DNA of 37,001 nt. It comes from Clostridiales bacterium. Its GTDB lineage: Bacteria; Bacillota; Clostridia; Christensenellales; Borkfalkiaceae. A program made the translations under genes and the position numbers. Where the stretch lies: positions 1-37,001 of the forward strand of contig JAFLVN010000013.1 in assembly GCA_022508285.1 (NCBI GenBank). The letters run 5' to 3'. The notes under the pieces were generated by a model that was not told the origin of the DNA, ran no database searches, and saw only the letters and a list, made by a program, of their open reading frames with translations. This document shows, piece after piece, positions 1 through 37,001 of the stretch. Every line of letters starts with the position of its first letter. Position 1 is the first letter of the stretch.

Positions 1-518
1 CTACCCGTACCGTCGGCGCCCTTTATATTGCCGAGCAAGGTCCATTCGCCGCTTACCTTGTGCCATACGTCCCAGGTGCTGATATTGAGATAGAGGTCTC
101 CGTCTTTACCGTCTACACTACGGGGGTCAATGCTGCCTACAAGCCAGGCGCTACCGTCTTTGCCGGCTGTACCGGGGTTGCCGGGCGCACCCGGGTTGCC
201 CTGCGCACCGGGATCGCCGGGATCACCCTTGTCACCCTTTTCGCCTTTGAGCCACTCGAGGAAGTCGGCTTCGCTGCCCGTATGGCCGTTTTCAAGCCAG
301 ATATCGTATGCGGACTTGCCCTGTGAGCCGGACGACGAGCCCTTTAAGCTATCGAGCCACTCCTGCTCCGTGCCCTGAAAGCCGTTATCTACGGCGATTT
401 CGTATGCTGATTTACCGGCTGCGCCATCGTCGCCCTTCTGGCATGCCGCTAACCCGAACACCGCTGTGAGCGATATAATGCCGCACACTGCGGCAACAAG
501 AAATTTTTTTAATTTCAT
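1..518 (-). CDS. Collagen-like repeat lipoprotein, 3' end outside window
   Basis: This reading frame runs off the left edge of the window, so 172 residues of the N-terminal part are visible. It begins MKLKKFLVAA and has a signal peptide ending in the lipobox LAAC with the lipidated cysteine at about residue 26, so the protein is probably membrane-anchored outside the cell. Two related units follow, each with a KSAYEIAV- or KSAYDIWL-like start and an EWL..LKG end. Then comes a short Gly-X-Y collagen-like tract (about residues 91-116, for example GDKGDPGDPGAQG). The last visible part includes a TWDVWHKVSGEW segment. These units are known from secreted and fibre-like proteins of Firmicutes. An AGGAG ribosome binding site lies just upstream of the ATG. 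The function is not known; a surface fibre or adhesin role is an inference. Confidence 0.85.
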   Translation of the reverse strand, partial: MKLKKFLVAAVCGIISLTAVFGLAACQKGDDGAAGKSAYEIAVDNGFQGTEQEWLDSLKGSSSGSQGKSAYDIWLENGHTGSEADFLEWLKGEKGDKGDPGDPGAQGNPGAPGNPGTAGKDGSAWLVGSIDPRSVDGKDGDLYLNISTWDVWHKVSGEWTLLGNIKGADGTG

Positions 519-555
519 AACATATCTCCTTTAATAAAAATCTATTTCAATAAGA

Positions 556-587
556 AGGAAGTTACATCGTAAACTGAGCAACTTCCT
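556..587. repeat. Inverted repeat in the collagen-like gene leader
   Basis: AGGAAGTT (556-563) and AACTTCCT (580-587) form a perfect 8-bp inverted repeat separated by 16 bases, in the upstream region of the collagen-like lipoprotein gene. It could be an operator or a leader hairpin. No protein partner can be named. Confidence 0.4.
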
Positions 588-631
588 ATCTTTTGTATTT
601 AAATTAATTTTTGACGCAATCCTCCCAAATG

Positions 632-658
632 CGGCATTCCGCATAGAGCGGAATGCCG
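632..658 (-). terminator. Hairpin after the 562-aa secreted protein gene
   Basis: An 11-bp perfect stem (632-642 with 648-658) with a 5-base loop lies about 25 bases after the stop codon of the minus-strand gene. The T-rich stretch on the minus strand comes late and is interrupted, so termination is likely but not certain. Confidence 0.5.
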
Positions 659-682
659 TTTGTAGGAACTGAAATCAAGTTA

Positions 683-2371
683 TCATTCAGCATACACGGG
701 GATTACAACTACGGTGAACTCAACGTAAGTTTCTGCCAAATTGCTGAATTCAAGATTAACATAAGTGCCGTCTTCGGCAACTACGAAAGTACCTACCGTT
801 TCGCCTGCGGAAACAACAGGCATCTCCGAAGTGCTTGCGTTAACCTGAACCTTTGCACCGTCGGGCAGAATGAGGCTTATCTGGTAAGTGCCTTCGGCAA
901 GATCTTCAAGGTAGTACACAACGGAAGACTCGCCGGCAATGGAGATTTTCTTCTCTTCATAGAGACCAAGAGTGTAGTCGGGCATAGGAGTGTTGAGAGT
1001 AACGCCCGCGATGAAGCTTGCGGTGTAGTTTGTTGTGAAGTAGATGGAAGTTTCTTCGGTTATAGTAATCTGCGCATAGCCCCACTCGAGCTCAACAGCT
1101 TTTTCACCGAAGTGAGCGGTTACGGTGTAGCCGCCGAACATAATTTCGAAGGGAATATTTCCAAGGTTGAGGTCGTACGTGCCGGCAGCAACGCTCATAG
1201 CTATAGCTTGAGTGGTTTCTCCCTCTGCAGTTACGGGTACGTAAACGGTGTCCTTATCGAGCTCAAGCGTAGGCTTCTGCCATTTGGATATTTTAAACCA
1301 TGCGTCTGCCGTTGCAGGGGACTCTTTATCCATTTCCCAAGGGGTACCGTTGTAGGCAACCGTGAGGTAATATGTAGTAAACCCTTTCAAATACACAGGA
1401 TAGTCATTGCTCTCAAAGTTTACGCCCGACAAGTTGTTGGGGTCGGTGAGAAGCATATACGAGAACATCGCATTTTCAACGTTTGAATTGGCGCTGAACG
1501 TGTAGTAACCGGCGCTAGTTGATTCGAACTTAAAGGTCTGCTGTTCGTAGATTTTAAAGGTTTTAGCGTTTTTCTCAGAGGTAGGAAGCTTTTCGGTTAC
1601 TTCAATATAGGGTCTGAGCGTTAAGGATACGGTTATAGTAGCCTCGTTGGTAGTGCTCAGCTTAAGGGTTTCGCCATTGGTTAAAGTGAAATCGCCGGCA
1701 TAAGCGAAGTACATATCGGGGTTCAACGTAAGAGCTTCGCCGTTAAACATTATCGAAGCGCCCTCTTCCAAATCATACGTGCTGACTGCAACAATATATT
1801 CGCCGGTTGCGCCGCTGAAAGCTATTTCCTTGGTATCGTTTTTGGAAATGCGGATATCGTTCAGGAAATAATCGTTGAACTCACCGATTCCGAGGGGCAT
1901 AAGATATGCCTGTACTTTAAGGGCATACTCCGAATAGGTACTGAGCGTTACGGTAGAACCTGCGTTTACCGTAATAACGCCCGTGAATGCGCCGAGAGCA
2001 TCATTTTCGGAAAGGAATACCATTCTCGGATTTTTTTCTTCGTCCAAATCGTCGCTTACAGCTGCAGCTAAGTCGATCCAAAGTGCGCCCTCTTCAGGCG
2101 TAACCTTTGCAACGATTATGTACTGACCTGCAGGCACGTTGCTGAGCGTGAGGGTTGCGGGCTGTTCGGCGGTTACGTCAACCGTGGCGCTCTTTTCTGC
2201 GCCGATACCCATTTCACCCGTGCTGACATTGAGTGCATAATTTGAATATGTACCCGTAGCAGCGGAAGCAGTTCTGGAGGGGCTTGCAAGTTTTGCAATG
2301 CCTACTCCACCGAGAAGCATGACAGCGGACACAGCAAGAGCCGCAAACTGTCTGTTCATAGTCTTGTTCAT
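683..2371 (-). CDS. Secreted protein of unknown function, beta-rich repeats
   Basis: The 562-aa protein starts MNKTMNRQFA, has a hydrophobic signal segment (about residues 8-28) followed by a likely signal peptidase site in SRTASAATG, and has no lipobox cysteine. The rest is rich in Thr, Val, Tyr and Glu, with loosely repeated segments of beta-sandwich character (for example LSNVPAGQYIIVAKV and LEDLAEGTYQISLILP). I do not recognise the family, and there is no sorting signal or transmembrane tail, so it is probably released or bound non-covalently to the wall. A strong AAGGAG site precedes the ATG. The gene sits behind a terminator and has its own promoter, which matches the one before the C39-like peptidase gene. 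Co-regulation with the sigma-factor cassette is therefore likely. Confidence 0.85.
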   Translation of the reverse strand: MNKTMNRQFAALAVSAVMLLGGVGIAKLASPSRTASAATGTYSNYALNVSTGEMGIGAEKSATVDVTAEQPATLTLSNVPAGQYIIVAKVTPEEGALWIDLAAAVSDDLDEEKNPRMVFLSENDALGAFTGVITVNAGSTVTLSTYSEYALKVQAYLMPLGIGEFNDYFLNDIRISKNDTKEIAFSGATGEYIVAVSTYDLEEGASIMFNGEALTLNPDMYFAYAGDFTLTNGETLKLSTTNEATITVSLTLRPYIEVTEKLPTSEKNAKTFKIYEQQTFKFESTSAGYYTFSANSNVENAMFSYMLLTDPNNLSGVNFESNDYPVYLKGFTTYYLTVAYNGTPWEMDKESPATADAWFKISKWQKPTLELDKDTVYVPVTAEGETTQAIAMSVAAGTYDLNLGNIPFEIMFGGYTVTAHFGEKAVELEWGYAQITITEETSIYFTTNYTASFIAGVTLNTPMPDYTLGLYEEKKISIAGESSVVYYLEDLAEGTYQISLILPDGAKVQVNASTSEMPVVSAGETVGTFVVAEDGTYVNLEFSNLAETYVEFTVVVIPVYAE

Positions 2372-2494
2372 AAATTTTCTCCTTTTTTAATATTATTTAA
2401 GTTATCCGTTTGCTTCAGCTTGTTCAATTGTTTCAGCTTGTCCAAGGTTGAAACTGCGGATAAACTTATTCCCTTGATTTGTTTCTTTGCCATG

Positions 2495-2526
2495 TATACT
2501 GTAAAAATGCCCCAATCGTACACCCT
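2495..2526 (-). promoter_or_regulatory. Two-box promoter of 562-aa gene, shared with peptidase gene
   Basis: On the minus strand AGGGTGTACGAT (2515-2526) is followed after exactly 14 bases by AGTATA (2495-2500). The same two boxes with the same spacing and an ATTTT in the spacer occur at 4158-4189 before the peptidase gene. This is the pattern expected of promoters read by one alternative sigma factor. The factor encoded at 4176-4712 is the obvious candidate, which is an inference. Confidence 0.7.
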
Positions 2527-2563
2527 GTTTTTAAAAATTTTTTTGAAATTTTAAAATTTTTTA

Positions 2564-2597
2564 TAAAAAAAGGGTTCGACTTGCGGTCGAACCCCTT
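2564..2597 (-). terminator. Strong intrinsic terminator of the sigma/peptidase cassette
   Basis: A 9-bp perfect stem (2572-2580 with 2586-2594) and a 5-base loop are followed on the minus strand by seven T residues. It lies about 25 bases after the stop of the 228-aa membrane protein gene and separates that cassette from the 562-aa gene. Confidence 0.9.
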
Positions 2598-2622
2598 GAC
2601 TTTATTATATATATTAAGTTTT

Positions 2623-3309
2623 TTATCTGTTTGACAGCATAGACTCTACAAGGTCGAGTACGGAATCCTCAGCCATAGGATATCTCAGTTCAATAGAATA
2701 CCTACGATTTAAGTATTCAAAGCATGCCGTTCCTTTATTATTTTTATATTTCCAGCTAACCTTAACAGAAGATATATACTCAACGTTTTCACAAGCTTTT
2801 TCCATGTCTTCAAATACATCAACTTGGGTATACAAATCAGTAATATACAAAATGACTATACTACCAATTTCTCCATTTACTATAGTTTCTTGCAGATAGA
2901 CTACATCTTTATCATCATTGATATTTACAAACAATAGCGTTTCTAATTCATCCGCAATGTTATACCAATCCACATATAGAAGAGACAAATTATTGCGCTC
3001 AGAATATTCTTTGATAGAGTAATCAATAGGGGTTTCTACACAATCTGCCGCATGGCAATAGCGCTCGCTCGGTAAGGCGGTATCCCTGTTGAGAACTATA
3101 GGGAGCACAATTGCAAGGCAGACTGCCGCCACCGCAGCCGAAACACCCGCAAAAATGCGGTAGAACCTTTTATAAGAAAAGGTCGGCTTTTTCTGAATTT
3201 GCTCGGCTTCGGTGGGGAGATTTACTCTCTCCATAACTTTTTTGCGCAGAGCGGCTTTACCTTCGGGATTCTTTTCTTCTATTAACTTGTGGATATTCTT
3301 TTTGTTCAT
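2623..3309 (-). CDS. Single-pass membrane protein, possible anti-sigma factor
   Basis: The 228-aa protein has a charged N-terminal part (about residues 1-48), one transmembrane helix (about residues 50-72, IFAGVSAAVAAVCLAIVLPI) and an outer domain of about 150 residues. The topology, a short cytoplasmic head plus one helix plus an outside sensor, is that of many anti-sigma factors, and the gene belongs to a sigma-factor cassette. No zinc-binding HxxxCxxC motif is visible in the head, so the assignment rests on topology and context. The outer domain contains two cysteines near residues 84 and 90 (RYCHAADCVE) that could form a disulfide. The start follows the peptidase stop by 7 bases with an AGGAG site, so the two are co-transcribed. 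Confidence 0.8.
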   Translation of the reverse strand: MNKKNIHKLIEEKNPEGKAALRKKVMERVNLPTEAEQIQKKPTFSYKRFYRIFAGVSAAVAAVCLAIVLPIVLNRDTALPSERYCHAADCVETPIDYSIKEYSERNNLSLLYVDWYNIADELETLLFVNINDDKDVVYLQETIVNGEIGSIVILYITDLYTQVDVFEDMEKACENVEYISSVKVSWKYKNNKGTACFEYLNRRYSIELRYPMAEDSVLDLVESMLSNR

Positions 3310-3316
3310 AAAACTC

Positions 3317-4126
3317 CTAACTTACGTTAACAATATACGCAGACGATAAATTGTGCGGATTAACTTTATAAAGTGCTGTTTGAGGCACACTCAAGCCTGT
3401 AGCAACATCTAAATACATATCAGTTCTGAATAATTTATTATTACTGTCGTAATAGTTTATCTCATAATAGCCGTAAGCAACCATAATATGCGAACCCGCA
3501 ATATTAATAGTGGTTACGGTGTCGTGGTCGCTATATTCTCCCAAATCGTACACGTCGCCGGCGTGGGATAAAAGTGCGATAACCTTATTATTATTAATTG
3601 CGTTTTTGCACGCCTGATAATCGATACTGCTGCCGCTGACAACGTTTTGCATGCTTACCGAATAGCCCTGACCGTTTATGTAAGCCTTTAACCCGTCAAC
3701 AAATTCCTGCTCGCTGACGCCAACGTCTTTAACGTTCGTCTGCATTAAGTCGTACATCTCCCACATAACCGCAGGAACGTGTACAGAATCCTGCAAACGA
3801 TACAACCCGCTGGCATAATAAGAATTCCAACCGGGAATCATATTATCATAATATTTGTCGTAAAAACCAACAATTGTAGTTCCGGCAACAGCTCCGCAAG
3901 CATTGGTCATCTCACTGACTTGCCTATAATTAGGTGCGCCTCCGGGCGTCTCCTTATAATCAACCGTTCGGTAATTATAATTAATTGTCGTGCTCGCGTA
4001 CGTGGATATGAGCGGTGCGTCGGCATATCTTTCGGCGGTTTGAGCCTGTGCAGTTGTCCTGCCGCCGAAAATCAGTACGCTGATTAACGAGGCGGCTAAA
4101 AGTGAAAGTTTAAGTAGTTTTTTCAT
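3317..4126 (-). CDS. Secreted C39-like papain-fold cysteine peptidase
   Basis: The 269-aa protein starts with a signal peptide (MKKLLKLSLLAASLISVLIF, cleavage probably after TAQAQ). The motif NACGAVAGTTIVGFYDKYY near residues 75-95 corresponds to the catalytic Cys helix of C39-like peptidases. GSHIMVAYGYYEINYYDSN near residues 211-230 supplies the catalytic His and the following Asp/Asn. About 240 residues is a usual size for a free-standing domain of this family. There is no ABC transporter partner, so this is unlikely to be a bacteriocin exporter peptidase. The ATG has a TTAGGAG site and follows a promoter that overlaps the end of the sigma gene. Its target is unknown; processing of the membrane protein encoded next door, or of a surface protein, would fit the context. 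Confidence 0.8.
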   Translation of the reverse strand: MKKLLKLSLLAASLISVLIFGGRTTAQAQTAERYADAPLISTYASTTINYNYRTVDYKETPGGAPNYRQVSEMTNACGAVAGTTIVGFYDKYYDNMIPGWNSYYASGLYRLQDSVHVPAVMWEMYDLMQTNVKDVGVSEQEFVDGLKAYINGQGYSVSMQNVVSGSSIDYQACKNAINNNKVIALLSHAGDVYDLGEYSDHDTVTTINIAGSHIMVAYGYYEINYYDSNNKLFRTDMYLDVATGLSVPQTALYKVNPHNLSSAYIVNVS

Positions 4127-4157
4127 AGTATTTCTCCTAATTAAATTTTTTTGTAAC

Positions 4158-4189
4158 TATACTATGAAAATCAGCCTATCGTACACCCT
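4158..4189 (-). promoter_or_regulatory. Two-box promoter of peptidase gene, inside sigma gene end
   Basis: On the minus strand AGGGTGTACGAT (4178-4189) and AGTATA (4158-4163) are 14 bases apart, matching the pair at 2495-2526. The upstream box is formed by the last codons and stop of the sigma gene (EGVR and TAG), so the peptidase gene can be expressed apart from the sigma gene. The start codon is about 30 bases downstream. Confidence 0.7.
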
Positions 4190-4712
4190 CTTCGATAAAT
4201 TTTTTTAATTTATGTAAAATTCTGTCGATTCGTTTTTTTATCGCATTTTTTGTTACGTTATTCTCTTTTGCAAGTTCTCCGTAGCTATACTCGAAAAAGT
4301 AGTATTTGTATAGCAATTCACGGCTGAACGGGTCGAGCGTATCGAACGCCCTCGATAAATCCAGGTAGGCGTCGTCGAATCTCGAATCCGCTGCGGCTCG
4401 TTGCTTTAAATCGATTTCGGATATTGCAAGCTCTTTGGCGAATTGCTCGTTGTAGTCGTGCGCAACGTTTTCGGTTATCTTGCACATCCAATTATAACCG
4501 TCTTGATTCTCGTCGTAGGAATCGATATACCTAAATATACGCTCATAAGCTTCGGAAACGACGTCGTCGTGGTATGATTTGTCTATCAAATAGTATCTTG
4601 CAACGCCAACCAAGTGGTTGGCAGTACATTCAAATAATTGACCGAACTTTGTAGTATCGCCTCTTTTTATTGCCTTTAATAGCTTATTAACGTCTTTTTC
4701 ATACTTCGACAT
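4176..4712 (-). CDS. ECF-like sigma-70 family RNA polymerase sigma factor
   Basis: The 178-aa protein has the size and plan of an extracytoplasmic-function sigma factor. Region 2 covers about residues 10-90, with DDVVSEAYERIFRYIDSYD resembling the conserved core-binding helix. Region 4 covers about residues 120-175, with a helix-turn-helix SYGELAKENNVTKNAIKKRI that would contact the -35 element. It lies first in a cassette with a secreted peptidase and a single-pass membrane protein. Two promoters with the same unusual boxes lie downstream of it, so its likely job is to turn on the peptidase gene and the 562-aa gene. No clear copy of the two boxes precedes its own start. The ribosome binding site (AGGGG) is moderate. 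Confidence 0.9.
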   Translation of the reverse strand: MSKYEKDVNKLLKAIKRGDTTKFGQLFECTANHLVGVARYYLIDKSYHDDVVSEAYERIFRYIDSYDENQDGYNWMCKITENVAHDYNEQFAKELAISEIDLKQRAAADSRFDDAYLDLSRAFDTLDPFSRELLYKYYFFEYSYGELAKENNVTKNAIKKRIDRILHKLKKFIEEGVR

Positions 4713-4856
4713 TTGTTACCCCTAAGCTTTTTTCAATGTGAGCAAAATCAAAACTGCGCAATTCCTCTAAACAAATTTTATTTATAGACGATTTACACAC
4801 ACAAAATGTTACACAAAATTTAAAAATAATTTATAAAAGGATAAAATTTTTAAGTT

Positions 4857-4957
4857 GATACCGCTTTTTAATCCGATACCGCTTTTTTAATCTGATACCG
4901 CTTTTTTAATCTGATACCGCTTTTTTAATCTGATACCGCTTTTTTAATCTGATACCG
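4857..4957. repeat. Six-copy 19-bp tandem repeat over the rlmD-type stop codon
   Basis: GATACCG starts at 4857, 4875, 4894, 4913, 4932 and 4951, giving a unit of 19 bases (18 for the first) with near-identical sequence CTGATACCGCTTTTTTAAT. The copy nearest the gene supplies its last codons and its TAA stop. There are no spacers between units, so it is not CRISPR. The rest of the gap 4713-4856 is AT-rich and holds nothing else I can name except the presumed sigma-gene promoter. Confidence 0.95.
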
Positions 4958-6443
4958 CCGTCGGGGTTTTGCGGGAAAGCACGACCACCACTTCTGTGTG
5001 CTTTGTTTGAGGAAACATGTCGAACGGGGTGATTGATTTTATTTCGTATGCGGCGGCTTCGGGGTTGTCGGCTTGGGTGTTGCCGGATTTGATGTCGCCG
5101 GTTTTGATGTTGCCGGTTTTGATGTCGCCGGTTTTGATGTCGCCGGTTTTGATGTCGCCGGTTTTGATGTCGCCGGTTTTAATTAGCCCGCCGCCGCTGT
5201 CCTCTGTAAGCGTACCCGTCAAAATCCCCAAGTCTCGGGCGAGAGTTGCGGGGTTGCAGGAGACTAAGATTATTTTGTCTGCGCCCGACTCTTTTATTTT
5301 TTTTACGACCGAGCGCTCCATGCCCTTTCTCGGCGGGTCGCAGACGATTACACGCCTTTTCCCCTCGGTTGCGGCGAACACTTCGTCAAGTTTGTCCTCC
5401 ACCTTGCCGCAGATATTGAACATTTTGCCCTGCAAGCCGTTTTTATCTCTTAGCTCGTTTGCGCAGCGGGAAGCCTCTTCCACAATCTCGACGCCGTACG
5501 CCACTCCGCATGATTTTGCAAGCATGGCGGTCAGCATACCCCCGCCCGAGTACAAATCGATTGCGACTGCGCCGTCCGATTTGGCTTCGGCAAGAACCTT
5601 TGCATACAGTTCGGCACGCACGCCGTCGTTTACTTGCAAAAAGGTATTTGCGCCCGCAGTGTACTTAATTCCCCCTTCTTCCGCCTCAAAAAAGCCTTCA
5701 CCGCGGCATATATGCCACTCTTTTGAAAAAATCACGTTGGTATCGGACGAATTTATATTTAAAAGAAGAGTGAAATTTTCAAAGTGTTTTTCAAGCTCTT
5801 TTCGGAGAAATTCCGTATTTATTTTACGGGTTGCAACAAGCGCAATTATGAATTTACCCTTTATCTCACGCACGACGATATGGCGCAATGTATCGGCAAT
5901 ACCGAGGTTGTCGGCAAAAGATTTAACTGCTTGGATTATTGTTTTTACCCACTCGGACTGAATGAGGCAGTCGCTTACGGGCACTATTCTGTGGCTGTGC
6001 TGTGCGTAAAAGCCGAGCACCGTTTTGCCGCCGTCTACGCCTATGGGCAAGGCGAGCTTATTGCGGTATCTGAATTGGTTTTTGCAAGGCACAACCTCAT
6101 TAACCGGGGCATATATGCCGCCCAATTTTTTTAATGCTCCCTCCACAAGCCCCTTTTTGAAGGCAAGTTGGGCGGGATAATTCATGTGCTGTATATCGCA
6201 CCCGCCGCACTTTTTGAACACGGGGCAGGGCGGCTGTACTCTCTCGGGTGATGCAGACAAAATTTCTTCAACCTTGCCGTAGGCGATATTGTCTTTGACT
6301 TTGAGCGCCTTAAAGCGCACCCTTTCGCCGACAAGACAAAAAGGCACAAACGCCGTTGTGCCTTCTAATTTTATTATTCCCTCGCCCTCTGTGCCGAGGG
6401 CGCAGACTTCGCCCACATATTCGCAATTCTTCTGCATGGTCAT
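4944..6443 (-). CDS. rlmD: 23S rRNA m5U methyltransferase, RlmD/RumA family
   Basis: This protein (499 aa from the start chosen here) methylates a uracil at C5 in 23S rRNA using S-adenosylmethionine. It has an N-terminal TRAM domain (about residues 7-62) and four iron-sulfur ligands, C73, C79 and C82 (in CPVFKKCGGC) plus C159. The methyltransferase domain contains DLYSGGGMLT, VIVCDPPRKGM and SCNPATLARD, with C396 the catalytic nucleophile. The start at 6443 overlaps the stop of the membrane protein gene as ATGA and has AGGAT upstream; a longer frame would overlap that gene heavily and is rejected. Residues 421-454 are a (GDIKT)n tract encoded by a 15-bp minisatellite, inserted before the conserved end (FDMFPQTKHTEVVVVL). 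RlmD, RlmCD or TrmA-like specificity cannot be told apart from sequence reading alone. Confidence 0.9.
   Translation of the reverse strand: MTMQKNCEYVGEVCALGTEGEGIIKLEGTTAFVPFCLVGERVRFKALKVKDNIAYGKVEEILSASPERVQPPCPVFKKCGGCDIQHMNYPAQLAFKKGLVEGALKKLGGIYAPVNEVVPCKNQFRYRNKLALPIGVDGGKTVLGFYAQHSHRIVPVSDCLIQSEWVKTIIQAVKSFADNLGIADTLRHIVVREIKGKFIIALVATRKINTEFLRKELEKHFENFTLLLNINSSDTNVIFSKEWHICRGEGFFEAEEGGIKYTAGANTFLQVNDGVRAELYAKVLAEAKSDGAVAIDLYSGGGMLTAMLAKSCGVAYGVEIVEEASRCANELRDKNGLQGKMFNICGKVEDKLDEVFAATEGKRRVIVCDPPRKGMERSVVKKIKESGADKIILVSCNPATLARDLGILTGTLTEDSGGGLIKTGDIKTGDIKTGDIKTGDIKTGNIKTGDIKSGNTQADNPEAAAYEIKSITPFDMFPQTKHTEVVVVLSRKTPTAVSD
5082..5183. repeat. 15-bp in-frame minisatellite inside the rRNA methyltransferase gene
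   Basis: About seven copies of a 15-base unit (plus strand GATGTCGCCGGTTTT with small variants) encode a repeating KTGDI pentapeptide. Because the unit is a multiple of three, changes in copy number keep the frame open. Confidence 0.95.
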
Positions 6444-6994
6444 TTTCTTATCCTGTAAACCAGCGAATTTATCATTATCTGACATCTGAAAATGAGATAG
6501 TCGTAAACAAAAAAGAAGAGTGCACCTGCTAAGGGAATGATAATATATATGTAGTTTTTTATGGATTGATAGAACTGTGTATTTAAAATTGCTCCGCCTA
6601 TCACTCCGTAAACCATCATAAAGTATCCCGCAAACAGCGTGCCGATAAACCACACCGCCTTTACGGCAAGCGCAAGCCACCTGTTTATTTTAAAGCGTAT
6701 CTGCAATGAGTTTACAAGGGGGTGCAGCCCGAAAAACATTATAAAGGGCACTAAATCCCAAAACTTTGCCGCCGCACCTAAAACGAAAGTAAGAATACAC
6801 GTGCCCGCATACGCTAAAAATCCGCCGAGGTAAAACTGTTTGGATATGGGCACCATAAGCGCAAGTATGCCAACAAGATACCCGAGCGCCAAAAGATATC
6901 CGCTTAAAATGCCGAGCGCAAGAAACGCCGAAGCGACGGCGCAGGATATCGCAGATAATGCTATCTGGAAGGACCTGGAGTACTTGCCCTTCAT
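6440..6994 (-). CDS. Multi-pass membrane protein of unknown function
   Basis: The 184-aa protein is almost entirely hydrophobic, with about five or six predicted helices (for example residues 10-35, 38-52, 55-78, 105-130 and 145-168). Its start (KYSRSFQIALSAISCAVASAF) and the GGFLAYAGTCILTF segment resemble small substrate-binding membrane components (S components) of ECF transporters or related integral membrane proteins, but I cannot name a family with confidence. It lies three bases after the J-domain gene stop and overlaps the methyltransferase start by four bases, so it is part of the trpS operon and is probably translated by coupling. No strong ribosome binding site is visible of its own. 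Confidence 0.8.
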   Translation of the reverse strand: MKGKYSRSFQIALSAISCAVASAFLALGILSGYLLALGYLVGILALMVPISKQFYLGGFLAYAGTCILTFVLGAAAKFWDLVPFIMFFGLHPLVNSLQIRFKINRWLALAVKAVWFIGTLFAGYFMMVYGVIGGAILNTQFYQSIKNYIYIIIPLAGALFFFVYDYLIFRCQIMINSLVYRIRK

Positions 6995-6997
6995 AAT

Positions 6998-7618
6998 TTA
7001 TCTGCAACAGCCGTTGCAAAGACAGCTCACGCACATATAGGTATAGCAACAGTTTATACAGTTTTCGCAAAAACCGCCGCCCATCTGGTCCTGACGAGGG
7101 TCGCTATCCATTGTTTGACCCCGATACTGACTGTCGTAACCGTTTTGATTTTGGTTTGCATTAAAATTTATTTTATCGTTGAGCTTGCGGTAGGCTTCCT
7201 TATATTTATCGTTATCGGGCTCGAGCTGAATTGCTATTTCAAGCTGCTTTTTGCTCTCGTTTATCCAGTTTTTGCGATAAAATATTACGCTCTGCAAGTA
7301 GTGCCAGTAAGCGGTGCGTTCGTTGAATGAGTCCATAATGCGCTGCGCTTCCTGAAGATCGCCCGCCTTTAAAAGCTCCTCTACACGTGCAAACGACGCT
7401 CCGCCGTCCTCCGCCGCCGCATCCTCGTTGAACTCGGTCATAAGCTCGTTATATGCAACTTCGATTTTGGTGAGCATCTTTGCCGCATTGTTGCCCGCTT
7501 CGCCCTCAAGAAATCTGTCTTCGAGATACTTTGCCCTTAAAGCTTCGTACGCCGATTTAATTTCCTCCGCCGAAGCGTTCTCGGAAAGCCCCAAAAGTTC
7601 AAGATTCTTTTTGTTCAT
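6998..7618 (-). CDS. J-domain-like protein with TPR segment and Cys-rich tail
   Basis: The 206-aa protein begins with a J-domain-like fold (MNKKNLELLGLSENASAEEI, about residues 1-65). The HPD tripeptide that activates DnaK is not present where expected (KYLEDRFLEG), so it may not stimulate Hsp70 in the usual way. A TPR-like pair follows (about residues 75-145, ending LEIAIQLEPDNDKYKEAYRK). Then comes a Gln/Asn/Gly-rich linker, and the last 24 residues hold nine cysteines in CxxC and CC patterns (FCENCINCCYTYMCVSCLC), suggesting metal binding or lipidation. It overlaps the DUF5685 gene end by 20 bases and has an AAGGAGC site. Pairing with DUF5685 is a familiar arrangement in Clostridia and implies a joint role that is still undefined. 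Confidence 0.85.
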   Translation of the reverse strand: MNKKNLELLGLSENASAEEIKSAYEALRAKYLEDRFLEGEAGNNAAKMLTKIEVAYNELMTEFNEDAAAEDGGASFARVEELLKAGDLQEAQRIMDSFNERTAYWHYLQSVIFYRKNWINESKKQLEIAIQLEPDNDKYKEAYRKLNDKINFNANQNQNGYDSQYRGQTMDSDPRQDQMGGGFCENCINCCYTYMCVSCLCNGCCR

Positions 7619-8477
7619 TACAAGCTCCTTTACAATTGCCGCATTTTGCGTAAATTTCCCTCGATTTCAAGGGAATACCCCGCAGAATTATATTGTCGGT
7701 CAAGTCGTGATTGAAGTGAAATTTTATGTTTGCAAGGCACTCCCGCATATCTGCAAAGAGCATATCGAAGATAAACTTTATCTCCCCGCCATTTGATTTA
7801 ACGGCTTCCGCCTTGCTGTTTTGCCCGCACGTATTGAAAATTACGTTGTATCTGCCCTTCTTTACGTCCTTATCGTAGTCGTCGAGGGCGTCAATTAAAT
7901 ATACCCATTTACCTATGCTGTAAAACAGTTTATCGGTATACGCCGTGGCAACCCCGCCCAAAAGTATGCGGGAAACGCTCCGCATCATCAGCGCAGTGGG
8001 CTCAGCCGCCTCGTCGATTATCTTGCAGCCCGCCGCCTCCAGCTCCGCCTGCTCACGCATGTATTCGCCTATTATTCCCTTTATTTCGGGAAAACGCTTT
8101 ATTGCCCGCTTATACCCTTTTTTATATAAATGCCGCAGAACGGCTTTTTTGTCGCCGTCCCGCTTGTCGTCGCACAGTTTATTGTATGCGAGAGCCGTGT
8201 TCACACAGCCGAGGGCAACCGTCAAATCGTCCGTTTTTGCTATGGGGCGGCGCTTAAACCAATGAAGTACACACCGCTTTTTTTCTATAATTACGTCCTC
8301 GCCCCGAATATTATGAATGAGCGCAGAAACGAACGCCATATCGTATGTGAGCGCCGTGCGAGCCCGCTGCCCGCAACCCTTGCCTATACTTTTGCACAGT
8401 CCGCAGTAGACCGCCTGATACAGCTTTTCGTCCTTTTTGAAGAGATACGGCGTATCCGGAGCAATGTAACCGAACAT
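7599..8477 (-). CDS. DUF5685 family protein
   Basis: The 292-aa protein begins MFGYIAPDTPYL and has YCGLCKSIGKGCGQRAR followed by TYDMAF, which I recognise as the DUF5685 signature. A segment IDALDDYDKDVKKGRYN near residue 190 resembles an acidic metal-binding motif of all-alpha prenyl-synthase-like folds; this likeness is only an inference. The C-terminus has a CGNCKGAC metal-site-like cluster. It is largely helical with no signal peptide, so cytoplasmic or membrane-peripheral. It starts 12 bases after trpS with an AAGGGAG site and overlaps the J-domain gene downstream. The biochemical function is unknown. Confidence 0.85.
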   Translation of the reverse strand: MFGYIAPDTPYLFKKDEKLYQAVYCGLCKSIGKGCGQRARTALTYDMAFVSALIHNIRGEDVIIEKKRCVLHWFKRRPIAKTDDLTVALGCVNTALAYNKLCDDKRDGDKKAVLRHLYKKGYKRAIKRFPEIKGIIGEYMREQAELEAAGCKIIDEAAEPTALMMRSVSRILLGGVATAYTDKLFYSIGKWVYLIDALDDYDKDVKKGRYNVIFNTCGQNSKAEAVKSNGGEIKFIFDMLFADMRECLANIKFHFNHDLTDNIILRGIPLKSREIYAKCGNCKGACNEQKES

Positions 8478-8489
8478 ATTTACTCCCTT

Positions 8490-9488
8490 TTAGATTTGGT
8501 AAAAGCCTATCTTTTTATACACTTTTGAGAGTGTCCTGCCCGCCGTTTTCATGGCACGTTCTGCGCCCTTTTTTAATACCGTGTTGAGATATTCTTTATC
8601 GGCAAGCAGTTTTGCCTGTTCGGCCTGCACGGGCGCAAGTCTGTCTGCAACCGTCTCGCCCACGGCAAGCTTGAAATCGCCGTAGCCCACACCGTTAAAT
8701 TCACTCTCCGCCTCGGCAATGCTTTTATCGGCAAATACCGAATATATGGACAAAAGGTTTGAAACGCCGGGCTTTGACATGGGGTCGTACTTAATTTCCG
8801 AGCCGCTGTCTGTCACCGCGCGCTTGAATTTGCGGATAATAGTATCCCTGTCGTCCGTGAGGAATATCGAGCCGTTGGGGTTTTCCGCCGACTTGGACAT
8901 TTTTTTAGAAGGGTCCTGTAAATCGTTTATCTTTGCGCCCACCTTCATGAAGAGCCCCTCGGGCACGGTGAACGTGGGCGTGAGAGCGTTATTGAAGCGC
9001 TGGGCAATATCACGGGCGATTTCAAGGTGTTGCCGCTGGTCCTCGCCGACGGGAACATACTGCGCCTGATACAAAAGAATATCCGCAGCCATTAAAACGG
9101 GGTAATCCATAAGTCCCATATTTATATTTTCGGCGTGACGCAGTGACTTATCTTTAAACTGCGTCATTCTCTCCATTTCGCCGACGTAGGTAAAGGTATT
9201 CAGAACCCAGCACAGCTCGGCGTGTGCGGGCACGTGCGATTGAACGTACAGACAGCACTTTTCGGGGTCGATGCCGCATGCGATATAGAGCGCTAAGAGC
9301 GCAAGCGTTTTTTGCCTGAGCTCGGCGGGGTTCTGACGCACGGTTATGGCGTGCATGTTTGCAATCGAAAAATAGCAGTCGTAATTTTCTTGCAGGTTGA
9401 GCCAGTTTTTGATTGCCCCCACATAGTTGCCTATCGTAAGATTATTTGTCGGCTGGATTGCCGAATATAATACCTTTTTATCTTCCAT
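8490..9488 (-). CDS. trpS: Tryptophan--tRNA ligase
   Basis: This class I aminoacyl-tRNA synthetase charges tRNA-Trp with tryptophan, using ATP, in the cytoplasm. At 332 aa it has the usual length. The HIGH-type signature is TIGN (residues 18-21) within PTNNLTIGNYVGA, the KMSKS loop is exact at residues 196-200, and the family-specific stretches MDYPVLMAADILLYQA and PVGEDQRQHLEIARDIAQRF are intact. It is the first gene of a probable five-gene operon ending with the rRNA methyltransferase. No T-box leader motif is visible in the 200-base upstream gap. Confidence 0.97.
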   Translation of the reverse strand: MEDKKVLYSAIQPTNNLTIGNYVGAIKNWLNLQENYDCYFSIANMHAITVRQNPAELRQKTLALLALYIACGIDPEKCCLYVQSHVPAHAELCWVLNTFTYVGEMERMTQFKDKSLRHAENINMGLMDYPVLMAADILLYQAQYVPVGEDQRQHLEIARDIAQRFNNALTPTFTVPEGLFMKVGAKINDLQDPSKKMSKSAENPNGSIFLTDDRDTIIRKFKRAVTDSGSEIKYDPMSKPGVSNLLSIYSVFADKSIAEAESEFNGVGYGDFKLAVGETVADRLAPVQAEQAKLLADKEYLNTVLKKGAERAMKTAGRTLSKVYKKIGFYQI

Positions 9489-9542
9489 ACATTTAAACCC
9501 GCAGCCGCATAGAATAAATGCAGCTAAAATTACTTCAATTTA

Positions 9543-9571
9543 ATAATAACATACGGAAACGAAAAAAGCAA
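9543..9571 (-). promoter_or_regulatory. Probable promoter of the trpS operon
   Basis: On the minus strand TTGCTT (9566-9571) and TATTAT (9543-9548) are separated by 17 bases, about 55 bases before the trpS start. A run of GGG-containing direct repeats at 9587-9620 lies just upstream of the -35 box. Confidence 0.55.
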
Positions 9572-9644
9572 AGTTTTTTAAAGCGACTTTACCCTAATCA
9601 CCCCACTTTGCCCAACTTTTCACCTTAAAATCACAAATATATAG

Positions 9645-9672
9645 AGCGGCGCACCATTTCGGGTGCGCCGCT
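9645..9672 (-). terminator. Terminator hairpin after thrC-like gene
   Basis: An 11-bp perfect GC-rich stem (9645-9655 with 9662-9672) and a 6-base loop lie about 20 bases after the stop of the thrC-like gene, followed on the minus strand by CTATATATTTGTG. Confidence 0.75.
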
Positions 9673-9693
9673 TTGGTTATAAATATTTTTTGA

Positions 9694-11166
9694 TTACTTT
9701 ACAAATTCCAGAACTTCGGCAAACAGCTTTTTAGGGTCAACTGTCTTTGTGAAGCGGGCGGGCATGTCCCTGAGTGCAGAAATGCACTTGGGCACTTTCA
9801 TTGCCGTTGCCGCATGCAGGCGTTTTACGCCCTTGAAACTGTCTTTTACATCGTTACCCGTTACGGCGTACAGCACGTCCTGCGGAAACTTGTAGGGATT
9901 CGCCGTGGAGACGATAACCATATTCGTTTCGTCTTTTTTGTTCTTTTCGAACCAGTCCTGCGCCACCTTCATTGCGCAACCGGTGTTGGTATCCATCGTA
10001 TAGCCGACGTCGATAAACACGTCGTACATAGCCTCGACAGAGGTCTCCTCGCTTGCAAAGCCGCCGTCGAAAGTCTTTTGGATTTCCGCAAGCTCGGAGG
10101 GCGTGATTTCGTACTTTAAGTCGTCCTTTAAAGACTTCATTCTCTCTGCCGTGAGAGCGGCGTCTCTGCCCGAAATTTCGAATATAAGCCTCTCTATATC
10201 GTAAGCTATGAGCATGTCCATAGAGGGCGAAGTGGTTTTTACTAATTCACGGTGAATATCGTACACTCCCGTGGATAAAAAGTCGGCGAGGGTATTGTTG
10301 AAATTGCTTGCGCAGTGTATTCTTCTTATAGGCAGACCCATTCTCTTAGCGTAGTATGCGGCAATCACGTTGCCGAAATTGCCTGCGGGCACGGTGAAGT
10401 CAATTTCCTCACCCATCTCTATCTGACCGCCCGAAACGAGGTCGAGATATGCCGAAAAATAGTATGCAATCTGCGGAGCAATTCTACCGAAGTTTATCGA
10501 GTTTGCCGTGGAGAGTATTACGCCCTGCTTTTTGAGCTCTGCGGCGCCGTTTACCAAAATATCCTTAACCGCCGACTGGCAGTCGTCGAAGCTGCCCCGC
10601 ACTGCCACCACGTTTAAGTTGTCGCCGTCCTGTACGGTAAGCTGGAGCTTCTGCATTTTTGAAACGCCTTCGGCGGGATAGAACACCAAAACCTTTACGC
10701 CTTCAACATCCTTAAAGCTTTCAAGCGCAGCTTTGCCCGTATCGCCCGAAGTTGCTACAAGTATTAAAATCTGCTCCTTCACGCCGCACGTTTCCGCACT
10801 CTTCTTAAGCAAATAAGGGAATATTGCAAGCGGAATATCCTGATAACCTAAGGTGGGACCGTGCCAGAGCTCAAGCATATAAATACCGTCGTCAAGGCGG
10901 ACGAGGGGCGCAGGGTCTTCCCCGAAATCAGCGTAAACCTTTTCGCACTCTTTGATAAGCTCCTCTTCGTCCAAGCCGTCGAGGTATTTCATCAATATTT
11001 TTGCTGTGCGGTCGGAATAGCTTGTTTCGAGCATGGCTTCAAGCTCCCCAAGCGATACCTCGGGGAATTTTTCGGGCACGAACAATCCTCCGTTTTCGGC
11101 AAGCCCTTTTAATATGGCTTGGGCAGCCGTAACCTTTTCACCGCCCCTTGTACTTACAAAATTCAC
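9694..11166 (-). CDS. thrC: Threonine synthase-like protein lacking the PLP lysine
   Basis: Threonine synthase converts O-phosphohomoserine to threonine with pyridoxal phosphate. The 490-aa protein has the full family length, the N-terminal FVSTRGGEKVTAAQAILKGL, the phosphate-binding loop VATSGDTGKAALESFKDVEG and the normal C-terminus. The GTG start at 11166 follows an AAGGAGAGG site by six bases and gives the family-typical MNFVSTRG; the longer frame is rejected. The odd feature is the active-site segment WHGPTLGYQDIPLAI. The family has FKD here, with the lysine that forms the Schiff base, while this copy has Gln at residue 109 (codon CAG at 10840-10842). Either the enzyme has lost or changed its activity, or a one-base error or mutation is present. 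Confidence 0.9.
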   Translation of the reverse strand: MNFVSTRGGEKVTAAQAILKGLAENGGLFVPEKFPEVSLGELEAMLETSYSDRTAKILMKYLDGLDEEELIKECEKVYADFGEDPAPLVRLDDGIYMLELWHGPTLGYQDIPLAIFPYLLKKSAETCGVKEQILILVATSGDTGKAALESFKDVEGVKVLVFYPAEGVSKMQKLQLTVQDGDNLNVVAVRGSFDDCQSAVKDILVNGAAELKKQGVILSTANSINFGRIAPQIAYYFSAYLDLVSGGQIEMGEEIDFTVPAGNFGNVIAAYYAKRMGLPIRRIHCASNFNNTLADFLSTGVYDIHRELVKTTSPSMDMLIAYDIERLIFEISGRDAALTAERMKSLKDDLKYEITPSELAEIQKTFDGGFASEETSVEAMYDVFIDVGYTMDTNTGCAMKVAQDWFEKNKKDETNMVIVSTANPYKFPQDVLYAVTGNDVKDSFKGVKRLHAATAMKVPKCISALRDMPARFTKTVDPKKLFAEVLEFVK

Positions 11167-11211
11167 TATAAACCTCTCCTTCGGATACATTTTCAAAAAT
11201 GCTAATGCCGA

Positions 11212-11250
11212 AAAACGTAGCCCGAATTCACTTCGGGCGTTAAGCGTTTT
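11212..11250 (-). promoter_or_regulatory. Hairpin in thrC-like leader, possible attenuator
   Basis: Within the leader, GCCCGAA and TTCGGGC (11220-11226 and 11232-11238) form an inner stem. AAAACG and CGTTTT (11212-11217 and 11245-11250) can extend it, and on the minus strand the hairpin is followed by five T residues. It sits about 45 bases before the GTG start, where a transcription attenuator would be placed. No leader peptide or T-box is recognised. Confidence 0.4.
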
Positions 11251-11306
11251 ACGACCGCAGCAACCTCGCTGCAAATTGCTTGCAATTTGAGCGAAATATA
11301 ATAATG

Positions 11307-11330
11307 GGCGGCACGGAAATCCGTGCCGCC
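11307..11330 (-). terminator. Terminator hairpin after the P-loop protein gene
   Basis: GGCGGCACGG (11307-11316) and CCGTGCCGCC (11321-11330) form a 10-bp stem with a 4-base loop, 15 bases after the gene's stop codon. The following minus-strand bases are CATTATTATATTTC, only moderately T-rich. Confidence 0.7.
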
Positions 11331-11344
11331 GTAAAGTTTAAACT

Positions 11345-11752
11345 TTATACGTATTTTTTAACGAAATCGGGAAACTCCGACAGCTCGCAACTGCACGTAA
11401 TATAAATTGTTATATCGTTTTCGCCCGCAACTTTATCGAGCATATAGAAAATCCCGCCAAGCTCGCCCAAAGGCTTACCGGTTATACGGGCTACGCCGTC
11501 CAGATATATGTATTCGTGGTCGCTGTTGCACGCCGCAACTCCCTTAATGAATCCGCAGAGTGCGTCCTCCCCTACAACCTGATAATCCTGAGTGTCGATA
11601 AAACGCACGTTGCGCTTTAAGTCGTACATGCACCTCTTGTTATCGGTGATAAATACGCTCAGCCCCTTGGCGTCCTGCGAGTTGGCGTTAGCTACGTCGA
11701 TGAGTTGTTTGGTCTTGCCCGTCCCTTTGGGGCCGTAAATAATTTTAATCAT
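11345..11752 (-). CDS. Small P-loop ATPase-like protein
   Basis: The 135-aa protein starts MIKIIYGPKGTGKTKQLID, a clear Walker A motif (residues 7-14). IYLDGVARI near residue 84 could be a Walker B-like strand and IYITCSCE near residue 120 a sensor strand. It is too short for a complete AAA+ or kinase domain, but small nucleotide-binding proteins of this size, often labelled PilT-like, occur in Clostridia. No partner is adjacent: it has its own promoter and terminator. An ATATGGAGG site precedes the ATG. The role is unknown. Confidence 0.8.
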   Translation of the reverse strand: MIKIIYGPKGTGKTKQLIDVANANSQDAKGLSVFITDNKRCMYDLKRNVRFIDTQDYQVVGEDALCGFIKGVAACNSDHEYIYLDGVARITGKPLGELGGIFYMLDKVAGENDITIYITCSCELSEFPDFVKKYV

Positions 11753-11835
11753 GAATATCCTCCATATAAGTATTATACTTACGTTTAGCCACGCCCCAAA
11801 ACCTTATGTTGTTCGGTTCTTGTGTGGCTATATAT

Positions 11836-11864
11836 ATTTTAACAGCAAACGGAAGGAATTTCAA
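11836..11864 (-). promoter_or_regulatory. Promoter of the P-loop protein gene
   Basis: On the minus strand TTGAAA (11859-11864) and TAAAAT (11836-11841) are 17 bases apart. The leader of about 80 bases contains TAGCCAC and GTGGCTA, which can pair into a long stem, and a palindrome AAGTATTATACTT at 11769-11781 that overlaps a second possible -10 box. Confidence 0.6.
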
Positions 11865-11898
11865 GACCTATTATAAAATTTCTTAAAAAATATATTAA

Positions 11899-13101
11899 TT
11901 ACTTTATTTCGGCGAAGAATTCGGCTATGTGGTTGAGTCCTTCCACCATATCCTCGAGCGAAAGGGCATACGAAAGGCGGATTGACGAGTCGTCGCCGAA
12001 GCATATGCTGGGGGTAACGGCAACTTTCTTTTCGGTAAGGAGCAGGTCGGCGATATCCATACTGCCGTTCAACTTTCTGCCCTTATACGTTTTGCCGTAG
12101 AAATGGTCGCATACCAGCATAACGTAGAATGCGCCGTCGGGCTTAACGTAGGATATTCCGTACTTTTTGAAATCCTCGAGCATTTCAAGCATCTTGAGGC
12201 GGCGTGCGGCAAATGCGGAAAGCATATCGTTCAAGGGCTTTTTATCGCCCTCGAGAGCGGCAATAGTCGCATACTGAGTCATAGTGTTTACGTTGGACGT
12301 CGTGTGGCTCTGGAAAGAGGATATTGCCTTAGCAATAGCAACGGGTGCCGCAAGGTAGCCCAAACGCCAGCCCGTCATTGCAAACGCCTTGGAGACGCCG
12401 TTAATAACTATTGTAAGCTCTTTCATTTCGGGGGAAACCTGAGCTATGGAATAGTGCTTTTGTCCGCCGTAGATGAGTTTTTCGTAAATCTCGTCGGAAA
12501 TGACCATTATGCCGTGCTTTAAGCAGACTTTGGCTAATTCTTTAATTTCTTTCTCGGTGTACACCGCACCCGTAGGGTTGGAAGGCGAGTTGAATATCAG
12601 CGCCTTGGTTTTGGGAGTGATAGCCGCTTCGAGCTGCTCGGGAGACATCTTGTATGCGTTCTGGCGGGTGGTATGTACGTACACGGGAACGCCGCCGCAA
12701 ATTTTAACGAGTTCGGGATAGGACAGCCAGTAGGGCACGGGAATTATAACCTCGTCACCCTCCTCGATTATAGCATAGAATGCGTTGAAAAGAGCGTGCT
12801 TGCCGCCGTTGGAAACGACTATCTGCGAGGGCTCGTAGTCGAGATTGTTGTCGTCCTTGAGCTTTTTGCAGATTGCCTTTTTCAGTGCGGGCAGACCTGC
12901 CGCCGCAACGTATTTGGTATAGCCCTTGTCAAGAGCGTCTTTAGCCGCCTGAATAATGTGCTCGGGGGTGTTGAAGTCGGGTTCGCCGACGCCGAAGTTG
13001 ATAACACGCTCTCCCGCAGCTTTAAGCTCGTTCGCCTTTGCAGAAATTGCAAGTGTCAGGCTGGGTGCGATAGACGCCACTTTTTTGGAAACTTTAATCA
13101 T
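11899..13101 (-). CDS. aspB: Aspartate aminotransferase, class I
   Basis: This PLP enzyme interconverts aspartate and 2-oxoglutarate with oxaloacetate and glutamate. The 400-aa length is typical. FGVGEPDFNTPEHI, NPTGAVYTEKE (residues 175 onward) and SDEIYEKLIY mark the substrate and cofactor pockets. The cofactor lysine is K238 in NGVSKAFAMTGWRLGY, and the C-terminal arginine region SIRLSYALS is present. It is a monocistronic gene with its own promoter and an AAGGAG site. Other class I aminotransferases share these motifs, so substrate range is inferred from overall similarity to the AspB group. Confidence 0.93.
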   Translation of the reverse strand: MIKVSKKVASIAPSLTLAISAKANELKAAGERVINFGVGEPDFNTPEHIIQAAKDALDKGYTKYVAAAGLPALKKAICKKLKDDNNLDYEPSQIVVSNGGKHALFNAFYAIIEEGDEVIIPVPYWLSYPELVKICGGVPVYVHTTRQNAYKMSPEQLEAAITPKTKALIFNSPSNPTGAVYTEKEIKELAKVCLKHGIMVISDEIYEKLIYGGQKHYSIAQVSPEMKELTIVINGVSKAFAMTGWRLGYLAAPVAIAKAISSFQSHTTSNVNTMTQYATIAALEGDKKPLNDMLSAFAARRLKMLEMLEDFKKYGISYVKPDGAFYVMLVCDHFYGKTYKGRKLNGSMDIADLLLTEKKVAVTPSICFGDDSSIRLSYALSLEDMVEGLNHIAEFFAEIK

Positions 13102-13151
13102 AAAATTATGCTCCTTACCGCTTAGCGGTTAAACCTTTTTAATGCGGTTAG

Positions 13152-13181
13152 ATTATAACATAATTTGCAATTAATTTGCAA
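13152..13181 (-). promoter_or_regulatory. Promoter of the aspartate aminotransferase gene
   Basis: On the minus strand TTGCAA (13176-13181) and a consensus TATAAT (13152-13157) are separated by 18 bases, 50 bases before the start codon. A second TTGCAA at 13165-13170 forms a direct repeat AATTTGCAATTAATTTGCAA. Confidence 0.65.
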
Positions 13182-13265
13182 CGGTTTGACGTCAGTTTAT
13201 TTTATAACCTGAAAATATAATTTTTATAACAGCACGGTACAAAAATACGATTTGACCATACCAAG

Positions 13266-13299
13266 CAAAAAGCCGCCGCGCGGAACTCCGCGCGGCGGC
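13266..13299 (-). terminator. Strong intrinsic terminator after the first YitT gene
   Basis: A 12-bp GC stem (13272-13283 with 13288-13299) with a 4-base loop is followed on the minus strand by TTTTTG. It lies beyond the 122-bp inverted-repeat element, so the element is probably transcribed with the gene. Confidence 0.9.
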
Positions 13300-13327
13300 A
13301 ATTAGATTTTAACTAATCATGCAATTC

Positions 13328-13449
13328 TGCGGTGCGAAGATGCGAGCAGAACGAGGAGAACGAGTATTTCTGAGGGGAGCGTACAAAGAAGTACGTGACC
13401 TGAAGAAAACGGAGTTCGACAAAGTTATGCGAAGTATATACGCACCGCA
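13328..13449. repeat. 122-bp inverted-repeat element, MITE-like or structured RNA
   Basis: The ends TGCGGTGCG (13328-13336) and CGCACCGCA (13441-13449) are a perfect 9-bp inverted repeat. Inside lies an imperfect dyad from 13359 to 13416 centred on GTAC-AAAGAA-GTAC, with matched blocks TTTCT/AGAAA, AGG/CCT and CGTAC/GTACG. It abuts the stop codon of the YitT gene. No protein in it looks real. Confidence 0.6.
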
Positions 13450-13450
13450 A

Positions 13451-14488
13451 CTAAAACTTCTTTGCGAAACCGTTGCCGAGTATTTCATTGGCGTCTGTAA
13501 TAATCGTGAACGCAGTGGGGTCTTCCTTTGATAGCTTTTCCTTAAGGCGGATTGCCTGCGAGCGCTGCAACACCGTTATGATTATCGTTTTTTCTTCGCC
13601 CGTAAAGCCGCCCTCGGCTTTGTACTTGGTGTAGCCCCGGTTGATATTGTTGACTATTATGCCTGCGGCAATCTCCGGTTTGGAAGTAATTATCGTTACG
13701 TATTTGGTCTTTGCAATGTTTTCGATAATTCCGTCTATAGCGAACGCTCTGATTGTTACGCCTAAAATGGAGAGCATGCCTATTTTTATGCCGAACCCGG
13801 GGTCAAAATACGAGAAAAACGACAACGTGGCTACAGCAACGTCAATGGCGATAATTGCAAAACTTATGTTGATTTTTCTATACTTTTTTATTATAAGTGC
13901 AATTATATCCGTTCCGCCCGAGGATGCGCCGCAGTAGAAGATTATCGCCTGTCCAACACCGGCAGTTACGCACGCAAAAATTGCCTCAAGAAAGGGTTCG
14001 CCGGTAATCGTAGGGTTAGTGGGTGGAGTATAAATCAACCCGAGCAGCCATACTTCTAACGAGTACATAAGCGCACAGTATACCGTTTTTATTCCTATTC
14101 CTTTACCAAGGAATATAAAGCCGATAATGACGATTATAACGTTGATGGTCCATAAGTACACGGCAGGAGTCAGCCACGACACAGGAACGACTCTTGAAAG
14201 GAAAATTGCAATTGCGCTGACGCCGCCCATGAGGAAATTATTGGGGTTCTCGAAAAAATACACGCTGAACGACAATAAAAATATACCTATGTTCAGCACA
14301 ACCCAATATCTGATACCGCCGATAACTTTCTTTTTACGACTGACGGTGTTCATTTGTTTTGCACCGTCCGCCGTAACCGTTTCCGATGACTCGGGCACTA
14401 TTGCCTTGCTGAGCTCTTCGGGGATTTCAATGTTAAGTTGTTCGGCGGTTGCGGGTGTTTCTATTTTTTGAGATTTTTTATGAGCCAT
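13451..14488 (-). CDS. YitT family membrane protein (DUF161 plus DUF2179)
   Basis: The 345-aa protein has a hydrophilic N-terminal extension of about 55 residues, then five or so membrane helices (about residues 60-260) with the family segment IIFYCGASSGGTDIIALIIKKY. A C-terminal soluble DUF2179 domain follows (about residues 260-345), ending DPTAFTIITDANEILGNGF. YitT proteins are widespread in Firmicutes; their transported substrate is not established. It is a paralogue of the next gene, differing mainly in the N-terminal extension. It has a consensus promoter of its own and a GAGAGG site. Confidence 0.92.
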   Translation of the reverse strand: MAHKKSQKIETPATAEQLNIEIPEELSKAIVPESSETVTADGAKQMNTVSRKKKVIGGIRYWVVLNIGIFLLSFSVYFFENPNNFLMGGVSAIAIFLSRVVPVSWLTPAVYLWTINVIIVIIGFIFLGKGIGIKTVYCALMYSLEVWLLGLIYTPPTNPTITGEPFLEAIFACVTAGVGQAIIFYCGASSGGTDIIALIIKKYRKINISFAIIAIDVAVATLSFFSYFDPGFGIKIGMLSILGVTIRAFAIDGIIENIAKTKYVTIITSKPEIAAGIIVNNINRGYTKYKAEGGFTGEEKTIIITVLQRSQAIRLKEKLSKEDPTAFTIITDANEILGNGFAKKF

Positions 14489-14506
14489 ACGTACCTCTCA
14501 AATATT

Positions 14507-14535
14507 ATATTATCATAAAATCCATATTCTGTCAA
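14507..14535 (-). promoter_or_regulatory. Consensus sigma-A promoter of the first YitT gene
   Basis: On the minus strand TTGACA (14530-14535), a 17-base spacer and TAATAT (14507-14512) lie just upstream of the YitT start. This is the best match to the housekeeping consensus in this part of the window. Confidence 0.85.
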
Positions 14536-14582
14536 TGAGTTTTATACAAATATGCACAGTATGCAAAAAAGTTAATAAATAT

Positions 14583-14608
14583 ACGCCGTGCGGTAATCCG
14601 CACGGCGT
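14583..14608 (-). terminator. Terminator between the two YitT genes
   Basis: ACGCCGTGCGG (14583-14593) and CCGCACGGCGT (14598-14608) form an 11-bp stem with a TAAT loop, followed on the minus strand by ATATTTATT. The two paralogues are therefore probably separate transcription units. Confidence 0.75.
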
Positions 14609-14648
14609 CACTCTACAATTATATGTTATCAAACTTTATCGAAACTTT

Positions 14649-15611
14649 TTATAGCTTTTCCGCAAAGCCTCTGCCCACAATCTCTTTTGCGTCCGTTATA
14701 ATGACGAATGCGGTGGGATCAACCTCGTGCAGCTTTGCCTTTAAGTGTGCAGCCTGCGAACGGCGGCAAACAGTAATAATAACCGTGCGGGGGTCGCCGG
14801 TGAAGCCGCCAGCGCCATCCAATTTGGTGAAGCCGCGGTGTATGTAGTCCCTTATGACCTCCGAAACGACATCGGGGTTTACCGTAATTATGGTAACGTA
14901 TTTTGTCTTAGTGATATTTTCGATTACGCCGTCGATGACGAACGACTTGGCAAACACGCCGAGCATTGAATACAGCGCAATTTCGGGCGTAGCCCACTTA
15001 GTAAAGAAAGGTACGCACGCAATGATAATATCAACGGCAAACAGAGCAAAACCTATGTTAGCTTTTGAGAATTTTTTGATTATCAACGCAATAATATCCG
15101 TACCGCCGGAAGATGCGCGGCAGTTGAACACTATTGCCTGACCGAGGCCGCTTATAAGTACGCCGAAGCACAGCTCCAAAAACATGTGATTACCGCCCGT
15201 CAAACCAAAACCGCCTTTAAAAACAGCGCCCATTGGAATAAAGCCGAGAGCAATGTTCATTGCAGACAGCATTACGGTGCAATATATAGTTTTAAGGGTG
15301 AGCGACTTGCCAAGGAATATTAAGCCGAATATTAAAAGAATAATGTTAAAAATCGTAAATATGCCGTAGTAGCTGAATATATATTCGCCAACCCATCCGC
15401 CTACTACACTCTGCAATGCCTCCGAGAGAACGACGGAGATACCGCCTACGCCACCCACGGCAAAGCTGTTGGGCGCAAGGAACATCCACAGACTGAACGC
15501 AACCAAAAATAATCCCAGGTTAAGTATTGCCCAATACGCAACCTGACCGAGAATTTTTTTGGACTTTTTTTCGGAACTGCCCACGTTTTTCGGGGAAACT
15601 TCTTTTATCAT
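14649..15611 (-). CDS. YitT family membrane protein (DUF161 plus DUF2179), second copy
   Basis: The 320-aa protein has the same layout as its neighbour: a short polar N-terminus, about five helices with IVFNCRASSGGTDIIALIIKKF, and a C-terminal DUF2179 domain ending DPTAFVIITDAKEIVGRGF. The helix region contains SFAVGGVGGISVVLSEAL, typical of the family. It has a TTGACT/TAAGAT promoter and an AGAGGAG site. The two copies clearly come from a duplication but are well diverged, so the event is not recent. Confidence 0.92.
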   Translation of the reverse strand: MIKEVSPKNVGSSEKKSKKILGQVAYWAILNLGLFLVAFSLWMFLAPNSFAVGGVGGISVVLSEALQSVVGGWVGEYIFSYYGIFTIFNIILLIFGLIFLGKSLTLKTIYCTVMLSAMNIALGFIPMGAVFKGGFGLTGGNHMFLELCFGVLISGLGQAIVFNCRASSGGTDIIALIIKKFSKANIGFALFAVDIIIACVPFFTKWATPEIALYSMLGVFAKSFVIDGVIENITKTKYVTIITVNPDVVSEVIRDYIHRGFTKLDGAGGFTGDPRTVIITVCRRSQAAHLKAKLHEVDPTAFVIITDAKEIVGRGFAEKL

Positions 15612-15642
15612 ATTATTAACTCCTCTAATTCAAACGCTAACT

Positions 15643-15671
15643 ATCTTAACACCGCCCATTTTAAAAGTCAA
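15643..15671 (-). promoter_or_regulatory. Promoter of the second YitT gene
   Basis: On the minus strand TTGACT (15666-15671) and TAAGAT (15643-15648) are 17 bases apart, about 30 bases before the start codon. Confidence 0.8.
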
Positions 15672-15727
15672 CAAATTATTAAATAATTTTTTTAAAGTAT
15701 AAATATGATATTTTTTAACGAATTTTA

Positions 15728-15762
15728 AGGGCGGCTGTCTCAAATTTTAAGACAGCCGCCCT
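15728..15762 (-). terminator. Terminator hairpin after the GNAT-like gene
   Basis: AGGGCGGCTGTCT (15728-15740) pairs with AGACAGCCGCCCT (15750-15762), a 13-bp stem. It lies about 10 bases after the stop codon of the GNAT-like gene; the T-tract on the minus strand is poor. Confidence 0.7.
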
Positions 15763-15771
15763 GTAATATTT

Positions 15772-16926
15772 TTAATTCAAAAGCTTATCAAGCTCTTCCA
15801 CTTTCAAACCCCAGCAGCGGTGCTTTTTTACAAGCTCCCTGTCGAAATTCTTCCATAAGTTCTGCACGTGGTCGTTGTAGTCCAGCTCAGGTCCGGTTTC
15901 AACGTATTTTACGCCAAGCTCTTTTACTCCCTTAAGACAGCTTGCGATAATCATTGCCACAGAGCCTTTGTTTTTGTGCTCTTGGGTGACGCCTATGCTC
16001 ATCATATCTGCCACTTTCACGTTTTTCATCGCACGTATGTACGGCAGTATGCCGGAGGGAAATATCTTTCCCCTGCCCTTTTGCAGCACTTCGTTCATCG
16101 ACGGCATCATAAATCCGTAAGAAACTACTTTGCCGTCCTTTACTACGATTGCGGCAAGCTCGGGCTTTAAAGCCATATATACCGTTTTCATCTCCCGAGC
16201 CTTTTGCTTTTCGGAGAGCGGACTCGTGCCGTAGAGCTCGGCGAACGCCTCGTCTAAAACGGTGAGGCACTCCAAAATGTATTTGCTGAGCTGTTTTTTA
16301 TCGTGCTTTAAAAGATACTTTATATTCAAAAGCTCGTAGCCGTTGCGCTTTGCTATCATATCGGCAAGCTTTAAATATCTCTCGTCAATTTTGTCGGGAA
16401 CACGCAGCACATAGCAGTTCCAGTCCGCCGCCTTATATGCGCCGAGCTTTTGCATGTGCTCAACGTAGTACGGGTAGTTGTATATTTCGATATAGGTCGA
16501 GGGCTTATCGAATCCTTCAATCAGCATACCCTGCTCGTTGAGGTCGGAAAAGCTTATAGGCCCGATAATTTCGTCCATACCGAGCTCTTTCGCCCACTTT
16601 AAAAGTTCGCAAAAAAGCGCTTTTGTCACTTCGAAGTCGTCAATGACGTCGAAACGGGTGAACCTCAATTGCTTTAAGCCGAACTTCTCGTTCGCACCTC
16701 TGTGCCATATGCCGGCAACCCTGCCTGCGATTTTGCCGTTCTTATAAGCCAAAAACATTTTGCAGTCGCAAAAACGAAAGGCGTCATTGATTTCGGGGTC
16801 GAACTCGGCGAACTCGTCCATGTAAAGATTGGGCGCAGCATACTCGTTGCCCCTGTACAAATCAATTAAAAACTTAAAAAATTTCTTCTTATCCCTCTTG
16901 GAGGAAATCTGTTTTACCGTAATCAT
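15772..16926 (-). CDS. GNAT-like protein, YghO-type
   Basis: The 384-aa protein resembles the YghO-like group of acetyltransferase-fold proteins. YKNGKIAGRVAGIWHRGANE (about residues 61-80) and IIGPISFSDLNEQGMLIEGF (about residues 120-139) are typical group signatures. A second acetyltransferase-like half follows, with MMSIGVTQEHKNKGSVAMII near residues 310-330 matching the acetyl-CoA binding region. The substrate is unknown. The ATG has no good ribosome binding site; a TTGACA promoter ends only about nine bases before it, so the mRNA may be leaderless or the gene may be read from the P-II genes upstream. Confidence 0.8.
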   Translation of the reverse strand: MITVKQISSKRDKKKFFKFLIDLYRGNEYAAPNLYMDEFAEFDPEINDAFRFCDCKMFLAYKNGKIAGRVAGIWHRGANEKFGLKQLRFTRFDVIDDFEVTKALFCELLKWAKELGMDEIIGPISFSDLNEQGMLIEGFDKPSTYIEIYNYPYYVEHMQKLGAYKAADWNCYVLRVPDKIDERYLKLADMIAKRNGYELLNIKYLLKHDKKQLSKYILECLTVLDEAFAELYGTSPLSEKQKAREMKTVYMALKPELAAIVVKDGKVVSYGFMMPSMNEVLQKGRGKIFPSGILPYIRAMKNVKVADMMSIGVTQEHKNKGSVAMIIASCLKGVKELGVKYVETGPELDYNDHVQNLWKNFDRELVKKHRCWGLKVEELDKLLN

Positions 16927-16935
16927 AATGTTTAT

Positions 16936-16964
16936 GTGATAGCATGTGTGTCGTATTTTGTCAA
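16936..16964 (-). promoter_or_regulatory. Possible promoter of the GNAT-like gene
   Basis: On the minus strand TTGACA (16959-16964) overlaps the stop codon of the P-II-like gene, and TATCAC (16936-16941) follows after 17 bases. The start codon is 9 bases beyond, leaving almost no leader. Confidence 0.5.
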
Positions 16965-17335
16965 TTCTTCCCGTCTTCGGGCTTTATTTCGACGGAGCGG
17001 ACTTGCGGTTGTTTTTCGGCGACGGTGTCGGAAAGCCCCACCACGTTTTCTACCGCCATCGAGAATGCTATTCCCTGACCTGCGGTCTTCAAGCCCGCAG
17101 AATTGTACACGGCGTGCAGCACGGCGTCTTTGATTTTTTCCGGAACTAAAATCATTACTATCTCTTTATCGGGCTGAATTATAATGTGGAAAAACTCCTC
17201 CGCCTCTTTATTTGCCGTGCCCCTCGCATTGATTACAGTGCCGCCCCGTGCGCCGACTTCCCTTGCCGCGTCCATAACCAGTTCGGAAAAGCCTGCGTTT
17301 ACTATACAAAAAATAACTTCGTATTTGGTTTCCAT
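16961..17335 (-). CDS. P-II-like regulatory protein, second of a pair
   Basis: The 124-aa protein has the ferredoxin-like fold pattern of the P-II family: a first strand YEVIFCIVNAGFSELVMDAA, a glycine-rich turn GARGGTVINARGTA and the C-terminal strand KEIVMILVPEKIKDAVLHAV. The T-loop tyrosine and the ATP-binding residues of classical GlnB are not evident, so it is a divergent member and may not be uridylylated. It starts right after the upstream P-II-like gene, with AGGAGGGC inside the end of that gene. Its position next to a DUF1538 membrane protein suggests it regulates that protein, as GlnK regulates the ammonium channel AmtB. Confidence 0.85.
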   Translation of the reverse strand: METKYEVIFCIVNAGFSELVMDAAREVGARGGTVINARGTANKEAEEFFHIIIQPDKEIVMILVPEKIKDAVLHAVYNSAGLKTAGQGIAFSMAVENVVGLSDTVAEKQPQVRSVEIKPEDGKN

Positions 17336-17764
17336 TTATTTGCCCTCCTGAACGGTCATTTTGTTGTTGCTTAAAAACCCGAAGATAAGTTTGCCTATCA
17401 CGCTTGTCAGCGGAACGGTGAAAGCTATGCCTTTTCCGCCTTTTATGGTTTTGAACTTTTCTTCGAGCACGCTCATTGCATTCGGAATTTTATTTTGCTG
17501 AATGACGCTGAATATTACGACTTTTTCCGAGTCGGTAAGTCCCAAAAGACTCAACATCCTTTCGTTTGCCGTACCCGTCGCATGCGTCACAATCTGCATA
17601 TTTATTTCAAAGGACTGCATTAAATCGACGTAGTACTCCGCCTTGTTGCGGCTGACGACAGTTATGAGCATTTCAAGCCTGTTGGAAGTCACCGTATTGG
17701 AGTTTCGCCTGCCCCTTAAAGCGGTCTCATTTTCAGATTTAACAGCTTTTTCGGATTTTCTCAC
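17336..17764 (-). CDS. P-II-like regulatory protein, first of a pair
   Basis: The 142-aa protein has a charged N-terminal extension of about 28 residues, then a P-II-like core beginning LEMLITVVSRNKAEYYVDLM, with a glycine- and threonine-containing turn (THATGTANERMLSLLGL) and a strand VVIFSVIQQNKIPNAMSVLE. GKGIAFTVPLTSVIG corresponds to the last strand. It uses a GTG start with a strong TAGGAGG site, 12 bases after the DUF1538 gene. The two P-II-like copies are diverged, which suggests a hetero-oligomer or two different effectors. Confidence 0.85.
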   Translation of the reverse strand: MRKSEKAVKSENETALRGRRNSNTVTSNRLEMLITVVSRNKAEYYVDLMQSFEINMQIVTHATGTANERMLSLLGLTDSEKVVIFSVIQQNKIPNAMSVLEEKFKTIKGGKGIAFTVPLTSVIGKLIFGFLSNNKMTVQEGK

Positions 17765-17776
17765 TATACCCGCCTC

Positions 17777-19321
17777 CTACTTGAAATAAATAATTTGTTC
17801 GTCGTCCGCCGAAAGAATACGTTTCATCATAATCTTGGAACGCACCTTTGCGGAAGTTACGGCTTTGAAGCCGAGAACCTGTATTGTTATCAGCGGCGTC
17901 ATGGCAACCATTGCAACGACGCCGAACGCATCGCTGAAAACCAAATCCGAGCCGCCGTTCAGCGCCACGCATGCACCTATGGCGAGCGGCAAAATAAAGC
18001 TAGAAGTGAGCGGACCGCTTGCAACGCCGCCCGAGTCGAACGCAATTGCAGTATACAGCTTAGGTACGAAAAACGAAAGCCCCAAAGAAATTAAATAGCC
18101 GGGAATCAGATAGTACAGAATGGAAAATTTGAAAATCATTCTGATAAGCGAAAGCGCAATGGAAACGCCCACCGCAAGGCAGAGCGCTATGAGCATTTCT
18201 ATTTTTTTAACTCCGCCTCCCGTTATATCCTCTACCTGTTTGTTGAGAACGTGAATGGCAGGCTCTGCAAGCACGACAACCAATCCCAAAACAAAGCCGA
18301 ATATAACCAAAAGAACTTCGTTATCCGCCAACTGCCGACCGATTTTGTAGCCTATGGGCATAAATCCTACTTTGACCGCAGTCAAAAAGATAATCAGCCC
18401 TACAAAAGTGTAAACTATGCCGATTATTATCTGAATTATTTTTTGTTTGGGGAGCTTTAAAATTGTAAACTGCAATATCCCGAAGAACACAACAATAAGC
18501 CCCAATGCAAGCCCCACGTCTTTTATGTTTTCAAGAATTACCCAACCGATTTTAGAAACTGCGATTGAATACTGCTCCGTATCGTATACGTCAAGACTGC
18601 CCTTCGTGGTCAACGAAAGCGCCATCACGGCGATTACCGGACCTATGGAGCAGAGCGCAATCAGACCGAAGCTGTTTTCTTTGGAATCTTTGCCGCCTAT
18701 CGTGGTTGCAATGCCCACGCCGAGCGCCATTATAAAGGGCACCGTTATCGGACCGGTAGTCACACCGCCGGAATCGAAAGAGAGCGGAAAGAGCTCTGAT
18801 TTGCCGGTCTCGGGCAGAGCGGCGACTGCGCACAGCGCAAACAGCAGAAGATAAAAAAACATTAAAAGAGCCGAGAGCGTTTTACGGAAAACTATCTTTA
18901 ATATTGCTATAACCAGAAAAATTCCTACGCCCAGCCCCACGGTGATTATGAGAATCCATCTGCTTACTTCCCCCTCGCCCGGCATTATGTCCTTTACCTG
19001 TTCTGCAAGCACGGAAAGATCGGGTTCGGCTACCGTAATCAACAGCCCCATAAGAAAGCATACAGAAATTAAAACAATCAGCTTTTTAGACTTGGTTAAG
19101 CCCGAACCGACGTGTTCGCCCATGGGCGTCATGGCAAGGTCCGCTCCGAGGTTGAATAGTCCGATGCCGAGTATAAGAAAGACCGCAGATACGGCAAAAG
19201 CCACTGTCTCGGTAACGGTTAAGCTGAGCAGTGGCGTAAATGATAATATAAGCACGATTGCCGTCACGGGAAGCACGGAAATCAGCGATTCTTTAAGTTT
19301 TGAAAACAGTATTTTGAGCAT
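17777..19321 (-). CDS. DUF1538 membrane protein with internal duplication
   Basis: This protein (514 aa from the start at 19321) is an integral membrane protein made of two DUF1538 halves. Each half contains a conserved pair of motifs: AEPDLSVLAEQVKDI and AEPAIHVLNKQVEDI, then FDSGGVTTGPITVPFI and FDSGGVASGPLTSSFI, the latter facing pair likely lining a transport path by symmetry. About 12 helices are visible. I choose the ATG at 19321 (MLKILFSKLKESLISVLP); a longer frame could begin at a TTG at 19360 next to the malic enzyme stop, but it lacks a good ribosome site. The neighbouring P-II-like genes suggest ligand-controlled transport. The substrate is unknown; a small ion or amine is an inference. 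Confidence 0.85.
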   Translation of the reverse strand: MLKILFSKLKESLISVLPVTAIVLILSFTPLLSLTVTETVAFAVSAVFLILGIGLFNLGADLAMTPMGEHVGSGLTKSKKLIVLISVCFLMGLLITVAEPDLSVLAEQVKDIMPGEGEVSRWILIITVGLGVGIFLVIAILKIVFRKTLSALLMFFYLLLFALCAVAALPETGKSELFPLSFDSGGVTTGPITVPFIMALGVGIATTIGGKDSKENSFGLIALCSIGPVIAVMALSLTTKGSLDVYDTEQYSIAVSKIGWVILENIKDVGLALGLIVVFFGILQFTILKLPKQKIIQIIIGIVYTFVGLIIFLTAVKVGFMPIGYKIGRQLADNEVLLVIFGFVLGLVVVLAEPAIHVLNKQVEDITGGGVKKIEMLIALCLAVGVSIALSLIRMIFKFSILYYLIPGYLISLGLSFFVPKLYTAIAFDSGGVASGPLTSSFILPLAIGACVALNGGSDLVFSDAFGVVAMVAMTPLITIQVLGFKAVTSAKVRSKIMMKRILSADDEQIIYFK

Positions 19322-19360
19322 ATCCGTATATATACTATCACATATGACCGCTTTTTGCAA

Positions 19361-20539
19361 TCATTTATATAATTTAGATACGCCCGTATCTATGGCGGCT
19401 TGCGCCACTGCCTTTGCTACGGCTTCGTGCGCGCGCTTATCCCACGCTTTGGGAAGTATGTACTCGCGTGAAAGCTCTCCGTCCGTTACGCAGCTTGCAA
19501 TTCCCATTGCCGCCGCAATCATCATTTCTTTATTTACGGTGTTAGCCCGCACGTCCAAAGCCCCGCGGAAAAGTCCGGGGAAAACAAGCACGTTGTTTAT
19601 CTGGTTGGGATGTTCGGAAGAGCCCGTGCCTACGATAAATGCGCCCGCCGCTTTTGCGTCTTCGGGTTCGATTTCGGGTACGGGGTTTGCACAGGTGAAT
19701 AAAATGGATTTATCCGCCATCGAAGCAACCATTTCTTTGGTTATACAGTGGGGACCGGAAACACCTATAAGCACGTCTGCGCCCCGCATAGCGTCGGCAA
19801 GCGTGCCCTGTTTATGTGACCTGTTAGTAATTTTTGCAATCTCTTGCTGGGCGGGGTTGAGCCAGTCGTTGCCCTCGCAGATAATGCCCTTTTTGTCGCA
19901 CATGGTTAAATCTTTTACGCCGAAAGTTATTAAAAATTTAGCAATGGCTATGCCCGCCGCACCTGCGCCGTTTATAACGAGTTTTATTCCGTCTATTTTC
20001 TTGCCGGCAAGCTTTAATGCGTTTAAAAGCGCCGCCGACGAGACGATTGCAGTGCCGTGCTGGTCGTCGTGGAATACGGGTATATCAAGCTCTTCTTTGA
20101 GCCTTGTTTCTATTTCAAAACAGCGGGGTGCGGAAATATCCTCAAGGTTTATTCCGCCGAAAGAGCCCGAGATGAGCTTTATAGTATTTATGATATCCTC
20201 TGTATCCTTTGAGCCTATGCAGATGGGGAAAGCGTCTACGTCGCCAAACGCCTTAAACAGGGCGCACTTGCCTTCCATAACGGGCATGCCCGCTTCCGGA
20301 CCGATATCGCCCAATCCCAAAACTGCCGTGCCGTCCGTAATTACGGGAACGGTGTTCCAACGGCGAGTGAGTTCAAAGCTCTTATTTTTGTCTTTATTTA
20401 TTGCAAGGCAGGGTTCGGCAACGCCGGGGGTGTAGGCAAGCGATAAATCCTCTCTGCACCCTACGGGCACTCTGACTTTGGTTTCAATCTTGCCCCTCCA
20501 TTCGCCGTGTCTTTTTAAAGATTCCTTTCTGTAATCCAT
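19361..20539 (-). CDS. NAD(P)-dependent malic enzyme
   Basis: The enzyme oxidatively decarboxylates malate to pyruvate. The 392-aa length fits the short bacterial type. TDGTAVLGLGDIGPEAGMPV and the metal-binding FHDDQHGTAIV are intact, and VINGAGAAGIAIAKFL is the Rossmann nucleotide loop. The ATG has a CGGAGG site. It heads the cluster with the DUF1538 and P-II-like genes, the next start being 39 bases away. Upstream a TATAAT box is visible at 20598-20603 on the minus strand, with only a poor -35. NAD versus NADP preference cannot be told by eye. Confidence 0.93.
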   Translation of the reverse strand: MDYRKESLKRHGEWRGKIETKVRVPVGCREDLSLAYTPGVAEPCLAINKDKNKSFELTRRWNTVPVITDGTAVLGLGDIGPEAGMPVMEGKCALFKAFGDVDAFPICIGSKDTEDIINTIKLISGSFGGINLEDISAPRCFEIETRLKEELDIPVFHDDQHGTAIVSSAALLNALKLAGKKIDGIKLVINGAGAAGIAIAKFLITFGVKDLTMCDKKGIICEGNDWLNPAQQEIAKITNRSHKQGTLADAMRGADVLIGVSGPHCITKEMVASMADKSILFTCANPVPEIEPEDAKAAGAFIVGTGSSEHPNQINNVLVFPGLFRGALDVRANTVNKEMMIAAAMGIASCVTDGELSREYILPKAWDKRAHEAVAKAVAQAAIDTGVSKLYK

Positions 20540-20633
20540 ATTTTCCTCCGATTTGTAATGATAATACTATCAAATTATAATATTTTCTTTTATTCACATT
20601 ATACTATATTTATGATAAAGCAACGCTCATATT

Positions 20634-20897
20634 TTAATTCAAAAAAACAATCAGCAAAGTTGCACCGACCCCGATAAGCATAAGCGCGGGCACAACGTAT
20701 TTGGCAATCAATTTATCTAATATGCCGTTAGCCGATATGATTGCCTTCCTTACCAATATTGCGGGAATAACTAACACCATCACTATGCCCAAAATACCCA
20801 ATATCCAATAAATCGAAAATAAAAATACGGTTACGGCTAAAAGTCCCCAAAAAAGTAAAACCGACAAAATACTGAATAATAACGACTTCCAACTCAT
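20634..20897 (-). CDS. Small membrane protein, 87 aa
   Basis: The protein has two hydrophobic stretches in its first half (about residues 5-28 and 30-48) and one at the end (about residues 68-86), with a short polar loop (KAIISANGILDKLIAKY). No family is recognised. It has a TTGAAA/TAATAT promoter and a TAGGAGG site, so it is a real gene. There is no obvious terminator before the malic enzyme promoter. Confidence 0.75.
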   Translation of the reverse strand: MSWKSLLFSILSVLLFWGLLAVTVFLFSIYWILGILGIVMVLVIPAILVRKAIISANGILDKLIAKYVVPALMLIGVGATLLIVFLN

Positions 20898-20921
20898 AAT
20901 GACCTCCTAACTACTAATAAC

Positions 20922-20949
20922 ATATTATCATATTTTTTGCGATTTTCAA
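20922..20949 (-). promoter_or_regulatory. Promoter of the 87-aa membrane protein gene
   Basis: On the minus strand TTGAAA (20944-20949) and TAATAT (20922-20927) are 16 bases apart, 24 bases before the start codon. It is divergent from the lipoprotein promoter at 20979-21006. Confidence 0.65.
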
Positions 20950-20978
20950 GCCCTCAGATAAAATAAAGATGATCAATA

Positions 20979-21006
20979 TTGACTTTTATTAGAAATATGC
21001 TATACT
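20979..21006 (+). promoter_or_regulatory. Promoter of the 744-aa lipoprotein gene
   Basis: TTGACT (20979-20984), a 16-base spacer and TATACT (21001-21006) lie about 60 bases upstream of the lipoprotein start, which has an AAGGAG site. Confidence 0.75.
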
Positions 21007-21065
21007 ATTACGGTAGACGGTTCGCTGGATACTTTTAATGCAGATTAAAATTTAAGGAGTTAAGA

Positions 21066-23300
21066 ATGAAAAAGACAATTTTAGGCGTTATACTTGCTTT
21101 GGTTACCGTCTTTGCGGGAGCAATCGGCTTGGCGGCGTGCAATGGAGGCGGCGACGATGAGCAGTATATTGAGGCGCAAGCATCCATTAATCTTAATTGC
21201 GACTTTGAAACTTCCGATTATATTTCGTCATTCAGGTTGAACTTCGTTGGCTGCGTCACCAGTTGCGACGGTTCTTCCGTTATTGGAGGACAGTACGAGC
21301 TCACCACATGGCCTACACAGACGTCTAAAAAGGAGGACGCCGTTCTCAGAATAACCTTAAAACAGGGCTATGCTCCCGAAACGCTGGGCATAGTAGAGCA
21401 GAACGGCAAAGCCTTCACAAAGAGCACTACAACCGAACTTGGCAAAGGCGTTGTAATTGTTACAATACCTTTTGCCGAGAATATCGAATACGACTTCACA
21501 TTCACCGCACCCGAGCCCCTTTATAACAATGTCGGGTTCAGAATTGAAGATGCAACCGTTTTGGAACAGGTGGAGACAGGAGCGCTTCTCGACCTTTTAA
21601 CCGGCACTCAGGTTTGGGTGGAAAATGCAGACGGCGATAATCCCGGATTTGTCGATATAACCAAAGACGACGAGCAAAATCCCGGCGACAAAATATTCAC
21701 TCTCAGCAGTTATGCCATTAAAGCAGACTTGTCCAAGTCCAATTTCCCCGTGTACGTCAGATTTGACAAGACCAATCCCGCAAGAGTTATATACAACGAC
21801 TATTACAAGGACTTGTTCACCTTTACTTTCGTAGGCGAAACGGCACATAACGTACAATATACCCAGATTCCAGGAACTGACGAGTACGCATACGCATTCA
21901 ATTTCAGCACGTCAAGTTTAAGTAATGTTGATACTCCCGTATTAACTCTGTATTGGGATAGGCTTGACGAATATCTCGGTTATAGAGAGAGCACTGTAAA
22001 TAAAACTTTCTCCGTAACTACCTATAAAGAAGACAACAGCGGACTTCAGTATAACTATAAATTCGAACTTGTGTCCTATCAAGTAGGCAGCGGAGAGGAG
22101 CAAACCACAATTCCTTCAACTCTCACAAAAGAGTATGGCAATACCTTAACCTTAAAATATCAATTTAAGGGAATCGAAGTAAAGAACAATTCAGACTATA
22201 TTGAAATTGATAAGGAAAACAGGGCTCGGGTGCTTGAAGAGAACACCGACTTTGCGCAGATTAAACTTACCGTAAACGGTGAGGTAATTACGGGCTACTT
22301 CGACAGTGCAACCAAAATTTACACCCGCACGATAGGCGCAACCAAAATTCCTTACGATTACAATAAGAGTTCCGACGACAGCTTTCGGTTCGGTGCTGAC
22401 GTAACGAGCTTTAAAGTTGTAGCCACCAACAAAAACGTTATTACCCAAACGGTTTCCAAAGGAGTAGATAATAGATACTACAACAATACGGACGAAAAAT
22501 TTGTTTTCAGCCGGTACGAAACGGATACGGATACGGTAATGATTGTAATCGACGAAAATAAAAATACCGTAATTGGCAGCGCTATACCCCTTGCCGATTA
22601 TCCCAAATTCCAATTAAAGCTCACTCTAAACGGAGCAGAGCGCTTAAATGAAACGTTTACTGCGGGTGAAGACTTCTACGTACCCGTATCGGATAAAACG
22701 GGCTACGAAGCTTTCGGCAATGCAATTGCGGTTAATAATACCGAATATAGATATATTGTAGGCTCCGAGTTGACCAAAACTTATCTCTATATTCAATTCA
22801 GTCAAGATTACTTGGGAATAAATCTGTGCGACGAGGGCAACACGGATACGCAAACCGATTTCAAGGTTGAAGTAACCAAACTTGAAAACAGCAATCAAAT
22901 AACCTTTGAAGTCGCAGGTAGCGTATACGAGGGCAGCTTTACTTTAGACGGCGAGCAAACTACTACCGTAAGTCTTGGTAAAGAATACGCCGTTGCTATT
23001 CCGTTAAGCGATTTTAGTCTTATCGAAAACAATTATTATTTTGAGTGCTATTCAAACGGAGTGCTTATAGCTACTACCGCTAATCAATGGAACGGAAACT
23101 CTGCAATTGATAATTACATGTTCTATATGCCGCAGTACCACGGTGGCTCTTTTAGTTACAACGGCTTAGACGGTTTAACGTTCACTTTGAATATCAAATC
23201 GAAGTACTGCACCTTCACTTCTTACGGAGATATCGGTGAGGATAAAGTATCGACAGCCATAATAGCAATAGATAAAATTGTATTAAGAATTGGTAATTAA
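21066..23300 (+). CDS. Lipoprotein of unknown function, 744 aa
   Basis: The protein has a signal peptide with the lipobox LAAC (Cys at residue 25), so it is anchored to the outer face of the membrane. The remainder is beta-rich and acidic with several related stretches, for example NTVIGSAIPLADYPKFQLKL and the run near NGEVITGYFDSATKIYTRTI. No catalytic or binding motif is recognised. It is monocistronic, with its own promoter and terminator. Its signal sequence is like that of the other lipoproteins here, which suggests a large family of envelope proteins in this genome. Confidence 0.85.
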   Translation: MKKTILGVILALVTVFAGAIGLAACNGGGDDEQYIEAQASINLNCDFETSDYISSFRLNFVGCVTSCDGSSVIGGQYELTTWPTQTSKKEDAVLRITLKQGYAPETLGIVEQNGKAFTKSTTTELGKGVVIVTIPFAENIEYDFTFTAPEPLYNNVGFRIEDATVLEQVETGALLDLLTGTQVWVENADGDNPGFVDITKDDEQNPGDKIFTLSSYAIKADLSKSNFPVYVRFDKTNPARVIYNDYYKDLFTFTFVGETAHNVQYTQIPGTDEYAYAFNFSTSSLSNVDTPVLTLYWDRLDEYLGYRESTVNKTFSVTTYKEDNSGLQYNYKFELVSYQVGSGEEQTTIPSTLTKEYGNTLTLKYQFKGIEVKNNSDYIEIDKENRARVLEENTDFAQIKLTVNGEVITGYFDSATKIYTRTIGATKIPYDYNKSSDDSFRFGADVTSFKVVATNKNVITQTVSKGVDNRYYNNTDEKFVFSRYETDTDTVMIVIDENKNTVIGSAIPLADYPKFQLKLTLNGAERLNETFTAGEDFYVPVSDKTGYEAFGNAIAVNNTEYRYIVGSELTKTYLYIQFSQDYLGINLCDEGNTDTQTDFKVEVTKLENSNQITFEVAGSVYEGSFTLDGEQTTTVSLGKEYAVAIPLSDFSLIENNYYFECYSNGVLIATTANQWNGNSAIDNYMFYMPQYHGGSFSYNGLDGLTFTLNIKSKYCTFTSYGDIGEDKVSTAIIAIDKIVLRIGN

Positions 23301-23326
23301 GTTTTTGCATAACAAATTATAAACAA

Positions 23327-23354
23327 ATATCCGCCGCATACGGCGGATATTTTT
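23327..23354 (+). terminator. Intrinsic terminator of the 744-aa lipoprotein gene
   Basis: ATATCCGCCG (23327-23336) and CGGCGGATAT (23341-23350) with a CATA loop are followed by TTTTATG on the plus strand. Confidence 0.85.
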
Positions 23355-23378
23355 ATGCAAAAAATTATTAATGCACGC

Positions 23379-23407
23379 TTGACAAATACCCCATAGGGGT
23401 ATATTAT
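23379..23407 (+). promoter_or_regulatory. csoR-copA promoter, nearly leaderless
   Basis: TTGACA (23379-23384), a 17-base spacer and TATTAT (23402-23407) end only 6 bases before the csoR ATG at 23414. There is no ribosome binding site, so the transcript is expected to begin at or very near the start codon. Confidence 0.8.
23386..23402. promoter_or_regulatory. CsoR operator
   Basis: ATACCCC and GGGGTAT, separated by ATA, form a palindrome that fills the spacer between the -35 and -10 boxes. This is the GC-box type recognised by CsoR repressors, and occupancy would block RNA polymerase. Copper would release it. Confidence 0.8.
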
Positions 23408-23413
23408 AAAGAT

Positions 23414-23722
23414 ATGGAAAACGAAGAAATTAAAACGTGTTGTTGTAAGAAAACCGAACGCGGAGAGGAAGAACGCAAAAAACTAATAAACCGACTCAAC
23501 CGCATAGAGGGGCAAATAAGAGGTATCAGAGCAATGGTTGAAAAAGACGCCTACTGCCCCGATATTTTAGTGCAGTCCGCCGCAGTCAATGCCGCAGTCA
23601 ATTCCTTCAATAAAGACTTGATTGCAAGCCATATCCGCCACTGCGTTGTGCGGGATATACGGGAGGGCAACGACGAAGTTATATCGGAGCTTGTTGAAAC
23701 GCTCCAAAAGCTTATGAAGTGA
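23414..23722 (+). CDS. csoR: Copper-sensing transcriptional repressor
   Basis: This is a DUF156/CsoR-family repressor (102 aa). The metal ligands are C48, H73 and C77, with the 25- and 4-residue spacing of Cu(I)-binding CsoR, in YCPDILVQ and HIRHCV. The helical core starts LINRLNRIEGQIRGIRAMVE. An unusual CCC (residues 9-11) lies near the N-terminus and could bind extra metal. In the family, Cu(I) binding releases the tetramer from its operator. The gene is followed by copA with a 35-base gap, so it is a two-gene autoregulated operon. Confidence 0.93.
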   Translation: MENEEIKTCCCKKTERGEEERKKLINRLNRIEGQIRGIRAMVEKDAYCPDILVQSAAVNAAVNSFNKDLIASHIRHCVVRDIREGNDEVISELVETLQKLMK

Positions 23723-23757
23723 CGCCGATTTTTAGAAAATTGAGGTAAAATAAATAT

Positions 23758-26301
23758 ATGGAACAATATTCGGTAACGGGCATGAGCTGTGCCGCATGCA
23801 GCGCACACGTGGAAAAAGCCGTTTCAAAGGTTGCGGGGGTCACTTCCTGTACAGTCAGCCTTCTTACAAATTCAATGAGCGTCGAAGGCACTGCGACTCC
23901 GGCGGAAATTATTGCCGCCGTTAAGGGAGCAGGTTACGGCGCAGAACTCAAAGGTGCAAAGGGCGAAAGCGGCAAAACGGATTCGGACGACGATTTAAAA
24001 GACAGGGAAACGCCCAAGCTTTTGGTGCGCTTTATAGCCTCACTCGTATTTTTGTTGCCCCTTATGTATATAACGATGGGGCACATGATGCTGGATTGGC
24101 CTCTGCCCCCCTTCTTTGACGGCAACCATGTTGCAATGGGGCTTGTACAGCTATTTTTGTGCGTGATAATAATGGTTATCAACCAAAAATTCTTTGTGAG
24201 CGGCTTTAAGAGCTTGTGGCGGCGTGCGCCGAATATGGACGCACTGGTGGCTTTGGGCGCTTCCGCCGCCTTTATTTACAGCATAGTTGCACTGTTTTTA
24301 ATGACGGACGCACAGGTGCACGGCGGCGCTATGGCGGCTATGCCGTATATGGACGAATTTTATTTCGAGTCCGCAGCAACCATATTAACGCTCATTACTC
24401 TCGGAAAACTGCTTGAGGCCCGTTCAAAAGGCAAAACTACCGATGCGCTGAAAGGACTTATGAAACTTGCGCCCAAAACGGCGGTAATCGTGCGGAACGG
24501 GCAGGAAATGACTGTGCCCGTCGGGCAAGTCAAAAAGGGTGATATATTCGTCGTTCGTCCGGGTGAGAATATTCCCGTAGACGGAGTTGTTTTAGACGGC
24601 AACAGCGCAGTGGACGAATCCACGCTGACCGGCGAAAGTATTCCGGTAGACAAGACGGTTGGAAGCGCCGTTTCGGCAGGTACTTTAAATCAGTCGGGCT
24701 TTATCCGCTGTGAAGCTACCCGTGTGGGCGAGGACACTACCCTTTCGCAGATAATTCAGATGGTAGAGGGCGCCGCGGCAACGAAAGCGCCGATTGCCAA
24801 GGTTGCAGATAAGGTTTCGGGCGTGTTTGTTCCTGCAGTAATGGGAATTGCCCTCGTAACCTTTGTGGTTTGGCTGTTCGCAGGGCAATATGCCGTAGGC
24901 TATGCTCTTGCACGTGCTATATCCGTACTCGTAATCAGTTGTCCGTGTGCGCTGGGATTGGCTACCCCCGTCGCCGTAATGGTGGGCAACGGCAAGGGTG
25001 CGAGAAACGGCATTTTATTCAAGACCGCCGCCTCGCTTGAAATCTGCGGCAAGGCGCAGTACGTTGTTTTGGATAAGACGGGCACTATCACTAAAGGAAC
25101 GCCGCAGGTCACGGATATTATTCCGTCAAACGGCATAACGGAAAGCCAGCTTTTAAGCCTTGCCTATTCCCTCGAGCGCAAGAGCGAGCATCCGCTGGCA
25201 AAGGCGATTATCAAAAAAGCCGAAGGGGACAATATTCCGTTTGACGAGGTATCTTCTTTTAAAGCGTTACCAGGCAACGGACTTTGCGCCACTATCGGCG
25301 AAAGCGTTATATGCGGCGGAAACTTAATATATATTACTTCACAAGTATCCGTTCCCGAGGAAATGAAAGCAAAAGCCGAACGGCTCTCGGAAGAGGGAAA
25401 AACTCCGCTGTTTTTCGCACACGGCGGGAAGCTCAGCGGTATTATTGCCGTTGCGGACGTAATAAAAGAGGATAGTCCGCAGGCCATTCGCGAGCTGCAA
25501 AATATGGGCATACGGGTTATTATGCTTACGGGCGATAACAAGCGCACGGCAAAGGCGATAGCAGATAAAGTGGGCGTTGACCAGGTGATAGCAGGCGTTC
25601 TGCCCGACGGCAAGGAGAGCGTTGTAAGCGGGTTGAAAAGCAAAGGCAAGGTTATAATGGTGGGCGACGGCATAAACGACGCACCTGCCTTAACAAGCGC
25701 AGATATCGGCATTGCAATAGGTGCGGGAACGGACGTGGCGATAGACGCTGCGGACGTGGTGTTGATGAAAAACCGGCTTTCAGACGTGCCTGCGGCAATA
25801 CGCTTGAGCCGGGCAACGCTCAAAAATATTCACGAAAACTTGTTCTGGGCGTTCATTTACAATACTCTTCTCATTCCCTTTGCGGCAGGAGTATTCATTC
25901 CGCTTGCTAGATTTACCCCCGATTTCAGCTGGCAGTTAGACCCGATGTTCGGGGCGGCGGCAATGAGCCTTTCCAGCTTCTGCGTGGTTATGAACGCTCT
26001 GAGGCTCAACCTGTTCAATCCTCATAACAGTAAAAGAGACCGTAAGGTCAAACAAAATAATAAAAATATAATAAAAAAGGAGCAAAATGAAATGCAAAAA
26101 ACGTTAAAAATCGAAGGTATGATGTGCGGACACTGCGAGGCAAGCGTTAAAAAGGCTTTGGAGGCGATTCCCGGCGTAATCTCTGCAGAAGTAAGCCACA
26201 CGAGTGGTACGGCAGTGGTAACTTTGAAAACCGCCGTTGCCGACGATATTTTAAAGCAGGCGGTTGAGGCTCACGATTACAAGGTTATTGAAATCGCATA
26301 A
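23758..26301 (+). CDS. copA: Copper-exporting P-type ATPase fused to a CopZ-like domain
   Basis: This ATPase pumps Cu(I) out of the cell. It has an N-terminal metal-binding domain with CAAC at residues 11-14, then membrane helices and the P-type core: TGES at 291-294, SCPCALG with CPC at 395-397, DKTG (Asp is phosphorylated) at 439-442, SEHPLAKAI and GDGIND near 637-642. After the last helices (ending NALRLNLFN) a lysine- and asparagine-rich, AT-rich stretch of about 25 residues leads into a second heavy-metal domain with [14 protein letters not shown]. This last part is the size of a free CopZ chaperone. The start has only a weak ribosome site. Confidence 0.92.
26078..26301 (+). other. copZ: Possible internal start giving free CopZ-like protein
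   Basis: Inside copA and in the same frame, AGGAG (26078-26082) precedes an ATG at 26092, giving a 69-aa heavy-metal-associated protein ([18 protein letters not shown]). The stretch before it is AT-rich and looks like a former intergenic region, so the fusion probably arose by loss of the copA stop codon. The ATG at 26087 is out of frame and stops quickly. Confidence 0.5.
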
Positions 26302-26350
26302 ATTTTTAAAACAGCAGCCCTCACAATTTTATAAAAAATGGATTTTCCTA

Positions 26351-26379
26351 TTGATATATTGTTTAGAATATGTTATAAT
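26351..26379 (+). promoter_or_regulatory. Promoter of the BspA-type lipoprotein gene
   Basis: TTGATA (26351-26356), a 17-base spacer and a consensus TATAAT (26374-26379) lie 38 bases before the start codon, which has an AGAGGAC site. Confidence 0.8.
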
Positions 26380-26417
26380 ATGGAATAACCAAATAAATAT
26401 AAAAAAGAGGACAAAGA

Positions 26418-27896
26418 ATGAAACGTAAATTTCTTATTTTACTTTTATCCTTAGTGACGGCAATTTGCTGTGTATTCGGCTTGACCGCATGCACGGATAT
26501 AAACAGTAGTACCGGTTCGAACAACGGCAACAACACGGGCGGCAACGAACCCGAAGGGCCCAAGGAACCCGAACTTGAATTGCCGCCCAGTAAGGCTGAA
26601 ACCCTGCTTGACTACAAAACGGAAACCGAAATCTTAACAGACGAAAAAGGTGAAACCTTAAAAGATGAAAACAACCAACCCGTTACCGAAAGCTATATCG
26701 TAATTACCGGCATAGGTAAGGAAACGAAAACCGACATAGTTATACCCGCAACGATTAACAAAACGCCCGTTAAAGCAATTGCAGACGGAGCTTTCACCGG
26801 TAAAAAGAATTTAACGTCGGTCACCTTTGCCAAAGACAGCAACCTTACTACAATCGGCGAAAACGCATTTACCAACTGCAATGGAATAACTACCATCTCC
26901 CTCCCCGCCACCTTGACCACGGTAGGGACGTCGGCATTCAGGAACTGCACCAAGCTTGTAAGCGTGGATTTCGGCGAAAAGCCGGCAGTAAAAGTTGAAC
27001 CCGAAGAAGGTAAAGATGAACCCGAGGCATTAGAAGGCGAACCCGAGGAAGGGCAAGGTGAATCCGGGGCAGTAAAATCCAAACTTACAGCCATTTCCGT
27101 ATCAATGTTTGAGGGCTGCTCCAAGCTTACAAGCATAACTATTCCCGAAAGCGTTAAAACTATCGGCGAAGATGCTTTCACTTCGTGCATCGCACTTACT
27201 GACGTAGAGCTCGGTATCGGCGTGCAAACGTTAGGTAAGAGAGCGTTCAGAGGCTGCACAGCCCTTAAGACCCTTGATTTGACGAGCGCCACGAGTTTAA
27301 CGAATATAAACGACCGCGCGTTTGAAGGAAACACCGCACTCGATAAAATAATTATTCCCAACTCCGTACAGAATATCGGCAAGAACCAGCTTGCAGGATG
27401 CACGGCATTAAATTATATTTCCGTTCCCTTCCTTGGCAGTTCGAGAGCTTCTGCGAATGACGCTTGCTTCGGCTATCTGTTCGGCGCAGAAAATTACAGC
27501 GACAACAACGACGTACTCAGAGATTTAGCAGGCAAATCCATTACCGTGAAAGTTTCCGACGTCACCGATGAAGCTCCCATACGCTTCGGCGCATTCTATA
27601 ATGTTAAAGGAGTTGCAACGATAATAGTTGAAGGCACAATGACCACGTTGAAAGAAAAAGCGTTCGGTGTCGCCCCTGATGGAGTAAGCTACGTATTGCC
27701 TGAAACGCTCACCAGAATAGAAGCTGGCGCTTTTGCGATGACCACTATCGGAAAAATCTTCTTTGCAGGAGCTCAATTACGTTGGAATTCAGCCGTATCG
27801 TCAGCGGGATCAGATAACGCTAACTTATCCAGCGTAACGGCATACTGCTCCGGTAGTTGGCACTACGACGAATACGGTAATCCCAAAGCTAATTAA
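26418..27896 (+). CDS. BspA-type leucine-rich repeat lipoprotein
   Basis: The 492-aa protein has a lipobox LTAC (Cys at residue 25), then a Gly/Asn linker and a run of about six BspA-type leucine-rich repeats, for example FTNCNGITTISLPATLTTVG, FEGCSKLTSITIPESVKTIG and FRGCTALKTLDLTSATSLTN. These repeats form a surface-exposed solenoid and in known bacteria bind host or matrix proteins. An acidic, Pro-rich insert (about residues 188-221) interrupts one repeat. The C-terminal part is less regular. It is monocistronic, and the function of this copy is not known. Confidence 0.9.
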   Translation: MKRKFLILLLSLVTAICCVFGLTACTDINSSTGSNNGNNTGGNEPEGPKEPELELPPSKAETLLDYKTETEILTDEKGETLKDENNQPVTESYIVITGIGKETKTDIVIPATINKTPVKAIADGAFTGKKNLTSVTFAKDSNLTTIGENAFTNCNGITTISLPATLTTVGTSAFRNCTKLVSVDFGEKPAVKVEPEEGKDEPEALEGEPEEGQGESGAVKSKLTAISVSMFEGCSKLTSITIPESVKTIGEDAFTSCIALTDVELGIGVQTLGKRAFRGCTALKTLDLTSATSLTNINDRAFEGNTALDKIIIPNSVQNIGKNQLAGCTALNYISVPFLGSSRASANDACFGYLFGAENYSDNNDVLRDLAGKSITVKVSDVTDEAPIRFGAFYNVKGVATIIVEGTMTTLKEKAFGVAPDGVSYVLPETLTRIEAGAFAMTTIGKIFFAGAQLRWNSAVSSAGSDNANLSSVTAYCSGSWHYDEYGNPKAN

Positions 27897-27921
27897 TTTG
27901 AATTAAGATTTAAATTTACGT

Positions 27922-27951
27922 AGCCCGCCCCACGTACGTGGGGCGGGCTTT
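27922..27951 (+). terminator. Intrinsic terminator of the BspA-type gene
   Basis: AGCCCGCCCCACGT and ACGTGGGGCGGGCT (27922-27935 and 27936-27949) form a perfect palindrome with a stem of up to 14 bp, followed by TTAAAAA on the plus strand. Confidence 0.75.
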
Positions 27952-27987
27952 AAAAACAAATTTAAAGCCACCCGCTTGCGGGTGGCT
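27950..27987 (-). terminator. Terminator of the zinc-ribbon lipoprotein gene
   Basis: AGCCACCCG (27966-27974) pairs with CGGGTGGCT (27979-27987) around a CTTG loop. On the minus strand it is followed by TTAAATTTGTTTTT, so it ends the convergent minus-strand gene. Confidence 0.75.
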
Positions 27988-28012
27988 TTGCTAAATTCGT
28001 TTAATCTGCGAA

Positions 28013-30202
28013 TTAAGCAGTTCTCTTGGGGTGTACCCAGAAGGATACGACGGGATGCCTGCCGATGCTGCTGCCAGAGAATATTATTTCTACTTTCACT
28101 TCTTCATTGGCTTTAAAATCTATATAGGCAATGTTTGCGTACATATGGCAGGTTTCGCAATACTCTGCATTGGCATCAAGGTGAGCACCGCATGTAGTGC
28201 AGGTTTTATACGTCGCAAAACCTTTACATTGGCCGCAAATACCGATTTTAAGGAAGTTTGCAGACGTGCTGTGGCAATCGGGGTTGGGACACTCTGTTGC
28301 ATCTTTTCCTACTTCGGTTTCGCAGTCAGCGCAATAGTACTTGAACGTATCCTCTACTTTACTGTCGCAACCGCTGCAATACAGCTGGGGAGCGCTTGTA
28401 TCAATCATAGAGCCGAATAACACGGAATATTCCTTGCCGTTAATTTTAACCGTTACGTTTGTATATTGTCCGAGCGTCGCGTATGAGAAGAAAATCGTAA
28501 GCCCCTGATTTTTATCCGACTTGATATAGCGTGTGCAGGAATCGATAATTTGATTTGTTTTAGCCTGCTGCTCTAAATCCTGGTCACAACCTGCTTCACC
28601 GGGTTTAGGATGTTCGGGGTCTTCGGGCAATTCAAATTCGTTGGCGTAGGGCTGTGAAAGAACTTCAAGGTATTTCTTTTGTTCTTGTTCTTCTTTTTCT
28701 ATTTTGACATTATACGTAGACTCGATTTTTTGTACATCTTGATACGTTTCAAATACAAATGTTAAGATAATATATTTGCCGCTTCCTAAGGTGAAGTTGC
28801 CTGAGCTGAAGTTGAAGTTTGCAGTCTCCGAGCCGTCTTCAGAGCCTATCAGGGAGATGGGGGCGTCAACTATTTTTACATTGTTTGCAGATATTGTAAC
28901 CCTTTTAGTGGTATCGACATCCATCGCCGTTACGGTATAAACGCCGTCTGCTTCTGACTTGAATATAAGTTCTTTGGTGACTGTCACCGTTCTTTCCGAA
29001 CCCGCATCGAGTTGCGGATCACCGGGGAAAGTCACTTCTATCGGGGTCGTGCCGAGTTTAATGGAATTTCCTTCAGTCACTTCGATAACCGTAATGGTGC
29101 CAAAGCGGTTTACTCTTAATACGGTAGTCTGTGTTGAAAAATAGTTTTCGGGAAGTCCATCCAGTTCTACCGTATAGGTATCAACGGGAACAATCACTCT
29201 TATCGCAGAAGTATAATCGGTGATTTCAACTTCTTTGTCGGTAGTTCCGTTTGAGAGAACCACTTTAACATTCTCGTGATTAAAGCCTTCGGGAACGTTT
29301 ACCGTGATTTCTGCAATCAGGGGTGCGTCGTAGATATAATCGGCTTCCGAATCGGCATAGTATACCGACTCGCATAATGCCTTAACGGTATATCCCGCTT
29401 CGCCAGGGTCCTGAGAGATTACGTACGAATGCTCCCCGCCCGTCTCGGTTGTCTTTATCAGACTATCGTTAAAGTACAATTCGTACTTTTGTGCGTTATC
29501 AACTTCCGTCCAGGTGAGAATTGCGGTTGCTTCGTTAACCGAAATTTGGGGTACGTCAAGTGCCTCAACGGTGAAGGTTTCTGTTTCTGTCGGCTCACTT
29601 TCGGTATACAGATAGTTTGCGCTGACCGCCGTTACTTTGTAAACGTAATTGCCTGCCTTAGCCTTTTTGGTTATGGTGTAAGACGTTTTAGTTGACTTCT
29701 GAACGGGTGTGGTACTGTCGTTTTCGTATACCCAATAGCCGGAAGCGTTATCCACCGGATCCCAGGTTATTTCCGTGCCGTCAAGAGAGAAATTTTCAGG
29801 AGTTTCAAGCTGCTCGGTTACCAGATATCTCTGCTCGTTGGAGAAAGTACCGGTATATTTTTCATCCGAAGTTACCGCCTTTACCTTGTAGACGATATCG
29901 CACGGAGTTTGCTCAGTTATCGTGTAGGTAGTTTCGGTTGTGTCGGTTATCTTATTATTGATATTACCGTTGACTGTGTACACCTCGTAGCCTTCGGCGT
30001 GCGCTACTTCGTTCCAGCTGAGCTCGTTGCCCGATAATTCAAGCTCCGGTGCTGCAAGCGGGGTGGGCTGATTCGTTTCGCCGCCGTTATTATTGCCGCC
30101 ACCGCCATTCTTTTCGGTGCAGGCGGCAAAGCCGACAGCAAAGCATACGGCACAGACCGCTATGAAGAACGCAACAAACAGTTTTCTGAAATGCTTTTTC
30201 AT
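28013..30202 (-). CDS. Lipoprotein with fibronectin-III-like domains and zinc ribbons
   Basis: The 729-aa protein has a lipobox FAAC (Cys at residue 28) and a Gly/Asn linker. Three fibronectin-III-like domains follow at about residues 48-128, 129-213 and 214-295, recognised by the ITWDPVDNASGYWVYENDS type of strand pattern. Two or three beta domains of unknown type come next. Residues 609-686 contain twelve cysteines in six pairs (CSGC, CADC, CPNPDC, CGQC, CTTC, CETC), which makes three zinc ribbons set inside the last beta domain. Zinc ribbons are common in the cytoplasm but rare in secreted lipoproteins. An AAGGAG site precedes the ATG. Confidence 0.85.
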   Translation of the reverse strand: MKKHFRKLFVAFFIAVCAVCFAVGFAACTEKNGGGGNNNGGETNQPTPLAAPELELSGNELSWNEVAHAEGYEVYTVNGNINNKITDTTETTYTITEQTPCDIVYKVKAVTSDEKYTGTFSNEQRYLVTEQLETPENFSLDGTEITWDPVDNASGYWVYENDSTTPVQKSTKTSYTITKKAKAGNYVYKVTAVSANYLYTESEPTETETFTVEALDVPQISVNEATAILTWTEVDNAQKYELYFNDSLIKTTETGGEHSYVISQDPGEAGYTVKALCESVYYADSEADYIYDAPLIAEITVNVPEGFNHENVKVVLSNGTTDKEVEITDYTSAIRVIVPVDTYTVELDGLPENYFSTQTTVLRVNRFGTITVIEVTEGNSIKLGTTPIEVTFPGDPQLDAGSERTVTVTKELIFKSEADGVYTVTAMDVDTTKRVTISANNVKIVDAPISLIGSEDGSETANFNFSSGNFTLGSGKYIILTFVFETYQDVQKIESTYNVKIEKEEQEQKKYLEVLSQPYANEFELPEDPEHPKPGEAGCDQDLEQQAKTNQIIDSCTRYIKSDKNQGLTIFFSYATLGQYTNVTVKINGKEYSVLFGSMIDTSAPQLYCSGCDSKVEDTFKYYCADCETEVGKDATECPNPDCHSTSANFLKIGICGQCKGFATYKTCTTCGAHLDANAEYCETCHMYANIAYIDFKANEEVKVEIIFSGSSIGRHPVVSFWVHPKRTA

Positions 30203-30270
30203 TATATCTCCTTATATAAAGATTTTTTTCTTAAAAACAAAATTTATGCAAGCTGTAATATGAGTTGTAT

Positions 30271-30292
30271 ACGGCGGCAGGATTGCCGCCGT
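30271..30292 (-). terminator. Terminator hairpin of the vWA operon
   Basis: ACGGCGGCA (30271-30279) and TGCCGCCGT (30284-30292) form a 9-bp stem with a 4-base loop, about 10 bases after the stop codon. The T-tract is weak. The remaining gap up to 30203 holds the lipoprotein leader and no recognised promoter. Confidence 0.6.
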
Positions 30293-30303
30293 ATTATCGG
30301 TTG

Positions 30304-32094
30304 TTATAGATAGTAGCCGCAGAGGACGAGGAACATGTAGTCGTTATAAGTTCCTACCTTATTGTCTCCCGATCCCGTGCCGTCGTAGAAGTACTGGTTG
30401 GCAACCAAAAGGAACTGAAGCGCCTCTATAATTTCCTGGTTTACGGGGTGAACATAAGCTCCTGTGGAGTCCCTTTTACTATAACTCTTATAAGTTTTCA
30501 AGAAACCCGAATAATCTCTCTTGTCGTTCTCGGAGATAAATACCATAGTTTGATTGACGTTGTCGTGTTTGAAACCGGTACCGTCCCACATCCTTGCCCA
30601 GAGCAGAGGTCCCCAGCCTCCGTTGTCTGCGTACTTGACTTCGTCGTACCAGTAATAGAATCCGTCGCCGGTGCACAAGCCGCACACGCCGTCGTTATTA
30701 TCATCCCACCACTCGTCGCCTTCGTCAAATTCGCCGTTACCGTTGGTATCCCACCACTGGTCACCTACGACAAATTTACCGTCTCCGTTGAGGTCTACCC
30801 ACTCGTCGCCGTCGTCGAACACGCCGTTACCGTTGGTATCTTTCCAAGGTTCGCCTTTGTCAAATTCGCCGTTACCGTTGGTATCTATCCAGGCATCGCC
30901 TATGTCGGGCTTGCCGTTACCGTTGGTGTCGTTCCGCCACTCCATAGGAAGCCATTTTTCGCCTTTTGCCAATTCACTGCCGTCCCAATTAAAACCTTTC
31001 AGCTTAAAGCGCATGGGAATACCGTTCGTTCCGTCCGTTATATAGGTACCGTTGCCCAGATCGTTGCCGTTCTCTTTATTATGGTAGCTCCATTCCCATG
31101 TTCCCGAAGGGGCGCTGCCCGTATAGAAGGGGCCGTTTGCTTTTACCGTTTTATATTCTTCGTAAGCGCCTAAGTAGGTAATTCTGAAAAGTATCTCAAT
31201 GGGTTTGCTCTTGTTGAAGGAGTGTACGGATGTTCCCTGTACTTTGAACACGAATACGTTACCGAGATAATTTTCGTCGATAGTGAATTTGACTCGGAAA
31301 TTTTTGGTGGTCGTGTTGGATGAGCCGCCGTCGGTAACCTTTTCCGCCGTTAAAGCCCAATTCTTATAAGCCTTGTTACCGGCCTTAATTACCCATGCGT
31401 AGGGGTCGACCTCGTTGACCGAAGTATCTACCATGGATTCGAGCAGAATCTCGCCGGGCGTTTTGGGTTCATATTCGTAAACAACAAAATCGTTAGGGCT
31501 GTAGAGAGTTGCCTTGTATGCGCCGAACTCTTTTATGGAAATGCATTCCGGTGCGTAATCACCCCTGCCTGCCTTCCAGTTGCTTGCGGCGCCCGTGTCG
31601 ATCGAATGCATGGGCATAAGCTCGATGATAATATCGGGATTATCGTTGCTGACCTCGTTGCCGTTGGGGTCGTAAGCGTAGTTGCCGGGCAAGCCGGAAA
31701 GTGACACCGAGTAGTCGCCGTCTAAGCCTTTCGCCGTTGCCACACCGGTAGCGTCGAACGGTGCGCTATAAGGAGATCCGTTCGAAGCTTTCCAAATAGC
31801 AAGCAACTCCATATCGGGGTCGGGATAAAAGTTACGAACGTCACCCTCCTCGTTTCTGTATCTGAGAGTTACTGTAAATACAAGGGGCTCATCCCCGGGG
31901 TCGTCGGGGTTGTTGGGGTCGTCGGGGTCGTCGGGGTTGTTGGGGTCGTCGGGTTTGCCCGGTTCACCTGGCCCGGGGAAAAAGTAATCGCCATCATCTG
32001 TGTACTTGGGAGGGGTCCACTTGCTGAACATGCCGCATCCGGCAAAGAACACCGTGAGTACAAGAGATAGTAATATGATTAAATACTTTTTCAT
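30304..32094 (-). CDS. Lipoprotein with six 15-residue calcium-binding-like repeats
   Basis: The 596-aa protein starts at 32094 and overlaps the upstream vWA gene by ATGA, with GAGGAG just before it; a longer frame has no support. The lipobox is FAGC (Cys at residue 20), followed by a Pro/Asp/Asn linker (residues 48-69). Residues 389-470 are six units of exactly 15 residues beginning at D389, D404, D419, D434, D449 and D464, with the pattern DTNGNGxFDxGDxW. This matches the Asp/Asn-rich Ca2+-binding loops of thrombospondin-type-3 or EF-hand repeats. Other parts are beta-rich. It is the last gene of the vWA operon and may be an outer-face partner of the vWA proteins. Confidence 0.88.
   Translation of the reverse strand: MKKYLIILLSLVLTVFFAGCGMFSKWTPPKYTDDGDYFFPGPGEPGKPDDPNNPDDPDDPNNPDDPGDEPLVFTVTLRYRNEEGDVRNFYPDPDMELLAIWKASNGSPYSAPFDATGVATAKGLDGDYSVSLSGLPGNYAYDPNGNEVSNDNPDIIIELMPMHSIDTGAASNWKAGRGDYAPECISIKEFGAYKATLYSPNDFVVYEYEPKTPGEILLESMVDTSVNEVDPYAWVIKAGNKAYKNWALTAEKVTDGGSSNTTTKNFRVKFTIDENYLGNVFVFKVQGTSVHSFNKSKPIEILFRITYLGAYEEYKTVKANGPFYTGSAPSGTWEWSYHNKENGNDLGNGTYITDGTNGIPMRFKLKGFNWDGSELAKGEKWLPMEWRNDTNGNGKPDIGDAWIDTNGNGEFDKGEPWKDTNGNGVFDDGDEWVDLNGDGKFVVGDQWWDTNGNGEFDEGDEWWDDNNDGVCGLCTGDGFYYWYDEVKYADNGGWGPLLWARMWDGTGFKHDNVNQTMVFISENDKRDYSGFLKTYKSYSKRDSTGAYVHPVNQEIIEALQFLLVANQYFYDGTGSGDNKVGTYNDYMFLVLCGYYL
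30685..30930. repeat. 45-bp coding tandem repeat
   Basis: Six units of about 45 bases encode the 15-residue repeats of the lipoprotein. Unit length is a multiple of three, so copy number can change without breaking the frame. Confidence 0.8.
31888..31953. repeat. GGGGTCGTC-type microsatellite in the lipoprotein linker
   Basis: On the plus strand a run of GGGGTCGTC and GGGGTTGTT units encodes the PDDPNNPDD linker of the 596-aa lipoprotein. Confidence 0.8.
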
Positions 32095-34928
32095 GATTTT
32101 TCTCCTCTTGATTTTTTGAATCCGCCGAAGAAGCTTACTATATCTTCCCACTTGAGCTTACGTACCACAATATCGATTAAGAACAGCGCTACCGCTATAA
32201 GCAGCAGGAAGAAGGTTAAATCCTGGGTATATACACCCGTATCGTTTTTATCGTTTTCTATTTTCAGTTTGCCCGATAGAACAACCTGACCTCTGCCGTT
32301 TATTGCCCTGTACAGCGGAGAAACTTCGAATGTGGCAAACTCGTCGTACTCGTTCGGGTAGGATATGTTGAGATAAGATTTAGACTCGTAACTGTACTCG
32401 CCGTACGAATAGTCTACTGTTATTTCGTATCTGCCTACTTCCACCGAGGTGAACTCATAGGTAAAATTACTGCCTTGCCACCTTTGAGTTTGGTCTACCG
32501 ATTTGCCGTCAGGCGTCGATATGCGTATTCTTACAACGGCGTCGTAGTGCAGGTCGCTCTCGGCGGGTGTAAGACTTACAGTTGTTGAGCTACCGTTTTT
32601 AGTGACTTCGAACTTATACGGATATGCGGCTTTTTTGTTGGGAGTGCAGACTTCCATAATGTTGCTGAAGAAGATTGAGTCTATCCCCGCTTCTTCCCAA
32701 TAACGTATCCAATCGCCCGCAAATGCCCCTGCGAACGAGGCGACCTTTCCGTCGCCGCAAGTCCAATATGAGAACAGCGGTATATTGATGGGTTTTCTGT
32801 TTTCCCTCTTGTGTTCTACCTGCAAAACGGTAGTGGCACTAGCCCTCGGGGAGCTGGTTATATACCAGGAAACCTGGGGAAGTCCGCTTGTGGGCAAACC
32901 TTCGAGAACGTCGTCGGTAACTCTGTTTACCACGACGTTGGCGTCCTGTTTAAACAGCTTGTTACCCTCTATCTCCGCTACCTCGCCGAACGTTGCTTCG
33001 TCAAGGGGTTTACCGGGGGCATTTAGGAAATAGTTGCCGTGACCTGCGTCAGCTAAATCCTTTAGATACTTTCCGTATTTGCTACTGTTAGCACCGTTAT
33101 TAGGATCGTTCAGATCCCAGCCCATGTTGTAAACGGAAGTAACAAAGCCGTCGTTGTAGATATCGCTAACAAAGCTAATTGCATTGCTGCGCTCGGTTGC
33201 ATTATGGTCGCCGCCGTCGGTTATAATCATTATCTGCTTATCGCTGAATCCGCCGGACAAGCCTTTTTCAACCTCTAAAACTTCATTGTAAACAGTCCGT
33301 AGCGGCGCCAATATACTTGTACCCTGCTTGGTTTCAAGCTGATCAATCCTTGCCAAAATAGTATCGGGATCGGTTAAAGGAGCTACATTCTGAAGAATAT
33401 ATTGCTCGTTCCAGAAAGCAATTACGGATACGTAGCACGAATCGTCTAAAAGTCCTACAAGCCTTTTTGCTGCGTCCTTGGCAACTAAAAACCTATCGTT
33501 TTGTATTAAACTGAACGACTGGTCTATTACGATTGTGTAGGACTTGGGAGCAGCGTCTGATCTGCCGAAACGCACGGGAAGCATGCCGTCAAGCTTTTGC
33601 AATACTGTGTTGGTGGTTTCGTCTTGAATATAGGTGTTACCTAAAGTTATAAGACTTTTGCCGTACGAGCTGACTACGGTATTGAGACCCGTCATAAAGC
33701 GGTCTCCGAGTCCGCCCAAAGTTCTTGCATCGAAATCGGCAAGCACTATTTCATCGTAAAGGCTGAGCTCTTCTGTAATGTAGGGCACGGCTTTTATATT
33801 TATACCGTACTCTGCCGCACCGTCTTTATCAATGGACGTATCGAAACAGTAGATATTTATTTTGGGGTCGTTTGCATACTTAGCGTAAAATCCGATCTTA
33901 TCCGTGGTGGTCAATTCGGTGTACTCATAGAGGTCGATAGTAGCACTGTTTTTGTACCGCTCGATGAGAGGCTCACAGTCGTCCCAGCTGTTGGTAAGCA
34001 TGAGCACTTTGAGCTCGCTGGCAACGGTCTGTGTGAAGGAATAGCTGTTGTTGTATTCGCTGGTATCGTTATTCCCCAGCTCCTCAAGACGGATTTCGTA
34101 GTTGAAAGTACCGCCCACGCTCGTGTCGAGATCCAAATTTACCTGATTGACGCCCTCAGAGAGCGTAGGAACGTCGAAAGCGCTCAAAATACCGTTTTTA
34201 TAGAGCGCTACTTTGCACGTAACGTTTTTGCGGCTGGATTCCACCGTGACGGATACAATTTCTTCGTGGCGGAGGAACGTAGACTCCGTGAAGTTTGCCG
34301 AAGATATCTGAACTTCGGGCTTGCCGGAGTTCGAATTGCTGTCAAGGAAGTATGCGTCTACCTTTACGTGCTGCCGCTCCAACTGGTCAACGGCAAGGCG
34401 CATTGCGCTTTTGTTGACCTCGTCGGTCTGCTTGGCGTCGGTTATGAGCACTATGCGCTTAATAACGTCTTCTCTGAACAGACTGCCCGCATAGGTCAAT
34501 GCCTCGGCTATGTTGGTTTCGCTGTCGTCAACCTTGGATTTTTTAACGCTCTTCACGTCTCTCTGCCTACCGAGGTCGCACAAAAGCTCATAGTCCTTGC
34601 CGAACGTTACAACGCCGATTTTGGAATTGGCGGGCAGTTCAATCCTGTTTTTTATTATGTTGTCGATTGTACTAAGGTTTTTGTTTGTCGAATACGAGAC
34701 GTCCGCAACCACGTATACGTCCGTTTCGGTAAGCACGGTATCTATGGTTGTTCCCGCAGCGGCGAGACCTATAATACCTGCCAAAACAATGTGCATAACC
34801 ATTGAAGCAATGTTATGCCCGTTCCTATTATCCTTTCTTATAGCGATAGCAAACGGTATCGTAAACAGTACGACAAGCGGTACGGCTATAAGCAGGAGAT
34901 AGGGATTATCGAAGTTGATATTGCTCAT
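32091..34928 (-). CDS. Membrane protein with two vWA domains and amidotransferase-like domain
   Basis: The 945-aa protein starts at 34928 (MSNINFDNPYLLLIAVPLVV); a slightly longer frame adds ten residues. Two N-terminal helices are followed by a first vWA domain with DVSYS (residues 76-80). Then come an Ig-like stretch and a glutamine-amidotransferase-like domain (about 305-440). A second vWA domain with DQSFS (near 469-473) and TDGGDHN follows. The segment FSYWTCGDGKVASFAGAFAGDW near 730 belongs to the amidotransferase-like architecture. One C-terminal helix precedes a basic tail. The metal-binding DxSxS motif is present in both vWA domains. It overlaps the BatA-like gene by 23 bases. The family is linked to MoxR-type ATPase systems that assemble or check envelope proteins. 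Confidence 0.88.
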   Translation of the reverse strand: MSNINFDNPYLLLIAVPLVVLFTIPFAIAIRKDNRNGHNIASMVMHIVLAGIIGLAAAGTTIDTVLTETDVYVVADVSYSTNKNLSTIDNIIKNRIELPANSKIGVVTFGKDYELLCDLGRQRDVKSVKKSKVDDSETNIAEALTYAGSLFREDVIKRIVLITDAKQTDEVNKSAMRLAVDQLERQHVKVDAYFLDSNSNSGKPEVQISSANFTESTFLRHEEIVSVTVESSRKNVTCKVALYKNGILSAFDVPTLSEGVNQVNLDLDTSVGGTFNYEIRLEELGNNDTSEYNNSYSFTQTVASELKVLMLTNSWDDCEPLIERYKNSATIDLYEYTELTTTDKIGFYAKYANDPKINIYCFDTSIDKDGAAEYGINIKAVPYITEELSLYDEIVLADFDARTLGGLGDRFMTGLNTVVSSYGKSLITLGNTYIQDETTNTVLQKLDGMLPVRFGRSDAAPKSYTIVIDQSFSLIQNDRFLVAKDAAKRLVGLLDDSCYVSVIAFWNEQYILQNVAPLTDPDTILARIDQLETKQGTSILAPLRTVYNEVLEVEKGLSGGFSDKQIMIITDGGDHNATERSNAISFVSDIYNDGFVTSVYNMGWDLNDPNNGANSSKYGKYLKDLADAGHGNYFLNAPGKPLDEATFGEVAEIEGNKLFKQDANVVVNRVTDDVLEGLPTSGLPQVSWYITSSPRASATTVLQVEHKRENRKPINIPLFSYWTCGDGKVASFAGAFAGDWIRYWEEAGIDSIFFSNIMEVCTPNKKAAYPYKFEVTKNGSSTTVSLTPAESDLHYDAVVRIRISTPDGKSVDQTQRWQGSNFTYEFTSVEVGRYEITVDYSYGEYSYESKSYLNISYPNEYDEFATFEVSPLYRAINGRGQVVLSGKLKIENDKNDTGVYTQDLTFFLLLIAVALFLIDIVVRKLKWEDIVSFFGGFKKSRGEKS

Positions 34929-36861
34929 AACAGTACACCCCAAAGTCTGCCACCGCAATGACAGCTAATATTATAAATATTACAAGTAAATTATCGTATT
35001 TGCCCGGAAGCTTTTCGTTTTTGGCTTCGCCCATGATGACGAATGCCTCATCCTGAACCTTAAGCTCACGCTCCTCAACGGGCAATGCCGAGTACACGTA
35101 GAATACTTTATCGTCGGGAATATCCTTTATGGTCATAGTCACGGTATAAACGCCGACCTCGGTCAATGAATATTCCGAAGTAGCCGTGCTTATATCGGGA
35201 TATTCGGTATGCCCGAGAGGCGTATCGATCCTGACGTTTTCACAGCCGTTGAGTATATTTATCACCAAAGTATCGCCGCTCATGAAGGAAGTTTTTTCCA
35301 CGACCGAGGGGAAAGAATACTTCAACATGTTGCTTACAATCGTAGGACAGTTTACCGACAATACAAACTGAGCCGAAGCTCTGAAATCGAATGCAAAAAT
35401 TACCTCGCGGTTGCCGTAGGCGTTGCTGCCCACTAAAATCAAGGGATTTTTGTCGCATTCTGCAAGTACTTGAAAATCACCGCCGCTCTTTCCTATCTTT
35501 GCATAATAGTCGAGCTCAAAGTTGCTTTTAACAATGCCTTCAAGCCTGCTCTGCAAAGACGTGTCGGTGTTTGTGGAATATTTTGCAGCGCCCGATGCAC
35601 GCACCTCGCCCTGGAAGTTGAAGTTGCTGCCTTCTACGCTTGCCGTGGGATTTATAAACCACACGACGCCGTCTTTGGGCATTTCGTCGGGAACACAGTT
35701 TTGGAAAATGTAGAGCCCGTACCCCGAGTATTCCTTGGGGTTGTACTCGGTGTCTTTGATAATTTTCAATTGATTCTGACCTAAACGTGCGGAAACGAGC
35801 GCCCACTCAACTAAATCAGGGGCGACATACGAAGTTTCCAACGGCGTTCTTTTTGTTATGGTTTTGCCGTACACGAGAAGGGTGTCTTCGTAGGTGGAGT
35901 GAGCCACGTTGAAAACTATCGCCTCATTATCGAGAGCAAGGGAATCCTTTTGACGTATGACAACCTTGAAAGATTCGAAATCCTTAAGATCGTTCGTATA
36001 AGTGAAGGTTTTTTGAACTTCCACATCTTCGCCTTCCGCACTCTCCAGCTCGGCAAGATAATCCTCGTACGAAGGCACCGAAACTTGTTGTGTGCCGTAC
36101 CGGGTTTTAGAACCGTCGAAATAGAAATCAATATTGAGGGTTGCGGCACTGCCGTAGGAGATGACGTTACCGGTAATTACAAGATTGCCGTTTAAATCAT
36201 AATCGTACTCGACGTCTGAAATGCCGTAGTTCACGTTTGCCGAATTCAGGTTTATAACCTTTAAATTCCCCGTTTCGGCATACGTTCTGTCGGTGATAAG
36301 ATAGGTCTTAACCGAAGGATGCTCATTAAAGTAAGTTTGTGCTTTCTCTAACGCTGCGGAGGGAGAAACGTTCGAATAGGAAACGTTATACATGTCACTC
36401 GACAGCGCATCGAGCGCACTGTCTTTATCGGTGAAAGACTCGCTGAAAACTTCGTCACCCGCAAATATCAGGGTGTAGGTACTGCCGTTCATAGAGTCTT
36501 TTATCATCTCGCTAATCTTCTTTTTACCCTCTTCGAAGCGTGTGCTGCCGCCCTGCGCAATATTCATACTGCCCGAACCGTCGAGGATAAAGCAATATTC
36601 CATCGCTCCGTCCTTTATTGACAGCACGGGATGGGCAAGAATTACGGATATGAGTGCCACAGCCAAAATCTGCAGAATCAGACTTAAAAGACCGGTAATC
36701 CTGTTGATGGGTATGCGGCGGCGAATGAATTTTTCACTCAGCGTCCAAAGATACGTTGAGGCAACGGTCTGCTCTGTGTACCTGTTTTTAATGATATATA
36801 TAAATACCAGTACGGGAATGGCGATTAGCGCCAAAAACCCTAAGGGATATAAAAATGTCAT
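34906..36861 (-). CDS. BatA-like vWA domain membrane protein
   Basis: The 651-aa protein begins MTFLYPLGFLALIAIPVLVF, the usual BatA-type N-terminus, with two helices (about residues 7-25 and 57-78) and then a vWA domain with DGSGS at residues 94-98. A long outer beta-rich part follows, then one C-terminal helix (LLVIFIILAVIAVADFG) and a short tail. The vWA domain binds Mg2+ and partner proteins. It overlaps the upstream DUF58-like gene as ATGA and the next gene by 23 bases, so translation is coupled along the operon. In this family a MoxR ATPase gene usually lies upstream, which would be beyond the right edge of this window. Confidence 0.9.
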   Translation of the reverse strand: MTFLYPLGFLALIAIPVLVFIYIIKNRYTEQTVASTYLWTLSEKFIRRRIPINRITGLLSLILQILAVALISVILAHPVLSIKDGAMEYCFILDGSGSMNIAQGGSTRFEEGKKKISEMIKDSMNGSTYTLIFAGDEVFSESFTDKDSALDALSSDMYNVSYSNVSPSAALEKAQTYFNEHPSVKTYLITDRTYAETGNLKVINLNSANVNYGISDVEYDYDLNGNLVITGNVISYGSAATLNIDFYFDGSKTRYGTQQVSVPSYEDYLAELESAEGEDVEVQKTFTYTNDLKDFESFKVVIRQKDSLALDNEAIVFNVAHSTYEDTLLVYGKTITKRTPLETSYVAPDLVEWALVSARLGQNQLKIIKDTEYNPKEYSGYGLYIFQNCVPDEMPKDGVVWFINPTASVEGSNFNFQGEVRASGAAKYSTNTDTSLQSRLEGIVKSNFELDYYAKIGKSGGDFQVLAECDKNPLILVGSNAYGNREVIFAFDFRASAQFVLSVNCPTIVSNMLKYSFPSVVEKTSFMSGDTLVINILNGCENVRIDTPLGHTEYPDISTATSEYSLTEVGVYTVTMTIKDIPDDKVFYVYSALPVEERELKVQDEAFVIMGEAKNEKLPGKYDNLLVIFIILAVIAVADFGVYCYEQYQLR

Positions 36862-37001
36862 TTCAGTACCCCCTGAGCAATCATATTATCAAAGAACACC
36901 TTATCCAGGGGATCCTGTGCGGAAACAAGAATATACTCGCCCCCACGCGACATGCAGTGGTCGCGTATTCTGCCCGTTGCATATTCAACGGCAAGCTTAT
37001 A
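36858..37001 (-). CDS. DUF58 family protein, C-terminal end only
   Basis: Only the last 47 residues are in the window (ending VFFDNMIAQGVLK). The fragment has the YATGRIRDHCMSRGGEY pattern expected at the end of DUF58 proteins, and its stop overlaps the BatA-like start by ATGA. DUF58 next to BatA is the standard order in MoxR-associated operons, so the assignment rests mostly on position. Confidence 0.55.
   Translation of the reverse strand, partial: YKLAVEYATGRIRDHCMSRGGEYILVSAQDPLDKVFFDNMIAQGVLK

Follow-up and report, generated by a model that had tools for sequence, protein, structure and literature searches.

Two copies of a two-box, promoter-like site, AGGGTGTACGAT-N14-AGTATA, lie beside an ECF sigma factor gene in the window (the whole stretch of 37,001 nucleotides analysed, from an uncultured gut bacterium), and sequence comparison indicates that they are quite probably ECF-type promoters read by the adjoining sigma factor, in a setting that would comprise a cascade from a second ECF sigma factor (ECF-A) to the one encoded here (ECF-B) and a set of duplicated cassettes with private promoters. 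The features concerned, with the grounds for each, are as follows.

683 to 2371, minus strand: gene of a 562-aa protein, signal peptide judged by eye (homologue at the same place in the sister genome G020)
2495 to 2526, minus strand: promoter-like site of the 562-aa gene, the second copy (exact match; motif trained without the window)
2569 to 2597, minus strand: terminator-like hairpin that separates the anti-sigma-like gene from the second promoter-like site (12 pairs, T-rich tail)
2623 to 3309, minus strand: anti-sigma-like gene, 228 aa, one TM (putative role, from position and conservation)
3317 to 4126, minus strand: C39-like (papain-type) cysteine peptidase gene, 269 aa (invariant residues, fold, Pfam matches of relatives)
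4158 to 4189, minus strand: promoter-like site of the C39 operon (exact match; motif ranking; similar sites before C39 genes at other loci)
4176 to 4712, minus strand: ECF sigma factor gene, 178 aa, named ECF-B (Pfam, TIGR02937, solved-structure match)
4786 to 4813, minus strand: promoter-like site of the sigma gene, TGTAACATTTT-N12-CGTCT (ECF-A type), 73 nt before the ATG (site scans)

The preliminary description had proposed that the peptidase gene and the 562-aa gene share an identical promoter of unusual type read by the local sigma factor. Both copies were found exact at these coordinates and on the minus strand, with the reported ATTTT block common to their spacers, and the C39 copy lies, as described, within the 3' end of the sigma gene, where it overlaps the last bases and the stop codon. 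This copy ends 31 nt upstream of the C39 ATG, and the other, which follows the terminator-like hairpin, ends 123 nt upstream of the 562-aa gene's ATG. The two 32-mers are identical at 26 of 32 positions; their flanks agree at only 22 of 40 positions upstream and 18 of 40 downstream, which rules out a long copied block as the source of the 12-nt identity. The one further match in the window (10238-10269) carries three mismatches and falls inside an unrelated open reading frame, and 100 shuffled sequences yielded a mean of 0.05 matches and at most one. In the 1.47-Mb genome the core TGTACGAT-N14-AGTATA gave ten matches with up to two mismatches, against four for the reversed pattern, and the two exact ones are both the window sites, with no random spread. 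The accompanying statement that several other genes match the housekeeping consensus found little support, 17 sigma-70-like matches being counted in positions 1-8000 against a shuffle mean of 13.2.

ECF-B has sigma-70 regions 2 and 4 only (Sigma70_r2 33.6 bits, cut-off 24; Sigma70_r4 30.9 bits, cut-off 24.1; TIGR02937 64.3 bits, cut-off 42.9), SigW is the best solved match of its family profile, and among the four genes here it alone looks like a DNA-binding regulator. The label "C39-like" draws its support from relatives and from the predicted fold, and not from a Pfam match of the window protein itself, which had none to PF13529 (Peptidase C39-like) at E 1. Residues C77 and H213 are invariant in all 39 aligned sequences, 12 of which match PF13529 at E 0.1 or below (best 2.7e-5); the protein carries a signal peptide as judged by eye, and its model (pLDDT 93.2) has papain-fold proteases as top Foldseek matches, although with a best E of 4.4e-3, none below 1e-3, and low query TM-scores (0.34-0.43 among the first eight).

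In the model of the 228-aa protein, short N-terminal helices are followed by a long one at 49-76, interpreted as membrane-spanning, and the outer domain is predicted well. Fold searches with this model, outer domain included, returned no convincing match, nor did sequence searches of solved structures with this protein and the C39-like one. The window protein falls below every Pfam cut-off; DUF4179, named as a domain in RsiV (PMC8844934), was weakly matched by one of 40 aligned anti-sigma-like proteins (E 0.072), and no anti-sigma zinc-finger domain (class I) was detected in the window protein (Pfam E 1) or in the 40 (E 0.1). The TM-protein gene adjoining the sigma gene is conserved along with it across loci, and from such evidence we infer that the 228-aa protein would act as an anti-sigma factor, the putative cognate partner of ECF-B. 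The C39 and anti-sigma genes look co-transcribed, and the 562-aa protein is likely a surface protein and a member of the regulon; its homologue in G020, of 745 aa, is 50% identical.

The layout of ECF sigma factor, C39-like peptidase and one-TM anti-sigma-like protein recurs at 42 loci in uncultured Clostridia. A motif learned over 44 C39 upstream regions reached a log-likelihood of 159 (30 starts), against 38-50 in six shuffled sets (8 starts each), and most regions have a comparable two-box site before the C39 gene, the best site scoring at least 7.5 in 31 of the 44; this motif, which presupposes a single site in each region, is a mixture. L122 was taken out of the motif set, which at no point included L120 or L043 (G070, other gene order), and loci present under two handles (L079-L081, L103-L106, L109, L112-L115) did not enter the counts. 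Applied to the window with the spacer fixed at 14 (73,942 positions), the motif from 44 other C39 regions put the site of the 562-aa gene in 2nd place and that of the C39 gene in 56th; among the 295,764 positions scored with spacers of 13-16, they came 9th and 259th.

Second sites within the same locus were searched with 33 of 45 queries, sites below 7.5 being left out. Matches of at least 20 bits were found on the operon strand in nine of the 33 loci and on the other strand in none, against 2.85 matches expected across loci; 24 loci, G066 and G073 included, gave no second site at this threshold, and at two of the nine, L086 and L091, the site is not closely followed by a gene. At L038 the learned motif chose the wrong site, and a TGAAAC site was set by hand as the query; in L086, L088, L089, L092, L093 and L116 a TAAAC...GGTATAAG-like pair, misread by the motif, lies nearer the gene by eye. 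L086 and L116 were kept among the 33, and L086 is also one of the nine positives.

The sister genome G020 holds, genome-wide, exactly two exact copies of its own site, TGAAAC-N17-CGTAT, one upstream of the C39 orthologue and one upstream of the surface-protein orthologue, and none of 1000 shuffles gave a pair as good. The letters of the window motif are absent there and the shared pair before both orthologous genes is kept, so that the specificity appears to have moved, as is expected if the local sigma factor reads the site. The idea of a small regulon is thereby supported from three sides, namely the genome scan, the G020 orthologues and the motif learned from other C39 genes.

An AAC at -35 with a CGT at -10, as in G020, is the hallmark, though not a strict one, of ECF promoters (PMC8103513), from which the window boxes depart with TAC and AGT. 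The 12-nt identity is also longer than an ECF -35 box needs, and AGTATAGT in the C39 copy contains a TATAGT; both would suit an operator, in which AGGGTGTACGAT is bound by a separate activator or repressor and the housekeeping sigma factor uses weak -10 boxes behind it. We consider this improbable, as the spacing agrees with that between the two boxes upstream of C39 genes at other loci and in the paralogous cassettes described below, G020 has canonical TGAAAC and CGTAT boxes at that place, and the sigma factor is the sole apparent DNA-binding regulator among the four genes.

The window genome holds six paralogous cassettes of sigma factor, anti-sigma factor and lipoprotein, the sigma factors being 45-53% identical to that of the window, and each cassette has its own promoter pair, one site upstream of the sigma gene and one upstream of the effector (lipoprotein) gene. 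When sigma-upstream and effector-upstream regions were matched by a shared two-box site, the true pairing was the best of 720 permutations with a composition-weighted score and was equalled by 2 of 720 with the unweighted one; the weighted score was used because AT-rich chance matches blur the unweighted matching. An 8 by 8 test gave 1 in 40320, partly carried by a window match that is not promoter-like, and the 6 by 6 test is therefore relied upon. Compared with 300 shuffles each, the pairs were matched by none in four cassettes, by one for C10 and by three for C7b, whose sigma-upstream site scores higher with the C23 effector region (24.0) than with its own (21.9). Two patterns pooled from the sites of five cassettes, C7b being left out, gave six and four exact matches and none elsewhere in the genome. 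The paralogue boxes are AAC or GAC at -35 with CGT or GGT at -10, and in the window clade of ten sigma factors the region-4 helix residue that follows K goes with the -35 letters (KV with GTTAAC, KM with GTTGAC, KS with an AAC box and KN, in the window, with GTGTAC).

These paralogues and ECF-A are also candidates for reading both window sites in place of ECF-B, and some cross-talk is described between SigI paralogues (PMC6056542). Such a reader is nevertheless unlikely, since the exact motif of five of the six paralogues was found at its own cassette only, the ECF-A type is TGTAACATTTT/CGTCT, and the region-4 helix of the window sigma factor is, by eye, the most different of the seven. Coincidence, or a recent functionless local copy, is scarcely credible: the score of the C39/562 pair, equalled in 2 of 1000 shuffles, is not astronomically rare alone, but the flanks of the copies are unlike, G020 and the paralogues show this arrangement in different letters, and each copy lies where a promoter would be plausible, that of the 562-aa gene following a terminator-like hairpin. 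Recognition of both sites by the neighbouring sigma factor is the reading we infer from these comparisons.

The region upstream of the window sigma gene lacks the AGGGTGTACGAT motif, which rules out autoregulation through it. Positive autoregulation is usual, not required, for ECF sigma factors; sharing of the effector motif, absent for the window sigma factor, is seen in the six paralogues. The regulon layout proposed earlier stands as to the pair of sites beside the sigma gene and needs amending in two respects, as the sigma gene's own site is of another type, and the setting extends beyond two genes because the C39 and anti-sigma genes look co-transcribed and paralogous cassettes exist. The ECF-A type site precedes the sigma gene at two of the 42 loci, with no mismatch in the window and G020 and at least four in the other 40. 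The same promoter type belongs to a second ECF-C39-anti-sigma operon, whose sigma factor is ECF-A (G000:C23:11109-11645); no ECF-A sigma factor was detected in G020 at E 1e-15.

Scans for the ECF-A motif revealed no overall enrichment, with 15 matches in G000, where the reversed pattern gave 11, and 45 against 40 in six genomes, which were picked for the presence of ECF-A or the window locus, not randomly, and without prior labelling of defence genes. In the class with 0-1 mismatch, 17 sites were found in the six genomes against about 1-2 expected from a scaled-down control. Five are ECF-A's own C39 operons, two are the window sigma gene and its orthologue, and four are loci of defence families (three by PADLOC, one by Pfam alone), those behind close matches in relatives being GajA, ThsB, TIR-SLOG and FRG. 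Two weaker cases are an Mrr-like protein below cut-off and a 630-aa familyless protein before an NB-ARC/TPR gene; the others are one secreted protein, one 190-aa familyless protein and two sites without a plausible target. A two-step cascade from ECF-A to the window sigma factor is proposed, perhaps linked to defence. It is a tentative and rather doubtful extension that ECF-A would be a defence-inducing, envelope-sensing sigma/C39/anti-sigma unit that turns on any anti-phage systems present in the host (Gabija, Thoeris-like TIR/SLOG, FRG, NB-ARC, Mrr), with the second sigma factor of the window lineage re-dressing the surface through its promoter pair and the paralogous cassettes acting as separately switchable surface coats.

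In the proposed working of the locus, the membrane anti-sigma factor would hold ECF-B until an envelope signal frees it. Freed ECF-B, encoded alongside, would read a -35 box around TGTACG and, 16 nt on, the -10 box AGTATA, and would transcribe the C39-like peptidase and anti-sigma genes, giving feedback, together with the separate 562-aa surface-protein gene. ECF-A would switch on the ECF-B gene through TGTAACATTTT-N12-CGTCT, making the cascade two-step, and the duplicated sigma/anti-sigma unit would have diversified in this genome into further cassettes, the sigma gene and the lipoprotein gene of each being preceded by a promoter private to that cassette. That the C39-like peptidase cuts the outer domain of the anti-sigma factor or surface proteins is a guess.

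Duplicated sigma factors with matched, mutually distinct promoters in one small genome form a natural series, which makes the joint change of sigma and promoter specificity directly testable. The three-gene unit of sigma factor, C39-like peptidase and anti-sigma factor is described here, with a window anti-sigma factor below Pfam cut-offs; a literature search for such a unit found no paper. Should the ECF-A link be true, an envelope-sensing sigma factor would control several unrelated phage-defence systems.

Among known systems, the nearest are the ECF sigma/membrane anti-sigma pairs of Bacillus, SigW/RsiW, SigV/RsiV and SigP/RsiP. The window resembles them in a sigma factor with regions 2 and 4 only, a membrane anti-sigma-like gene adjoining and a small two-box regulon, and G020 also in its AAC/CGT boxes (PMC8103513). 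It differs in the C39-like peptidase gene placed between sigma and anti-sigma genes, in its TAC/AGT promoters, in a sigma gene not under its own motif and in an anti-sigma factor below Pfam cut-offs. RsiP undergoes site-1 cleavage by a signal peptidase (PMC8844934). The SigI/RsgI system of Clostridium thermocellum, as presented in PMC6056542 and PMC10575876, comprises many paralogous pairs (36-45% identity) with distinct promoters, limited cross-talk and secreted-protein targets, and is like the present genome in such multiplicity. The domain with which SigI recognises the -35 element, however, does not resemble sigma-4, and RsgI belongs to a different family; the sigma factors here are ECF with sigma-4, and no RsgI domain was matched at E 0.1 among the 40 anti-sigma-like proteins, which rules out membership. 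The six copies here, moreover, form one clade in a 1.47-Mb genome and have lipoproteins as outputs. The phage-defence-linked CASP (Csx29-Csx30-CASP-sigma) and CalpL/CalpT/CalpS systems share the three-part unit of protease, anti-sigma factor and ECF sigma factor (PMC10028731, PMC11417357); there the protease responds to a CRISPR signal and cleaves the anti-sigma factor, whereas the window peptidase seems exported, with a papain-like predicted fold, and its anti-sigma factor seems membrane-bound.

Both copies of the two-box, promoter-like site ending in -N14-AGTATA were found on the minus strand by a motif search of the window, at exactly the coordinates given in the preliminary description (4158-4189 and 2495-2526). 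One copy had been placed in the 3' end of the ECF sigma factor gene, and it indeed covers the sigma stop codon, 31 nt upstream of the C39-like peptidase gene; the other lies 123 nt upstream of the 562-aa protein gene, downstream of a terminator-like hairpin. The locus is organised as follows.

4712-4176, minus: ECF sigma factor gene, first in transcription order
4126-3317, minus: C39-like peptidase gene, signal peptide by eye
3309-2623, minus: gene for a putative one-TM anti-sigma-like protein
2597-2569, minus: terminator-like hairpin between the anti-sigma-like and 562-aa genes
2371-683, minus: 562-aa protein gene, secreted judging from its N-terminus

A small regulon read by the local sigma factor had been proposed, with a genome-wide scan as its check. 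In the window genome (G000; 1.47 Mb, 97 contigs) the core motif occurs exactly at these two places only, among 10 matches with at most two mismatches, against 4 for the reversed pattern. The two sites are probably ECF-type promoters read by the neighbouring sigma factor, within a wider arrangement of cassettes with private promoters and a cascade from a second, distant ECF sigma factor of the genome (ECF-A). Repeats were also observed nearby: 19-bp tandem units (4847-4958, 5.9 copies) in the gap that separates the sigma gene from its upstream neighbour, and a 15-bp repeat (5078-5180, 6.9 copies) that encodes repeated KTGDI peptides within the RNA-methyltransferase-like ORF 4944-6680(-), at its 3' end.

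The sister genome G020 shares the neighbouring genes (by eye), and in the tree its sigma factor and that of the window are sisters (support 83/88). Over the whole of G020, TAGTGAAAC-N15-YCCGTAT matches exactly at two sites, out of 23 at up to three mismatches; these lie upstream of the C39 gene and of a 745-aa homologue of the 562-aa gene. At this orthologous locus the C39 and surface-protein genes again share a site, in letters that differ from the window motif.

Private promoter pairs are also present in six paralogous cassettes of G000, each comprising a sigma gene, an anti-sigma gene and then a lipoprotein gene (~750-970 aa), which form a single clade (support 100/96). Every cassette has one promoter-like site before the sigma gene and one before the lipoprotein (effector) gene.

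Promoter-like pairs of the six cassettes, by contig
C7, first cassette (C7a): GGTTAACG...CGTAGA
C7, second cassette (C7b): GGTTAACA...GGTTRA
C10: GAAACG/GGAACG...GGTATT
C18: GCAACG...GGTARA
C21: GTTGACG...GGTAGA
C23: GGTTAACA...GGTAGG

When sigma-upstream and effector-upstream regions were matched, the true pairing was the best of 720 permutations; taken alone, the C7b sigma region scores higher with the C23 effector region than with that of C7b. Two patterns derived from five of the pairs matched exactly at 6 and 4 places in G000, all at cassettes, out of 13 and 12 hits at up to one mismatch. At the end of contig C19, another anti-sigma-like gene, the eighth, lies upstream of a lipoprotein gene with a further distinct pair, GGTATACG...GGTATC (by eye). 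Among the ten sigma factors of this clade, the -35 letters vary together with the amino acid that follows the lysine in the region-4 recognition helix, a correlation across related sequences that is no proof that this residue sets them. On C7, C10, C18, C19, C22 and C23, more lipoprotein genes, of two other kinds, come after the large ones. Collagen-like Gly-X-Y stretches were seen by eye in lipoprotein-like genes at window 1-519 (minus strand) and L034:9260-10429, the latter with a Pfam Collagen match below cut-off (E 3e-5).

A single peptide pattern from the C39 alignment, run over contigs of 84,980 species, identified 44 loci, all with source titles denoting metagenome-assembled genomes of Clostridia, Clostridiales, Eubacteriales, Bacilli or Candidatus names. 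Combined with own-genus and own-family loci, duplicates removed, these gave 42 C39-bearing loci with a C39-like or anti-sigma-like gene directly after the family sigma gene. The commonest order is sigma, C39, anti-sigma; G070 has C39-anti-sigma-sigma, and no C39 gene was seen between sigma and anti-sigma in G030 and G281. With at most seven candidates scored per genome, the anti-sigma-like profile matched in 17 of 398 family genomes (E 1e-12), once in 16 of them and seven times in the window genome, where the window's own gene, outside that scoring, is the eighth.

By eye, a two-box site recurs upstream of the C39 gene in many loci, frequently placed directly at the stop codon of sigma. A motif learned from 44 C39 upstream regions, window left out, was TGGAMAAA-N14-RGTATATAT (log-likelihood 159 vs 38-50 in six shuffled sets), with best sites scoring at least 7.5 in 31/44. 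Of 73,942 window positions scored with spacer 14, it ranked the 562-aa-gene site 2nd and that of the C39 gene 56th; with spacers 13-16 the ranks were 9th and 259th of 295,764. A second copy of a locus's own site (at least 20 bits) was found elsewhere on the same strand in 9/33 loci and on the opposite strand in 0/33, the cross-locus expectation being 2.85 hits. The genes downstream of these second sites encode secreted proteins in the window, G020, L071 and L085 and a metallo-hydrolase-like protein in L084 (all by eye); in L072, L083, L086 and L091 the gene there is small or unclear, or no gene is near. The L084 gene (L084:2588-3739, 383 aa), placed behind that second copy, seems related to the likewise metallo-hydrolase-like L040:4859-6019 (386 aa, by eye), both near sigma loci.

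The C39-like protein model is confident (pLDDT 93.2), its best fold matches being papain-type proteases with weak scores (E 4.4e-3), and all 39 aligned sequences share Cys77 and His213. The anti-sigma-like protein is modelled (mean pLDDT 85, N-terminus poorly predicted) with short helices at the N-terminus, one long helix interpreted as the TM segment, and an outer alpha/beta domain that is well predicted and for which the fold search gave no convincing match; no Pfam match above cut-off was obtained for the protein. From the sequences we infer promoter recognition, anti-sigma release and a cascade, as follows. An envelope signal would lead to release of the anti-sigma factor, or to its cleavage by the C39-like peptidase or by other proteases; the freed sigma factor would transcribe the C39-anti-sigma genes, as feedback, and the surface-protein gene. 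In the window lineage sigma supply would depend on ECF-A, and duplication probably gave rise to independent copies with private promoters, one large lipoprotein going with each.

The window sigma gene is preceded by TGTAACATTTT-N12-CGTCT and its G020 orthologue by TGAAACATTTT-N12-CGTCT; in the 350 nt upstream of each of the remaining 40 sigma genes, the best match to this type has at least 4 mismatches. A housekeeping-like promoter (10/12 or better, within 110 nt) precedes sigma in 15/42 loci. In L071, L084, L085, L090 and L091 it scores 11-12/12 (TTGACA-N17-TATAAT type) and its end is 6 nt upstream of the sigma ATG, an arrangement suggestive of leaderless sigma mRNAs. The site type found before the window sigma gene recurs at ECF-A itself (C23:11109-11645), where TGTAAC-N17-CGTCTA covers the stop codon, upstream of a C39-like gene (protein 31% identical to the window's) and then an anti-sigma-like gene.

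G000:C23:11109-13548 (L220; relatives L225-L236): ECF-A operon, sigma / C39-like / anti-sigma-like, with TGTAACATTTT-N12-CGTCT at the sigma stop

ECF-A was matched in 10 further genomes of the genus (11/93 counting G000). Read by eye at the sigma stop, TGTAACATTTT with CGTC at 16-17 nt is present in G074, G079, G072 and G067, and in G068 with its first base changed, while G019 and G066 carry altered versions; the match in G073 has a different gene downstream, and G071 and G026 were not readable there. In G000 the 15-base ECF-A pattern is also found upstream of two other genes, with 1 mismatch at that of a 694-aa protein (signal peptide by eye) and 2 mismatches at that of a 567-aa lipoprotein, the scan as a whole showing no enrichment (15 hits vs 11 control). 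ECF-A probably drives the window sigma gene, judging from the shared site type. A search of G020 for ECF-A found none at E 1e-15.

Across six genomes, 17 ECF-A type sites were found at up to one mismatch, and none in 12 rounds of a Markov model of the 262 kb of fetched sequence; only such close matches carry weight, since those at up to two mismatches show no enrichment (45 vs 40 for the reversed pattern). The 17 sites include those of ECF-A's own operons (5), window-type sigma genes (2) and four targets of no clear defence kind.

Other targets of ECF-A type sites (0-1 mismatch)
L273:1059-4875, G079: GajA and UvrD-like partner (Gabija), PADLOC E 1e-197
L272:4198-7799, G074: broken TIR-like gene, then ThsB (PADLOC 4e-46) and TIR-SLOG protein
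L274:2237-4162, G079: TIR-SLOG protein, gene divergent from that of ECF-A, Pfam LD_cluster2 3e-16, no PADLOC match
L268:6578-7994, G020: FRG protein, PADLOC candidate PDC-S15 8e-34
L275:1038-5630, G072: family-less 630-aa protein gene, then NB-ARC/TPR protein
G000, contig end: Mrr-like fragment, below cut-off

An OLD-like ATPase (PADLOC 9e-26) lies behind a further G000 site with 2 mismatches. It is conceivable, if rather unlikely, that ECF-A is a defence-inducing sigma factor, that in the window lineage the second sigma factor re-dresses the surface, and that the paralogous cassettes are separately switchable surface coats. Confidence in this reading and in that of private promoters under an ECF-A cascade is somewhat reduced because of the C7b/C23 cross-fit and the one target without a PADLOC match. 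Among the papers listed first in literature searches on sigma factors and phage defence, none reports that an ECF sigma factor controls these systems, the CRISPR-linked CASP and Calp units apart.
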